A DNA stretch of 57,007 bases from Methylobacter sp. Lineage in GTDB: Bacteria; Pseudomonadota; Gammaproteobacteria; Methylococcales; Methylomonadaceae. The notes under the pieces were generated by a model. The model was not told the DNA's origin. It did no database searches and saw only the letters and a list, made by a program, of their open reading frames with translations. Positions within the stretch are counted from its first letter, which is position 1, and each line of letters opens with the position of its first letter. The translations under genes were made by a program, and so were the position numbers. Shown one piece after another: positions 1 to 57,007 of the stretch. The DNA lies in assembly GCA_024636505.1 (NCBI GenBank), contig JAGXGY010000029.1, positions 1-57,007 on the forward strand, written 5' to 3'.

Positions 1-1
1 C

Positions 2-1951
2 AATCAAATCATCAATAAAAACGGCATCTCGTCGAGCGATGCGACCACTTATAATCTCGCCGCCGCCGAAGACTGGGCGGCAGGCGCGGATGCGGCGGTA
101 ACCGTTACCGACTTGACCGGCAACGGCATCACCGTCGGCAACGTTGCGATTCCTGCAATCACCAACGCGACCTACGACACGGGTAGCGGCGCATTGGTCG
201 TAACCGGAACGGGATTTCTTAGCGCAAGCGGCGCGGCTAACGACATAGATTTATCAAAGCTGACGTTTACCGGCTTGGCGAATGCTACTTATACCCTGAC
301 CACGGCAACGGACGTTGAAGTCACCTCGACCACTAGTTTTACCGCTACCTTAAGCGGTGCCGATAAAACCGCAGTCAACGCGTTGCTTGATAAATCCGGG
401 GCAACTGCCAGCGACACCAGCACTTATAATTTAGCTGCAGCGGAAGACTGGGCAGTGGGTGCTGATCCGACGGTTACCGTTGCCGACGCCACGGGCAATA
501 GTATTAATGTTACGCTTTATGTAGCGCCATCATCCGGCGGAACGTCTACACCAACCCCCACCACCACTACCGAAACCGTGGATGGGGTAACCGTCTCCGA
601 TTCGACGACGACCACCACAACGACCGTGACCGATCCGACCACCGGAACGGTGACGACAGTCGCCACGGAAACCGTTACCAAGACGGTCCCCATTATCACT
701 GACACGCGCACGGATGAAGACGCAAGCACGCCTCAAGCCGACATTCCGCTGGTCAGCAACAGCGACGGCGAAACGGTTCTCAGGGCCAGCCTGCCGGTTG
801 GGATCGGATTATCATCGGAGGAGGTTAAAACCACGACCAGCACGACACTGACTTTACGCGAAAAACTGATTGCGGCCTCTGAATCGCGCACTCAACAATC
901 GTCATTCCTAGGCATACTCGGTAATGGTATCGATAAATACGTGCCGGGCGTGAACGACGAGACTCAGGTTACCGTGCGCACGATTACTTTCCAAAGCGAT
1001 CCGACCCAAACCGCCGCGCCGACCGATCCGGTCATTATCAACGGCGCGACCGGCACCGGCGAAAGCGATAGCGCTCATCCCAACCGGCAGGAAGCCTTGG
1101 TCATCGACGTGCGCAATTTGCCATCCGACACGGTGTTGCAACTCAATAATGTGGAGTTCGCCATTATCATTGGTGCAGCCCGTGTGACCGGCGGTAATGG
1201 GCAAAACTTTGCGGTCGGCGATGACGCGGCCCAGTACATCGTATTGGGTGCGGAAGATGACGAACTGCATGGCGGTGGCGGCAATGATTATATCGGCTCC
1301 AGAGGCGGCGATGATAAGCTTTTTGGCGGCGACGGCGACGACACGCTTTATGGCGGCGATGATAATGACACGCTGGACGGCGGTGCGGGCATGGATTTCA
1401 TTATTGGCGGCAAGCACAGCGATACAGCTACTTTTAGCGGTTCCAGCGACCGCTATCAAATCAGCTACGAATACGGCCAGATTGTGGTCAGATCATTGGA
1501 TGACCCCACCAATATTGACACGGTTGTCAATGTTGAAACTCTTCAGTTTGCTGACAAGAGTATCAGTGTTACCCACACCCTTGAACTATCATGGATTGCG
1601 ACGCTCTATCAACAAGTTCTGGGTCGCCAGGCCGATTTGGGCGGATTCCAGTATTGGTCTAAAACCTCTACCAATGGGCTATCGGATGGAAACATTGCAT
1701 TAGATTTTCTGCGGTCAACCGAGAGCCAACAAAAAACCGGGCTAAATTTTGACAATTTGGATATCGCCGCCAAGGTTGAATTTATGTATACCCAAATGCT
1801 TGGACGGCCTTCTGAAGCGTCAGGTAAGGCTTATTGGCTGCAACAGTTCGAACAGGGAGCCGGCTTGAGTGATATTGCCGGGAACTTTGTTCATTCAGTT
1901 GAGCTGACTGGAAATTATCTTGCGCCGGAAGGATGGGATTTTATCGTTTAA
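2..1951 (+). CDS. RTX-type secreted protein with C-terminal DUF4214 domain (5' partial)
   Basis: The frame is open from base 2, so the N-terminus lies outside the window; 649 residues are visible. Order of parts: two copies of a roughly 125-residue repeat (TYNLAAAEDW recurs with a 375-bp period, at about 47 and 422), a Thr/Ser-rich linker at about 535-700, a globular stretch, Gly/Asp-rich RTX calcium-binding nonapeptides at about 1255-1400 (such as GGDGDDTLYGG), and a DUF4214-like domain at about 1585-1948 (LYQQVLGRQAD then GFQYW). RTX arrays fold on calcium outside the cell after type I secretion, and DUF4214 is common at the C-terminus of such proteins. The reading is a large secreted or cell-surface protein of unknown binding target. 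No type I exporter gene is in the window. The domain calls are strong; the function is not known. Confidence 0.85.
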   Translation, partial: NQIINKNGISSSDATTYNLAAAEDWAAGADAAVTVTDLTGNGITVGNVAIPAITNATYDTGSGALVVTGTGFLSASGAANDIDLSKLTFTGLANATYTLTTATDVEVTSTTSFTATLSGADKTAVNALLDKSGATASDTSTYNLAAAEDWAVGADPTVTVADATGNSINVTLYVAPSSGGTSTPTPTTTTETVDGVTVSDSTTTTTTTVTDPTTGTVTTVATETVTKTVPIITDTRTDEDASTPQADIPLVSNSDGETVLRASLPVGIGLSSEEVKTTTSTTLTLREKLIAASESRTQQSSFLGILGNGIDKYVPGVNDETQVTVRTITFQSDPTQTAAPTDPVIINGATGTGESDSAHPNRQEALVIDVRNLPSDTVLQLNNVEFAIIIGAARVTGGNGQNFAVGDDAAQYIVLGAEDDELHGGGGNDYIGSRGGDDKLFGGDGDDTLYGGDDNDTLDGGAGMDFIIGGKHSDTATFSGSSDRYQISYEYGQIVVRSLDDPTNIDTVVNVETLQFADKSISVTHTLELSWIATLYQQVLGRQADLGGFQYWSKTSTNGLSDGNIALDFLRSTESQQKTGLNFDNLDIAAKVEFMYTQMLGRPSEASGKAYWLQQFEQGAGLSDIAGNFVHSVELTGNYLAPEGWDFIV

Positions 1952-1987
1952 AATTTATTTTCAAGGGCAACGTGAACGTATTTCAGG

Positions 1988-2026
1988 CAAAAAAAAGCCC
2001 TGCATTTTCATGTAAGGCCTTGATTT
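1988..2026 (+). terminator. Probable bidirectional terminator
   Basis: A 9-bp stem (GCCCTGCAT at 1997-2005 with ATGTAAGGC at 2010-2018, one mismatch and one G-T pair) closes a TTTC loop. An A-run precedes it and a T-rich stretch follows. It lies between the RTX gene and the oppositely oriented tRNA-Lys, so it could end both transcripts. Confidence 0.55.
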
Positions 2027-2029
2027 TAT

Positions 2030-2105
2030 TGGTGGGGCGTCAGGGATTCGAACCCTGGACCCATGGATTAAGAGTCCACTGCTCTACCAACTGAGCTAAC
2101 ACCCC
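2030..2105 (-). tRNA. tRNA-Lys (anticodon CTT)
   Basis: On the minus strand the 7-bp acceptor stem GGGGTGT pairs with ACGCCCC. The D arm contains TAGCTCAGTTGGTAGAGCA, the anticodon loop CTCTTAA gives CTT, and the T arm is CAGGGTTCGAATCCCTG. Discriminator A and an encoded CCA end the gene at 2030. CTT reads the AAG lysine codon. The gene has its own promoter-like sequence just upstream. Confidence 0.97.
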
Positions 2106-2116
2106 AATAACCGGCC

Positions 2117-2145
2117 ATTGTAAAGGATTTATGGGGTTAATCCAA
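2117..2145 (-). promoter_or_regulatory. Sigma70-type promoter of tRNA-Lys
   Basis: Minus-strand -35 TTGGAT (2140-2145) and -10 TACAAT (2117-2122) are separated by 17 bp, which puts the start site a few bases before the tRNA 5' end at 2105. Position and spacing fit a stable-RNA promoter, and the match to consensus is good. It lies between pqiC and the tRNA. Confidence 0.65.
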
Positions 2146-2193
2146 GAATAAAATGTCCTTTGTCCTGCTCGCCGTGTGCGTTTTAACGGGTTT

Positions 2194-2787
2194 TTAGTGT
2201 AATTTATCCAGTGCTCCGGATAACTCCTGACTGAATTCACTCAGAATGTGGTTCAATGCGTTGACGGTAGATGGGTAGGATGAATCATCTAATGGACGTT
2301 CAATTTTTGTGCGGCCATTGCTTAGCAGGGTATGGTTCTTTTCGTTTATGATCGACCAGCTGGCTTCAAGATTGGCGCTCTGTTCAGGGCGGGTATCGAA
2401 CCTGATAATGTCTATGACGATGCGATAATCAACTGTTCCGTAGGCGCTCCAGGGATAGGCCCTGATCAGGTTATCTGCTTGTAATATCGCTAGGTTATGG
2501 GTTAGCACTTGCACGATATTATTTTTTAAAGGCGATGCCCATTGATGAAATTCGGCAATTTTTACGCTGTTATCCGGCAGGCGGGTGACGATTTTTTTGC
2601 GCTCCAATAACGCCGGTATGGAGATAGGACCTATGCCGATATGGCGTTTTTTTTCTGTTGTCGTTGAGAATGAAGGTGCTTCGCTGAGCGGTTCTAATAG
2701 ATAAAACCGGGTGGGCGGCGTCGATAGGCATGCCGATAGCAGGATGCAGGGGAGTAATATGAACCATTTTGAGGGTTGATTTGCCAT
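2194..2787 (-). CDS. pqiC: PqiC-like outer-membrane lipoprotein (ABC-type transport auxiliary, DUF330)
   Basis: The 197-residue product starts with a lipoprotein signal peptide ending in the lipobox LSAC, so the mature protein would carry a lipidated Cys and sit in the outer membrane facing the periplasm. The body has the PqiC/YmbA features PPTRFYLLEPL and IGIGPISIPALLERKKIVTR. In E. coli PqiC forms an outer-membrane ring that docks the PqiB needle for phospholipid movement between membranes. Here it is the last gene of a minus-strand pqiA-pqiA-pqiB-pqiC operon and begins 2 bp after the pqiB stop codon, which supports co-translation and the assignment. Length is normal for the family. Confidence 0.9.
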   Translation of the reverse strand: MANQPSKWFILLPCILLSACLSTPPTRFYLLEPLSEAPSFSTTTEKKRHIGIGPISIPALLERKKIVTRLPDNSVKIAEFHQWASPLKNNIVQVLTHNLAILQADNLIRAYPWSAYGTVDYRIVIDIIRFDTRPEQSANLEASWSIINEKNHTLLSNGRTKIERPLDDSSYPSTVNALNHILSEFSQELSGALDKLH

Positions 2788-2789
2788 AG

Positions 2790-4370
2790 TTACTGCTCTT
2801 GTTTGCCGCGAATTAATGCGCTGGGATTTTGTTCCAGATAATCGGCCAGTTGTTTGACCGAGCTTGCCGCCTGGGTCAGTTCTTGGAGCAATTGATCCAG
2901 TTCGTAGTGGGTGGTTGAGCCGGGTTCCAGCGTGCTTAATAGTTGATGTGCCGAAGCCATGGTTTTGTCGGCGGTATCCAGTGTGCCTTGAGCGGTCGCC
3001 AGCATCCCGGTTGCCGCTGTTGAGGCGCCTTGCAATGCTTGCAGGGTTTTATTGGCTTCAGTCGTTAAGCCTTCCAACGGCAGTTTGGCGACTTTATCCA
3101 TGATGATATTGGCCGAATGGGTGAATTGATCCAAGGAGCTGGCGGTAGTGGGAAACTCGGGATAGACGCTGTGATTGTCGCTCAACACAATTTTGCTTTT
3201 CGGGCGAAAATCAAGGTCGACCAGCAGTTGTCCGGTCAACAGGCTGCCGGTTTGCAATTGCGCCCGCAGGCCCTTGTTAATCAGTTGCGCCATAATGTCT
3301 TTATCGCTGATATGGTTCTGGTTGTTGATTTCTTTGATGCGATCCGGTTCCAGCTCAACGATCACCGGAATGTGGATTTCAGCGGTCTTTTTATCCAGTT
3401 CCAGATTGATGTCGGTGACTTTGCCGATCGGAATGCCGCGCAGTTGTACCGGTGCGCCTACGGTTAAACCGCGTACCGAGCCGTTAAAATACATGACGTA
3501 TTTTAAGGTATTTTGATAAACCACTTCGGTCGATAGCGTGTAAGTATCGTACAGTGGGAAAATGCTGTTTTCAGCTCGGATATCTTCACTGCTGTCTTTT
3601 ACCGAAGCGCGAAACGCAATGCCGCCGCTTAATAAGGAAATCAGCGGGCCGGTTCTGACTTTAAAACCATCGGCGCTGGCGGATAAATCGACGCCGCTGT
3701 CTATCCAGAAGCGGGTGTTTTTCCTGACGAATTGATCGTAGGGTTTGTTGATGAAAATGGTTAAGCGTATCGCATCCGCTTCTTCAGATAGCTTGTGGCT
3801 GAGCACTTCGCCGACGATGATGCCGTGAAAATTGATCGGCGTTCCCGGTTTCATCGAGCCCAGATTATTGGTTTCCAGAATGAAGTGAGAGCCTTCGGCA
3901 TTGCTTTTTAACAAGGGTGGGGTGGTTAAACCGGTAAAATCATATTGCCTGGAACCCTCGCCAGGTTTGATTTCTATATAAGGCCCGGAAAGCAGTGTGC
4001 TTAGCCCGGAAATTCCGCCCAAGCCTACTTGCGGACGCACTACCCAGAAGCTGGTATTCGCGTTTAAATAGTTTTGCGCACTGCTGTTCATTTGCGCGGT
4101 AACCCGGATGGTTTTTAAATCGTCGCTAATGGAGATCGCGGTGACTTTGCCGATTTCCACATTCAGGTATCTGATTTTGGTTTTATCGACTTCCAGACCT
4201 TCTGCGGTAGGAAAGCTGATGGTGATAACCGGGCCTTTTTCATGGTAGGATTTTGCGATCAGCCAACCGCTGACTAGCAGGGCAATCACCGGCAAAAACC
4301 ACACCAGCGGCAATTCGGATTTTTTATTGATGATCATCTCTGAAGCATCAGGATCGATAAAGTCGTTCAT
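2790..4370 (-). CDS. pqiB: PqiB-like MCE-domain intermembrane lipid transport protein
   Basis: The product is 526 residues from the start at 4370, near the 546 of E. coli PqiB. The frame extends 17 codons further, but MNDFIDPD begins 1 bp after the upstream stop codon and matches the family start. A single N-terminal membrane helix (PLVWFLPVIALLVSGWLI) is followed by three MCE/MlaD modules, at about residues 40-130, 155-250 and 285-390, and an alpha-helical C-terminal needle region (about 420-520). PqiB hexamers form a hollow tube across the periplasm that carries lipids between the membranes. Neighbours pqiA (upstream) and pqiC (downstream) complete the set. No ATPase is present, as in the classical pqi operon. 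Confidence 0.93.
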   Translation of the reverse strand: MNDFIDPDASEMIINKKSELPLVWFLPVIALLVSGWLIAKSYHEKGPVITISFPTAEGLEVDKTKIRYLNVEIGKVTAISISDDLKTIRVTAQMNSSAQNYLNANTSFWVVRPQVGLGGISGLSTLLSGPYIEIKPGEGSRQYDFTGLTTPPLLKSNAEGSHFILETNNLGSMKPGTPINFHGIIVGEVLSHKLSEEADAIRLTIFINKPYDQFVRKNTRFWIDSGVDLSASADGFKVRTGPLISLLSGGIAFRASVKDSSEDIRAENSIFPLYDTYTLSTEVVYQNTLKYVMYFNGSVRGLTVGAPVQLRGIPIGKVTDINLELDKKTAEIHIPVIVELEPDRIKEINNQNHISDKDIMAQLINKGLRAQLQTGSLLTGQLLVDLDFRPKSKIVLSDNHSVYPEFPTTASSLDQFTHSANIIMDKVAKLPLEGLTTEANKTLQALQGASTAATGMLATAQGTLDTADKTMASAHQLLSTLEPGSTTHYELDQLLQELTQAASSVKQLADYLEQNPSALIRGKQEQ

Positions 4371-4371
4371 G

Positions 4372-4983
4372 TTAGTGCTGCTTATCCCATAGTAAACGTG
4401 GATCGAAATTTTTCGCGGCAAACATGGTCAATACCACGACCGCCGCAAATGCGGTCGCCGCAGGCCCTGCGATAACCTGCGCTACACCGCCCATGTCAAC
4501 TAAAGACACCAGAATTGAAATCATAAAAATATCCAGCATCGACCAGCGGCCCACAAAAGCGATAATACGGTAGAGGATAGTCCATTTTTTTGCATGGCCT
4601 TGCCAGCGATAATGCACGTTGAGTAATAACAGGCTGATCCCCAATAGTTTTAACAAGGGTACCAGAATGCTGGCGACAAAAACCAGCAGGGCTATAGGCA
4701 TCATATTGCCGTTAATTAACGCGATAATGCCGCCGATAATGGTGTGCGGCTCACCGGTACCTAAGCTGGTGACAGTCATAATCGGGAAAATATTGGCCGG
4801 AAGATACAGGCAAAAGGCGCTCAGCAGCAATGCGGCAGTGCGTTGCAAGCTATGTGGCAGGCGTGGGTGTAAGCGGCTGCCGCATAACGGGCAATGCCGG
4901 TTTTTGTCTGATTGTGTCGATAAACAACCGCAGTCATGGCAACGGATAAAGCCTTGGCTCAGCGCGGTCTTTTTGGCGTTCAT
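4372..4983 (-). CDS. PqiA-like membrane protein, second half (separate ORF)
   Basis: This 203-residue protein has an N-terminal zinc-ribbon-like segment (CHDCGCLS then CPLCGSRL) followed by four hydrophobic helices and the PqiA signature LYLPANIFPIM. E. coli PqiA is one chain of about 417 residues holding two such units; here the two units are separate genes. This one corresponds to the C-terminal unit because it directly precedes pqiB, and its start overlaps the stop of the first unit by 4 bp (ATGA). PqiA is an inner-membrane partner of PqiB. The tight overlap suggests the two halves are co-translated and assemble together. No decay is visible in either half. Confidence 0.88.
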   Translation of the reverse strand: MNAKKTALSQGFIRCHDCGCLSTQSDKNRHCPLCGSRLHPRLPHSLQRTAALLLSAFCLYLPANIFPIMTVTSLGTGEPHTIIGGIIALINGNMMPIALLVFVASILVPLLKLLGISLLLLNVHYRWQGHAKKWTILYRIIAFVGRWSMLDIFMISILVSLVDMGGVAQVIAGPAATAFAAVVVLTMFAAKNFDPRLLWDKQH

Positions 4984-5591
4984 TTTCTTAACTGCCCGAT
5001 TCTTTGCCAGAATAAAACTTTATCCAGGCTGGTCGCCAGCATCCCGGTGACAATCAGCAAGGCCACAAACGCGTAGAGTCCGAAACCGAATATAAGTTCA
5101 GAGGTGGAGGCCAGTTTAACGCAGGCGACAATAATACCCAGCAGATAAATTTCCAGCATCGCCCATTCATCGAGGTGCTGCAGCCAGCGCATCCAATGCC
5201 CCAGATACCGGCTTGGCCGATTAAAATACAGGTGCGCACTGATCAACAAGGATAAGATAACGTTCAGTATCGGAAACAAAATGCTAAATAAACACACCAG
5301 CACCGCGACTCCCCACAGCTGTTCTTCAAATAATGCCGCGACGCCCGACCATAATGTGCCGTCTTTGCTATTGCCCAGCATTTTTATGCCGACCAGAGGC
5401 ATTAAGTTGGCCGGAAAAATCAATATTAATCCGGCGACAGACAAGGCAAAAGTACGTTCGATACTTTGTTTACACGGCCGTTGCAGCAGACAGGCGCAAC
5501 GGGGACAGCGCGCCTTGTCACCGACCACAGGCGTGGCCGGGTTAAGCAATAAGTCACACTCGGGGCAGGCGGTGAGTTTTGTTTGGGTCAT
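4980..5591 (-). CDS. pqiA: PqiA-like membrane protein, first half (separate ORF)
   Basis: The product is 203 residues from MTQTKLTACPEC. The frame remains open 34 codons further to 5693, but the family begins just before the first Cys pair, so 5591 is preferred although no strong Shine-Dalgarno is visible. The zinc-ribbon motif CPECDLLL with CPRCACLL is followed by four predicted membrane helices with FPANLMPLVGIKML, which matches the LPANIFPIM signature of the second half. It is the first gene of the pqi operon and overlaps the next ORF by 4 bp. Expected role: inner-membrane component of the PqiABC lipid-transport system linked to envelope stress. The start is the least certain part. Confidence 0.85.
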   Translation of the reverse strand: MTQTKLTACPECDLLLNPATPVVGDKARCPRCACLLQRPCKQSIERTFALSVAGLILIFPANLMPLVGIKMLGNSKDGTLWSGVAALFEEQLWGVAVLVCLFSILFPILNVILSLLISAHLYFNRPSRYLGHWMRWLQHLDEWAMLEIYLLGIIVACVKLASTSELIFGFGLYAFVALLIVTGMLATSLDKVLFWQRIGQLRK

Positions 5592-5712
5592 ATTGCGAGG
5601 CAATGTTTGGTGTGTGGCAGCTATTATCCCTGTCAAATCGCCGCTTGTCATTTTTAGCAAAAAAGCGAATGCGGCGCGGTGTAATTCATACAAGTTAGCG
5701 CATGGACAGGAT

Positions 5713-5756
5713 TGTGGGAGCGACGCCCACGTCGCGATGAGGGCGTTGCTCCCACT
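5713..5756. repeat. REP-like inverted repeat
   Basis: TGTGGGAGCGACGCCC (5713-5728) faces GGGCGTTGCTCCCACT (5741-5756) across a 12-bp centre. The left arm can alternatively form a smaller GCGACG/CGTCGC hairpin with the centre. The GTGGGAGCGnCG start resembles REP sequences associated with RAYT transposases. It lies between the divergent pqi operon and pentapeptide gene. Confidence 0.6.
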
Positions 5757-5853
5757 AAATGAAACCTGCGGATGTCAATCCCGGGTTGCAATAGCTCAGA
5801 ACTGTCGATAAAGTTCAGTCAATTATTCCATTAATCCGCAAAGAGGTCGCCAC

Positions 5854-6630
5854 ATGAAAACGCATTTTTACGCCCTGGGCTTGTTAGCCGTGTTGTTTTG
5901 TTGGTCGGCATCGGCGGCCGATCTTGATCGGTCAGCGGTACAGCAATTGCTTGCCGCCGCAGATAACAGTCATCCTGCACAATTACGACGAAAAGATCTG
6001 ACCGGACTGGATTTATCCGGCCTGGACTTCAGGAATGCCGACTTATGGGGTTCGGATTTGCGCAACGCCAATTTAACCAACAGCGATTTATCCGGCCTGA
6101 ATCTGGATTTAACGGTGATGTCCAAAATCAATCTTGCCGGCGCTAACCTGTCCAATACCAGTATTTTCGGCGTACACATGGGCGGCGCTAATTTGAGCGG
6201 CGCCAATCTGACCGGCAGCCGGTTTATCGCTAATCTGGATCGTGCCGACCTTAGCCATGCTAATCTGTCCGATGCCAACTGGGGCGTTGATATGAAGAAC
6301 CAGCCTATGGGTTTAATGCGGGTCAGTTTGAATAATGTCAATTTATCGGGCGCCAATCTGGCCGATGCCGACCTTAACCGTGCGTTGATGCGTCATGCCA
6401 ATCTGGTCGGCAGTGTGCTGAAAAATACGGTGTTATTTGGTGCTGATCTTTCCGGGGCCGATTTGACCGGGGCCGATTTGTCGGGGGCGGATTTATCCGA
6501 AAGTAAATTAGACGGTGTTAATTTTACCGGTGCTAACCTGACAGGCACACGGTTTGGTGTCGTGAATAATAAAGCTGTTTTGCAAGGTTTGAATTCAGCC
6601 AAAAATCTCGATGCGGCAATTTTTGATTGA
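5854..6630 (+). CDS. Exported pentapeptide-repeat protein
   Basis: The 258-residue product begins with a clear Sec signal peptide (MKTHFYALGLLAVLFCWSASA), so it is probably periplasmic. From about residue 45 to the end it consists of A(D/N)LxX pentapeptide repeats (for example GADLSGADLTGADLSGADLS), which fold into a right-handed quadrilateral beta-helix. An AGAGG Shine-Dalgarno lies about 9 bases before the ATG. Pentapeptide-repeat proteins vary widely in role; the exported type has no general function I can name. It stands alone between the pqi operon and a mobile-element-rich spacer. A short break in the regular repeat occurs near residues 145-160 (NWGVDMKNQPMGLMRVSL). Confidence 0.88.
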   Translation: MKTHFYALGLLAVLFCWSASAADLDRSAVQQLLAAADNSHPAQLRRKDLTGLDLSGLDFRNADLWGSDLRNANLTNSDLSGLNLDLTVMSKINLAGANLSNTSIFGVHMGGANLSGANLTGSRFIANLDRADLSHANLSDANWGVDMKNQPMGLMRVSLNNVNLSGANLADADLNRALMRHANLVGSVLKNTVLFGADLSGADLTGADLSGADLSESKLDGVNFTGANLTGTRFGVVNNKAVLQGLNSAKNLDAAIFD

Positions 6631-6648
6631 TGCAATGCGATAAGCAAA

Positions 6649-6676
6649 AAGGGCGGGGCAACCGGCAGTCGCCCTT
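6649..6676 (+). terminator. Hairpin downstream of the pentapeptide gene
   Basis: AAGGGCG (6649-6655) pairs perfectly with CGCCCTT (6670-6676) around a 14-base loop, 18 bp after the stop codon. No strong T-run follows, so it may be a REP-like hairpin rather than a true intrinsic terminator. Confidence 0.4.
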
Positions 6677-6727
6677 ACAAGATACCAAAATGATCAGCCA
6701 TTCTTATGTTGCGCTCTCAATAACGCA

Positions 6728-6870
6728 TTGACATCCACCCCCAGCTAAAGCAAGGGGATTCCTTAGTACAGCCCTCCATGCCCGAAGGGGACGACTCTGA
6801 AAATCGTCTTACTTCACGCCATCTCAGTTACCCTGATGGCAGGAGATACGTAGCAACAGCGTACCCAACA
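6728..6870 (-). ncRNA. Candidate omega-RNA-like right-end transcript
   Basis: The right-end half of the TnpB-less element has several hairpins: GCCATCAGGGTAACTGAGATGGC, broken up as GCCATC/GATGGC; GACGA/TCGTC; and CCC-TTCG-GGG. It ends at the transposon boundary, as omega-RNAs of TnpB systems do. The adjacent flank (from 6727 on the minus strand) would occupy the guide position. Whether it is transcribed or stable cannot be told from sequence. Confidence 0.35.
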
Positions 6871-6924
6871 AAAAAAATTATAGATGATAAACAACCAAAG
6901 TCAACAGCATCCTTATATCCCCGC

Positions 6925-7057
6925 CCTGAAGAGCAAAGCTATCTACACAAATATGGTAACAAATTGATATTAATGAGATTTTATTAAAAGCCATCTTTAA
7001 TAAATTTCAATGCAATCAATTGGCTGTAAAGATGTGTAGATAGCTTTGCCTGAAGAG
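6925..7057. mobile_element. 115-bp palindromic MITE with 9-bp target duplication
   Basis: The core is 6934-7048. Its 16-bp terminal inverted repeats are perfect: CAAAGCTATCTACACA at 6934-6949 and its complement at 7033-7048. CCTGAAGAG occurs directly on both sides (6925-6933 and 7049-7057), the signature of a target-site duplication. The AT-rich interior continues the palindrome (TTTATTAAA facing TTTAATAAA, AATTGAT facing ATCAATT), so the whole unit can fold into one long hairpin. It has no ORF and sits in the left-end hairpin of the IS200/IS605-type element. The element carries no transposase, so its mobilising family is unknown; a 9-bp duplication is compatible with IS1-like enzymes, among others. 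Confidence 0.85.
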
Positions 7058-7265
7058 ACGGGGCTTTAGGTAAAATCTGCCGCCGGTACCGGCTTGCTGG
7101 CGACATAGCCCTGATAGCTATCGCACCTTTGTGCCGCAAAAAGTCTAGCTGCTCCTGTGTTTCCACGCCTTCCGCAAGGACTTTAAATCCCAGAATATGC
7201 CTCATCGCAATAATGGTGGCGGTGATTTCCATGTCATGTGTGTAATTGACTCGGTCGTCTGTCCG

Positions 7266-9140
7266 CTAAAAACCGGTGCGCAAGCCTGCATAAACCGCCG
7301 CGCCGTTAAAACTAAAGTCGCGAAGTTCGGCGGTGCGTTCATCGGTGAGGTTCTCGCCACGCAAATAGACCTCGGTTTTTGGCGTTAGCCGGTAGTTTAA
7401 CAGGGCATTGATACGCGGCGCACTCTGAGCCCGAAATTGATTGGCGACATCAAACCAGTAACCGCTATGGACAGTCAACTCCACCCGAAAGGTTAAGGGC
7501 GGCAGCAATTGCAGTTCATTCCAGAATACGCTTTGGTGCTCGGGTCTGACGGGGATATATAATTTTGTCGCCGGGTTTTTGGCGTTCATGTAGCTGTAAG
7601 TCAGGCCGCTCTGCCAGATGTCCGACCAGCGGTGCTGCGCCTGCATTTCCGCGCCCCAAACATCCGCTTCCTGCACGTTGCCGGCCCTGATGATGCCGGT
7701 TCTTGAATCCAGTTGCATAGTGATCATTTGCCGATAATGCTGATAATAGCTGCTGATTTTGACGTCGCTTTCGGGCAATGGCTGCCAGCGCCAGCCTAGT
7801 TCGCCGCCGACATTGTGTTCGCCTTGTAGCGCCTGATTGCCGAACACCGGGTGCGTCGATTCGTTGACGCCGGGCTGGCGGTAACCGGTGCCGCCGTTGG
7901 CCCAGACGCTCATCTGTCGTGGCAATGAGCGGTTCACGCCCAGCGTAAACACCTGATGATTGCCGTAAGTGTCGCCTTGGTCGAAACGGCCTCCGGCGCT
8001 CCATTGCCAGTCGCCCAGGATTAATTCCCCACGCACGTTCGGGCTGATCACGGTTTGTTTGGCCGGTAAATTCAGTCCTTGTTGGTGTTGGGTATTGACG
8101 CCCCACACCAGCAGGGCTTGATCTTGATTGTCTGCGCCCAACGGCAAACGGTGGCTGTTTTTCCAGTCGAGCATCAATAACTGGCTGGTCAGTGTAAACG
8201 GGCTGATCGCGGTGGTTTGCATTTTTTGCCGGTCCTGGGTAAAGCCGAATTGCAGCGAACTGTTCCAATACCTCGCCAGATCGTACTGGCCGCGTAACTG
8301 CGCCACCCAGGTTTCATCGGAAAGTTTGCCTTGTGCATCGTCCACCCAGCCTATCGTGCGTCTGGGCAACTTCAAACCGGGACCGTCGATGTTTTCACTT
8401 GTACGTACAAAATACAACGACGCTTCCAGCCCGCCCCGGCTGAATTCTTTGGACCAGTTGGCCGACGCATGGGTCATGCCGAAATCGTCGCGTTCGGCGC
8501 CGCCTTGCGCCTGGCTGATGCCGCTGAAAACATCGCTACGCCCGACCACGGCGGAAAAATCTCCGGCGCGGGTAGACCAGCCGCTGCCCGCACTGCTGCG
8601 TAGCGTGTCGTAGCTGCCGCCTTCAACATGAAAGAAGCCGGTCTTATCCTGGATATGCCGGGTTTGCAAATGAATAGCGCCGCCGAGCGAGCGACTGCCG
8701 TGCCGTTCGCCGCCCGGGCCTCGCGTTACCGTTACCCGGTCGAAAGCATCCAGCGCATAGTGGCTTAAGGAGTAAAATCCGGCAAAGTTGGCAAACAGAG
8801 GCACGCCGTCTAACGTCAGCAGTCCCTGACCGCCGCCGCCCGCGCCGCGCAAACTCATGCCGGTCACCATCTGGCCGCTGCCCTGGTTGAGCATCAGGCC
8901 GCTTTGCCCCCTCAATACGCCGTTAACATCGCTCATTCCGCTAGCCTGTAGCGCCTCCCGGTCGATCTGGTTGCGCATACGCGGCGGTTCGATCAATTCA
9001 GGGTAGGTCAGGTCGTCGTAAACCATTACCGGCGGCAGTGAGATTTGGTCGTCAGCGGCCATGGCGCGGGCTGAGAGACCTAATAAAAGCGCCGCAACTA
9101 GCGGAAAGTTTTTCTGACGCTGGCTAATGAGTGAGTTCAT
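7266..9140 (-). CDS. TonB-dependent outer-membrane receptor
   Basis: The start at 9140 (MNSLISQRQKNFPLV) is chosen because it is followed directly by a signal peptide ending SARAMA; an upstream ATG at 9191 would add 17 unsuitable residues. The mature protein of about 600 residues has an N-terminal plug (GVLRGQSGLMLNQG, GMSLRGAGGGG, LLTLDGVPL, VTVTRGPGGERHGSRSLGG) and a 22-strand-type barrel ending in Phe (AGLRTGF). Such receptors import a scarce ligand using TonB energy. The sequence does not reveal the ligand: no cobalamin riboswitch or siderophore gene is nearby. The barrel is on the short side, like BtuB and small metallophore receptors. An EAL remnant directly abuts its stop codon. Confidence 0.9.
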   Translation of the reverse strand: MNSLISQRQKNFPLVAALLLGLSARAMAADDQISLPPVMVYDDLTYPELIEPPRMRNQIDREALQASGMSDVNGVLRGQSGLMLNQGSGQMVTGMSLRGAGGGGQGLLTLDGVPLFANFAGFYSLSHYALDAFDRVTVTRGPGGERHGSRSLGGAIHLQTRHIQDKTGFFHVEGGSYDTLRSSAGSGWSTRAGDFSAVVGRSDVFSGISQAQGGAERDDFGMTHASANWSKEFSRGGLEASLYFVRTSENIDGPGLKLPRRTIGWVDDAQGKLSDETWVAQLRGQYDLARYWNSSLQFGFTQDRQKMQTTAISPFTLTSQLLMLDWKNSHRLPLGADNQDQALLVWGVNTQHQQGLNLPAKQTVISPNVRGELILGDWQWSAGGRFDQGDTYGNHQVFTLGVNRSLPRQMSVWANGGTGYRQPGVNESTHPVFGNQALQGEHNVGGELGWRWQPLPESDVKISSYYQHYRQMITMQLDSRTGIIRAGNVQEADVWGAEMQAQHRWSDIWQSGLTYSYMNAKNPATKLYIPVRPEHQSVFWNELQLLPPLTFRVELTVHSGYWFDVANQFRAQSAPRINALLNYRLTPKTEVYLRGENLTDERTAELRDFSFNGAAVYAGLRTGF

Positions 9141-9280
9141 CTGGTTTTTCCGGCATTTGACTGCGCTACGATGAGTGCTGATACAGTACAATATTTATAA
9201 CTTATTTTTATTACCATGAAAGACTGAGTACTCGCCGCTGAAAAGGCAAAACGCTGTTTTTACCTTTCACAACATCCCGC

Positions 9281-10369
9281 CTACTTTTGCTGTTGCTTGG
9301 CTATCAACACGCGCGCCACCCTACGCAGCCCATCAGAGGAAATATCCAAACCGAACGGCGCGCCCAGCTTTTCAAGCTCATACATCACGTCGGTGGCGGC
9401 GATAAACGTGATATAACGCAAGCCCTGTATGCCGGGCTGTTCTTTGGCAATGGTTTTTAAGGTCGGGGTCAGACGCACCCAGGTGTCGGTAAAAAACACC
9501 CGCACCGGATCGGCGCCGCCTGCATCCTGTTCTTTTAAGCCCGCTTCAAAAGCGGCGCGGGAATCGGCCAAAATCTGCATCAGCGTATCGCGTAAGGCCG
9601 GGGATTGGGTGTCGGCGGCGGCTTGCTCAATGGCTGAGCTCAAGAACGTATCCCATTGCTGCCAGGCGGCTTGCCATTGCGCTTGCTCGGTTTCGTTAAA
9701 GGCGGGGGCGGGTTTTAACGCGGCCCTTTTCGCGGGGGCATTGAAATTCAGGCTAATACCGATGTTATTGTCTTTGGCGGTGATGTTGCCGAATTTGACC
9801 GACTTGAGAATATCTTTAACTTCTGCCGCATTATCTTTGGGCAAAAAATGCGCTAATGATTCTTCGATATGGTTGCGGGACTCGTTTAAATCGATTTTTA
9901 CCGCACCCAATTTAGGTTCGGCAAAGCGCTTGATTAAATCCTGCAGTTTGTCGATGGTCAGATGGCGACCAGCAGGGTCGTAGGCGGTGGCGCTGATGAT
10001 CGGAAAACTCAGTACCGAATGTTCGGCATCCAGCGTCGGTTGTTGCAAGGTTTCCAATGTGCCCGCCCATTCCAGAACGGTCAGGCATTGTCCGCCCAGG
10101 CGGGTGCCGAATTGCGCCTGCACTTGGTTTAATAGCTTGACTAGGCCGTTGTTGCCGCTAACATCAGGCTTGGACAGCCTTAAATAACTGCAGCTATGAC
10201 GGTCGTTCCACAATTCGGCAGTCTGGTCTTTGCCGGTGTACAGTTGCGACACCAATACTTTTTTGATCAGGCTGTAATCGATTTGTAAAGGCACGCTGAT
10301 CCGATTGGCTGAGCTGTTTTGCGCAAACAGCAATAGACCCAACAGGGCGGCAAGGGACTTTTTAGACAT
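9281..10369 (-). CDS. Exported protein of unknown function
   Basis: This 362-residue protein has a Sec signal peptide (MSKKSLAALLGLLLFAQNSSA) and a good Shine-Dalgarno (GGAGAAAATTT before ATG). I do not recognise a family. Visible features are an alternating hydrophobic N-terminal half (VPLQIDYSLIKKVLVSQLY, VKFGNITAKDNNIGISLNF) that could be a beta-rich lipid- or ligand-binding fold, and a mostly helical C-terminal half rich in Ala and Gln. Two Cys residues at about 60 and 99 could form a disulfide in the periplasm. It lies 18 bp downstream of the LtaS/MdoB-like gene on the same strand, so a shared envelope role is plausible but unproven. Confidence 0.8.
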   Translation of the reverse strand: MSKKSLAALLGLLLFAQNSSANRISVPLQIDYSLIKKVLVSQLYTGKDQTAELWNDRHSCSYLRLSKPDVSGNNGLVKLLNQVQAQFGTRLGGQCLTVLEWAGTLETLQQPTLDAEHSVLSFPIISATAYDPAGRHLTIDKLQDLIKRFAEPKLGAVKIDLNESRNHIEESLAHFLPKDNAAEVKDILKSVKFGNITAKDNNIGISLNFNAPAKRAALKPAPAFNETEQAQWQAAWQQWDTFLSSAIEQAAADTQSPALRDTLMQILADSRAAFEAGLKEQDAGGADPVRVFFTDTWVRLTPTLKTIAKEQPGIQGLRYITFIAATDVMYELEKLGAPFGLDISSDGLRRVARVLIAKQQQK

Positions 10370-10387
10370 AAATTTTCTCCGGCGGGG

Positions 10388-12286
10388 CTATGGGCTGACG
10401 GTTATGGGTTTCGGAACGCTGCTTTTGATCGCAGCAGATTCCAGCGGTTTTTCCGGTATATATTTGGGTCGGGTAAACTGTCGGCCTATAAATAAGTCAT
10501 TGCTGACGATGGCTATATTTTCCAGCCAGCGCGCTGATAACCGGCAGGCTTGGGAATAAGGCGGATCTTTGCAAAGATCCACGGCACCGTTAGCCGACAG
10601 GTTAAAATGCAGGCCGGGCAAGGGCCGTATCCGCATATCGGGCAAGCCTGCGGTGTAATCCATAATACTGGGCTCATTAAAGTTCAGCAAATCGAGTACC
10701 CGTTTGGGCGTTTGATACAGCGGCAGGCTGCCGAACTTCACCGGCCCGCGTTTGCCGTCGATAATAATCATCGGCGTGCTGACATAGGATTTAAACATGG
10801 CCGGGGTAAAGTCGCTGCGGTTGGTGGTCAACAGCCCCGATTCGACGTAGCCTGCAAAGTTTTCGCCCAAAAAGGGCAGATGATCGCCGAACACTACAAT
10901 AATGCTTTCCGGGTCGCGTTTACGCACTTCCTTGATAAAGCCCATCAATTCGCGGGTCTTATAATAAATGGTGTTGGCGTAGGCGGGCACTTCGTCAACG
11001 TCGGAAGGCGAGCTGACTTTATTGGGTCGACTTTCGCTTAATGGGTAATTCCAGTGACCGAAATAGGTCACGATATAATCCAGAACCGGTTGCTTGGCTT
11101 CCAGCGAGTCGGCTATTTTTTCCAGCACCTGGCGGTATAAGGTGCGGTCGGACATGAATTCGCGGTTCATGTCGTCTTTGACAAAATCCTTCAACGACCA
11201 GTACGTTTCAAAGCCCATGCGCCGGTAGGCATTAACGCGGTTCCAGAACACCGGCACATTAGGATGCGAGGCGATAGTGCGATAGCCTTTGTCGGCCAGA
11301 AGGTGCGGCAAACAGGGCACGTCATTGAGCAGCTGGCGTTCGAACTTGACCGAATTTTTGACCACAGGGAAGCCGCATAACACCTCAAATTCGGAGTTGG
11401 CGGTAAAGCCGCCGAAAACCGGGTCCAGCGCATGGGAGTATCCTGCATTCTTCCATAATTCGCGGAACTCCGGCGACAGCGGGTTAGGTTTGTACTTGGC
11501 TTTTTTCAGCTCATTGGGGTCCCAGAACGACTCCAGCAACACGATATGCACATTGCGCGGGGTAAAGGCTTTTGTGGCAGCCGGTCTTTCCGGCGCGGTG
11601 GCCAGCAAATTATCGGCCGCTTCTTGCGCCATATCGCCATCAGGCACTACTTCAGCGGCGGCAAAATAACGCGCAGTTTCCAATAAGGTGTATAGCGTTG
11701 CACCTCGACTGATATAGTTGGAACGCTGATCCCAGACCGAGTTGCCGAAGTAGCCATCCAACGGCGTCAATAGGCTGGCGGGTTTGTAAACAACGGTGAT
11801 GCTCAGCAAAATGGCAACTAGGCTGGCCAGATAAGCACTCCAGTGACGCATGGTAAAGTTGAACAGCAACAGACTGGCAATCGCGGCCAGCGGTATGGCC
11901 GCCGCAAAAAAGCGCCAGCCTTCCAGTATTAACAGCAGCGATTGCAGCGCAAAAACATCGTCAGGCATAATCGGCCCGCCAAAGAATGATATTTTGACCG
12001 CATTACCGACATAGAGCAGACCCATCAGCAGGGTGTGAATCACCAGGAAAATCCACGCCCGCCTCGATAAGGCATACAGCACGTAAGCCACAAGCAGTTG
12101 CAGCAGAAAATCGTAAGGCACCGATTCAGGTACAATCTGTACATCGAATTTTAAGGTGCTGATCAGGTAATACAATGCATAAAGCAATGTTGTAGAAAGT
12201 AGCGGCAATAATTTTAACCATTTTGTCCGTAAATCCCCTTCCTTCAGGTGGGGGATGTAAGGGTGCTCTTGATTTGTCTTTTTCAA
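10388..12286 (-). CDS. LtaS/MdoB-like sulfatase-fold membrane enzyme (phosphoglycerol transferase family)
   Basis: The 632-residue product has about five N-terminal membrane helices (residues 25-170) and a periplasmic alkaline-phosphatase-superfamily catalytic domain. Catalytic features are NVHIVLLESFWDP (metal-binding Glu252), FGGFTANSEFEVLCGFP with Thr295 as the likely nucleophile, and VFGDHLPFLG (metal-binding Asp-His). MdoB/OpgB and LtaS proteins of this family transfer phosphoglycerol from phosphatidylglycerol to glucans or teichoic acids; here osmoregulated glucan or another envelope polymer is the likely acceptor. The frame opens with a TTG at 12286, and roughly residues 8-20 (HPYIPHLKEGDLR) are encoded by the left end of a mobile element. 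The native start may therefore have been lost or replaced. Confidence 0.85.
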   Translation of the reverse strand: MKKTNQEHPYIPHLKEGDLRTKWLKLLPLLSTTLLYALYYLISTLKFDVQIVPESVPYDFLLQLLVAYVLYALSRRAWIFLVIHTLLMGLLYVGNAVKISFFGGPIMPDDVFALQSLLLILEGWRFFAAAIPLAAIASLLLFNFTMRHWSAYLASLVAILLSITVVYKPASLLTPLDGYFGNSVWDQRSNYISRGATLYTLLETARYFAAAEVVPDGDMAQEAADNLLATAPERPAATKAFTPRNVHIVLLESFWDPNELKKAKYKPNPLSPEFRELWKNAGYSHALDPVFGGFTANSEFEVLCGFPVVKNSVKFERQLLNDVPCLPHLLADKGYRTIASHPNVPVFWNRVNAYRRMGFETYWSLKDFVKDDMNREFMSDRTLYRQVLEKIADSLEAKQPVLDYIVTYFGHWNYPLSESRPNKVSSPSDVDEVPAYANTIYYKTRELMGFIKEVRKRDPESIIVVFGDHLPFLGENFAGYVESGLLTTNRSDFTPAMFKSYVSTPMIIIDGKRGPVKFGSLPLYQTPKRVLDLLNFNEPSIMDYTAGLPDMRIRPLPGLHFNLSANGAVDLCKDPPYSQACRLSARWLENIAIVSNDLFIGRQFTRPKYIPEKPLESAAIKSSVPKPITVSP

Positions 12287-12467
12287 AGTTGTATGCTCAA
12301 TTCGTGCTAATGGCGCTAGTCGCCCTAAGTTAGTATGATTTCATAGCGGCGGGAATCGCCGGTACTGCTAACTGAGGCACTGTTAGCCAAGTCAGAGGGC
12401 GTAACCCTCCGTTCTTGCTCGTGCCGTTGACGTTAGAAGCTTCGTCCTTTAGGGCGGGGTAATTCAC
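12231..12467 (+). mobile_element. Second transposase-less IS200/IS605-type element
   Basis: A left-end-like hairpin CCCC-TTCCTTCAGG-TGGGG followed by ATGTAAGGG lies at about 12231-12265. A right end, AAGCTTCGTCCTTTAGGGCG then GGGTAATTCAC, ends at about 12467. Between them lie several hairpins (GGCGCTAGTCGCC, GCGGCGGGAATCGCCG, GAGGGCGTAACCCTC) but no ORF. The ends differ from those of the element at 6728-7069 (TTCAC rather than TCAA), so the two are different subfamilies. The right-end half is again omega-RNA-like. The left end overlaps the first codons of the LtaS/MdoB-like gene. Boundaries are approximate because the target site could not be reconstructed. Confidence 0.6.
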
Positions 12468-12534
12468 GCGCGATAGCAAAGGAATATGCTTTTAGGCGAA
12501 TATCGCTGTATTTGCTGGCATTTCTCTGAGCAAT

Positions 12535-12569
12535 AAAAAACCCGCTAAGCCTTGCGGCTTGCGGGTTTT
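12535..12569 (-). terminator. Intrinsic terminator of tRNA-Leu
   Basis: On the minus strand CCCGC (complement of 12561-12565) pairs with GCGGG (complement of 12541-12545), with an inner GCCGCAAGGC element, followed by a run of six T. It lies about 30 bp after the tRNA 3' end, the standard position for a tRNA terminator. Confidence 0.85.
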
Positions 12570-12600
12570 GTAGTTCTTTGCACGGCTCTGAACCAATGTT

Positions 12601-12687
12601 TGGTACCGAGGGCCGGAATCGAACCGGCACTGAGTTACCCCAACCGGATTTTGAATCCGGCGCGTCTACCAGTTCCGCCACCCCGGC
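12601..12687 (-). tRNA. tRNA-Leu (anticodon CAA)
   Basis: The minus-strand sequence starts GCCGGGGTGGCGGAACTGG. The acceptor stem closes with CCTCGGT (G-T pairs at positions 1-72 and 5-68). The anticodon stem CCGGA/TCCGG holds loop TTCAAAA, giving CAA. A long variable arm and a T arm GCCGGTTCGATTCCGGC follow, with discriminator A and an encoded CCA. The 87-nt length is typical of class II leucine tRNAs. It reads UUG. Confidence 0.97.
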
Positions 12688-12698
12688 AAAGAACGTGC

Positions 12699-12728
12699 AT
12701 TATAGGCAAGGCTCATTAAAAAAGCCAA
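12699..12728 (-). promoter_or_regulatory. Sigma70-type promoter of tRNA-Leu
   Basis: Minus-strand -35 TTGGCT (12723-12728) and -10 TATAAT (12699-12704) are 18 bp apart. Transcription would begin a few bases upstream of the tRNA 5' end at 12687. The perfect -10 makes this one of the clearer promoters in the window. Confidence 0.7.
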
Positions 12729-12750
12729 TCTTTTTTAAAGGTGAATTTAA

Positions 12751-13797
12751 ATGCCTAAGCTGATACTATCGCCCGCTATGAAAAAAAGTGATTTTAACTA
12801 CCGGTTACCGGAAGCGCTCATTGCGCAAAAACCCTTGGCAGAACGCGATGCCAGTCGTCTGTTGTGCATGGATCGTCATAGCGGACGGATAAGCGACCGG
12901 CATTTTACCGATTTTATCGATTTGATCGATCGGCGGGATTTGCTTGTTTTTAATGATACCAAAGTGATTCCGGCCAGATTGTTCGGCAAAAAATCAAGCG
13001 GCGGCAAGGTCGAGATTCTTATTGAACGCATTCTGGACGACCATCATGCCATTGCGCATGTCAGATCCAGTAAGTCGGCGAAAGCCGGTACGTTAATAGA
13101 GCTGGAGAAGGGCTATGGCTGCGAGGTGTTGGGTCGGGCGGATGACCTGTTTCAGCTCGAATTTAAAGGCGACAGCAGTTTGCTCGGCATATTGGCCCAC
13201 ATCGGTCATATTCCGTTGCCGCCTTATATTACCCGTGAAGACGATCAATCCGATCTGAGCCGCTATCAAACTGTTTTTGCCCGGGAGGCGGGCGCGGTTG
13301 CCGCGCCGACCGCAGGCCTGCATTTTGATCAGGCGATGATGGACAAGCTTAAGGCCAAAGGCGTACCAAGGGCTTTTGTGACCTTGCATGTCGGCAGCGG
13401 CACCTTTCAGCCGGTCAGGGTGGAGGATTTGTCCGAGCATTTAATGCACAAGGAATATTTTGCGGTGTTGCCGGAAACGGTAGCGGCGGTTCAGCAAGCC
13501 AGAGCCAGAGGTGGGCGGGTTGTCGCGATTGGAACGACGGCGGTCAGGGCGTTGGAATCGGCATCGAAAAACGGACAGCTTGAAGCCGGTTTTGGCGATA
13601 CCGATTTGTTTGTTACCCCCGGTTATCCATTCAAATCGGTCGATGCGATGCTGACCAACTTCCACCTGCCCGAGTCCACCTTGCTGATGCTGGTTTCAGC
13701 GTTTGCAGGTGTAGAGCCTGTTATGAACGCCTACAGTCATGCTATCGATGAATCTTACCGGTTTTTCAGTTACGGCGATGCGATGTTTTTGGCTTAG
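12751..13797 (+). CDS. queA: S-adenosylmethionine:tRNA ribosyltransferase-isomerase QueA
   Basis: QueA transfers and isomerises the ribosyl part of SAM onto 7-aminomethyl-deazaguanine in tRNA to form epoxyqueuosine. Recognisable parts are the start [20 protein letters not shown] (residue 10 on), [53 protein letters not shown] and [20 protein letters not shown], all typical of the family and spread over normal length (348 residues). The start at 12751 has the better Shine-Dalgarno (AAAGGTGA), while the ATG at 12778 matches the usual QueA N-terminus; both are possible. The gene stands alone: tgt, which often follows queA, is not in the window. Confidence 0.95.
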
Positions 13798-13863
13798 CTT
13801 TTCAACGCCGAAAACAGTGGAAACGCTGAAAAAGAGGGTTGGTTTATCGGCGCGGGCGTAACA

Positions 13864-14628
13864 TCAGTTCTTAATGCCAATGCCTTTATACAAAAGGTAA
13901 AGGCTAAACGATGTTAAGGTGATAATAAATCCGCCGGTAATGATAAAACTCAGCTGAATATCAATATCGGTCACGCCTAGTAAGCCGTAACGAAAGGCAT
14001 TGACCATATATAAAATAGGATTTCCCATCGAGACAGTCTGCCAAACACCGGGCAGCATATCCACCGAATAGAAGACGCCGCCCAGATAGCTTAACGGGGT
14101 TAATACAAAGTTCGGAATAATCGAAATGTCGTCGAAACTCTCGGCGAGTATTGCATTGATAAAACCGGCCAAAGCAAAGACAGTGGCTGTCAGCACGGCG
14201 ATAGCCAAGGTAATCGGGATATTATTAACCTTAATATCGGTAAATAGCAGCGATATTAAGGCTACTACCACGCCTACCAGTAGTCCGCGAACAATACCGC
14301 CACTAATATAGCCGCTCAGAATTATCCAGTTAGGTATCGGGGCAACCAGCAATTCTTCAATATTGTGCTGGAATTTGCTCGAGTAAAATGAAGATACGAC
14401 GTTGGCGTAGGAATGGCTGATCACCGACATTAAGATAATACCGGGGACGATATAGTCCATGTAGCTGGTGCCGCTGATCGTGCCGATGCGGTCGCCGATC
14501 AGTTTGCCGAAAATCAAAAAATACAGCGCGGTGGTAATCGCTGGCGGCAGTAAGGTTTGCGGCCAGATGCGGATAAAGCGGAATATCTCCTTGGTGACAA
14601 TGGTTCTAAAAGCAATGCAATAATTCAT
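13864..14628 (-). CDS. ABC-2 type exporter permease (YadH-like)
   Basis: The 254-residue protein has six predicted membrane helices and the ABC-2 membrane-domain pattern (IWPQTLLPPAITTALYFLIF near the N-terminus, DYIVPGIILMSVI and PLSYLGGVFYSVDMLPGVW). It overlaps the ATPase gene upstream by 4 bp, so the two form a translationally coupled pair resembling E. coli YadG/YadH and NodI/NodJ. The complex probably exports a hydrophobic or saccharide compound across the inner membrane; the substrate cannot be told from sequence. Confidence 0.9.
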   Translation of the reverse strand: MNYCIAFRTIVTKEIFRFIRIWPQTLLPPAITTALYFLIFGKLIGDRIGTISGTSYMDYIVPGIILMSVISHSYANVVSSFYSSKFQHNIEELLVAPIPNWIILSGYISGGIVRGLLVGVVVALISLLFTDIKVNNIPITLAIAVLTATVFALAGFINAILAESFDDISIIPNFVLTPLSYLGGVFYSVDMLPGVWQTVSMGNPILYMVNAFRYGLLGVTDIDIQLSFIITGGFIITLTSFSLYLLYKGIGIKN

Positions 14629-15554
14629 CGTTTGACACCTGTCGGATTTGAGTCGATTAAATCCATAAATAACTGTTCGAGCCGGTTGGTCTTGTTTTTT
14701 AAGCTGGTGATGTCGATATTCTGTGCATTCAATTGACTGAATAGCTTGTTAAGGCTGTGCTCTTTGGGTACGGCAACGGCAAGGGTTTTGTGGGTGATCA
14801 GTTCGATTTGGCAGCCTTCAATCACCGGCGCCGCCGCAATCGGCTGCGCCAGGTCCAGGACAAAATGTTGCACATGCAGTCTTGTCAGCAAGCTTGCCAT
14901 ATCGGAGTTTTCGACTATCCGTCCGTGATTGATAATAGCGATATTGCGACACAGGCTTTCCGCCTCTTCCAGGTAATGTGTGGTTAAAATGATGGTGGTG
15001 CCTTGCTGGTTGACTTGCTGCATCATGTTCCACATCGAACGGCGTATTTCTATATCGACACCTGCGGTCGGCTCATCAAGAATCAATAGCTTGGGGGCAT
15101 GCACTAAGGCGCGGGCAATCATTACCCGACGTTTCATGCCGCCGGACAAACGCCTGGAAACGGTATCGCGCCTGTCCCACAAATTCATTTGTTTAAGGCA
15201 GTATTCGGTACGTTGCAGCGCCAGTTTGCGCGGCGTACCGTAATAACCGGCCTGATTGAGTAAAATATTTTTGACGGTGTCGAATTGATTGAAATTGACT
15301 TCTTGAGGAACCAAACCGAGGCAACTTTTGGCTTTTGCCTGGTCGCGTTTTAAATCGTGGCCGAAGATACTGACCGAGCCGCTGCTGGCATTGACCAGCG
15401 AACTGATAATGCCGATGGCCGTTGACTTGCCGGCACCATTAGGTCCCAATAAGGCAAAAAAATCACCGGCCTCAACATCAAGGTCGATGCCTTTTAACGC
15501 TTCGAAGCCGTTATTGTAGGTTTTTTTAAGATTACGCAGGGATAATGCATTCAT
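14625..15554 (-). CDS. ABC transporter ATP-binding protein (YadG-like)
   Basis: The 309-residue ATPase has Walker A GPNGAGKST (about residues 38-46), the Q-loop at LVPQEV, signature RRLSGGMKRR, Walker B LLILDEPTAGVD and switch His in LTTHYLEEAE. A C-terminal extension after residue 220 (QIELITHKTLAVAVPKEHS) is typical of the CcmA/NodI/YadG drug- and polysaccharide-export subfamily. It is the first gene of the pair with the permease (4-bp overlap) and is transcribed divergently from ppx. The shared intergenic region carries a tandem repeat that might be an operator. Confidence 0.93.
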   Translation of the reverse strand: MNALSLRNLKKTYNNGFEALKGIDLDVEAGDFFALLGPNGAGKSTAIGIISSLVNASSGSVSIFGHDLKRDQAKAKSCLGLVPQEVNFNQFDTVKNILLNQAGYYGTPRKLALQRTEYCLKQMNLWDRRDTVSRRLSGGMKRRVMIARALVHAPKLLILDEPTAGVDIEIRRSMWNMMQQVNQQGTTIILTTHYLEEAESLCRNIAIINHGRIVENSDMASLLTRLHVQHFVLDLAQPIAAAPVIEGCQIELITHKTLAVAVPKEHSLNKLFSQLNAQNIDITSLKNKTNRLEQLFMDLIDSNPTGVKR

Positions 15555-15583
15555 GCTGAAACTAACACTTAACGGAAGCCTTT

Positions 15584-15644
15584 AAATAAGTTAAATTACG
15601 TATACTAAATGACGAAATAAGTTAAATACGTATATTGAATTACG
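15584..15644. repeat. Tandem 31/30-bp repeat in the divergent ABC exporter/ppx promoter region
   Basis: Two abutting copies start AAATAAGTTAAAT and continue (T)ACGTATA(C/T)T(A/G)AAT(G/T)ACG, at 15584-15614 and 15615-15644. They differ by one indel and a few substitutions. Each contains the palindromic core TACGTA. A duplicated AT-rich motif between divergent promoters is a plausible pair of regulator-binding sites, but no regulator gene is adjacent. Confidence 0.7.
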
Positions 15645-15727
15645 CCTTATATCCTGTGTTTGGATGGCTAAAACCGTGTAATTTTATCAGATATTGACAT
15701 GCTTCATAGACAAAAACTGGATCACTC

Positions 15728-17227
15728 GTGCCGAATAAACCTCCCGAAATCGTTGCAGCTGTAGACTTGGGTTCTAACAGCTTTCACATGATTGTTTGCA
15801 GTTTAACTGAGGGCAATTTACAAATACTCGATCGTCTCAAAGAAATGGTAAGGCTGGCGGCCGGTCTGGATAAAAGAAATTATCTGGATGCCGATACCCA
15901 GAAAAGAGCTTTAGACTGCCTCGAACGGTTCGGTCAAAGGATCCGCAACTTTCCGCCGGGGAGCGTGCGCATTGTCGGCACCAGTACCTTGCGGACGGCC
16001 AAAAATTCACAACAGTTTTTGGATAAGGCGGAAAAAGCGCTCAATCATCCGATCCATATCATTTCCGGCATAGAAGAAGCCCGCTTAATCTATCAGGGCG
16101 TTGCTCACAGTCTGGGCAGCAATGCTAAGCTGCGTCTGGTGATGGACATCGGCGGCGGCAGCACCGAATATATTATAGGTTCTGGCGATACCCCCCATAT
16201 CAAAGAAAGTCTGCGCATGGGTTGTGTGTTGGTCAGTCATGCTTTTTTTAAGGGAGGCAAGCTGTCCAAAACCGCATTCACCCGGGCAACTTTATTCGCC
16301 GAGCAGCGTCTTGAGCCGGTGCAGATGCAGTTCCAGCGCAGCAATTGGGATGAGGCTATCGGCGCGTCCGGCAGTTTACGGTCGATTGTCAAGGTTCTTG
16401 AGGCTAAAAACTGGAGTAATAACGGTATAACCCGGGAAGGCTTGGAGCTTCTGGTCGCTCATCTCAATCAGTGCAATCATGTCAATGAGCTGAATCTGCC
16501 TGAACTTGATCCTGAGCGTCTGCCGGTATTTCCGGGCGGTGTCGCCATCGTCTACGCCACCTTCAAAAGCCTGGGTATCGAACAAATGACCGTCTCTGAT
16601 GGCGCGCTCAGGGAAGGGCTGATTCAGGATTTACTCGGTCGACTGTATGACCACGACATCCGCTCGGCAACTGTGCAGACTATGACAGACCGCTACCATA
16701 CCGACAAAGGCCATGCGGCTCGTATTAAACAAACGATCGGCTACATATTGAGCCAATTGGGTGGCGACTTTTTTGGGGCTAATCATGAACACGTCGAGCA
16801 ATTTTTGAATTGGGCGGCCGACCTGCATGAAATCGGCCATGATATTGCCCTCAGTCAATATCATAAACACAGCGCCTATGTAATCGAAAACGGGGATTTT
16901 TCCGGCTTCTCCAGGCAGGATCAGATTTTACTGTCAACCATTGTAAAGTCGCATCGACGTAAGTTTTCACGGTCCCGTTTCAATGAATTGCCTTCCCCCT
17001 GGAATATTGATGCGCCCAATCTGACTGTTATTTTGCGGCTGTCGGTATTGTTGCACCGCAATCGCCAGGAACATGTATTGCCCGATTTTAAAATATCGAT
17101 AATAAAATCAAAAATCCGCTTGCAGTTTTCCGGAGATTGGCTGAATCAGGCCGCGCTGACCCGCGCCGATTTAATCCAGGAAGCTGATTATTTAAAGGCT
17201 GCAGGGTTCAAACTGGAATTTGCTTAA
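15728..17227 (+). CDS. ppx: Exopolyphosphatase (Ppx/GppA family)
   Basis: Ppx removes terminal phosphates from inorganic polyphosphate; the GppA branch also hydrolyses pppGpp. The 499-residue length (E. coli Ppx 513) and the motifs VAAVDLGSNSFHMIV (residues 9-23), VRIVGTSTLRTAKN, ISGIEEARLIYQGVAH and LVMDIGGGSTEYIIG place the actin-like ATPase-fold domains in the first 300 residues. The C-terminal half carries the HD-like helical domain (INWAADLHEIGHDIALSQYH region). Translation starts at GTG. The following unknown gene begins 10 bp after the stop codon, and no ppk is in the window. Ppx and GppA cannot be separated safely by eye. Confidence 0.92.
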   Translation: MPNKPPEIVAAVDLGSNSFHMIVCSLTEGNLQILDRLKEMVRLAAGLDKRNYLDADTQKRALDCLERFGQRIRNFPPGSVRIVGTSTLRTAKNSQQFLDKAEKALNHPIHIISGIEEARLIYQGVAHSLGSNAKLRLVMDIGGGSTEYIIGSGDTPHIKESLRMGCVLVSHAFFKGGKLSKTAFTRATLFAEQRLEPVQMQFQRSNWDEAIGASGSLRSIVKVLEAKNWSNNGITREGLELLVAHLNQCNHVNELNLPELDPERLPVFPGGVAIVYATFKSLGIEQMTVSDGALREGLIQDLLGRLYDHDIRSATVQTMTDRYHTDKGHAARIKQTIGYILSQLGGDFFGANHEHVEQFLNWAADLHEIGHDIALSQYHKHSAYVIENGDFSGFSRQDQILLSTIVKSHRRKFSRSRFNELPSPWNIDAPNLTVILRLSVLLHRNRQEHVLPDFKISIIKSKIRLQFSGDWLNQAALTRADLIQEADYLKAAGFKLEFA

Positions 17228-17237
17228 GCGTAAGCCG

Positions 17238-18506
17238 ATGAAACTGTTAATGCGTATTCTGATCTGTTTTGTTAGTGCATTACTGATCTTATGCGTAATG
17301 CTGGTTCTTTTTGGTGTAGGCAATAAGCCGGAGCTTGACGTGGGATGGTCGCCGACCCATGACGATTTGCTCCGGGCAAAAAAGATTCTATATGAAGGTT
17401 TTAAAACCAAGCCTGATGAAATCGGTATTATTGAATTAACCGAAGTCGATCTCAATCTTGCCGGTAATTATTTGCTAAACCGCTACAGTAAAAGTGCGGC
17501 TAAGTTGGATCTGAAAAACGATGAATTGAGGTTCGCGGTCACTATGACTTTGCCTGAAAACAGTCTGGGCAAGTATGTCAATATCAGTTTCAGGCTGGGC
17601 AATGTTAAAGGCAAGGATCTGCCGGTTATTACCAAATTTAAAGCCGGAAAACTATTGTTGCCGGCAAAATTGGCGGCTTTTATTATCAACACTGTCATTC
17701 AATATTCATCATTGAATGAATATTTTATTCTGGCAACCCATCCTCTTAAGGCGGTAAGTATTGATGCGGAAAAGCTTTCCATCGCCTACTATTCCGATAA
17801 AGATACCTTGATACAGGCGAGAAACTTTTTAACGCGCACTAATGATAATTCTACGCTCAATATTTATCAGCAGAAATTAGCCGAGATTGTTGCCATGCAT
17901 GATCCTGAATGGCGTTTATCACTGGCGGAGTTGTTGCAGCCATTATTTAAACTGGCTTACCAGCGTTCTACAATCGAAACTGCGGTAGACGAAAACAGGG
18001 TGGTTATTTCTGCGATCAATGACTATGTGAATAAACAGGAGGCGAAAAAACTCCTGTCTGCGCTTGAAGCTAAGCCGGTGACTGGAAAGCAATATGCCGC
18101 TTTTATGTATAAGCGTATCGATCTGGCGCAACATTTTATAGGCTCGGCCGCGCTTACCGCCTTGGTAAACAAGCAAGTCGCACAGATCGCCGGTGAAGAA
18201 AAAGAATTAAGCGATGCGCATACCGGTAGCGGTTTCAGTTTTATTGATTTGGCTGCCGATAAAGCCGGGATACGTTTTGGCGAAATGGCAACATCATCGC
18301 CGGAAAATGCTCGAAAAATGCAAAAAGCTATGGCGAATATTACAGGTTACAGCGATTTTATGCCGGACCCCAGGAATCTGCCCGAGCATATGGATGCGCT
18401 TGAATTTAAACAGCGTTTTGAATCGGTAAACAGCCCCGTTTATCTGGAAATTTCAAAGCAGATTGATGATCGTATTTCCGCAATGCCTATTTACAACACA
18501 GAATAA
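17238..18506 (+). CDS. Membrane-anchored protein of unknown function, downstream of ppx
   Basis: The frame opens at a TTG inside ppx (17220), but the ATG at 17238 directly precedes a strong N-terminal membrane helix (LLMRILICFVSALLILCVMLVLFGV) and is preferred, giving 422 residues. The rest appears extracytoplasmic and soluble: a beta-rich region (residues 60-200, containing VDLNLAGNYLLNRYS and ITKFKAGKLLLPAKLAAFII), then a helical region ending in MPDPRNLPEHMDALEFKQRF. I do not recognise the family. It begins 10 bp after ppx and is likely co-transcribed with it. A hairpin just after its stop codon ends the unit. Confidence 0.82.
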   Translation: MKLLMRILICFVSALLILCVMLVLFGVGNKPELDVGWSPTHDDLLRAKKILYEGFKTKPDEIGIIELTEVDLNLAGNYLLNRYSKSAAKLDLKNDELRFAVTMTLPENSLGKYVNISFRLGNVKGKDLPVITKFKAGKLLLPAKLAAFIINTVIQYSSLNEYFILATHPLKAVSIDAEKLSIAYYSDKDTLIQARNFLTRTNDNSTLNIYQQKLAEIVAMHDPEWRLSLAELLQPLFKLAYQRSTIETAVDENRVVISAINDYVNKQEAKKLLSALEAKPVTGKQYAAFMYKRIDLAQHFIGSAALTALVNKQVAQIAGEEKELSDAHTGSGFSFIDLAADKAGIRFGEMATSSPENARKMQKAMANITGYSDFMPDPRNLPEHMDALEFKQRFESVNSPVYLEISKQIDDRISAMPIYNTE

Positions 18507-18538
18507 TTGTAGGGGCGACCAAGCGGTAGCCCCTACAA
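18507..18538. repeat. REP-like hairpin between convergent genes
   Basis: TTGTAGGGGC (18507-18516) and GCCCCTACAA (18529-18538) are perfect complements around a 12-base centre that adds an inner ACC/GGT pairing. It starts directly after the stop codon of the ppx-linked gene and precedes the convergent cytochrome peroxidase gene. It may stop transcription from both sides. The TTGTAGG-GC head resembles REP elements. Confidence 0.65.
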
Positions 18539-18545
18539 ATTAACC

Positions 18546-19550
18546 TTAGTTAAAAGTAGAATCCAGTGTTCCCGGCAAAACAGGCATTTGCTGTTTAGGA
18601 AACTCGCCGGTCAAACCATTCAAAAAGGCGACAATATCAGCCACTTCTTCTTTGCTTAAGTCCTGGTCTAATTGCAGTTTGGCCATCAACTTTACCGCTT
18701 TGTCCAGCGTTTTAACCGAACCGTTGTGGAAATACGGTGCGGTTAAAGCGATGTTACGCAAGGTCGGCACTTTCCATAAATGCGCGTCGTCCGTCTTTTT
18801 GCTGACTTCCGCCAAACCTTTATCCTTGCTGAAATGGTATTGCGCTTCCCAATAACCGTTAGGCGTGACCGGGAATTTTTGGAAGGTGCCGGCACCGTTA
18901 AATGCCGGGCCGCTATGGCAAGAGGTACAGCCTAATTCCGCAACCTTTTCCATGCCGCGAACCTGTTGTTCCGTTAAAGCCGAGTTGTCGCCGGACACGT
19001 AACGGTCATAAGGGCTGTTAGGCGTAATCAGGGTGCGTTCATAAGCCGCAATCGCTCTGGTCACCGCATCTTTAGTTATGGTATCGGTACCGAAAGCCCG
19101 TTCAAAAGGTTGTTTATAACCTTCAATGGTTTTCAAGCGCGCGACCACTTCATCCCAGTTTTTCATGCCCATTTCAATAGGATTGGTCACCGGGCCTGCG
19201 GCTTGATCTTCCAGGCTTGCCGCGCGTCCATCCCAAAACTGAACCGCATTAAACGCAGCATTCCAAACCGTTGGCGCACTGCGTCCGCCGGTTTGGCCGT
19301 TAACGCCCATGGAATTCGGCCGGTTGTCTTCGCCGCCGAGCATGGTGTTATGGCAGGACGCACAAGAAACCGTACCGGTAGACGACAAACGCGGGTCATG
19401 GTAAAGCATTTGCCCCAACTCGACCTTAGCCGGTGTTGTCAAATTGTCAGCCGGAGCCGGTGCTTCTGTCGGCAATGCCTCCCAGGCCGAAGCCGCCGAA
19501 ATAGAACTTGCCAGCGTCAGCGCTGTAACCAGCGAACGAATTTTAAACAT
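18546..19550 (-). CDS. Diheme cytochrome c peroxidase (CcpA/MauG family)
   Basis: The start at 19550 is set by a strong GGAGG Shine-Dalgarno; the frame runs four codons further. The 334-residue product has a Sec signal peptide ending SAASA and two c-type heme motifs, CASCH (about residues 63-67) and CTSCH (about 207-211). The family features LGQMLYHDPRLSSTGTVSC, GRSAPTVWNAAF and WDGRAASLEDQA are present, with a late Met in the PYFHNGSVKTL region. Such periplasmic enzymes reduce hydrogen peroxide with electrons from small cytochromes; MauG relatives oxidise proteins instead. No methylamine dehydrogenase gene is adjacent, so peroxidase is the better reading. Confidence 0.9.
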   Translation of the reverse strand: MFKIRSLVTALTLASSISAASAWEALPTEAPAPADNLTTPAKVELGQMLYHDPRLSSTGTVSCASCHNTMLGGEDNRPNSMGVNGQTGGRSAPTVWNAAFNAVQFWDGRAASLEDQAAGPVTNPIEMGMKNWDEVVARLKTIEGYKQPFERAFGTDTITKDAVTRAIAAYERTLITPNSPYDRYVSGDNSALTEQQVRGMEKVAELGCTSCHSGPAFNGAGTFQKFPVTPNGYWEAQYHFSKDKGLAEVSKKTDDAHLWKVPTLRNIALTAPYFHNGSVKTLDKAVKLMAKLQLDQDLSKEEVADIVAFLNGLTGEFPKQQMPVLPGTLDSTFN

Positions 19551-19798
19551 ACTATCCTCCAAAATATTATTTTATTTAATGTTATTAATGCGGGGAACCT
19601 ACACGCCCAGTAACCTTACTGCACACCCGACAGGATTGTAAGATATGCAGCCGATAAGGTACAACCAAATTTCCCCGGTTTCAGTTATCGGTGTCGATGC
19701 AGGCGGATTTTGCTGAATAAGGCCTGGCTTAGTTAATCAAAGACGGCGATTTTTAAGGTTAAAGGTGCAAGGGAAAAAAATATTCATTATTATTTGTT

Positions 19799-19817
19799 AA
19801 CAGTGGTTTACACTGTT
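19799..19817. promoter_or_regulatory. Perfect 7-bp inverted repeat, possible operator
   Basis: AACAGTG and CACTGTT (19799-19805 and 19811-19817) are separated by GTTTA, giving a 19-bp palindrome of the size bound by dimeric repressors. It lies about 55 bp upstream of the 159-residue ORF. A TTGACA hexamer follows at 19819-19824, but no convincing -10 was found. The rest of the 320-bp spacer from 19551 holds nothing else I recognise. Confidence 0.4.
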
Positions 19818-19871
19818 TCTTGACAGGGGCTGGCGCCACTCGGCGCTACACAGGGCAACAGGCGAGCAAAA

Positions 19872-20351
19872 ATGCGCAAAACAATTATCAATAAGACCGT
19901 TGAAAACCGCTTATCTTCCGATCTGGATTTTCTGGATTTAGAGCGTCTGGCCCAGGTAGAAGTTACCTCGGAGTGTCCGCAGTATCCTATTGAGTCGGCT
20001 TTGTTGTTGATCGACAATTCAGAGGCTGGATGGCAGGCGGCAACTGCCGGTGAGCAAGTCATTCGTATTATTTTTGATCAGCCCCGCACTATTGAGCATA
20101 TTGCTCTGATGTTTGAGGAGCTGCAGCAGTCGCGTACTCAGGAGTTTGTGCTGCTTTGGCTGATGGACAATGAGGCTGTTTACCGGGAGATTTTGCGTCA
20201 GCAATATCACTTTAGTCCGCCAAATACCCGCTACGAAACTGAGCATTATAAGGTCAGGCTTAATCAATTAAAGGCGCTGGAGTTAAGAATAATTCCTGAT
20301 ATCAGCGGCGGCGAGGCTTGTGCTAAACTCAAACAGTTGCGTCTTGGGTAA
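19872..20351 (+). CDS. Small protein of unknown function, possibly beta-sandwich ligand-binding
   Basis: The 159-residue product has no signal peptide or membrane helix. The central stretch (ESALLLIDNSEAGWQAATAG, then VIRIIFDQPRTIEHIALMF and RTQEFVLLW) alternates like a galactose-binding-type beta sandwich of the sort seen in F5/8C and XRCC1 N-terminal domains. The similarity is by pattern only. The C-terminal third (HYKVRLNQLKALELRIIPD) would complete the fold. It is a single gene flanked by a palindrome upstream and hppA downstream. The AAAAATG start has a weak Shine-Dalgarno. Function unknown. Confidence 0.75.
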   Translation: MRKTIINKTVENRLSSDLDFLDLERLAQVEVTSECPQYPIESALLLIDNSEAGWQAATAGEQVIRIIFDQPRTIEHIALMFEELQQSRTQEFVLLWLMDNEAVYREILRQQYHFSPPNTRYETEHYKVRLNQLKALELRIIPDISGGEACAKLKQLRLG

Positions 20352-20550
20352 ATGCCGCATTTAATGGCTATGGCTGTGCGTATTATTGCGGTCCAGGAAA
20401 AACGCAACAAGCACGAAAAACAAATGGTGCATAACACCTAAATTAAAAAAACAGAGCCTTGTATTTTTTCGTGGGCAGTGCGTAACATCGATCAATAATA
20501 AAAAAATAGCGCTTGGTTTAATCAAGCCCGCTAAATAAGGAGTGCAAGTT

Positions 20551-22626
20551 ATGATATTTACCACGTCGCAGTCAGTTGTCGTCGCATTACTGATGGGTTT
20601 GGTTGGGAGTTTATTCGTGATTCGAGAGTTGCGACGCATTCTAGTTTATGATCAGGGCAATGAAACCATGCAAGCCATTGCACAGGCTATTCAAGAAGGT
20701 TCGGCGGCTTTTTTGTCGAGAGAATATCGGGTCATAGCGATTTTTGTTGCGATTGTCGCTACGGTTATTGCTGTATTTTTACATTGGCAGACGGCGCTTT
20801 GCTTTGTGGTTGGTGCGATTGCCTCGGCAAGCGCGGGTTACTTGGGTATGTATGTAGCAGTTCGCGCCAACGTCCGAACCGCAGCGGCGGCAGGTCGAAG
20901 CCTGCATGAAGGCTTGCGCGTTGCCTTTGGCAGCGGCTCGATTATGGGTATGGCGGTGGTCAGTTTTAGTTTGATCGGCATGACGACCTTGTTTTTGATA
21001 TTTAACGGTAATCCGAATCAATTGACCTATATTACCGGTTTCGGTTTCGGTGCCAGCGGTATTGCGCTGTTTGCCAGGGTTGGCGGCGGCATTTATACCA
21101 AAGCCGCCGATGTCGGTGCCGACTTGGTCGGCAAGGTCGAGCAAGGCATTCCCGAAGACGATCCGCGCAATCCCGCCGTTATTGCCGATAATGTGGGCGA
21201 TAATGTCGGTGACGTTGCGGGCATGGGAGCCGACTTATTCGAAAGCTACAGCGGCTCCATTATTGCGGCGGCTACTTTGGGCGCGGCGCTGGGTGCAAAA
21301 TCTCCGGCTTTTATCGGGCTGCCTTTTTTGGTTGCCGCAGTAGGCGTCATTGCCAGTCTGTTCGGTATTTTTATGGTAACCGGCAGAAAGTTAAAACCCG
21401 CAAAAGATACCAGAAACGCTAAAACTCCCAGTTTGGATGAGTTATTGAAAGTGTTGCGTCGTTCGGTTTGGGGGGCTTCCTTCGTCATTTTGGTGCTTGC
21501 TTCGCTGGTTATATATATTTCGGGCATTAATTATAATTATGGGCTGGTTATCCTGGTCGGTTTAGTAGCGGGTAACGCCATTGCTTATGCGACTGAATAT
21601 TACACGGCCTACTCGGAAAAACCCACTCAAGGCATTGCTCATGCTACGCAAACAGGCGCGGCAACCACCATTATTCAAGGCTTGGCCGTAGGAATGATGA
21701 GTACCGTATTTCCGGTATTGATCGTCGCGACCGCTATCTTGTTGAGTATATGGCTGGGTCATAGAGCCGACGGTACGATGACAGCCGGTCTTTACGCAGT
21801 TGCTTTGGCGGGTGTGGGCATGTTGAGCACTTTGGGCGTTACCTTGGCAACCGATGCTTACGGCCCGGTTGCCGATAATGCGGGCGGCATTGCTGAAATG
21901 AGCCATTTGCCCGCAGAAGTGCGGCTGCGTACCGATGCGCTGGATAGTTTGGGCAACACCACCGCCGCTACCGGTAAAGGTTTTGCCATCGGCTCGGCGG
22001 TGTTGACGGCGCTGGCGCTATTAGCCGCTTATGTGACTGCCGCAAAAATCGATAATTTGAATATTCTGGGGCCTACTGTGTTGCCGGGTTTACTGATCGG
22101 CGCGATGATGCCTTATCTGTTTTCCGCGCTGACCATGATGGCGGTTGGTAAAGCGGCACACCAGATTGTAGTTGAAGTACGTCGTCAGTTTCGTGATATT
22201 CCCGGTTTGATGGACGGCACAGGAAAACCGGATTACGCGGCCTGTGTCGGTATCAGCACCGAAAGCGCTTTACGCGAAATGATCATGCCTGGCACATTGG
22301 CGGTTGTTGTGCCGCTGGTTGTGGGTCATGTTTTGGGTAAGGAAGCCCTCGCGGGTATGCTGGTCGGTACTATGTCTTCCGGCTTTTTGCTGGCGGTGAT
22401 GATGGCGAATGCCGGCGGCGCCTGGGACAATGCGAAAAAATGGATTGAAACCGGGCAATACGGCGGCAAGGGTTCGGATTGTCATAAAGCGGCGGTGGTG
22501 GGCGACACGGTAGGCGATCCGTTTAAAGACACCAGCGGCCCGTCTTTAAATATCCTAATCAAGCTGATGACTATCGTCAGTCTTGTTTTCGCTGCGACAT
22601 TCGATTCGGGATGGATTCATTTTTAA
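20551..22626 (+). CDS. hppA: Membrane-bound ion-translocating pyrophosphatase (K+-dependent class)
   Basis: The enzyme couples pyrophosphate hydrolysis to pumping of H+ or Na+ across the inner membrane. The start at ATG 20551 has AAGGAG eight bases upstream; a GTG nine bases earlier is also in frame. The 691 residues contain about 16 membrane helices and the substrate-site motifs [37 protein letters not shown] and [17 protein letters not shown]. The segment [16 protein letters not shown] has Ala where K+-independent enzymes carry Lys, so this belongs to the K+-dependent class; the pumped ion is not decided by that residue. It appears to be a single-gene unit. Confidence 0.95.
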
Positions 22627-22806
22627 ATAAGTAACTACTCGGTGCCATCAAATATAATAAATACAATAGAACCAGATGACGTTGATAATTACGATTGAAT
22701 AAGATTTTTCTTGGACACTCTGTGTTCATTATATTTATCGGCGTCATCCGTGTTCCATTTGTCTAACTAAAGAGCAGTACTTTAAAATCCAAACTGGGAG
22801 GTTGAT

Positions 22807-23412
22807 ATGTTTAAATGGCTGATTGTTTTGTTGATGATGCCGATTTTGTCCGGTTGCGGTTATAACGCGTTACAGTCCAGCGACGAGGACATTAAGGCGA
22901 CCTGGGCGGAGGTGCTGAATCAGTATCAGCGCCGCGCTGATCTGGTGCCTAATCTGGTTAATGTGGTGAAAGGGTACGCGGCTCACGAAAAGGAGGTATT
23001 AACCGAGGTGACCGAGGCACGCGCCAAAGTCGGGGCGTTGCAGGCTACGCCCGAATTGGTCAATGATGAACAGGCGTTCCAAAAGTTTATCGCCGCCCAA
23101 GGGCAAATGACCCATGCGATTTCACGGCTGCTGGCAGTGGCGGAAAGCTATCCGCAATTGAAAGCCGATGGTCTGTTTCGTGATTTACAAGCTCAACTGG
23201 AAGGCACCGAAAATCGTATTACCGTGGCGCGCAATCGCTATATTGCTGCGGTCAAGGAATATAATATTACCGTGCGTTCTTTCCCTTCTAACCTGACTGC
23301 AATGATGTTCGGTTACCAGACCAAGCCGAGCTTTACGGTAGAAAATGAACAAGCTATTGCGGTTCCGCCCAAAGTGGATTTTGGGGCTCCTGCAACGGTT
23401 AATGGTCGTTAA
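22807..23412 (+). CDS. lemA: LemA family lipoprotein
   Basis: The 201-residue product has a lipobox (LSGC) after a short signal peptide, then the LemA helical domain: YNALQSSDEDIKATWAEVLN, QYQRRADLVPNLVNVVKGYA, and the C-terminal pattern NRYIAAVKEYNITVRSFPSN followed by GYQTKPSF. GGGAGG provides a strong ribosome-binding site. LemA proteins are envelope helical proteins of unclear role that commonly sit next to TPM-domain proteins, as here. The downstream gene starts 2 bp after this stop codon or overlaps it. Upstream 22627-22806 holds no gene; it contains a degenerate GTGTTCAT-type repetition near 22720-22760. Confidence 0.93.
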   Translation: MFKWLIVLLMMPILSGCGYNALQSSDEDIKATWAEVLNQYQRRADLVPNLVNVVKGYAAHEKEVLTEVTEARAKVGALQATPELVNDEQAFQKFIAAQGQMTHAISRLLAVAESYPQLKADGLFRDLQAQLEGTENRITVARNRYIAAVKEYNITVRSFPSNLTAMMFGYQTKPSFTVENEQAIAVPPKVDFGAPATVNGR

Positions 23413-23413
23413 G

Positions 23414-24259
23414 ATGTTGTCTCTGATATTTCCCAGAGTCCGTTGCGGACTCGGGTTTTTCCTGCTGCTATTGTGCATAACAGCTTGGGCCGTAGTTGGG
23501 GTCCCCAAGCTGGCGCAGCGGGTCACCGATCTGACTTCTACGCTCAGCGCCGAACAGGTTAATGTATTGGAGGCTAAGCTGGCGGCATTCGAAGCCAAAA
23601 AAGGCAGTCAGATTGCGGTATTAATCGTCCCAACCACCGGGTCAAAAGATATAGCCGAATTTGGCATAGAAGTCGCTGACTTATGGCAACTGGGGCGCAA
23701 AGGTGTTGATGACGGTCTTATCCTGATAGTGGCCAAGGATGACCGCAAGCTGCGTCTGGAAGTCGGTTATGGTTTGGAAGGCGTTATTCCCGATGCGGTT
23801 GCCAAGCGGGTGATTGCCGAGACCATTACCCCGTTTTTTAAGGCGGGTGATTATGCGGGCGGCATTGATGCGGGAGTTATGCAGTTAATAAAGCTGATTG
23901 AAGGTGAAGCGTTGCCTGCACCGTCTGCAAACTCGGGTGAAGGACGGGGTGAAGAGGCTTTCATGTTTATTTTGATGGGTGGCTTAATCACAGGTTTTGT
24001 GCTGTCAGCTCTGATCGGTCGAGTCATGGGCGCTATGCTGGCGGGATTGGGTAGTGCCATGGTGGCCGTACTGTTTTTGGGACTGGCTTTTTCAGTCGCG
24101 TTATTTGTCGGAATAATGATTTTTTTTATTGTTGGCGTCCGTTCAACGAGTGGGCGCGGATTGTCTAGCGGTGGCGGCTTTGGCGGGATTAGTGGTGGAA
24201 GTTCATGGGGTGGCGGTGGCGGCGGCTTTGGCGGAGGAGGCGCATCAGGATCATGGTAA
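23414..24259 (+). CDS. TPM-domain (YgcG-type) membrane protein with Gly-rich tail
   Basis: The start is taken at ATG 23414, just after lemA; ATG 23402 overlapping lemA is the alternative. About 281 residues: a signal/anchor helix (GLGFFLLLLCITAWAVV), the TPM domain (LTSTLSAEQVNVLEAKLAAF, KKGSQIAVLIVPTT, RKGVDDGLILIVAKDDRKLRLEVGYG cut across the core), two membrane helices at roughly residues 185-240, and a Gly/Ser-rich tail (SSWGGGGGGFGGGGASG). TPM proteins form an envelope module with LemA; some are implicated in phosphatase activity or in photosystem repair in plants. The set lemA-TPM-TPM is likely one operon. Confidence 0.88.
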   Translation: MLSLIFPRVRCGLGFFLLLLCITAWAVVGVPKLAQRVTDLTSTLSAEQVNVLEAKLAAFEAKKGSQIAVLIVPTTGSKDIAEFGIEVADLWQLGRKGVDDGLILIVAKDDRKLRLEVGYGLEGVIPDAVAKRVIAETITPFFKAGDYAGGIDAGVMQLIKLIEGEALPAPSANSGEGRGEEAFMFILMGGLITGFVLSALIGRVMGAMLAGLGSAMVAVLFLGLAFSVALFVGIMIFFIVGVRSTSGRGLSSGGGFGGISGGSSWGGGGGGFGGGGASGSW

Positions 24260-24756
24260 ATAGTAAGCGTTGGTTGCGCCATGCTCTGATGCCGCCATGG
24301 TGCTGGCGCGTGTCGTTTCCTAAGGCGGTGCTGGCCGAGATAGAAAACGCAGTGCAGCTGTCCGAACTTCAGCATCGCGGCGAGCTTCGTTTTGCTGTTG
24401 AAAATACGCTGGCACCGGGTAAGGTTTGGCGTGGTATGTCAGCTCGACAGCGAGCGATAGAGGTGTTTTCACATTTACGGGTCTGGGATACCGAAGAGAA
24501 CAGCGGTGTATTAATTTATCTGTTGCTGGCAGACCGGGAGGTTCATATCGTTGCAGACCGCGGTATTATCAAGCTTGTGAGTCAAGCCGAGTGGGATGCG
24601 ATAGCTGAGGCGATGCAGAAACAATTCAAACAGGGTGATTTTTTACATGGCTCAATGCAAGGCATTGAGCGCATTACGCAGTTGCTGGCGGCCTATTTCC
24701 CGCCCGGTACCCGGAATCTCAATGAGCTTGCCAATAAGCCGGTTATTGTTAGTTAA
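24253..24756 (+). CDS. Second TPM-domain protein
   Basis: Translation probably starts at ATG 24253, overlapping the preceding stop by 7 bp; an upstream in-frame ATG (24205) would encode an implausible Arg/Trp-rich leader from the Gly tail region. The 167-residue product has the TPM pattern (RGELRFAVENTLAPG, VWDTEENSGVLIYLLLADRE, VHIVADRGI, WDAIAEAMQKQFKQGDF) but no Gly-rich tail and no clear signal peptide. The paired arrangement of a long membrane TPM protein and a short one downstream of lemA recurs in proteobacteria; the function is unknown. Confidence 0.85.
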   Translation: MVNSKRWLRHALMPPWCWRVSFPKAVLAEIENAVQLSELQHRGELRFAVENTLAPGKVWRGMSARQRAIEVFSHLRVWDTEENSGVLIYLLLADREVHIVADRGIIKLVSQAEWDAIAEAMQKQFKQGDFLHGSMQGIERITQLLAAYFPPGTRNLNELANKPVIVS

Positions 24757-24818
24757 TGATAAAAGACACGGCACACCGATTTGACGGATTTGTTGTTTCC
24801 ATATACTATTACGCGGTT

Positions 24819-25349
24819 ATGTTAGCTCGATTACCTGAATATATAGATCCCTTGCACCTCGCTGATAAGCGTGGCGAATTGAAAGGGCAAATACCCGTAA
24901 GTAGCTTGGATCGTTTGGCAGATTTACTGTTTAACGAGACGGGAGCTGTAACTGTGGATCTGTTTTTTGGTCGGGAAGGCAGGTTGGCCAAAATTGAGGG
25001 GTACATGGAAGCGGTTCTGGAGCTTGAATGTCAAAACTGCCTGCAGGCAGTGCAGTGGCCTGTCAAGCATACCGTTAAGCTGGGTATTGTTACTTCAATA
25101 GATCAAGCAGACAGATTGCCCGAAGATTATGAGCCGCTGTTAGTTGCTGAGGGTAAAATACCTTTAAAAAACATTGTCGAAGATGAGTTATTGCTTATTT
25201 TGCCTGCATTCCCCAAGCACTCGTACAATTGTCTCGCTGATAAGTCCCTTAATAATAAAGAGGCGGATTCTGTACTCGATGAGCAGCAATCACCCACCAA
25301 AAATCCTTTTTCCATCTTAGCCAAATTTAAAAACACTGGAGATTTATAA
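24819..25349 (+). CDS. yceD: YceD/DUF177 family protein
   Basis: The frame is open from 24756, but the family N-terminus aligns with [20 protein letters not shown] at 24819, so that start is preferred, giving 176 residues. YceD is linked to 23S rRNA maturation in plants and bacteria and nearly always precedes rpmF. Visible features are [14 protein letters not shown] with its Cys pair, [25 protein letters not shown] and a C-terminal [11 protein letters not shown]. The stop overlaps the rpmF start codon. A promoter-like TTGACG (24780 region) with TATACT about 15 bp later lies inside the extended frame. Confidence 0.88.
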
Positions 25350-25531
25350 TGGCCGTACAAAAAAGTAAAGTATCGCGTTCAAGACGTGGTCAACGTCGTT
25401 CACACGATGCGTTAACAGGTAGAACCTTATCTCAGGATCCAATGACCGGGGAAACTCATATTCGTCATCACATGACTCCAGACGGTTTCTTTAAAGGCCG
25501 TCAAATTGTAAGCAACGGCAGCGAAGATTAA
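25349..25531 (+). CDS. rpmF: 50S ribosomal protein L32
   Basis: The 60-residue basic protein starts [20 protein letters not shown], with the L32 pattern [12 protein letters not shown] and [18 protein letters not shown]. Its start overlaps the yceD stop, and a GGAG ribosome-binding site lies in the end of yceD. L32 sits near the peptidyl transferase centre of the large subunit. The link between rpmF and the downstream fatty-acid genes is conserved across bacteria and ties ribosome and membrane synthesis together. Confidence 0.98.
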
Positions 25532-25562
25532 TCAATCTTTTCTTCTTGTAGCATCATGATAC

Positions 25563-25596
25563 GCCGAAGCTGATCTGATCAGCTTCGGCTTCTTTA
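25563..25596 (+). terminator. Terminator or attenuator between rpmF and plsX
   Basis: A near-perfect palindrome (GCCGAAGCTGATC at 25563-25575 and its complement at 25577-25589) is followed by TTCTTT. The hairpin lies 32 bp after the rpmF stop and 27 bp before the plsX region, so it probably lowers read-through from the abundant ribosomal message into the fatty-acid genes. Confidence 0.7.
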
Positions 25597-25622
25597 TAAT
25601 AACTCAGGAGTTATTCGTAAGC

Positions 25623-26651
25623 GTGAGCCTAACAATTTCGATTGATGCAATGGGCGGGGATCACGGTCCTCAAGTTACCATACCGGCATCATTGGATTGT
25701 TTAAAGAACAATCCAGATTTAAAACTGATTTTAGTGGGTGATGAAACTGTTCTCAAGCAACAGTTAGCTCAGGCATTAATTACTTATCAAGATAGACTTA
25801 GCATTCAGCACGCATCCCAATGCGTTGACATGGATGAGTCTCCGTTCAAGGCGCTAAAAAATAAAAAAGACTCGTCTATGCGGGTTGCTATTAATCTGGT
25901 TCATGACGGGCGTGCGGATGCCTGCGTGAGTGCCGGCAATACCGGGGCTTTAATGGCGATCGCCCGATTTGTACTTAAGATGATCCCGGGCATCAGTCGC
26001 CCGGCCATTATTTCGACGTTGCCGTCAATTAACGGGCATACCCATGTGCTTGATTTGGGCGCAAATGTGGATTGTACTGCAGAGCACCTTTTTCAATTTG
26101 CGGTGATGGGGGCGGAACTGGTTAAAGCAGTTGAAAATATTGATAATCCCAGGGTGGGTTTGTTAAATATCGGCGAAGAAGACATGAAAGGTAATGAGCA
26201 GGTTAAAGCGGCTGCAAAATTACTGGAAAATTCGTCGTTAAATTACATCGGGTATGTGGAAGGCAATTCTTTAAATGCAGGTCATGTTCAAGTTGATTTG
26301 ATTGTTACCGATGGTTTTGTTGGCAATGTTGCGCTCAAAGCGATTGAAGGTGCGGCAAAAATGATAGGTACTGCGTTAAAAGAGGCTTTCGGCAAAAATA
26401 TCTTTACCAGGCTGGCAGGGTTGCTGGTCTATCCGGTGCTTAAGTCCTTTAAAAAACGTATCGATCCGCGCTTGTACAACGGTGCCAGCTTTTTAGGCTT
26501 GCGCGGCTTAGTGATTAAAAGTCATGGCGGCGCTGATGTACTGGCCTTTAAAACAGCCATTCATCTTGCTGAGATTGAAGTGAAAAAAGATGTCATCAGA
26601 AAAATAAGCGAACAGGTTGAAACAACCTTGGCCCTGAGAGAGAATGCATGA
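25623..26651 (+). CDS. plsX: Phosphate acyltransferase PlsX
   Basis: PlsX makes acyl-phosphate from acyl-ACP for phospholipid synthesis at the inner membrane. The GTG start gives [17 protein letters not shown], the family N-terminus. [25 protein letters not shown] and [19 protein letters not shown] are characteristic. The length of 342 residues is normal. CAGGAG lies upstream. The stop overlaps the fabH start by 4 bp, so translation is coupled. Confidence 0.97.
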
Positions 26652-27616
26652 CTCGTTATTCAAAAGTAATCGGTACCGGCGGTTATTTGCCGGAAGAAGT
26701 TCGCACTAATGAGCAAATATCACAAACTGTTGATACCTCCGATAGCTGGATTTTTGAACGAACCGGCATTAAAAGTCGTCGCATTGCAGGCGCTGATGAA
26801 ACAGCCTCAAGCATGGCCGAGATTGCTGCAAGACAGGCTATAGAAGCTGCGGCATGTGATCCCGAAGATATTGATTTGATCATTGTTGCGACCGGAACCC
26901 CTGATCGTGTTTATCCCAGTACCGGCTGTTTATTGCAGCGGCGATTAGGTATTAAAAACTGTGTCGCTTTCGATGTGCAAGCCGCCTGTTCAGGTTCGAT
27001 TTTTGCGTTGAGTATCGCCGATCAATATATAAAATCAGGTGCGGCCAACAAGGTTCTTGTGGTGGGCTCTGAAATCTGTTCGCGGGTTGTCGACTGGACG
27101 GATCGGGGGACTTGTATTTTATTCGGTGATGGTGCGGGTGCAGTATTGCTGAGCGCGTCGGATGATGCGGGTGTTTTGTCGACGCATATTCATTCTGACG
27201 GCGAATATGAGAACTTGTTGTATTGCCCCAATCCTCAGGCAGCAACCGAGGCGAATAAAGACGAAGCCGGTTATATTAATATGCGCGGCAACGAAGTGTT
27301 CAAAGTGGCAGTCAATACATTAGGTCGCATCGTCGATGAAACCTTGGCTGCAAATAACATGCAGCAATCGGATGTGGACTGGCTGGTGCCGCATCAGGCG
27401 AACACGCGGATTATAGCGGCGACCGCCAAAAAATTAAAAATGTCGATGGATCATGTTATTTTGACGCTTGAGACCCAGGGTAATACCTCATCGGCCTCGG
27501 TGCTGCTGGCGCTCAACGAAGGTGTTCGTGATGGGCGTATCCAGCGCGGACAAGTGGTGTTGCTGGAAGCATTCGGGGCCGGCTTCACTTGGGGTTCGGC
27601 ATTAATTAAATACTGA
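26648..27616 (+). CDS. fabH: 3-oxoacyl-ACP synthase III FabH
   Basis: FabH condenses acetyl-CoA with malonyl-ACP to start fatty acid synthesis. The 322-residue protein shows the catalytic triad: Cys114 in [13 protein letters not shown], His249 in [12 protein letters not shown], and Asn279 in [10 protein letters not shown]. The C-terminus [17 protein letters not shown] is canonical. It overlaps plsX and precedes fabD by 10 bp, in the standard fab cluster. Confidence 0.98.
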
Positions 27617-27626
27617 GCATACTGAC

Positions 27627-28577
27627 ATGAATAATCAAATTTATAATTTAGCGTTTGTTTTTCCAGGGCAGGGTTCGCAATCTGTCGGCATGTTAACGGA
27701 TTTGGCGGCAAGCTATCCTGAGGTGAAACATACTTTTGAACGGGCATCTGATGTGCTGGGCAAAGATCTATGGTCAGTTGTTTCTGAGGGTTCAGAGGAA
27801 GAACTTAATCAAACGCATAATACCCAGCCTGCCATGCTGGCTGCCGGTGTGGCCGTTTGGGAAGTCTGGTGTAAACACAGTAGTGTTCGTCCCGCGTGGA
27901 TGGCAGGACACAGCTTGGGCGAATATACGGCCTTAGTGTGTTCCGGCGCTATGTCGTTTGAAGACGGCATAAGACTGGTTGCAGCAAGAGGGCGGCTGAT
28001 GCAGGAAGCAGTACCTCCCGGCGTCGGTGCGATGGCGGCAATTTTAGGTCTTGAGGATCATCAAGTCGTTAAGATTTGCGCTGATGCGGCCGAGGGCGAA
28101 ATAGTCTCTGCGGTTAACTTCAATTCGCCGGGACAGGTGGTTATTGCGGGTAATGTTGCTGCGGTAGAAAGAGCAATGCTGGCGGCAAAAGCTGCGGGTG
28201 CCAAAAAAGTCGTACCGTTGTCGGTCAGCGTGCCTTCGCATTGTGCATTAATGGAGTCGGCGGCTAAAAAGCTGGATGAGCAATTGCAGAATACGGTGAT
28301 TGGTACGCCAAAAATGACTTTGATTCATAATGTCGATGTTGCATCGCATAGCGCTCCTGAAGTCATTCGCAACGCATTAAAAGAGCAGCTTTATAAGCCG
28401 GTGCGCTGGGCCGACAGTGTCAAGTTTATGCATGAGCAGGGTGTTTCCTGCTTTGTTGAATGCGGTCCCGGCAAGGCATTAATCGGATTGAACAAACGCA
28501 TCGTTAAGGATGCGGCGCACCTGTCCGTTTATAGTCAGGAAACATTAAATATAGCCTTGGAGCAACTCAATGGATAA
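27627..28577 (+). CDS. fabD: Malonyl-CoA:ACP transacylase FabD
   Basis: FabD moves malonyl groups from CoA to the acyl carrier protein. The N-terminus LAFVFPGQGSQSVGML, catalytic Ser96 in AGHSLGEYTALV, Arg in VAARGRLMQEAVP and His near 205 in VPSHCALM are all present over 316 residues. The gene overlaps fabG by 8 bp. It is the second core enzyme in this operon. Confidence 0.98.
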   Translation: MNNQIYNLAFVFPGQGSQSVGMLTDLAASYPEVKHTFERASDVLGKDLWSVVSEGSEEELNQTHNTQPAMLAAGVAVWEVWCKHSSVRPAWMAGHSLGEYTALVCSGAMSFEDGIRLVAARGRLMQEAVPPGVGAMAAILGLEDHQVVKICADAAEGEIVSAVNFNSPGQVVIAGNVAAVERAMLAAKAAGAKKVVPLSVSVPSHCALMESAAKKLDEQLQNTVIGTPKMTLIHNVDVASHSAPEVIRNALKEQLYKPVRWADSVKFMHEQGVSCFVECGPGKALIGLNKRIVKDAAHLSVYSQETLNIALEQLNG

Positions 28578-29298
28578 GCGAATCGCTTTAGTTACGGGTG
28601 CCAGTCGCGGCATTGGCCGGGCAATTGCAGAAAGACTGGCGCAGGATGGTTTTTTTGTCGTCGGTACTGCGACCACCGATAACGGCGCTGACTCAATTTC
28701 CGCCTATCTGGGCGGACAGGGCAAAGGCTTAAAGCTTGATGTCGCTAGTCCTGAATCTATCGCAGAAGTCATGAAGATGGTTAATGACGAGTATGGAGTG
28801 CCTGCAGTACTGGTTAATAATGCCGGTATCACCCGCGATAACTTGTTGATGCGCATGAAGGATGAAGAGTGGGACGATATTATTAATACTAACCTGACTT
28901 CGGTTTTTCGTATGAGCAAAGCGGTGCTGCGCGGCATGATGAAAGCCAAAACAGGTCGCATTATCAATATCTCATCGGTAGTTGGTGCGACCGGCAATGC
29001 AGGTCAGGCGAATTACGCCGCCGCAAAAGCCGGCATGGTCGGCTTTGCCAAATCTATGGCCAAAGAAGTGGGTTCGCGTAATATCACCATCAATACCGTA
29101 TCGCCTGGATTTATCGATACCGATATGACCAGGGAATTGGGTGATGATATTAAAAATGCCTTGTTGTCATCTATTCCACTGTCCCGTTTGGGCAAGGCAG
29201 AAGAGATCGCGCATACGGTTTCATTCCTGGCTTCTGATGGAGCAGCTTATATCACCGGCGAAAATATTCATGTCAATGGCGGCATGTTCATGCCGTAA
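28570..29298 (+). CDS. fabG: 3-oxoacyl-ACP reductase FabG
   Basis: FabG is an NADPH-dependent short-chain dehydrogenase that reduces the 3-keto group in each elongation round. The cofactor loop TGASRGIGRAIA (residues 9-20), NNAG (83-86), and active-site Ser136-Tyr149-Lys153 (INISSV, NYAAAKAG) are intact. The C-terminus ITGENIHVNGGMFMP is canonical. The 242-residue length fits. Confidence 0.98.
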   Translation: MDKRIALVTGASRGIGRAIAERLAQDGFFVVGTATTDNGADSISAYLGGQGKGLKLDVASPESIAEVMKMVNDEYGVPAVLVNNAGITRDNLLMRMKDEEWDDIINTNLTSVFRMSKAVLRGMMKAKTGRIINISSVVGATGNAGQANYAAAKAGMVGFAKSMAKEVGSRNITINTVSPGFIDTDMTRELGDDIKNALLSSIPLSRLGKAEEIAHTVSFLASDGAAYITGENIHVNGGMFMP

Positions 29299-29342
29299 GA
29301 GGTGCTGCCTATAGGTCGTAAGCATATGTTCATGCCTTATTA

Positions 29343-29372
29343 TTGTGACATTATTGCAATATAAAGTATAAT
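29343..29372 (+). promoter_or_regulatory. Sigma70-type promoter of acpP
   Basis: TTGTGA (29343-29348) and a perfect -10 TATAAT (29367-29372) are 18 bp apart in the fabG-acpP spacer. Transcription would begin near 29379 and give an acpP leader of about 110 nt. This leader contains CCGTC/GACGG, and an overlapping CCTCCG/CGGAGG pairing starts just upstream. Strong independent expression of acpP is usual. Confidence 0.65.
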
Positions 29373-29488
29373 TCCTCCGCCGTCTGGAATTTCCGGAGGA
29401 CGGGATTTCAAATAAAATTAATAACAATACTATTGTAGGTCTCAGATTAGACGCTGGTGAACTTACATTGTTTGAGGATGAAAAAATT

Positions 29489-29722
29489 ATGAGTAACATT
29501 GAAGAACGAGTAAAAAAGATTGTTGCAGAACAATTGGGTGTTAAAGAAGATATCGCGACCGATGCTTCATTCGTAGATGATCTTGGTGCTGATTCTCTTG
29601 ATACAGTTGAACTCGTCATGGCTCTTGAAGAAGAATTCGAATGCGAAATTCCAGACGATGAAGCTGAAAAAATCACAACTGTTCAGCAAGCTATCGATTA
29701 CGTAGTAAAAAACGCTTCTTAA
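29489..29722 (+). CDS. acpP: Acyl carrier protein
   Basis: The 77-residue acidic protein starts [18 protein letters not shown] and carries the phosphopantetheine attachment Ser36 in [25 protein letters not shown] ribosome-binding site precedes ATG 29489; the frame extends seven codons further, but those encode the ribosome-binding region. ACP carries growing acyl chains between the Fab enzymes. Codon use looks optimised, as is normal for this very abundant protein. Confidence 0.98.
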
Positions 29723-29740
29723 AAATTGATTTTTTAGGTT

Positions 29741-29856
29741 GGGTTAGGACCCCCAAGGATGGGGGTTAGAGCCGCGCAGGGAGCATAACCGACGGTTGTA
29801 TAGATATTTTCTCCTGTGATAGTCGTTTTACGCGGCACTATCGATCTACCTAACCC
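29741..29856. repeat. Structured repeat in the acpP-fabF spacer
   Basis: GGGTTAGG (29741-29748) faces CCTAACCC (29849-29856). Just inside it, ACCCCCA-AGGA-TGGGGGT (29749-29766) forms a perfect 7-bp hairpin. The sequence AAGGATGGGGG with CAGGGAG downstream loosely resembles the CCATGGATGG repeats around nrdR. It may be a dispersed repeat that also ends the acpP message. Confidence 0.5.
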
Positions 29857-29892
29857 TTTTATTCCCGCCTTTCATTCTTACGGTAAATCACA

Positions 29893-31137
29893 TTGAGCAA
29901 ACGCCGAGTTGTCATAACTGGATTAGGCGCAGTCACGCCTTTAGCTAACACAGTCTCAGAAACATGGGATGGTATTATTCATGGTAAAAGCGGCATAAGC
30001 CCAATTGATTCTTTCGATATTTCTTCTTTTGCCACCACCTTTGGCGGTGTCATTAGAAATTTTGACGTCAGTCTGTATATTCCTGAAAAAGATGCCAAAC
30101 GCATGGATGGATTTATTCATTATGGTATTGCAGCCGGCTGTCAGGCGATTGAAGATTCAGGTATTGAAGTCACCGAAGCGAATGCCGAGCGCATCGGCGT
30201 TGCCATCGGCTCGGGCATAGGCGGCATTACCGGAATTGAAGAATGCTATGCCACCTATGATAAAAGCGGTCCGCGACGTATTTCGCCGTTTTTTGTTCCG
30301 GGCAACATTATCAACATGATTTCAGGCAACCTTTCGATCAAATACGGATTAAAAGGCCCTAATTACGCCATTGTTACCGCCTGTTCCACCGGTACGCACA
30401 ATATTGGCGATGCCGCGCGTTTAATTAAATACGGCGATGCCGATGTGATGGTTGCAGGCGGCGCCGAGCGCTGCACCACATCGCCGACAGCCATGGGCGG
30501 TTTTGCCTCCGCAAAAGCCCTGTCCCGCCGCAATGATGATCCGCAAGCCGCCAGCCGCCCGTGGGATAAAGATCGTGACGGTTTTGTGTTGAGCGATGGC
30601 GCCGGCGTTGTTGTGCTTGAAGAGCTGGAGCATGCCAAAGCGCGTGGCGCAAAAATTTATGCTGAATTAGTGGGCTTTGGCATGAGCGGTGACGCTTATC
30701 ATATGACTACGCCCTCAGTCGGTGGCGAAGGTGCGGCGCGCTGCATGAAAAATGCATTGCGCGATGCCGGTTTAAATGCGGATGCTATTGATTACATTAA
30801 CGCACACGGCACCTCAACGCCGGCCGGCGATTTGGGCGAAACTCAGGCGATGAAAGCCGCATTAGGCGATCATGCCTATAAAATTGCGGTCAGTTCAACA
30901 AAGTCGATGATCGGTCATTTATTAGGTGCGGCGGGCGGTATTGAAGCGGTATTGACCTCATTAAGCATCAAAAACCAAATTGCTCCGCCAACCATCAATC
31001 TGGAAAACCAGGATCCCGAATGTGATCTGGATTTTGTGCCGAATACCGCAAGAAATATGAAGATCGATGTCGCTATGTCCAATTCTTTCGGTTTTGGCGG
31101 CACTAACGGTTCGTTGATTTTTAAGCGCTACCAGTAA
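29893..31137 (+). CDS. fabF: 3-oxoacyl-ACP synthase II FabF
   Basis: FabF elongates acyl-ACPs and controls unsaturated chain length. The N-terminus [16 protein letters not shown] fits initiation at TTG 29893; no ATG lies nearby. Active-site Cys164 (TACSTGTHN), His near 304 ([12 protein letters not shown]), and His near 341 ([11 protein letters not shown]) are present. The C-terminus [17 protein letters not shown] is canonical at 414 residues. The TTG start and weak Shine-Dalgarno suggest low translation compared with acpP. Confidence 0.98.
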
Positions 31138-31210
31138 GCAGGCTGACGGTGTTTTTTATCGGTCCTTGTCGCAATGTCATTTATCCTGGGTGGGTATCGT
31201 CAGGCTAAAA

Positions 31211-32050
31211 ATGATCCTCATTAATGGTGAAAGCAAGGGTCATATCGACATAACTGATCGCGGTTTTCAATACGGCGATGGCTTGTTCGAAACCCTTGAA
31301 GTGATAGACGGACATATTGTTTTTCTGCAGCGGCATTTGGAGCGGTTACATTCAGGCTGCCTTCGGCTTCATATCCCTTTTCCAGATGTACAATTAATTG
31401 GTTTTGAAGCCCGACAACTTTGCCGCAGTCTATCTGCCAAGCGGGCTGTACTTAAAATTATAGTCACGCGCGGCTCAGGCGGGCGTGGCTATCGTCAACC
31501 TGATGTGATTCAAGCGACTCGTGCATTAAGCCTTCATCCTTACCCCGACTACCCGGCAAGCTATTCAAAACAGGGCATAGTCGCACGTTTCTGCACGACT
31601 CGGTTGGGTTTGAACCCCGCCTTAGCCGGCATTAAACATTTGAACCGGCTTGAGCAGGTGATGGCCAGATCGGAATGGACTGGTGCCGCAATTCAGGAAG
31701 GACTGATGCTGGACATCAATGATTACGTTATTGAGGGAACAATGACGAATTTGTTCTACATCAAAAATAACAGCCTTTATACGGCAATACTCAGTCAAGC
31801 AGGCGTTGACGGTATTATACGCAATATTATAATAGCGCTTTCAGTCGAACAAGGCCTTCCGGTGGTTGAGCATGTGTTTACCCGCGACCAGCTGTTATCA
31901 GCTGATGAAGTATTCGTCTGTAATTCAATTATTGGTATCTGGCCTATCAAGCAAATCGAAGCGACGCATTTCTCAGTCGGTCCGATAACCCAGGCTATTC
32001 AAATCCAGTTGAACGAGTTTACCAGTAGGGATATCGACAATGAACAATAA
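31211..32050 (+). CDS. pabC: Aminodeoxychorismate lyase PabC
   Basis: PabC is a PLP enzyme that releases 4-aminobenzoate from aminodeoxychorismate for folate synthesis. The frame opens at 31166, but MILINGESKGHIDITDRGFQ at 31211 matches the family start. Key features are DRGFQYGDGLFETL, the PLP Lys in LAGIKHLNRLEQV, and IEGTMTNLFYIKNN. About 279 residues. It overlaps mltG by 11 bp in the conserved pabC-mltG-tmk-holB order. Confidence 0.95.
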   Translation: MILINGESKGHIDITDRGFQYGDGLFETLEVIDGHIVFLQRHLERLHSGCLRLHIPFPDVQLIGFEARQLCRSLSAKRAVLKIIVTRGSGGRGYRQPDVIQATRALSLHPYPDYPASYSKQGIVARFCTTRLGLNPALAGIKHLNRLEQVMARSEWTGAAIQEGLMLDINDYVIEGTMTNLFYIKNNSLYTAILSQAGVDGIIRNIIIALSVEQGLPVVEHVFTRDQLLSADEVFVCNSIIGIWPIKQIEATHFSVGPITQAIQIQLNEFTSRDIDNEQ

Positions 32051-33047
32051 AGCGATTGGTTTTGTCTTGCTGATCTTAAGTTTTGTTGGCGGCTGGCTAT
32101 GGATGGATTACCGGCGTGCGGTAACTGAACCGGTGCTGGTCGGCGAAACGGTTTATATGGATATTGAAAAAGGCGACTCGCTTAACCGGATTATCGACAA
32201 GCTTGTCGCTCAAAAACTGGCTGTTAAACCCTTTTGGTTTAAAGTCGTTGCCTTGCAGGAAAATGCACTCAAAAAACTTAAAGCAGGGGAATATGAGCTG
32301 ACTTCCGGATTGACTTTGCCCGACATGTTGTCTTTATTCGTTCAGGGGAAAACCAAGCAGCACGCCATTACTTTTCCTGAGGGCTGGAGCTTTAAGGAAA
32401 TCCGGCGTGAAATCGAGAAAAACCCTCATATCAGACATACCTTAAGCAGTGTCGATTTTAAAAACATCATGAGCAAACTTGAGTCGGAAGCGACAGCTTC
32501 TGCATCGCCCGAAGGCTTGATTTTTCCAGACACCTATTTTTTCGAAAAACATACGCCCGATGTATCTGTATTAAAAAGAGCCTGCGATAAAATGCAGCAG
32601 GTGTTGCAACAAGAATGGCTCAACAAAGCGGAAGGTTTGCCATTAAAAACACCTTATGAAGCGCTGATTCTTGCTTCGATTGTAGAAAAGGAAACCGGCG
32701 TTGCTGCGGAAAGACCGGTAATCGCCGGTGTGTTTATCCGCAGGCTGGAACAAAAAATGTTGCTGCAAACCGATCCTACCGTCATTTACGGGATGGGCGA
32801 AAGTTACCAGGGGAATATTCGATCTAAAGACCTAATGACGGCCACACCGTACAATACTTATGTTATTAGCGGCTTGCCGCCAACGCCGATTGCGATGCCC
32901 GGGCGTGAGGCGCTTCATGCGGTTTTGCATCCTGCAGCAGGCGACAGTCTTTATTTTGTTGCGCGTGGTGACGGTACCCATGTGTTTTCAGCGACCCTAA
33001 AAGACCATAATTTGGCTGTTGATAAATTTCAAAGGAACAAAAAATGA
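32040..33047 (+). CDS. mltG: Endolytic murein transglycosylase MltG
   Basis: MltG cleaves nascent peptidoglycan strands and sets glycan length. A single N-terminal membrane helix (FVLLILSFVGGWLWM) anchors a periplasmic part with a LysM-like region (residues 40-105) and the YceG catalytic domain. The catalytic Glu218 lies in ASIVEKETG, followed by IAGVFIRRLEQKMLLQTDPT and SGLPPTPIAMPG. 335 residues. It overlaps tmk by 4 bp. Confidence 0.97.
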   Translation: MNNKAIGFVLLILSFVGGWLWMDYRRAVTEPVLVGETVYMDIEKGDSLNRIIDKLVAQKLAVKPFWFKVVALQENALKKLKAGEYELTSGLTLPDMLSLFVQGKTKQHAITFPEGWSFKEIRREIEKNPHIRHTLSSVDFKNIMSKLESEATASASPEGLIFPDTYFFEKHTPDVSVLKRACDKMQQVLQQEWLNKAEGLPLKTPYEALILASIVEKETGVAAERPVIAGVFIRRLEQKMLLQTDPTVIYGMGESYQGNIRSKDLMTATPYNTYVISGLPPTPIAMPGREALHAVLHPAAGDSLYFVARGDGTHVFSATLKDHNLAVDKFQRNKK

Positions 33048-33715
33048 TCCGAGGGAAGTTTATTACCCTGGAAGGTGGCGAAGGGGTTGGCAAAACCACC
33101 AACATGGCTTTTATAAAAGAGTATCTGCAGCAACATGATATTGCTGTTGTGGTAACGCGCGAACCCGGCGGTACCGGGCTTGCCGAAAAAATACGCGAAT
33201 TATTGCTGGATAACGACAGCGAGGCCGTTTCCGAACAGGCCGAATTATTGATGATGTTTGCGGCAAGAGCTCAGCACATAAAACATGTGATAGAGCCAGC
33301 TTTGACAGCTGGGAAATGGGTGCTTTGCGACCGCTTTACCGATGCGACTTATGCCTACCAGGGCGGAGGCCGGAACATGAAGATCAGCACCATAACATGG
33401 CTGGAAAATCTGGTGCAAGGTGCATTAAGACCCGATTTAACCCTGTTATTGGATGCGCCGGTTGAAACAGGCATAGAAAGGATCCGAAAACGCGGCGCTT
33501 TTGATCGTTTTGAATCGGAAAAAATCAGCTTTTTTGAAAACGTCAGGCGAGCTTATCTATTGCAGGCCGAACTGTATCCTGAGCGTATCAAACTTATCAA
33601 GGCCGATCAGCCGTTGCCCGATGTGCAAAGAGCCATTACTGATGTCGTTTGTGTTTTGCTTGGATTGTCCACCTTGAATAGTTCGAGTTCTCTCCGGCAT
33701 GGCCGCGATAAATGA
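33044..33715 (+). CDS. tmk: Thymidylate kinase
   Basis: Tmk phosphorylates dTMP to dTDP. The P-loop GGEGVGKTT (residues 11-19), the DRFTDATYAYQGGGR motif and REPGGTGLAEKIRELLL are intact. At 223 residues it is slightly longer than usual, with a Ser-rich tail (LSTLNSSSSLRHGRDK) that is not part of the conserved fold. It overlaps mltG and holB by 4 bp each. Confidence 0.97.
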   Translation: MIRGKFITLEGGEGVGKTTNMAFIKEYLQQHDIAVVVTREPGGTGLAEKIRELLLDNDSEAVSEQAELLMMFAARAQHIKHVIEPALTAGKWVLCDRFTDATYAYQGGGRNMKISTITWLENLVQGALRPDLTLLLDAPVETGIERIRKRGAFDRFESEKISFFENVRRAYLLQAELYPERIKLIKADQPLPDVQRAITDVVCVLLGLSTLNSSSSLRHGRDK

Positions 33716-34719
33716 CCTTGCTAAACCAGTTATTACCTTGGCAACAGCTGCAGTGGGAACATTTGTGCAGTTACATTGCGCAACAGCGTATTCCTCAGGC
33801 TTTGCTGATTACCGGCAATAAAGGTTTAGGCAAGCAGCAACTGGCTCATCAGTTTGCCGTTGCCTTGCTTTGTGCGGCACCGCAGGCTAACGGTACTGCT
33901 TGCGGGCGTTGCAGCAGCTGCTTGCTGGTGAATGCCGAGACCCATCCTGATTTTATTCGGGTACAACCCGAGGAGCCGGGTAAGGGCATAGGTATTGGGC
34001 AGATACGCAGTCTGATTAGCCGCTTAACCTTAAAGCCGCAGTTTGAGACTCAGCGTATTGTTATTGTCAATCCGGCCGACAAAATGAATAATGCAGCGGC
34101 TAATGCCTTCTTAAAATGTCTTGAGGAGCCGACTGAGCGTACCAGCATTATATTGATTACCGAAAAACCGGCCAAATTGTCGGCTACTATTACCAGCCGT
34201 TGCCAGAAACTGGCGGTAGTCAAGCCGGATAAGGAAGTCGCGGTTAACTGGCTGGCAGAAATAATGCAATGCGATGCTGCCGCCAATAAAGATTTGCGCA
34301 GCAATATCTGTTTAGCGCAGGGAGCGCCTTTACTGGCTTTAGAATATGCCAATGATCAAATATTAAGCTTGCGTAATGAATGTTTGGATGCATGGATGGC
34401 GATAGCCCAGCAGCTGAAATCTCCGGTTATTATCGCCGAAAATTGGCATAAACTACCGGCATCGCCGTTAATGTTCTGGATGACATCCTGGGTTATCGAT
34501 TTGATCAGGTGTTTTTATCCGGTTCAGGCTGCAGATTTATATAATCCGGATTTGTATGCGCAACTGCAAAAACTGTCTGGGCGACTGGAATTAAAAGCGC
34601 TTTATAAGTTGTATGATTTATTATTGTCGGATCGGCAACGACTGGATACCCAAATCAATAAGCAGTTATTGTTTGAAGAAATTTTGATCCAATGGTACGA
34701 GCTTAACCGGAGTAAATGA
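33712..34719 (+). CDS. holB: DNA polymerase III delta' subunit
   Basis: HolB is a clamp-loader subunit of the replicase. The N-terminus AYIAQQRIPQALLITGNKGLG style region (residues 21-41) carries a degenerate P-loop (GNKGLGKQ), followed by the zinc-binding Cys cluster CGRCSSC (64-70) and NAAANAFLKCLEEPTERT. 335 residues. Overlaps with tmk upstream and the PilZ gene downstream (ATGA) mark translational coupling. Confidence 0.95.
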   Translation: MTLLNQLLPWQQLQWEHLCSYIAQQRIPQALLITGNKGLGKQQLAHQFAVALLCAAPQANGTACGRCSSCLLVNAETHPDFIRVQPEEPGKGIGIGQIRSLISRLTLKPQFETQRIVIVNPADKMNNAAANAFLKCLEEPTERTSIILITEKPAKLSATITSRCQKLAVVKPDKEVAVNWLAEIMQCDAAANKDLRSNICLAQGAPLLALEYANDQILSLRNECLDAWMAIAQQLKSPVIIAENWHKLPASPLMFWMTSWVIDLIRCFYPVQAADLYNPDLYAQLQKLSGRLELKALYKLYDLLLSDRQRLDTQINKQLLFEEILIQWYELNRSK

Positions 34720-35072
34720 CCATGGCAGATGCAGCACCAGGACAAGGTATATTGTCCCTTTCAATTAAAGATAAAAACGCGTTGTATAGCGCCTACATGC
34801 CTTTTATTACTAACGGCGGCCTGTTTATTCCTACCAGTCGTGAATATGAAATGGGGCAGGAGGTTTTTATGTTGCTCAATTTAATGGATGAAACCGAACG
34901 GCTGCCGATAGCCGGTAAAATAATCTGGATAACGCCTCCCGGATCGGAAGGCAATAGAGCCAGTGGCGTCGGCGTACAATTCAGCAACCAGGACGGCGGA
35001 TTGTCGCGCAACAAAATTGAGAATTATCTGGCCGGATCTTTAGAAAATGACCGCTCGACGCATACTATGTAA
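34716..35072 (+). CDS. PilZ-domain protein
   Basis: The 118-residue PilZ-family protein follows holB, the usual place for type IV pilus PilZ in gammaproteobacteria. The body has ILSLSIKDKNALYSAYMPFI, TNGGLFIPTS and GVGVQFSNQDGG. The N-terminal RxxxR motif required for c-di-GMP binding is not visible, in line with the PilZ of Pseudomonas, which works in pilus assembly without binding the nucleotide. The ATG overlaps the holB stop; a second ATG six bases on is possible. No other pilus gene is in the window. Confidence 0.9.
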   Translation: MTMADAAPGQGILSLSIKDKNALYSAYMPFITNGGLFIPTSREYEMGQEVFMLLNLMDETERLPIAGKIIWITPPGSEGNRASGVGVQFSNQDGGLSRNKIENYLAGSLENDRSTHTM

Positions 35073-35080
35073 ATAAGAGC

Positions 35081-35158
35081 AAAGGCGAAAGGCTGCGGGC
35101 AGACGTTGATGCCTAGGTTTTTTCGCCCTTCGCCCTTCGCCTTGTGCCTTTCGCCTTT
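35081..35158. repeat. GCGAAAGGC-type inverted repeat in the pilZ-tatD spacer
   Basis: AAAGGCGAAAGGC (35081-35093) has its exact complement at 35146-35158. Between them are reiterated CGCCCTTCGCC units. The spacer lies inside a conserved gene order and leaves tatD without a visible Shine-Dalgarno. The same core recurs at 45913-45921 and 52903-52914. Confidence 0.65.
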
Positions 35159-35181
35159 CGCCTGTTTTTATAAAAACTTTT

Positions 35182-35955
35182 ATGTTAATAGATTCCCATT
35201 GCCATCTGGATCGTATCGATCTTGCGCCCTATCAAAATGATTTTGCCTGTTTTATGCGCGAAGCGGCAAACAGCCGAATCGAGCATCTGTTATGTATTGC
35301 AATTGATTTGGAGGCCTATCCGGCAATGCTGGATTTGGTGTTACCTTATCCGCAAATATCGGTGACCGTAGGGGTGCATCCGAATGTTCAGGATGGTCAA
35401 GACCCCAGTGTCGAAGAGCTGATGATTTTAGGGCGTCCCGACAAAGTCATCGGCATCGGCGAGACCGGTCTGGATTATTTTCGTAGTGAAGGCGATGTCG
35501 ACTGGCAGCGCCAACGCTTCAGAAACCATATTAATGCCGCAAAAGCGTTGAAAAAACCGTTGATTATCCACACCCGGGAAGCCAAACACGATACCCTGCG
35601 TATCCTGGAAGAAGAGGGTGCGGGTGAAGTCGGGGGGGTTATCCATTGTTTTACCGAGGACTGGGAATTTGCCAAAAAAGCCTTGGATTTGAATTTTTAT
35701 ATTTCCTTCTCGGGTATAGTTACCTTTAACAGCGCTAAGGAAATCAAAGCAGTCGCCAACAAAGTACCTTCTGATCGCTTCCTTATCGAAACCGATTCCC
35801 CCTATCTGGCTCCCGTACCCTTCCGCGGCAGGCCCAACTATCCAACCTATGTACGCTATGTTGCGGAACATTTAGCCGAATTACGCGGCACCACCATCAA
35901 TAAAATCGCAGAATCATCGACTGAAAATTTTTATCGGTTATTCAAGTTCGCCTAA
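35182..35955 (+). CDS. TatD family hydrolase
   Basis: The 257-residue metal-dependent hydrolase has the family motifs MLIDSHCHLD (metal His residues), VTVGVHPNV, IGIGETGLDYF, PLIIHTREA, VIHCFTED and FLIETDSPYLAP. TatD-type proteins (YcfH/TatD) are nucleases, including 3'-5' DNA/RNA exonucleases; the YcfH branch follows holB in many genomes, as here after pilZ. The upstream spacer is repeat-filled and no Shine-Dalgarno is visible before ATG 35182. Confidence 0.95.
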   Translation: MLIDSHCHLDRIDLAPYQNDFACFMREAANSRIEHLLCIAIDLEAYPAMLDLVLPYPQISVTVGVHPNVQDGQDPSVEELMILGRPDKVIGIGETGLDYFRSEGDVDWQRQRFRNHINAAKALKKPLIIHTREAKHDTLRILEEEGAGEVGGVIHCFTEDWEFAKKALDLNFYISFSGIVTFNSAKEIKAVANKVPSDRFLIETDSPYLAPVPFRGRPNYPTYVRYVAEHLAELRGTTINKIAESSTENFYRLFKFA

Positions 35956-35994
35956 AACCGTCAATTGTTGCAAGGGGTTATTGTTTCAGCGCTT

Positions 35995-36501
35995 ATGAAA
36001 AATGATGAGGTCGGCAAACTACAAAATTATCTGGATATTGGTATCGCCAAGCAGCAATTAACGGTCTATACAGACGGCAATCCGGTGCAGGTTTATGCGG
36101 TTTCCACGGCTAAAAAAGGCGTAGGCGAACTCATGGGCAGCGAATGTACGCCTACCGGCTGGCATAATATCAGAGCTAAAATTGGCGCAGGGCAAGCATT
36201 AAACTCGGTTTTTGTCGGCAGGCGTCCGACCGGTGAAATATACAGTGCTGGCCTAGGCAGACAATATCCGCAACGCGACTGGATATTAACCCGAATTCTG
36301 TGGCTAGGCGGTTTGGAACCGTATAAGAATCGTTACGGCAAAGTCGATACGACCTGGCGATATATTTATATACACGGCTGCCCTGATCAACTGATGCAGG
36401 CCGGTCCTGAGTCCCATGGCTGTATTCGGATGAAAAATGCCGATGTCTTGGATTTATTTAATCGGGTAGACGTTGGAGTTAAGGTTTATATTCATGAGTA
36501 A
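35995..36501 (+). CDS. L,D-transpeptidase catalytic-domain (YkuD) protein
   Basis: The protein carries the YkuD motif as IHG...SHGCIRM, giving the His/Cys active site (Cys near residue 144 counted from ATG 35995). The frame opens at a TTG (35965), but the ATG seems more likely. About 168 residues hold only the catalytic domain: LDIGIAKQQLTVY at the start, GWHNIRAKIG, then WRYIYIHGCPD. No signal peptide or membrane anchor is visible from either start, although the fold normally acts on peptidoglycan in the periplasm. It lies between tatD and truA, 31 bp before the truA start. Confidence 0.88.
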   Translation: MKNDEVGKLQNYLDIGIAKQQLTVYTDGNPVQVYAVSTAKKGVGELMGSECTPTGWHNIRAKIGAGQALNSVFVGRRPTGEIYSAGLGRQYPQRDWILTRILWLGGLEPYKNRYGKVDTTWRYIYIHGCPDQLMQAGPESHGCIRMKNADVLDLFNRVDVGVKVYIHE

Positions 36502-36531
36502 TTGTATTTTTGTCGGCGTAAAGGGGCTTGG

Positions 36532-37335
36532 ATGATGCGTATTATTCTAGGTATCGAATATGACGGCAGCGGTTTTTGCGGTTGGCAGTGGCAAGTTGAT
36601 CAGCGCAGCGTTCAGCAGGTGCTTGAGCAGGCTTTGTCGAGAGTCGCCAATCATAAAGTTACTGTGCAGTGTGCCGGAAGGACCGATACCGGCGTGCATG
36701 CGCTTGAGCAAGTGGTGCATTTTGATTCAAAAACAGAGCGAGAGCTTCATGCCTGGATGCTGGGCGGCAATAGCAATTTGCCGGATGATGTCAGGATCAC
36801 CTGGGTAAAGCAGGCGACAGGCGATTTCCACGCCAGATACAGTGCCATTGCCCGCTTTTATCGCTATGTTATTCTTAATCGGCCGATAAAATCGGCATTA
36901 TTGCGCAAGCAGGTGACTTGGCATCATAACCCGCTGGATGTCGATAAAATGCACAGTGCCGCGCAACATCTGATCGGCAAGCATGATTTTTCTTCGTTCA
37001 GAGCGCAAGGTTGTCAATCGAAAAGTCCTTGTCGGCAGATGTATTTTATTGATGTTTATCGGGAGGATGACAAGGTCATTATTGATATTTCCGCCAATGC
37101 TTTTTTGCATCACATGGTCAGGAATATTGCCGGAGTATTGATGGACATAGGCGCAGGAAAGCAGGAAATAAGCTGGACTCGGGAGTTGCTTGAGGTTAAA
37201 AGCCGCAAGCTGGGTGGCGTAACTGCACCGCCTGACGGCTTGTATCTGGGGGCGGTTTATTATCCGGAGCATTACGGCATTGGTAAGCATCCGATATTTG
37301 ATAAATTACCGATTGATGCCAAGCGGCATGATTAA
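36532..37335 (+). CDS. truA: tRNA pseudouridine(38-40) synthase TruA
   Basis: TruA converts uridines 38-40 in the anticodon arm. The frame opens at 36502, but the ATG-ATG pair at 36532 with AAGGGG upstream gives the usual start MMRIILGIEYDGSGFCGWQ. The catalytic Asp lies in CAGRTDTGVHALEQV; FHARYSAIARFYRYVI and FLHHMVRNIAGVLMDIG are also typical. 267 residues. Pseudomonas-type order truA-trpF is kept, with a DUF2231 gene inserted. Confidence 0.97.
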   Translation: MMRIILGIEYDGSGFCGWQWQVDQRSVQQVLEQALSRVANHKVTVQCAGRTDTGVHALEQVVHFDSKTERELHAWMLGGNSNLPDDVRITWVKQATGDFHARYSAIARFYRYVILNRPIKSALLRKQVTWHHNPLDVDKMHSAAQHLIGKHDFSSFRAQGCQSKSPCRQMYFIDVYREDDKVIIDISANAFLHHMVRNIAGVLMDIGAGKQEISWTRELLEVKSRKLGGVTAPPDGLYLGAVYYPEHYGIGKHPIFDKLPIDAKRHD

Positions 37336-37411
37336 CGGCAGTGCAATACGCCTTGCTTATTTGCAATTGCCTGAATATCAAGTAGATTGTTTTCCTTTAT
37401 AAATAATAGCG

Positions 37412-38047
37412 ATGGTTGGTATGAATAATTTTTTGTCTTTTCAAATTCATGGTGGGGCCGATCACGGCGGTGGTGTTGCCGACAGCGTTTCTAGTCTACT
37501 GGTTTTTTTTGAGGGACTTTCAACGCGTGATCCGGCAGATATTTTTTCGACATTAATGCCGGGTCTTTCCGGTATGGACAATATTCATCCGGTGCTGGTG
37601 CATTTTCCGATTGCATTTTTATCGGCTTTTTTTGCTTTGGACATGATCGGTACGCTGGCTAAAAAACAACATTGGCGTAACGTTGCCGGTTGGTTGCTGT
37701 ACTTGGGCGCCGTCGCCGCCGTCTTTACGGTGATTGCCGGTTTCAGTGCGGCGGGTTCGGTAGCGCATGGCGACGAGGTTCATGCCATCATGGAACGGCA
37801 CAAGAATTTTGGTGTGGCTGTGCTTTGCTTGGCAATTTTATTATCAGCTTGGCGAGCAATCAGTAGAGGTGTCATTGAAGGCATGGCCAATTATTTTTTT
37901 CTGGCATTAGCGGCATTACTGTTTGGATTAATGGTGTTAGGTGCCGATCTAGGCGGATTGATGGTTTATCAATACGGCGTGGCCGTTAAGTCTTTTCAGA
38001 CTGACGTTCCTGGTGCTCATCAGCATGGACATCAACATCAGCATTAA
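37412..38047 (+). CDS. DUF2231 membrane protein with His-rich tail
   Basis: The 211-residue protein has the DUF2231 motif [14 protein letters not shown] and four membrane helices (about residues 55-75, 85-110, 130-150, 160-185). The C-terminus ends [10 protein letters not shown] and an N-terminal HGGADHGGG is also His-rich, suggesting metal binding. DUF2231 proteins are often found with c-type cytochromes or metal handling, but the role is unknown. It interrupts the usual truA-trpF neighbourhood. The first Met (37412) and Met4 are both possible starts. Confidence 0.85.
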
Positions 38048-38277
38048 TCAAGTCGGGAGACTTGCCACGAACGGCTTAAGCTTGGGTTGTCCCTGCCTGT
38101 AGCGCGAGCCCTTGCAAATAAAATCTATTGATAAAAAATGGGTTAAAAAAACCGGGTAAAAAATTCAAGCTATTGATTTTAAGTCGAATTTAAAAGTCAA
38201 GTGCGGCAACCCTGTCCCAGTTTAAGTTGGTGGCCTAAGCCGCATGGTTTTATGGTATTCTAGACGGCTAGGTTTTT
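38048..38277. other. Intergenic region before trpF
   Basis: The spacer holds no gene. Directly after the DUF2231 stop is a small perfect hairpin, CAAGTC-GGGA-GACTTG (38049-38064). The middle is AT-rich. No Trp-rich leader peptide or attenuator of the enteric type is visible before trpF. A TATTCT hexamer near 38255 could be a -10, but no good -35 accompanies it. Confidence 0.5.
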
Positions 38278-38301
38278 TTGGTTAAATTCTCATATCACTT
38301 T

Positions 38302-38934
38302 ATGCGAACTCGCGTTAAAATTTGCGGTTTTACCCGTGTCGAAGATGCTGTTTGTGCGGCTCAATTAGGCGTCGATGCAATTGGTCTGGTATTTTATCCG
38401 CCCAGTCCGAGGCATGTTGGTATTGAGCAGGCGGTTGACATTGTTAAGGCTTTGCCGGCATTTGTTTCGGTAGTCGCGTTATTTGTCGATGAGCAGGCCT
38501 CACGGATACGCGAGGTTTTGGCGCAGGTGCCGGTAGATTGTCTGCAATTTCATGGCGATGAATCTGCCGAAGCTTGCAGGCTTTATGGCAAGCGTTATAT
38601 GAAGGCTGTGAGGATGCAGGAGGCTATCGATATTCCGGCTTTGGCGCGGCACTATCACGATGCGGCAGGTTTGTTGCTGGATGCTTATCATCCGGGAGCG
38701 AAAGGCGGTACCGGCAGCCGGTTTGATTGGAACAGAATTCCTGAACATTGCACTCTGCCAATCATATTGGCAGGCGGCTTGGACGAACATAATGCCAGGC
38801 AGGCAGTACAGACAGTAAGACCTTATGCGCTGGATATCAGTAGCGGTGTCGAAGCGGGAAAAGGTGTTAAGGATGCGCTAAAAATGGCGGCATTCATACG
38901 TGAAGTTAATGAGGGTGACAGAATAATAATATGA
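38302..38934 (+). CDS. trpF: Phosphoribosylanthranilate isomerase
   Basis: TrpF performs the Amadori rearrangement in tryptophan synthesis. The ATG at 38302 gives [16 protein letters not shown] with the catalytic Cys; the frame opens eight codons earlier. Family features: [63 protein letters not shown]. 210 residues. It overlaps trpB by 4 bp, and the separate trpFBA unit is typical for gammaproteobacteria outside the enterics. Confidence 0.97.
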
Positions 38935-40133
38935 CAGAAAAATATAATATGCCCGATGAGCGGGGACACTTTGGCCCTTACGGCGGAATGTTTGTTGCAG
39001 AAACATTAATGCTGCCGATTCAGGAATTGAATACCGCTTATCGGCAGTATTTAGACGATCCTGATTTTATAGCGGAACTGGATGCCGATTTAAAGCATTA
39101 TGTAGGCAGGCCTTCACCTTTATATCATGCCGAACGCTGGAGTCGAGAACTGGGCGGCGCGCAGATTTATTTGAAACGTGAAGACCTTAACCATACCGGT
39201 GCCCATAAAATAAACAATACCATCGGTCAGGCTTTATTGGCTAGGCGTATGGGCAAGACGCGGATAATTGCTGAAACCGGAGCCGGTCAGCATGGTGTTG
39301 CGACCGCAACGGTTGCCGCAAGACTGGGCCTGGAGTGCGTGATTTACATGGGGGCTGTCGATGTTGTCAGACAGTCTTTAAATGTGTATCGGATGAAGTT
39401 ATTAGGCGCGACCGTGGTGCCGGTTGAATCCGGTTCAAAAACGCTAAAAGATGCGTTGAATGAAGCGCTCAGAGATTGGGTGACCAATGTCGATAATACT
39501 TTTTATATCATCGGTACCGTTGCAGGGCCGCATCCCTATCCTGCTATGGTCAGGGATTTTCAGGCTATCATCGGCCGCGAAGCGAAGCAACAATGCCTGG
39601 AGCAAGTCGGGCGCTTGCCGGATGCGCTGGTTGCCTGTGTCGGCGGCGGATCAAATGCCATCGGTTTGTTTTATCCGTTTATCGACGACCGTTCGGTAAA
39701 AATGATCGGTGTTGAAGCGGCGGGTGACGGTGTTGAAACCGGTCGTCATTCTGCACCGTTATGCGCCGGCCGTCCGGGCGTATTGCATGGTAACCGGACT
39801 TATCTGATGGAAGATGACGATGGTGAAATCATCGAGACGCATTCCATTTCGGCCGGTCTGGATTATCCGGGCGTAGGTCCTGAACATGCCTGGCTTAAAG
39901 ATACCGGCAGGGCTGAATATGTCAACATTACCGATACCGAGGCGCTGGAAGGCTTCCACGCATTAACCCGAATGGAAGGCATTATTCCTGCATTGGAATC
40001 GAGTCATGCCATGGCTTATACGATGAAGCTGGCGCCAACCATGAAAAAAGACGAAATTATCATCGTCTGCCTGTCCGGTCGCGGCGATAAAGATATGCAA
40101 ACCATGGCGCAACGCGAGGGAATAGAACTGTGA
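38931..40133 (+). CDS. trpB: Tryptophan synthase beta subunit
   Basis: TrpB joins indole and serine using PLP. Lys93 in [13 protein letters not shown] binds PLP, with the phosphate loop [12 protein letters not shown] and [17 protein letters not shown]. The N-terminus [17 protein letters not shown] is canonical at 400 residues. It overlaps trpF and trpA by 4 bp each, supporting coupled synthesis of the alpha2-beta2 complex. Confidence 0.98.
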
Positions 40134-40933
40134 GTCGATTAGCTGCAACATTTGAAGCATTAGCCAAAACAGGCCGTAAGGCACTAATTCCGTTTATTAC
40201 TGCGGGCGACCCTAGACCTGATTTCACCTTGCCGATGATGCATGCCATGGTTGAAGCCGGTGCCGATGTGATCGAATTGGGTATACCGTTTTCCGATCCC
40301 ATGGCGGACGGGCCGGTTATTCAGCGAGCCAGTGAGCGTGCTTTGGAGCACAAAATGAGCTTAAGACGTACCTTGGCCATCGTCACAGAATTCAGAAAAA
40401 CCAATCAGCAAACCCCGGTGGTGCTGATGGGCTATGTCAATCCTATTGAGGCCATGGGTTACGAAGATTTTGCCAATGCTGCGCAACGTGCCGATATTGA
40501 TGGCGTTTTAACGGTTGACTTGCCGCCGGAAGAGGCGGGTGATTGTGTGTCTTTGTTAAAGGCGCGCGATATTGATCCGATTTTTTTATTGGCACCTAAC
40601 AGCACTGATGAACGCATTAAAAGCATGGATACTGCAGGTTCAGGTTATCTTTATTACGTCTCGTTGAAAGGTGTAACCGGTGCAGGGCATTTAAATGTTG
40701 CCGATGTCGAAGCCAAGCTAAATCAAATTAAGGCTAATACCGCTCTGCCTGTGGCTATCGGGTTTGGCGTCAAGGATGCGCAAACGGCAAAGACGGTTGC
40801 CGACTTGGGTGACGGAGTGGTTGTCGGCAGCGCCTTAATCAGTAAAATTGAGGCGAATCTGGATGATCTGGACGCTGCTAAAAAAGCGATAGTCGATTTG
40901 TTGGTTGCCATGCGCCAGGCAATGGATAACTGA
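40130..40933 (+). CDS. trpA: Tryptophan synthase alpha subunit
   Basis: TrpA cleaves indole-3-glycerol phosphate and channels indole to TrpB. Catalytic Glu49 and Asp60 lie in [19 protein letters not shown], at the same positions as in the E. coli protein. Other features are [20 protein letters not shown], and [15 protein letters not shown]. 267 residues. A 69-bp spacer before accD contains a GATGG/CCATC inverted element (about 40947-40972). Confidence 0.98.
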
Positions 40934-41002
40934 AAGATAGATGGTAGGATGGGCTTGCGTAAGGAGATCCATCAAACAACAGTAACACTAAAGGGCAGAT
41001 GA

Positions 41003-41971
41003 ATGAGTTGGTTTGAAAAGTTAATCCCTTCAACAATTAGAACGGAAGGGTCGAATAAAAAAGGCGCCGTGCCGGAAGGATTGTGGAATAAGTGCCCGAG
41101 TTGCAATGCGATTCTTTATAACACCGAGCTGGAAAGAAATTTCAGTGTTTGCCCAAAATGTGAGCATCACATGCGCATTTCGGCCAGAACCCGATTAACG
41201 ATGTTTCTGGACGAAGGCGATCACCAAGAAATAGGTAAGCATGTTAAGCCTATCGATCCATTAAGATTTAAAGACAGTAAGAAATATAAAGACAGGATTA
41301 CCCAGGCGCAAAAACAGACCAAAGAAAATGATGCGCTGGTGGTGATTAAAGGTCAGCTAAAAGGACAGGATATTGTTGCGGCTGCTTTTGATTTCGGCTT
41401 TATGGGCGGGTCAATGGGTTCTGTGGTCGGCGAAAAATTCGTTCGTGGCGTCAACAAAAGCCTGGAGCTGGGCGTTCCGTTTATTGTGTTTACGGCCAGC
41501 GGCGGTGCGCGTATGCAGGAGTCGCTGTTTTCGTTGTTTCAAATGGCGAAAACCAGTGCGGTTTTGGCTAAATTGTCCGCTGCCGGACTCCCGTATATAT
41601 CGTTCATGACCGATCCGACGATGGGCGGGGTTTCAGCCAGCTTAGCTATGCTGGGTGACATTAATGTTGCCGAACCGAATGCCTTGATCGGTTTTGCCGG
41701 TCCCCGGGTAATCGAGCAAACCGTTCGTGAAAAACTCCCGGACGGCTTTCAGCGTAGCGAATTTTTACAGGAGCATGGTGCTATCGATATGATTATCGAT
41801 AGACGTGAAATGCGCGATAAGATTGCCGGTATTTTGGCGCTGTTGATGGCGGGTAGGGACATTGCAATACCAAAAACCCCCCTGGCAAGCTCTATCCCTT
41901 TGATAACGGGAGAAGCCGAAGTTGAGGTTGAAGCCGATAATGTTTTGCATCACTCGGCTCAGGAAGGCTGA
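41003..41971 (+). CDS. accD: Acetyl-CoA carboxylase carboxyltransferase beta subunit
   Basis: AccD with AccA transfers CO2 from biotin to acetyl-CoA, making malonyl-CoA for the fatty acid genes elsewhere in the window. The N-terminal zinc ribbon has Cys31, Cys34, Cys50 and Cys53. The carboxyltransferase core has [41 protein letters not shown] and [14 protein letters not shown]. The 322 residues include an acidic C-terminal tail. The position before folC is conserved. Confidence 0.98.
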
Positions 41972-41986
41972 TGTTATTATTGATTA

Positions 41987-43258
41987 ATGATAGGTTTTGA
42001 TTCGCTAGAGGGATGGTTGACGTGGCAGGAAAGCTTTCATCCTCTAGTCATCGATTTGGGTTTGGAGCGGGCCGCACAGGTTTTTCATGCGCTTAATCCC
42101 GATTATGCTAAACCTCCAACTGTTACTGTGGCCGGAACCAATGGCAAAGGCTCCTCTGTCGCTTGTCTTGAGGCTATTTACACGGCGCAAGGCTATCGGG
42201 TGGGGGCTTATACGTCGCCGCATATCCTGAAATATAACGAAAGAATAAAAATTGACGGCAAACCGGTGTCGGATAACACCATTTGCGAAGCATTTGCAAG
42301 AATAGAGTCGGTACGAGGCAATACTTCATTAAGCTACTTTGAATTTGGTACACTGGCGGCATTGGATATATTTTTCCGTGCCGGAGTCGAGGTTCAATTG
42401 CTTGAGGTTGGTCTGGGCGGACGCTTGGATGCCGTTAATATTGTCGATCCCGATGTGGCATTGATCAGCAGTATCAGTATTGATCATATTGAATGGCTTG
42501 GCGGTACAAGAGAAGCCATAGGACGGGAAAAAGCCGGTATTTTTCGAGCAGACACTCCCGCCGTCATCGGTGATCCGGCGCCGCCTGAATCGTTAATACA
42601 GAGCGCTATTGAGCAACATGCCCTGCTGTATTGTCTCGGTAAGGACTTTGGCTATAAAAAGCAGACAATAGGATGGGATTGGTTCTCGGCCGACCGGCAA
42701 ATATTACAATTGCCTGAGCCGGGTTTAAAAGGGGAGCATCAGTATCGCAATGCATCGACGGTTATTTTGGCGGTGACCAAGATGGCTGAGGTTTTGCCGG
42801 TTACGGAAGCATCGATTAAACAGGGGCTGGAAAATGTCCGGTTAGCAGGTCGATTTCAATTGATTGACGGTGAAATTCCGGTGTTGCTGGATGTCGGTCA
42901 TAACCCTCAGGCAGTCCGAACATTGGCTGATTACGTGACGACTGTGTTTCCCGGAAGACGCATTCATGCTGTTTTTTCAATGATGAAAGACAAGGACATA
43001 GCCGGAGTCCTTGATATCATGAACCTGGTGGTTTACGACTGGTTTTTTGCGCCTTTGGCAAATCCTAGAGCGGTGACGGAAGCGGTCATGCGTGAAATTT
43101 TTTTACAAAGTTCGGTGTCCAGGGTTTCTTTTGGTTTTTCTGGTTTTACCGAGGCATTTGCTGCGGCAAAAAACCAGTCGAGAGAAGGCGATTTGTTATT
43201 GGTTTTTGGATCTTTCTTTTTGGTATCTGATTGCTTGGTTGAATTTGAAAATAAGTGA
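41987..43258 (+). CDS. folC: Bifunctional folylpolyglutamate/dihydrofolate synthase
   Basis: FolC adds glutamate to dihydropteroate and folates. The ATP-binding loop VAGTNGKGSSVACLEAIY is at about residues 46-63. Further motifs are GAYTSPHILKYNERIKI, GLGGRLDAVN, DHIEWLGGT.EAIGREKAG-type residues and DVGHNPQAV. 423 residues. It sits 15 bp after accD and 9 bp before the dedD-like gene in the standard accD-folC-dedD order. Confidence 0.97.
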   Translation: MIGFDSLEGWLTWQESFHPLVIDLGLERAAQVFHALNPDYAKPPTVTVAGTNGKGSSVACLEAIYTAQGYRVGAYTSPHILKYNERIKIDGKPVSDNTICEAFARIESVRGNTSLSYFEFGTLAALDIFFRAGVEVQLLEVGLGGRLDAVNIVDPDVALISSISIDHIEWLGGTREAIGREKAGIFRADTPAVIGDPAPPESLIQSAIEQHALLYCLGKDFGYKKQTIGWDWFSADRQILQLPEPGLKGEHQYRNASTVILAVTKMAEVLPVTEASIKQGLENVRLAGRFQLIDGEIPVLLDVGHNPQAVRTLADYVTTVFPGRRIHAVFSMMKDKDIAGVLDIMNLVVYDWFFAPLANPRAVTEAVMREIFLQSSVSRVSFGFSGFTEAFAAAKNQSREGDLLLVFGSFFLVSDCLVEFENK

Positions 43259-43267
43259 GTAGACGAA

Positions 43268-44047
43268 ATGGATCATGAATTAAAACAACGTTTGATTGGT
43301 GCGGTCGTTGTTACAGCGCTATGTGCAATTTTTATCCCGATGCTGTTCGATGACCCTGTCGATAATAGCGGCAAATTAGTCAGTGAACTGAGCATTCCTG
43401 CTCCAATAAATTCAAGTGCAGATGGCGGGATTGTGCCGGGCAGCGCCGATCAGGTTTTAGGCTTGCCGTATCCTGAGCCTTTATCGATCGAAAATACCAG
43501 CGATACTATTGACAATATCGGTGTAGGCGATGAGCCTGATAAACAGGATCGATCTAATGATGCCTTGTATGCCGAATCCGAAGGTTATTATGCCGCCGGG
43601 GATGAGGGCCTAAAAAGCACTCAATTAACGGATGATCAAATAAAAACAGCCGTTAAAGAGCCCGAAAAGATTCAGAAAGTTGTCGAGACGAAAAAGCCGG
43701 TAGCGGCTAAAAAACCTGTTAAAGCGCCAGTGGCTGTTAAGCAATCGACGCCTAAACCGCCTACGGTTACAGCAGAGGCAAAAAAGCCGACGGCTACACC
43801 GAAAGCGACTTCAAAATTAGTACGCTGGTATATTCAACTCGGTAGTTTTAGTAAAAAAGAAAATGCAATTTCTTATTGGAAAAGCTTAAGCGAACAAGGT
43901 TTACCCGCTTCGTTGGATACCGTCCAAACAGATAACGGCGTCATATACCGGCTTCGAGTAGGCCCGGAAATTAACCAGAAAAAAGCAGCCGCAATGAAGG
44001 CAAGACTGGATAAAAAGAACATAAAAGCAGTGTTGATGTTTGAGTGA
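43268..44047 (+). CDS. dedD: SPOR-domain cell division protein (DedD-like)
   Basis: An N-terminal membrane helix (LIGAVVVTALCAIFIPMLF) is followed by a Pro/Lys-rich periplasmic linker (residues 60-180) and a C-terminal SPOR domain: WYIQLGSFSKKENAISYW to RLRVGPEINQKKAAAM. SPOR domains bind denuded glycan strands at the division septum. The position after folC and before cvpA/purF identifies it as DedD. 259 residues. The linker is low in complexity (repeated KKP and APV). Confidence 0.95.
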   Translation: MDHELKQRLIGAVVVTALCAIFIPMLFDDPVDNSGKLVSELSIPAPINSSADGGIVPGSADQVLGLPYPEPLSIENTSDTIDNIGVGDEPDKQDRSNDALYAESEGYYAAGDEGLKSTQLTDDQIKTAVKEPEKIQKVVETKKPVAAKKPVKAPVAVKQSTPKPPTVTAEAKKPTATPKATSKLVRWYIQLGSFSKKENAISYWKSLSEQGLPASLDTVQTDNGVIYRLRVGPEINQKKAAAMKARLDKKNIKAVLMFE

Positions 44048-44149
44048 TGAGCAGCTTAGCAATAAGCAAACATCGCTTCGTTTGTTGCAGGGCGCTCCTT
44101 TCGGCTTGAAAGCCGAGGTTTAACCGGCAGGGAAGATTGATTAACCTTT

Positions 44150-44341
44150 ATGGGTCGTTTTGGTGGGATGATTTTTGGCGTTATACGCGTCATGGTCGTT
44201 GCCGCATTGCCAGGATTGGCGGCCTTGCTTAAGAATTCCCGGTGGAAAGAATCGACATTCATTCCATCTTTTCAATTGCTCGCTGTTTGGTTGCGAGATC
44301 ATTTTTCGTCAGGTATGGCGAATTACATCAGTTATCGCTGA
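44150..44341 (+). pseudogene. cvpA: cvpA 3' remnant (colicin V production protein family)
   Basis: The 63-residue frame MGRFGGMIFGVIRVMVVAAL to WKESTFIPSFQLLAVWLRDH matches the C-terminal third of CvpA, and cvpA is the gene expected here between dedD and purF. The N-terminal membrane part (about 100 residues) is absent: the 100 bp upstream hold only a TCGGCTT-GA-AAGCCGA hairpin (44101-44116) and an in-frame TGA shortly before the fragment. The ATG may be fortuitous. CvpA is an inner-membrane protein affecting purF expression and envelope traits. The remnant suggests loss by internal deletion. Confidence 0.75.
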
Positions 44342-44385
44342 TTTTTTTTCGTTAATTCTTAATAAACAATGCAGGTTAAAAAATA

Positions 44386-45894
44386 ATGTGTGGTATTGCT
44401 GCTATCGTTTCACATCAGGCTGTTAATCAAGAGTTATATGATGCTCTGACAGTGTTGCAACATAGAGGTCAGGATGCCGCAGGCATTGTGACTTGTGAGG
44501 CAGGACGGCTACATTTGCGCAAGGAAAACGGTTTGACCCGTGACGTTTTTACCAACGCCCAAATGTTGAGATTAAAAGGCAATATGGGCATAGCTCATGT
44601 TCGCTATCCAACGGCGGGATGCACCAGCTCTGCCGAGGCGCAACCTTTTTATGTGAATTCGCCTTTTGGCTTGACGCTGGCCCATAACGGTAATTTGACC
44701 AATACCGAAGAGCTGAAAAAGGCGCTGTTCATCGAAGATCAGCGGCACATCAATACCGATTCCGATTCTGAAGTTTTATTGAATGTTTTTGCTCATGAGC
44801 TGCAAAGTTTAGGGAAATTGCATTTAACTGTGGATGATGTTTTTCAAGCGGTATCCGGCGTTCATCGCCGCTGTCGTGGGGCTTATGCGGTTGTGGTTAT
44901 GATTGCCGGTTTCGGCATTTTAGGATTCAGGGATCCTCATGGTATTCGACCTATCGTCTTTGGTGAAAAAAAATCCGAACAAGGTTCTGAGTTCATGATC
45001 GCGTCCGAAAGTGTGGCTCTGGATGTGCTGGGTTTTGAGCTTAATAGAGATCTTGAGCCCGGCGAAGCGGTATTTGTGGAAGAATCAGGCGTGTTGCATA
45101 CCAAACAGTGTGCTGAGAAAACAGATCATTGTCCGTGCATTTTTGAATATGTCTATCTTGCGCGCCCGGATTCAATTATTGATCGTATCTCTGTTTATAA
45201 GGCGCGACTGCGTATGGGCGAGAAGTTAGCCAAAAAAGTGCAGAGAGACTGGCCGGATCATGACATAGACGTAGTTATTCCCATTCCCGACACCAGCAGA
45301 ACAGCAGCGTTGCAAATGGCTAATCTTTTAGGTTTGAAGTACCGAGAAGGTTTTATAAAAAACCGTTATATTGGCCGGACCTTTATCATGCCGGGCCAGA
45401 AAATGCGGGAAAAATCGGTCAGGCAAAAGTTAAACGCCATTGGTTTGGAATTTGAAGGCAAGAATGTATTGCTGGTTGATGATTCGATCGTCAGAGGTAC
45501 AACATCCGAGCAGATTATTCAGATGGCCAGAGATGCCGGAGCTAAAAAAGTCTATTTTGCCTCAGCTGCACCGCCGGTGCGCTTCCCCAATGTTTACGGC
45601 ATCGATATGCCTGCCGCCCATGAGTTGATTGCTCACGATCGTACTGAAGATGAGGTGTGCGTAGCAATAGGCGCAGACCGGGTAATTTATCAGGAACTGA
45701 ATGATTTGATTGATGCGGTTCGTAAAGGTAATCCGAATATCAAACATTTCGATACCTCCTGTTTTAGTAAAGAGTACGTTACCGGTGATATCGACGACGC
45801 CTATCTGGAGCGTACCGAAGCGTTGCGCAATGACCACGCACAATTAACAGGACGCTCGGAAAATTTCATTATCGGCATGCAGAATGGGGATTGA
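44386..45894 (+). CDS. purF: Amidophosphoribosyltransferase PurF
   Basis: PurF makes phosphoribosylamine from PRPP and glutamine, the first committed purine step. After Met removal, Cys2 of [11 protein letters not shown] is the N-terminal nucleophile of the glutaminase domain ([19 protein letters not shown]). The transferase half has the PRPP loop [18 protein letters not shown]. 502 residues, normal. metZ follows, as in Pseudomonas. Confidence 0.98.
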
Positions 45895-45912
45895 GGCTTT
45901 TTAAGGTCCAAA

Positions 45913-45921
45913 GCGAAAGGC
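45913..45921. repeat. GCGAAAGGC repeat core in the purF-metZ spacer
   Basis: GCGAAAGGC occurs 18 bp after the purF stop and an imperfect partner TTGCCTTTC lies about 20-30 bp further on. The unit matches the cores at 35081 and 52903, so the same short repeat has entered at least three operon spacers. Confidence 0.45.
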
Positions 45922-45997
45922 GGTCGTATTGAAGTTGGTTTCTTTGCCTTTCATCCTTTTGCCTGATCTTTTTAATAAAAATATACACTATATAACC

Positions 45998-47179
45998 ATG
46001 ACAAATATTAACTGGAACGACTATTCACTGGAAACCCAGGCGATCAGAGCCGGGCATCGGCGCACTCATGAAGATGAGCACAGCATACCGATTTTTGCCA
46101 CTTCCAGTTATGTGTTTGCCAGCGCCGAAGAGGCCGCTTTGCGCTTTACCGGCCAGAAACCGGGTAATATCTACTCCCGTTTCACCAATCCAACCGTCAA
46201 TGCTTTTCAGGAAAGACTGGCGCTCATGGAGAAAGGCGAGCGTTGTCTGGCCTTTTCATCGGGCATGGCGGCTATTATGGCGGTCGGCATGGGACTGCTT
46301 AAAGCCGGAGACCATGTGGTGTGTTCGCGCGGCGTGTTCGGCAATACCGTATTGATGTTCCAAAATTATTTTAGTAAATTCGGGGTTGAAACCGACTTTG
46401 TCGATTTAATCGATACCGCAGCCTGGGAAGCGGCGATTAAACCGAATACCCGGTTTCTGTTTCTGGAAACACCGTCCAATCCGTTGATTGAAATTGCCGA
46501 TATTTCAGCGCTTGCCGATATCGCCCATAAACACGGCTGCTTACTGATTGTTGATAATTGTTTTTGTACCCCGGTATTGCAAAAGCCTTTCGAACTGGGC
46601 GCGGATATTGTGATCCATTCGGCAACTAAATATATAGACGGGCAGGGCCGTTGTATCGGCGGCGCGGTCATTGCCAGCGATGAAATCATCGAAAAGTTTA
46701 TTTATCCGTATCTGCGCACCGGCGGCGCGACCATGAGCCCTTTCAATGCCTGGGTATTTTTGTCCGGCTTGGAAACGTTGGCGGTCAGAATGAAAGCGCA
46801 TTGCGATAGCGCCTTTGAACTGGCCAAATGGCTGGAGCAACAGCCCGGTATCGCCAAAGTGCATTATCCCGGCTTGGCATCGCATGCTCAGCACCAACTG
46901 GCCAAGCGTCAGCAGAGTCATTTCGGCGGCATCGTCAGTTTTGAGCTGGTCGGCGGCAAAGAACACGCCTGGAAGTTGATCAATGCGACCGAAATGCTGT
47001 CAATTACCGCAAATCTGGGCGATGTTAAAACCACCATCACTCATCCTGCAACCACTACGCATGGTCGCTTGGCGCCCGAAGTCAGAGCGGCCGCCGGTAT
47101 CAAGGACGGCTTGGTCAGGATTTCAGTAGGATTGGAGAATCTTGAAGATATTAAAAAGGATATTTTAAGAGGGTTGTAG
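45998..47179 (+). CDS. metZ: O-succinylhomoserine sulfhydrylase MetZ
   Basis: MetZ uses PLP to form homocysteine from O-succinylhomoserine and sulfide in methionine synthesis. The frame opens at 45929, but the start MTNINWNDYSLETQAIRAGH at 45998 fits the family. Motifs: IFATSSYVF, YSRFTNPTVNAF, FSSGMAAIMAV, DNCFCTPVLQKP, PLP Lys in VIHSATKYIDGQGR, and ATTTHGRLAPE. 393 residues. purF-metZ adjacency is known from Pseudomonas. A GGGCATA/TATGCCC hairpin follows the stop (47182-47200). Confidence 0.95.
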   Translation: MTNINWNDYSLETQAIRAGHRRTHEDEHSIPIFATSSYVFASAEEAALRFTGQKPGNIYSRFTNPTVNAFQERLALMEKGERCLAFSSGMAAIMAVGMGLLKAGDHVVCSRGVFGNTVLMFQNYFSKFGVETDFVDLIDTAAWEAAIKPNTRFLFLETPSNPLIEIADISALADIAHKHGCLLIVDNCFCTPVLQKPFELGADIVIHSATKYIDGQGRCIGGAVIASDEIIEKFIYPYLRTGGATMSPFNAWVFLSGLETLAVRMKAHCDSAFELAKWLEQQPGIAKVHYPGLASHAQHQLAKRQQSHFGGIVSFELVGGKEHAWKLINATEMLSITANLGDVKTTITHPATTTHGRLAPEVRAAAGIKDGLVRISVGLENLEDIKKDILRGL

Positions 47180-47258
47180 TTGGGCATAGTGTTTATGCCC
47201 GACATGTTATTGGGTAACGAAAAGCTGCTAGCTAAAGCGCCTGCTTTCGGTGCCGAAT

Positions 47259-47516
47259 CTACGCAGCTGCCAACAAGTTATCCAGTTTTTTTTGTTGTTC
47301 CAGTGCATGCAACTCGTCAAAGCCGCCGACGTGATAATCGCCGATATAGATTTGCGGTACTGTGCGGCGGTTGGTTTTCAGCATCATTTCTTCTCTTAAA
47401 CCGGGTTTGGCATCCACATTAATTTCTGTATAAGATAGGCCTTTTTTGTCCAGCAGGCGTTTGGCCATGGTGCAGTAAGGACAAATGTTGGTGGTGTAGA
47501 TCAGTATTTCCGGCAT
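47259..47516 (-). CDS. grxC: Glutaredoxin 3 (GrxC)
   Basis: The 85-residue thioredoxin-fold protein has the dithiol active site CPYC at residues 12-15 and the glutathione-site residues TVPQIYIGDYHVGGFDEL. It reduces disulfides using glutathione. The length and dithiol site indicate class I glutaredoxin of the GrxC type. It is convergent with metZ and 37 bp downstream of the aldolase-family gene on the same strand. Confidence 0.97.
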   Translation of the reverse strand: MPEILIYTTNICPYCTMAKRLLDKKGLSYTEINVDAKPGLREEMMLKTNRRTVPQIYIGDYHVGGFDELHALEQQKKLDNLLAAA

Positions 47517-47553
47517 ATTTCATTAACAGTTGCTAGTGATAAAGCCGGGTATT

Positions 47554-48204
47554 TTATCGGTTAACGCGTTGTGGTTCAATGCGGATAGCCAGTGATAAAT
47601 ATTTAATCAGTTGCCACGCTGCTTCTTCCATGTTTCTGCCGAAAGCTATAACCCCGTCTTCATGTCCGAGCATGGTAAATAATGAAGTTTGCGTCAGTTT
47701 GCCGGATTGAAATAATTGTTCAACAGCCATCGCCATGTCAACTGTGCCGTAAGCAATGTCGGCCATAGTGTGGGGCAGTTCAAGCGCTATGGTATGTTTC
47801 CAGATTTCAGGGCTGTGTGCGTGGATAACGGCTTGAATGGCATGATTTTGAGCATATACGCTGGCGTGGGTCAGGGATTCGGACGAAGGGTTGCACAAGC
47901 CGCGGGATTGAATCCGGTTTTGGTGAGGTTCCGCCTTGACAATCAGGCAATAATGCTCCGGGCTGAGTTGTTCAATATGCCCGGTTTGCGTACCGCTGAT
48001 AATGAACTGAGCGCTGTGAGGGTCGATTCTTTGGCTGATATTACCAAAACCGATATTCTGGTATCGCTCAGGGCTTTGTCCGATCAGTTCAAGCCGGACG
48101 GCAATGGTGCGCCAGGCGTTGATGTCGGCTAATGAGTACAAAGAGCTAATTGGCTGTTGCGTATGATTTAACTGATATTTTATGACGCCTTCTTGCTTTC
48201 TCAT
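47554..48204 (-). CDS. Class II aldolase/adducin family protein
   Basis: The 216-residue protein has the zinc-type motifs of the family: SESLTHASVY, AVIHAHSPEIWKH (two metal-binding His) and MLGHEDGVIAFG. The N-terminal GFGNISQRIDP resembles the sugar-phosphate-binding loop. Members act on fuculose- or ribulose-type phosphates or as methylthioribulose-phosphate dehydratase. The exact substrate cannot be told, and no sugar or methionine-salvage partner gene is adjacent. It shares a strand with grxC. Confidence 0.88.
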   Translation of the reverse strand: MRKQEGVIKYQLNHTQQPISSLYSLADINAWRTIAVRLELIGQSPERYQNIGFGNISQRIDPHSAQFIISGTQTGHIEQLSPEHYCLIVKAEPHQNRIQSRGLCNPSSESLTHASVYAQNHAIQAVIHAHSPEIWKHTIALELPHTMADIAYGTVDMAMAVEQLFQSGKLTQTSLFTMLGHEDGVIAFGRNMEEAAWQLIKYLSLAIRIEPQRVNR

Positions 48205-48342
48205 GGGTCTGTTTCTGCTGTGCTGTGGTTGGGTAAGTATAAGCGCGGTTGCCGTCTACTTTAAGAAAATAAAATACAGGTAACCGGCAGAGTGTTATAA
48301 AATCAACGGTTTTTCAGTTTGCATATCGATTTTTCGGTGACG

Positions 48343-48383
48343 GCTCCCGGCAGTCGTCGGCATTTCCTCCAGCCATGGAGGTC
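48343..48383 (+). repeat. nrdR-flanking repeat, unit B copy 1
   Basis: This 41-bp stretch (beginning GCTCCCGGCAGTCGTCGGCA and ending CCATGGAGGTC) recurs at 48935-48975 with only two mismatches and in the same orientation. It lies 29 bp upstream of the nrdR ATG. Confidence 0.85.
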
Positions 48384-48411
48384 ATCGGTAGACAAAAATA
48401 GTGGCTTAATT

Positions 48412-49017
48412 ATGCGATGTCCGTTTTGCGGAGCACAAGATACGCGGGTTCTTGATTCCAGGTTGGCTAATGACGGCGATCAGGTTCGCCGCCGGCGCGA
48501 GTGTCATGCTTGTAAGGAACGCTTTACTACGCACGAAGTGGCTGAGTTGACGCTACCGCGAATTGTTAAGCGTGACGGGATACGCGAGCCTTTCGAGGAA
48601 GAAAAACTGCGGGCCGGCATGCTCAGGGCTCTGGAAAAGCGGCCGGTAGTCAGTGACGATATTGAAGCGGCAATCAATCGTATAAAACAGGATTTGCGGG
48701 CATCGGGTGAGCGGGAAATATCGGCACATGAATTGGGAGAACAAGTTATGAAGGAATTGAGTTTGCTGGATCATGTGGCTTTCGTACGTTTTGCCTCGGT
48801 GTATCGCAGTTTTCAGGATGTCAGTGAATTCACCGATATGATTGAACATTTACAAACGACTGCCATGGATGGCGGGAGTGTCGCAACAGGTAGGGAACCA
48901 GTGCGACCGACTGCCATGGATGGCGGCCGCGACTGCTCCCGGCAGTCGTCGGCACTTCCTCCATCCATGGAGGTCGGGAGTGTCGCAACAGGCAGGGAAC
49001 CGGTGCGACAAAAATAA
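48412..49017 (+). CDS. nrdR: Transcriptional repressor NrdR with repeat-encoded C-terminal tail
   Basis: NrdR is an ATP/dATP-sensing zinc repressor of ribonucleotide reductase genes. The start [17 protein letters not shown] at 48412 is preferred over the open frame from 48319, which would translate a repeat. The zinc ribbon (CPFC and CHAC) and the ATP-cone ([20 protein letters not shown] to [10 protein letters not shown]) fill residues 1-148, the normal family length. About 53 further residues are added in frame (from TTAMDGG) and contain [11 protein letters not shown] twice; they are encoded by repeats A and B. The tail has no counterpart in ordinary NrdR. The stop overlaps the ribD start codon. 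Confidence 0.93.
48867..49009 (+). repeat. Composite repeat inside the nrdR 3' end (units A-B-A)
   Basis: Unit A starts CGGGAGTGTCGCAACAGG and ends GTGCGAC; its two 35-bp copies (48873-48907 and 48975-49009) differ at two positions. Between them lies the second copy of unit B (48935-48975). GACTGCCATGGATGG before unit B faces CCATCCATGGAGGTC at its end, so the centre can fold as a hairpin. Confidence 0.85.
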
Positions 49018-50120
49018 TGTCAAGGTCACGCGATGCTTTTTATATGGCGCGAGCCATTCAGTTGGCTAAAAAAGGCCGATATACGACCGATCCGAATCCC
49101 CGTGTAGGCTGTGTTTTAGTCAAGGACGATGTGGTCATCGGCGAAGGCTGGCATGCTAAAGCGGGCTTAGGTCATGCGGAAGTTGAAGCGTTAAAAAACG
49201 TGCAGGATGCAACAGGCGCAACCGCCTATGTTACGCTGGAGCCTTGCAGTCATCAGGGCAGAACGCCGCCGTGTTGCGATGCGCTGATAAACGCCGGAAT
49301 CGCTCGGGTTGTTGCGGCTATGCAAGATCCCAATCCGCAGGTGTCCGGCAGCGGACTGAAAAAGCTCAGGGGGGCGGGAATTGAAGTGGATTGCGACGTA
49401 TTGCAGGAAGATGCGCAGGCATTGAATCGCGGGTTTATCAAACGCATGACTGAAAACCGCCCGTTTGTGCGCAGCAAGCTGGCGATGAGTCTGGATGGGC
49501 GCACCGCGATGGCATCAGGTGAAAGTAAATGGATTACCTCAGCTGAGGCCAGAGTCGATGTGCAGCGCTTAAGAGCGGAGAGTTCAGCAATTTTAACGGG
49601 TATCAATACGGTATTAGCTGATGATCCGGCGTTGAATGTCCGTATAGACTTGGTCGCAGACTGGCAATCGGATGTGTTACAACCGCTCAGGGTAGTCTTG
49701 GATACTCATCTGGCTATGCCGGTTACCGCGAAGATGGTAAGGCTTCCCGGGCGCAGTCTGATTTTAACCTGTGCCGATGATTCCCAAAAACAATGCGCGT
49801 TGCAACAGGCGGGTTTTGAAGTTTATAAACTGGCCGACAAAAACGGACGACTGGATTTACATGCGGTGATGGATTTTTTAAGCCAACAACAAATCAATGA
49901 ACTGCTGGTTGAGTCGGGTTCGGTGCTGAATGGCGAATTACTGACTGAAGGACTGGTGGATGAATATATTATTTATATGGCTCCGTGTATTTTAGGCGAC
50001 CAAGGGCGTGGCTTATTCAAGTTGCCGGGTTTGCAAAAGATGGCTGATAAAAAACAGTTAAAACTCCGCGATGTCAGGCAGGTCGGTCAGGATTTGAAAT
50101 TAACCTGGACACCACGGTAA
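49017..50120 (+). CDS. ribD: Bifunctional riboflavin deaminase/reductase RibD
   Basis: RibD performs the second and third riboflavin steps. The deaminase half has zinc ligands and catalytic Glu in GHAEVEALKN (His53, Glu55) and LEPCSHQGRTPPCCDAL (Cys77, Cys86). The reductase half (residues 147-367) has KLAMSLDGRTAMASGESKWI, LTGINTVLADDPALNVR and VESGSVLNGELL. 367 residues. It begins at the last base of the nrdR stop codon. A REP-like element follows the stop. Confidence 0.97.
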   Translation: MSRSRDAFYMARAIQLAKKGRYTTDPNPRVGCVLVKDDVVIGEGWHAKAGLGHAEVEALKNVQDATGATAYVTLEPCSHQGRTPPCCDALINAGIARVVAAMQDPNPQVSGSGLKKLRGAGIEVDCDVLQEDAQALNRGFIKRMTENRPFVRSKLAMSLDGRTAMASGESKWITSAEARVDVQRLRAESSAILTGINTVLADDPALNVRIDLVADWQSDVLQPLRVVLDTHLAMPVTAKMVRLPGRSLILTCADDSQKQCALQQAGFEVYKLADKNGRLDLHAVMDFLSQQQINELLVESGSVLNGELLTEGLVDEYIIYMAPCILGDQGRGLFKLPGLQKMADKKQLKLRDVRQVGQDLKLTWTPR

Positions 50121-50144
50121 TCGCGGCTAAAGCCGCTCCTACAA
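50121..50144 (-). repeat. REP-like element between ribD and ribE
   Basis: Read on the minus strand this is TTGTAGGAG followed by the palindrome GCGGCTTTAGCCGC, the classic form of RAYT-associated REP sequences in Pseudomonas and other gammaproteobacteria. It begins directly after the ribD TAA. Confidence 0.8.
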
Positions 50145-50164
50145 CTCATAATAATAGGACATCC

Positions 50165-50821
50165 ATGTTTACAGGCATCATCTTGGCAGTGGGCAAAATA
50201 TCAGCAATCGAGCAGAAAGCCGGTGATTGTCGATTGACCGTGGCGACCGGAAAATTACCGCTGCTGGATGTCGCGTTGGGCGACAGTATTGCCGTCAACG
50301 GCGTATGCCTGACCGCAGTGGCGTTAGGTAAAAATCATTTTTGCGCCGATGTGTCTAATGAAACTTTGTCCAGAACCATCCTGAATGCTGCAACGGTCGG
50401 TACTCCGGTGAATCTGGAGTTGGCATTAACGCCGTCAACCCGGTTAGGCGGGCATATCGTCAGCGGCCATGTCGATGGTATCGGTACGGTAACGGAAAAG
50501 CAGGCAGATGGACGTTCCTTTCGTTTTACCTGTAAAGCGCCTGATAATCTGGCTAAATACATTGCCGAAAAAGGCTCTATTTGTATCAACGGCATTAGCC
50601 TGACGGTTAATGAAGTTGATGGCGCGGTATTCAGCGTTAATATTGTGCCGCATACGCTCAAAGAAACGACCTTAGGCGATGCAGTGGTTGGAACCAAAGT
50701 CAATCTGGAAGTGGATTTGCTGGCTCGCTATATAGAGCGGTTAATCAAGGGTGATGCGGCGGCTAAAAGTTGTAGCGGCATCACAGAAGCATTATTGCAA
50801 AAAAGCGGTTTTTTAGGCTAA
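50165..50821 (+). CDS. ribE: Riboflavin synthase alpha chain
   Basis: The enzyme dismutates two lumazines to riboflavin. It has two homologous lumazine-binding barrels (residues 1-97 and 98-200), each with GxxxxV...G and GDSIAVNGVCLTAV / GSICINGISLTVNEVDG. The N-terminus MFTGIILAVGKI is typical. 218 residues. Naming varies (ribE in many genomes, ribC in E. coli). It sits between ribD and ribBX. Confidence 0.97.
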   Translation: MFTGIILAVGKISAIEQKAGDCRLTVATGKLPLLDVALGDSIAVNGVCLTAVALGKNHFCADVSNETLSRTILNAATVGTPVNLELALTPSTRLGGHIVSGHVDGIGTVTEKQADGRSFRFTCKAPDNLAKYIAEKGSICINGISLTVNEVDGAVFSVNIVPHTLKETTLGDAVVGTKVNLEVDLLARYIERLIKGDAAAKSCSGITEALLQKSGFLG

Positions 50822-50834
50822 GTCAAAAGGCAAA

Positions 50835-51938
50835 ATGAATACCATCGAAGAAATTATAGAAGATTTACGCGTAGGAAAAATGGTCATCATCATGGATGAC
50901 GAAGATCGTGAGAATGAAGGCGATCTGCTGATGGCCGCTGCTTTTACGCGTCCTGAAGATGTTAATTTTATGGCACGTTACGGTCGCGGCCTGATTTGCC
51001 TGACTTTGACCAGCGAGCGTTGTCAGCAATTACGCTTGCCGTTGATGGTCAATGAAAACCAGACCGCTCACTCGACCAATTTTACCGTGTCGATCGAAGC
51101 GGCAACCGGCGTCACCACCGGCATTTCAGCGGCCGACCGGGCGCGTACTATTCAATGTGCCGTCATGGCGGATGCCAAGGCGGATGATCTGGTGCAGCCG
51201 GGGCATGTCTTCCCGTTAATGGCGCAAGCCGGCGGCGTGTTAAACCGGGCAGGACACACCGAAGCGGGCTGCGATTTAGCTAGATTGGCAGGCGTGGAAC
51301 CGGCGGCGGTTATCGTCGAGATACTCAATGAAGATGGTACGATGGCAAGACGGCCTGATCTGGAAGTGTTCGCCAAGCAGCACGATCTTAGAATCGGCAC
51401 GATCGCCGATTTGATTCATTACCGTATCCAACATGAAAATACCCTGGAGCGCATCAGCGAGTGCGCTTATCCGACCGAATTCGGCGATTTCAGGCTATAT
51501 GCTTATCAGGACAGAAACGACAATAATCTGCATCTGGCGCTGGTGATGGGGCAGGTTGCTGGCAACGAACCGATTTTAGTTAGGGTTCATGCGCGGAATG
51601 TGCTGGATGATGTGTTTGCCTCCAAGCGTAGCGATTGCAACATTCCATTGCGTGCAGCCATGCAAAAAATAGCCGGGGAAGGGCGCGGAGTCTTGGTGCT
51701 TATCAGGCAGCGAGAGGACAATAAGTCGCTGGCGGAATTGATATACCACTATCAATTGGAAGATCACGGTATTGTCAGTCCAGTTCAGCCGGTTGGTGCT
51801 GAAGATTGGCGTACCACAGGCACAGGCGCCAGAATTCTGGCTGATCTGGGTGTACATAAGCTTAAGGTTTTAGGACCCCAGAAAAAATATGTCGCGTTAT
51901 CCGGGTTTGATTTGGAAGTCGCCGAGTATGTAGGGTAA
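50835..51938 (+). CDS. ribBX: RibBX: DHBP synthase fused to a degenerate GTP cyclohydrolase II domain
   Basis: Residues 1-205 are a complete 3,4-dihydroxy-2-butanone-4-phosphate synthase: DDEDRENEGDLLMAA, FMARYGRGLICLTLT, and RAGHTEAGCDLARLAG. Residues 206-367 align with GTP cyclohydrolase II (EFGDFRLYAY, LVRVHARNVLDDVFASK) but lack what that activity needs. Where the zinc site RCDCG is expected it has RSDCNIP, and where RQEGRGIGL is expected it has RQREDNKSL. This is the pattern of the RibBX variant described in proteobacteria, with an inactive second domain. Another ribA gene should exist elsewhere in the genome. 367 residues. Confidence 0.92.
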   Translation: MNTIEEIIEDLRVGKMVIIMDDEDRENEGDLLMAAAFTRPEDVNFMARYGRGLICLTLTSERCQQLRLPLMVNENQTAHSTNFTVSIEAATGVTTGISAADRARTIQCAVMADAKADDLVQPGHVFPLMAQAGGVLNRAGHTEAGCDLARLAGVEPAAVIVEILNEDGTMARRPDLEVFAKQHDLRIGTIADLIHYRIQHENTLERISECAYPTEFGDFRLYAYQDRNDNNLHLALVMGQVAGNEPILVRVHARNVLDDVFASKRSDCNIPLRAAMQKIAGEGRGVLVLIRQREDNKSLAELIYHYQLEDHGIVSPVQPVGAEDWRTTGTGARILADLGVHKLKVLGPQKKYVALSGFDLEVAEYVG

Positions 51939-52012
51939 AAAAGTAACAAGTCCCTAATTATGGCGTTACGCTATTCATAATAGTAGAACATATCACACAG
52001 TAGAGAAATATC

Positions 52013-52489
52013 ATGTCAACACTAAAAACCTTTGAAGGAAATTTGCTCATTCAGGGCGGAAAATTCTGTATCGTAGCGTCACGCTTTAACAGTTTCATTG
52101 TTGAGCAATTGGAAACCGGTGCAATTGATGCACTGGTGCGCCACGGTGCTAATAAAGCCGATATTCATCTGGTTAAAGCGCCGGGTGCATTTGAGTTGCC
52201 GATGGTGGTGCAACGTGTGGCAGCGGCCAAAAAATACGATGCGATTATCGCCTTGGGCGCAGTAATTCGTGGCGGCACCCCGCATTTTGAATATGTCGCC
52301 GGTGAATGCGTTAAAGGCTTGGCGCAGGTTTCTTTGCAATACAGTATCCCCGTCAGTTTTGGGGTGTTAACTGTTGACAGTATTGAGCAGGCAATAGAAC
52401 GGGCGGGCACTAAAGCCGGTAATAAAGGCGCGGAAGCGGCAATGTCAGCCATTGAAATGGTCAATTTATTTAATAACCTGGAAAACTAA
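52013..52489 (+). CDS. ribH: 6,7-dimethyl-8-ribityllumazine synthase
   Basis: RibH condenses the RibB and RibD products to lumazine in a large capsid-like complex. Motifs: [51 protein letters not shown] (catalytic His) and [20 protein letters not shown]. 158 residues. The final base of its stop codon is the first of the nusB start. Confidence 0.98.
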
Positions 52490-52923
52490 TGAGTCAAGCT
52501 CGAACCAATGCCCGAAAAGCGGCTGTACAGGCATTGTATCAATGGCAAATGGCCGGTCAGAACCTGAGTGAGATCGAACGCCAGTTTCTGGAAGAAGAGC
52601 GCTTGAAAGACGCGCAAAAAAGTTATTTCATCGAGTTGTTTTACGGTGTGCCTAAAAACCTGGATGCGATTGATCAGGCGCTGTCGGAATTTGTCGACCG
52701 TCCGGTTGATGCGATAGACCCGGTCGAACGGGCGATTTTAAGAATTGGTGTATACGAGTTGTTGTATCGATTAAATATGCCGTATCGGGTTGTTTTAAAT
52801 GAGGGTATTAATCTCGCCAAAGACTTTGGCGCTGACGGTAGCCACAAGTATGTTAACGGCATACTGGATAAAATAGCCCAACAAAAAAGAATGGTAGAAA
52901 TTAAGGCGAAAGGCGCGAGGTGA
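52489..52923 (+). CDS. nusB: Transcription antitermination factor NusB
   Basis: NusB with NusE binds boxA in rRNA leaders. Typical are ARKAAVQALYQWQMAGQ at the start, ERAILRIGVYELL, and PYRVVLNEGINLAKDFG with HKYVNGILDKIA. 144 residues. The last six residues (KAKGAR) are encoded by a GCGAAAGGC-type repeat, so the extreme C-terminus may have been altered by repeat insertion. ribH-nusB-thiL order is conserved. Confidence 0.97.
   Translation: MSQARTNARKAAVQALYQWQMAGQNLSEIERQFLEEERLKDAQKSYFIELFYGVPKNLDAIDQALSEFVDRPVDAIDPVERAILRIGVYELLYRLNMPYRVVLNEGINLAKDFGADGSHKYVNGILDKIAQQKRMVEIKAKGAR
52903..52914. repeat. GCGAAAGGC repeat at the nusB-thiL junction
   Basis: AAGGCGAAAGGC encodes the NusB C-terminus, and the following bases repeat GAAAG motifs (GTGAAAGACGAAAGG) with a CGCCTTT partner at about 52939-52945. 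It matches the repeat at 35081. Confidence 0.55.
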
Positions 52924-52976
52924 AAGACGAAAGGGATACGCCTTTAGTCTTTAGTCTTAGCCTTGTCCTGTTAAAA

Positions 52977-53912
52977 ATGCCTCTTTCCGAATTCACTGTC
53001 ATTCAGCGTTTCTTCACCAGACAACGCATCACTCATTCGACAACGCGCTTGGGCATAGGCGATGACTGCGCGTTGCTGTCCATTCCCCAAGGTTTCGAGC
53101 TGGCAATAACCACCGATACCATGGTCGAGAATGTGCATTTTTTTGCCGGAGCCGACCCGGAACTGCTGGGGCATAAACTGCTGGCGGTCAATTTGAGCGA
53201 TCTTGCAGCGATGGGCGCGCAGCCGGTTTCGGTGACGCTGGCATTAACCCTGCCTAAGATTGACGACAACTGGTTGACGGCTTTTTCGCAAGGTTTTTTC
53301 AGGTTGGCCGAGCGCTATTCGGTGGATTTGATCGGCGGCGATACCACTTCCGGGCCTTTGACGTTGACCGTGCAGGCGCTGGGTTTGGTACCGAAAGGCC
53401 GTGCGCTGTTGCGTTCTTCGGCAAAGCCGGGCGATTTTATTTACATGACCGGTGCTTTGGGCGATGCGGGACTGGGATTAAAGATCAAGCAGGGCTATGC
53501 TTGTGCAGATCCAGATGCTGCTTTGACGCGCTTTAACCGGCCTGACCCTCAAGTTGAAGCGGGGCTAGCGCTAAACGGTATCGCTACTGCCTGCATCGAT
53601 TTATCGGACGGCTTGGCGGGCGATCTGGCTCATATACTGGAGCAAAGTCAAGTGGGCGCTTGTCTCGATTGGGATGTGCTGCCGCTGTCCAATGCGGTAC
53701 TGTCCTATATAACCGATACTGGCGATTGGTCTATGCCGCTGACTGCGGGTGACGACTATGAGCTGTGTTTTACCGTCAGTCCCGAACAGGCAGGCAAGTT
53801 GACTATAGCGGCCACCAAAATCGGCGTCATCGAATCTCAACCGGGCTTACGCTTGCGTAAGTCGGGAATCATCCAACCATTAGAGGTAAAAGGCTTTGAG
53901 CATTTTTCTTAA
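52977..53912 (+). CDS. thiL: Thiamine-monophosphate kinase
   Basis: ThiL phosphorylates thiamine monophosphate to the active diphosphate. The frame is open from 52920 through repeat sequence, but MPLSEFTVIQRFF at 52977 is the family start. Motifs: TRLGIGDDCALLSIP, TDTMVENVHFF, NLSDLAAMGAQPVSVTLAL, IGGDTTSGPLTLTV, and DLSDGLAGDLAHIL. 311 residues. It overlaps pgpA by 17 bp. Confidence 0.97.
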   Translation: MPLSEFTVIQRFFTRQRITHSTTRLGIGDDCALLSIPQGFELAITTDTMVENVHFFAGADPELLGHKLLAVNLSDLAAMGAQPVSVTLALTLPKIDDNWLTAFSQGFFRLAERYSVDLIGGDTTSGPLTLTVQALGLVPKGRALLRSSAKPGDFIYMTGALGDAGLGLKIKQGYACADPDAALTRFNRPDPQVEAGLALNGIATACIDLSDGLAGDLAHILEQSQVGACLDWDVLPLSNAVLSYITDTGDWSMPLTAGDDYELCFTVSPEQAGKLTIAATKIGVIESQPGLRLRKSGIIQPLEVKGFEHFS

Positions 53913-54402
53913 TACCCGGCTGGGTAAAAATAAACTGACGCCCAGACAGATATTGTCCGATCCTATCTTGTTTCTGGCCTTCGGTTTCGGTTCCGGCTTG
54001 GCAAAAAAAGCCCCCGGCACTTTTGGTACCGTGGCGGCGATTCCGGTTTACTGGCTGTTTGCGCAATCCAATTTTGCTATTTACAGCCTGTTGACGGTAA
54101 TCGTAACCCTTGTCGGCATTCCGATTTGCGATATTGCCGCAAAAAAACTGGATGAGCATGATTTTGGCGGCATCGTCTGGGATGAGATTGCCGGATACCT
54201 GATAACGCTATGGTTCGTACCTTTTAGCTGGCAAGCAGTGATATTGGGTTTTATCCTGTTCAGGTTCTTCGACATACTTAAACCGTGGCCGATTAAGTGG
54301 GTTGACCGGCAAGTACACGGCGGTTTGGGTATCATGCTCGATGATGTGCTGGCCGGGATATTTGCCGGTGTTTTGCTGCTATGGATTTCAGCCTATTTTT
54401 AG
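53896..54402 (+). CDS. pgpA: Phosphatidylglycerophosphatase A
   Basis: PgpA dephosphorylates phosphatidylglycerol phosphate at the inner membrane. Motifs: GFGSGLAKKAPGTFGTVAAI (cut here at its ends), GGIVWDEIAGYLITL with the metal-binding acidic residues, and RFFDILKPWPIKWVD. Three to four membrane helices in 168 residues. Initiation is at TTG 53896 inside thiL, with AAAGG and GAGG nearby. Its stop lies 1 bp from the convergent PAS/PP2C gene. Confidence 0.96.
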   Translation: MSIFLNTRLGKNKLTPRQILSDPILFLAFGFGSGLAKKAPGTFGTVAAIPVYWLFAQSNFAIYSLLTVIVTLVGIPICDIAAKKLDEHDFGGIVWDEIAGYLITLWFVPFSWQAVILGFILFRFFDILKPWPIKWVDRQVHGGLGIMLDDVLAGIFAGVLLLWISAYF

Positions 54403-54403
54403 C

Positions 54404-56665
54404 TTAATGGCGTTTAAAAATCATTAAGGTAATATCATCATTAAAAGATTCGCTACGGCAAAATTGCTTGAGCTGATCCAGCAACGCGTCAATGATGACC
54501 TGCGGTGATTGTTGCGCATGTTGAATAAGAATATTACTGACGCGTTGTAGGCCGAAAAAATCGCCTTGCGGATTTTCCGCTTCAGTTAAACCGTCGGTAT
54601 ACAGCAGGATTATGTCGCCTTGGGACAGTGTGGTGGTTTTTTCTTCAAAAACCACATTTTTGTGTATGCCCAGAATTAATCCTTCTGCATCGAGTTGCCT
54701 GCATTCGCTTTGGAAGCGACTATGTAACAAAGGGGGAGGGTGACCGGCATTGGCAAAACTCAATTGTTGGTTAGTGATGTTGTATTGCAGATAAAACAGG
54801 GTAATAAAGTAGTCGGATTTATCCAAATCCTCAAAAAGAAAATTATTGAGTATAGTCAGGGTTTCTGCGGGCGTACCCGAGCCGTTTGCCTGAGATCTAA
54901 TGGCGCTGCGGGTTTCCACCATAAACAGGGCAGGGCCGATTGAATGCCCGGAAACATCGGCAATAATCATATCCAGGCAGTTTTCGTTACGGTAAAAATA
55001 ATCAAAATAGTCGCCGCCAACTTGGTCGGCAGGCAGACAGTAACCGGTGACTTCAAAATGAGTGGATTTAATCGGTACCGAGGGCGATAGAGATGCCTGA
55101 ATGCGTTCGGCAATCTTGATTTCACTTTGAGCAATAGCCAGATTGACTTGCGCCTGGCGAATTGCCGCTTCCGTCGCTTTTCGTGTGGTAATGTCTACGA
55201 TAGTGCTCAGTATCAGTGTTTCTTCATGGCTGTCGATGATGCTGAGGCCTATTTCAACGGGAAATTCAGTCCCGTCTTTGCGTAAGCCGTAAAGTTCCCG
55301 GCCCACTCCCATAGGTCTGGATACGGGGGTGGCAAGGTACGTCTGACGGAAATCCCTATGTGCGCTGCGAAAGCGTTTCGGTATTAATATTTCAATAGTC
55401 TGGCCAATGAGTTCAGTCCGGGAGTAACCGAAAGACGCCTCTGTTTGCGCATTGACCATTACAATCGTCCCTGATTCGTTTACCATAATAATCGCGTTCG
55501 GCGACGATTCCACTGCTTGTCGAAACCGATGCTCCAGGCGCTTACGCTTGGTAATATCATGGATAAAACCGCTGAATATATAGGTATTGTCCAGTTTTAA
55601 CGGGGACAAGCTCAGCTCAACAGGAAATTCAGTGCCGTCGCGACGCAGGGCGGTTTGCTCAAGTAATTGATTGAACAGCGGACCCTGTCCTGTGCGCAGG
55701 AAGCGTTGCAATCCTTGCCGATGCGCATAGCGGAATTGTGGTGGTATGATTAACGCGTCAAGACGCTGGCCGATGGCTTCCTCCTTAGTCCAGCCGAATA
55801 TTTTTTCGGCTTGGTAATTCCAGTCGTTAATGATGCCGTCCGCATCCATAATCACGATGGCGCTCAGGGAGCTCTCAATAATCATTCGGGTACGTTTTTC
55901 GCTTTCGATCAGCGCATTCTGAAAGTGTATTCTGGCGGTAATATCCCGATCGACGCCCCGCCATTTCAGCAGTTTTCCGGCTGCATCGATTATCGGCAAC
56001 CCGGTCGATTCGGTCAGTATTGATCGGCCGTCTTTATGCTGATAATGAGCCAACAATGCATAAAAAGGCCGATGGCTGGTTGCGTATTGCTGCTGTTTAG
56101 CTTTATCGTGCGGGGTCAAAAATTCGGTATAGTGTTTACCGAGTACCTCATCCGGACTATAGCCCAATATCTGATTAACCGCAGCACTGCTATAGCTATA
56201 GTAACCCTGGGGATCTTGCTCCCACAGCCATTCGCCGGCCATTTCCGCCATCTGGCGAAAACGCTCTTCACTTTCGATAAGCGCCGATTCGACATTGAAA
56301 TCTTCGGCGGATTTGTCCTGAATTAACAACACAATCTCGGTTTTGTTAGGTGTCCGCTTAGCTAAAGAAAGCAGTGAGATGAATGCCCGGATTTTGTGAT
56401 TTGCCTTGGTAACAATGTCACCGATAAAGCCTGTCCTGAACGGAACTGAAGAGCTTGGATCGGTCATTACATTAGCAAGTACGGCCTGCCATATTGCCGT
56501 GTCGTTTCCGCCGACGTAAATAAGATCAATAGGGTGTCCGATGAGTTCTTCTTCAGCATAGCCTAACAAAGTAGCGGTGGAAGGACTAAGCTGTTTAATA
56601 CGCAGTACCGCGTCTTTCGAATCAATCAGTTCAAGGACAATGATATGGGGTGTGAGTGGGCGCAT
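54404..56665 (-). CDS. Four-PAS sensor with PP2C (SpoIIE-type) phosphatase domain
   Basis: The 753-residue protein has no membrane helix. Four PAS modules lie at about residues 15-120, 136-245, 256-372 and 381-492; the last two carry GTEFPVE and PAC-type DITxRK ends. A short helical linker follows (493-525). The C-terminal PP2C domain (540-752) has the metal-site motifs GGDYFDYF (Asp552), IADVSGHSIGPAL (Asp570), FANAGHPPPLLH and LLYTDGLTEA. Such RsbU-like phosphatases usually act on anti-sigma-antagonist (STAS) partners; none is in the window. No DNA-binding or GGDEF domain is present. It is a single gene. Confidence 0.93.
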   Translation of the reverse strand: MRPLTPHIIVLELIDSKDAVLRIKQLSPSTATLLGYAEEELIGHPIDLIYVGGNDTAIWQAVLANVMTDPSSSVPFRTGFIGDIVTKANHKIRAFISLLSLAKRTPNKTEIVLLIQDKSAEDFNVESALIESEERFRQMAEMAGEWLWEQDPQGYYSYSSAAVNQILGYSPDEVLGKHYTEFLTPHDKAKQQQYATSHRPFYALLAHYQHKDGRSILTESTGLPIIDAAGKLLKWRGVDRDITARIHFQNALIESEKRTRMIIESSLSAIVIMDADGIINDWNYQAEKIFGWTKEEAIGQRLDALIIPPQFRYAHRQGLQRFLRTGQGPLFNQLLEQTALRRDGTEFPVELSLSPLKLDNTYIFSGFIHDITKRKRLEHRFRQAVESSPNAIIMVNESGTIVMVNAQTEASFGYSRTELIGQTIEILIPKRFRSAHRDFRQTYLATPVSRPMGVGRELYGLRKDGTEFPVEIGLSIIDSHEETLILSTIVDITTRKATEAAIRQAQVNLAIAQSEIKIAERIQASLSPSVPIKSTHFEVTGYCLPADQVGGDYFDYFYRNENCLDMIIADVSGHSIGPALFMVETRSAIRSQANGSGTPAETLTILNNFLFEDLDKSDYFITLFYLQYNITNQQLSFANAGHPPPLLHSRFQSECRQLDAEGLILGIHKNVVFEEKTTTLSQGDIILLYTDGLTEAENPQGDFFGLQRVSNILIQHAQQSPQVIIDALLDQLKQFCRSESFNDDITLMIFKRH

Positions 56666-56870
56666 GTTGTTAACTTATTAGAATATGCTGAGCAAAGACG
56701 CATACCGTTTACCTGTTCAGCACATTCTATGCGTTTATGTATGGTCGTGGTGTCTAATGCTGCAAACTTCAAGACTTTACTCGATTATCGCTGGAAATCT
56801 TACCAATAAGGCACTTATTTTACTAAACAAATTTAAACGAATATCGGACGTAGCGAATCGTTCCCTATCG
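56666..56870. other. Upstream region of the PAS/PP2C gene
   Basis: No credible gene is seen. The open frames here lack ribosome-binding sites and known motifs. The region should hold the promoter of the PAS/PP2C gene (minus strand), but I found no clear hexamer pair. Confidence 0.4.
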
Positions 56871-57007
56871 GGTAATGGGTTAAATCTGTAGTTTGTTGTA
56901 TTATTAGCCGTATGACATGCTATCAAGAAATCGTCTGCCCCGAGTGCGGCAGCAGCCAAATTACAAAGTCCGGTCGCACAGAGCAAGGGACACAACGTTA
57001 TCGATGC
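56871..57007 (+). mobile_element. Left part of an IS1-family insertion sequence (cut by window end)
   Basis: The sequence from GGTAATGGGTTAAATC (56871) looks like an IS1-type left end, since IS1 ends begin GGTnATG. It is followed by an InsA-like ORF at 56912. The rest of the element lies outside the window, so the terminal repeats and target duplication cannot be checked. Confidence 0.55.
56912..57007 (+). CDS. IS1-family InsA-like protein, N-terminal 32 codons (partial)
   Basis: The frame MTCYQEIVCPECGSSQITK continues to QGTQRYRC at the last base of the window. It has the zinc-finger pattern of InsA (CPxC, then a basic stretch GR..G.QRYxC), which in IS1 binds the terminal inverted repeats and regulates InsB by frameshifting. 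3' end not in the window. The zinc-finger match is good but short. Confidence 0.7.
   Translation, partial: MTCYQEIVCPECGSSQITKSGRTEQGTQRYRC

Follow-up and report, generated by a model that had tools for sequence, protein, structure and literature searches.

A MITE of probable IS4 type in the left hairpin of a PATE near the end of a Methylobacter EAL gene: nested insertions at a recurrent landing site

Introduction

How do the last codons of a gene come to be separated from it by one small mobile element that itself contains another, and is the spot where the inner element sits peculiar to this copy? The question is raised by the remnant of an EAL gene in a stretch of Methylobacter DNA of 57,007 nucleotides, here called the window, which is contig C51 of a genome (G000, the own genome) of 2.83 Mb and 86.7% completeness. 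An earlier note on the window had proposed an order of events, EAL gene, then an IS200/IS605-type insertion without duplication, then a MITE with a 9-bp duplication, and with this order both the sequence and the relatives agree. The fuller account that we consider very probable as a whole is as follows. A Methylobacter-type GGDEF-EAL gene would have taken up, near its end and directly 3′ of TTTAC, a PATE (a non-autonomous IS200/IS605 element) without target duplication. A MITE of IS4 type would later have entered the hairpin at the left end of the PATE with a 9-bp duplication and so broken that hairpin, leaving untouched a right part that resembles a TnpB guide RNA and may function as one. Separately, a deletion of about 1.8 kb would have removed the gap behind a TonB gene together with the 5′ portion of the gene for the EAL protein, and one base would have been lost from the remainder. 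The left hairpin has been hit repeatedly, in part since the 9-mers there fit the target preference of the MITE and perhaps also since the integrity of PATEs is not under selection.

The locus records two successive insertions, with empty sites in relatives to support the history, and it points to a conflict that has recurred between small mobile elements of two kinds, in which MITEs hit the hairpin that an IS605-type element needs for its movement. It also draws attention to a guide-RNA-like element of methanotrophs that lacks tnpB and is present in many copies; its guides could be taken directly from genome sequence.

The interrupted gene and its empty site

On the minus strand the EAL reading (...PVPAADFT) halts at an insert of 342 bp (6728..7069), and the last codons of the gene, ALLRAQHKNG-stop, pick up past it at 6727-6694, an assignment made from the reading and from the alignment of relatives. 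The composite insert has no duplication of its own and sits directly 3′ of TTTAC (7074-7070, minus strand); uninterrupted relatives, and ends in common with other copies, mark its limits. When the flanks are joined side by side, blastn matches to relatives continue across the join. All 11 aligned relative loci are uninterrupted and gap-free there, the site being TTTAC in three (L035, L036 and L041, in genomes G016, G008 and G019) and TTTGC, TTTAG or TTTGT in the remaining eight; the 11 include non-orthologues, and orthology is shown by the seven relatives in which gene order was checked. Intact orthologues end in TQLLQAQHEKMAAV (G016 and G008), AELLRAQHKNG (G012), AELLRRQHKNG (G020) or TELLRAQQKE (G019). 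The suggestion that removal of 6728-7069 restores the end of an EAL protein is thereby borne out. Alignment with intact EAL genes and empty sites had been named as the check, and a different protein end or the lack of an empty TTTAC site as what would speak against the suggestion; the ends found are TALLRAQ-like and TTTAC sites exist.

What precedes the insert (7070..7237, minus strand) is the EAL-domain remnant of a GGDEF-EAL gene from which the stretch upstream has been deleted; it is 92% identical to G016 and G008. The 36 aa ahead of its frameshift match Pfam EAL with an E-value of 1.2e-6 and 28.6 bits, just missing the cut-off of 31.3 bits. In G016 the orthologue is a 665-aa protein with both GGDEF and EAL domains in Pfam, and the window remnant begins at its residue 597. 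An internal frameshift had been suspected near 7125, and one base is indeed missing at 7126..7127 (minus strand): it is present in all 11 aligned relatives, which read on (e.g. KGCDAYQGY). The remnant differs from G016 at 12 positions, 6, 1 and 5 by codon position, too few to age it.

The neighbors are a TonB-dependent receptor gene upstream (7266..9191, minus strand; Pfam Plug, E 2e-14) and a pentapeptide-repeat protein gene downstream (5854..6630, plus strand; Pfam). All seven relatives checked have a match to the TonB receptor close to the EAL gene, though in G020 the adjacent match is a 57-aa piece only and the long match is about 2 kb further off; the pentapeptide gene is present in six and a full-length EAL gene in six. 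About 5713-5770, upstream of the pentapeptide gene, a REP-like palindrome, GTGGGAGCGACGCCC...GGGCGTTGCTCCCAC, can be seen by eye.

From the TonB stop to the start of the remnant there are 28 nt in the window and 1,867 nt in G016, so that a deletion has removed about 1.8 kb. The 28 nt at the deletion junction, from the TonB stop codon to the EAL remnant, are 7238-7265. The earlier note had recognized this 5′ loss and left its timing undated. A query of 1,044 bp is 89% identical to G008 and 87% to G016, 86% to G020, G012 and G010, and 83% to G022. As the two nearest genomes over this stretch, G008 and G016, both keep the full gene, the loss most simply postdates the split from them. The EAL gene of G022 is also truncated 5′, at a different junction; because of that difference, the greater distance of G022 and the intact genes of nearer genomes, its truncation is probably independent. 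The same facts disfavor, and do not disprove, an ancestral 5′ loss common to the window and G022.

The outer element

With the MITE and one copy of its duplication subtracted, the older insert is 218 bp long. On the minus strand TTTAC is followed by the guide AAAG, a hairpin, a conserved middle, the guide GAAT, a second hairpin and the end TCAA. The left end as far as the MITE (7049..7069) holds AAAG (7067-7064) and the 5′ arm of the left hairpin, and the rest (6728..6933) the 3′ arm, the structured middle, GAAT, the right hairpin and TCAA. Judged by these signals, which are those of IS608 ends, the older insert is a PATE-type non-autonomous IS200/IS605 element. Positions 6728-7069 are free of reading frames that reach 90 aa; the Y1 transposase TnpA is absent from the element, which is thus not an autonomous IS200/IS605 member. 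On its end signals it would have been moved by TnpA acting in trans, and Y1_Tnp genes are present elsewhere in the own genome (e.g. C37:40177-40542).

Of 26 PATE matches in the own genome, 15 are long copies, among them two that run off a contig, and the other 11 cover an end only. Seven of 23 genus genomes match, five with long copies and two (G017 and G018) with end-sized matches only. A search of named genomes for the PATE pattern gave 30 stretches, of which 25 are from Methylobacter (several bins labeled Methylobacter sp., and Candidatus Methylobacter titanis), one is from Methylococcaceae and four are in two uncultured proteobacterium bins; a search of plasmids gave a single record, in which an Acinetobacter tnpB matches the right end over 36 nt. 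The left end is unreadable in four of the 15 long own-genome copies (L008, L012, L019 and L020) and in five of the 30 copies fetched from relatives (L094, L099, L100, L111 and L112), leaving 11 and 25 readable. TTAC precedes the element in all 11 readable own-genome copies, and this fixed tetranucleotide goes with the absence of a target duplication; one relative's copy, L097, has TTTAAC before the element.

In seven of the 10 other readable own-genome copies the left end is TTACCAAAGAGTCCGTAAAG, and the window copy is about 10 of these bases short. The reconstruction of the left hairpin by removal of 6934-7048 and one duplication copy stands with one correction, that a linker of about 10 nt (AAAGAGTCCG) is missing as well. 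Among the unreadable left ends, L008, L012 and L094 have lost theirs at one place, homology beginning from TAAGGATG (query position 10) and the sequence ahead of it being unrelated. In L099 the linker is kept, and the hairpin is gone as far as that same position. L111 (G021:C78:50030-50810) has the left linker and then other sequence before the conserved core, and looks like another left-end break.

The subterminal palindromes are related to those of IS605 types, on the left as in L317 and on the right as in the tnpA/tnpB element L272. L317 is a tnpB-bearing element of G005 whose product has OrfB_IS605 and Cas12f1-like_TNB domains; its left end is nearly identical to the PATEs of that genome and its right end is similar, and the PATE would therefore be derived from, or share its ends with, a tnpB-bearing IS605-type element. 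Further tnpA/tnpB elements, whose right end is identical or closely similar, are found in G005, G018 and G008.

IS608 as described (PMC5934647) shares with the window element the cleavage sites TTAC and TCAA, the guides AAAG and GAAT, terminal hairpins, insertion 3′ of TTAC and a left end at which TTAC is followed by C, and is unlike it in that the window element has neither tnpA nor tnpB and is 218 bp. The PATEs of Haloquadratum walsbyi are likewise transposase-free, with IS605-related subterminal palindromes, no duplication and other elements inside them (PMC3119063). A PATE-like IS605 element of Halanaerobium hydrogeniformans is a further likeness in its make-up, with left hairpin, last 58 nt of tnpB and right end kept, and an insert within the ends of elements has been described from there too (PMC7290912). 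Unlike the case of the window, a single PATE-like sequence is described, and the insert is of 28 nt and sits in right ends at five loci, in elements that are said to have replicated.

The inner element

Within the PATE lies a 115-bp element (6934..7048) in which no reading frame attains 90 aa and which has perfect 16-bp inverted repeats, CAAAGCTATCTACACA, at its ends. The 9-bp target duplication, CCTGAAGAG, is read directly on either side (6925..6933 and 7049..7057, plus strand). The end pattern, at up to two mismatches, matches twice in the window, at just these ends, with 0.11 expected, and one of 100 shuffles reached two. Five of 23 genus genomes match the window MITE, with the full-length copies in G016, where two are at 99% and a third at 86%. 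As CAWARSTATCTACACA, the end pattern occurs in at least 26 of 61 genomes, own included, and its reversed control once overall. Sites of the family were taken from all 26 terminal inverted repeat (TIR) matches of the own genome and, elsewhere, from 43 places fetched among the matches listed (13 in G036, 7 in G001, 21 in G007 and one each in G027 and G057).

An autonomous-type element with such ends is L174, of 1,360 bp, in another genus of the family (G027, C97:45-1404). It has a duplication matching at nine of nine positions and encloses a 426-aa transposase; a frame 89% identical is open in G021. This transposase matches Pfam DDE_Tnp_1 at 1.7e-8, above the cut-off; it scores 90.6 bits with NCBIfam transpos_IS4_3, the cut-off being 160, is below the Pfam cut-off for Tnp_DNA_bind and had no match among solved structures. 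In YYWRWQIECFFKLVK YREK can be seen by eye, which we take to be the motif of IS4-type DDE transposases. Positions 115-1392 of L174 score 126 bits with NCBIfam NF011312 (flagellar regulator FlhF; cut-off 951), a model that may contain a transposase stretch. A second element, L173, of 1.37 kb, has a duplication that is not clean and a frame of 120 aa only. Being short and non-coding, with inverted repeats and a duplication length as in L174, the younger insert is, on these sequence features, a MITE of a putative IS4-type element. In the own genome, 86.7% complete, there is no match to the L174 transposase as a helper; eight of 23 genus genomes have one.

The nesting gives the order, PATE and then MITE. 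Since TnpA recognizes the hairpin that the MITE broke, the window PATE copy is now probably immobile.

A recurrent landing site

The nested insertion of the window has several counterparts at the same position in other copies, which is beyond what a reader of the window could see. In four of the 11 readable own-genome copies the left hairpin is interrupted by an insert, and a separate 9-bp duplication belongs to each: the window copy (115 bp; CTCTTCAGG on the minus strand), L014 (168 bp; CTTTAGGTG), L016 (176 bp; CCTTTAGGT) and L015, a minus-strand copy whose 168-bp insert, to the left of the match at G000:C44:77737-77924, is without the MITE's ends (TCCTTTAGG). The inserts of L014 and L016 are related MITEs in opposite orientation. 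Among the relatives one of 25 readable copies is nested, L104 of G021, with two tandem MITEs of which the second is without a clean 9-bp duplication. These six events in five copies all fall within about 11 bp, and the left hairpin of the PATE is a recurrent landing site.

The recurrence bears on a very improbable reading with which the window sequence by itself is compatible, namely that a PATE with the MITE already inside it arrived as a single unit. A second copy of the composite was looked for and none was seen; in the own genome the window MITE matches itself alone, and none of its copies in G016 is within the PATE. In the other nested copies the duplications differ, and L014 and L016 have the MITE in opposite orientation, so that the nesting in those copies is independent. 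A MITE in the hairpin should, moreover, block TnpA. Two separate insertions remain the reading followed here, and it can be asked why they meet where they do. The MITE family might recognize hairpins as such and have chosen this one for its structure. The clustering, with a crude estimate of 2e-7 that was made post hoc and takes no account of the copies' having been found through their right part, would fit, as would several other MITE copies that by eye are in right-end or REP-like palindromes, and five IS families, IS4 included, have been reported to target REP palindromes (PMC1525189). Over the 34 sites with seven to nine of nine duplicated positions (in the L104 row the flank ran into its second MITE), hairpin-driven targeting as a general rule is unsupported: against 3,000 matched controls the stem score was barely raised (p 0.047), with scores of 7 or more at three of the 34 and 5% of controls, and folding energy was no different (p 0.78). 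A signature of an IS605-type end within 40 bp was found for five of 21 own-genome inserts, yet for one of 43 in G001, G007 and G036 (the 1.37-kb L173 counting as two of these), which is not the pattern of REP-targeting IS elements, nearly all of whose copies are in a palindromic repeat. The five of 21 stand against 442 and 562 of 20,000 controls (2.2% and 2.8%; binomial 2e-4), with a signature that was made after the sites had been seen and that misses the window itself and several by-eye cases. Recognition of hairpins as such is accordingly unlikely.

Target sequence goes some way to replace it. By a matrix built from 24 sites away from such hairpins, seven of 11 hairpin-type targets are in the top 1.3% of window 9-mers, with that of the window at 0.1% and that of L014 at 0.35%; L015 (whose insert is from outside the MITE family), L016, L104 and L188 reach just 5.6-9.9%. 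With these ranks, and a general hairpin preference unsupported, sequence preference accounts in part for landing in the hairpin, and the absence of selection for intact PATEs may account for the rest.

Insertions into PATEs and IS605 elements in Haloquadratum (PMC3119063), and of IS4 elements in REPs (PMC1525189), have already been published, and the window case stands out by its unusually clear history and its recurrent landing spot. In Haloquadratum walsbyi PATEs or IS605 types were the target in 170 of 192 nested events, and in 30 of 31 MITE events, and it has been proposed that they are inactivated by SMR-A elements (PMC3119063). That host is an archaeon, and the section concerned has no single-hairpin placement or IS4 assignment, unlike the present methanotrophic bacterium where the same left hairpin is hit repeatedly. 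The likeness to ISRm22 of Sinorhizobium meliloti is that an IS4-family element is in palindromic repeats; all nine ISRm22 copies are in REPs (PMC1525189), unlike the window family, of whose inserts a part is in IS605-type ends.

The guide-RNA-like right part

The part of the PATE left untouched by the MITE includes a predicted structured RNA of omega/reRNA type (6728..6872, minus strand; 145 positions of a covariance model, R1, at 176 bits, the window being one of its 24 training sequences). The consensus fold of the 24 PATE copies has several stem-loops, and eight of its 47 pairs change on both sides, mostly via one diverged copy, L245. R1 picks up tnpB 3′ ends as well, at 36-45 bits, with part of the score from the right end. 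One hairpin with the stretch that follows it (6757..6792, minus strand) is common to PATEs and tnpB tails. In 15 distinct sequences 98.9% of 90 cells are paired, and five of the six pairs are changed on both sides; the covariation score was matched by none of 500 shuffles and none of six slid versions, and the number of pair types discriminates less well, being reached by 24 of 500 shuffles. Eleven of the 15 have GGGCAT as their loop, and the other four differ from it by one base. For a first, smaller set the search pattern had asked for a GGGCAT-like loop, so that loop constancy there is partly by construction; the 15 were assembled without that condition from 27 places, after eight duplicates and four without the arrangement (L271, L272, L325 and L326) were dropped. 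L271 and L272, tnpA/tnpB elements with a similar right end, lack the hairpin. The homology to tnpB 3′-end and right-end RNA is thus by way of one covarying hairpin, and excludes these two. Searched with the structured part, Rfam gave no family at its gathering threshold and, at E up to 1, chance-level matches only. HEARO or another catalogued RNA is accordingly set aside, the chance-level matches in L247 being outside the element.

Work of 2023 reportedly concerned TnpB guide RNAs and PATEs of Geobacillus. Because a tnpB element shares the near-identical left end, and tnpB 3′ ends the covarying hairpin, the PATE probably encodes a TnpB guide RNA. As IS605 ends must fold as single strands, the structured part could instead be a single-strand DNA structure for transposition, and the dependence of both-side changes in the 24-copy fold on L245 would suit this. 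The covarying hairpin is internal to the element, at a distance from the terminal hairpins, and recurs at the 3′ ends of intact or decayed tnpB genes, the source of reRNAs (PMC8612924), which makes a role in single-stranded DNA alone doubtful. In ISDra2 the TnpB reRNA is about 150 nt, from the tnpB 3′ end and the right end, with flanking DNA as guide (PMC8612924); the RNA predicted in the window similarly spans tnpB-3′-end-like and right-end sequence, and is unlike it in standing without tnpB. If a guide RNA is the product, the MITE-hit PATE could be a fixed guide-RNA locus whose guide, the EAL tail TGCGTTATTGAG..., is aimed at the empty TTTAC site, so that TnpB encoded elsewhere would cut insert-free alleles and keep a dead element in the population, a prospect that we rate as rather improbable.

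Elsewhere in the window, a long ORF at 113-1951 has glycine/aspartate-rich repeats and by eye is like an RTX-type calcium-binding surface protein; within it, at 1306-1374, is a 27-bp tandem repeat.
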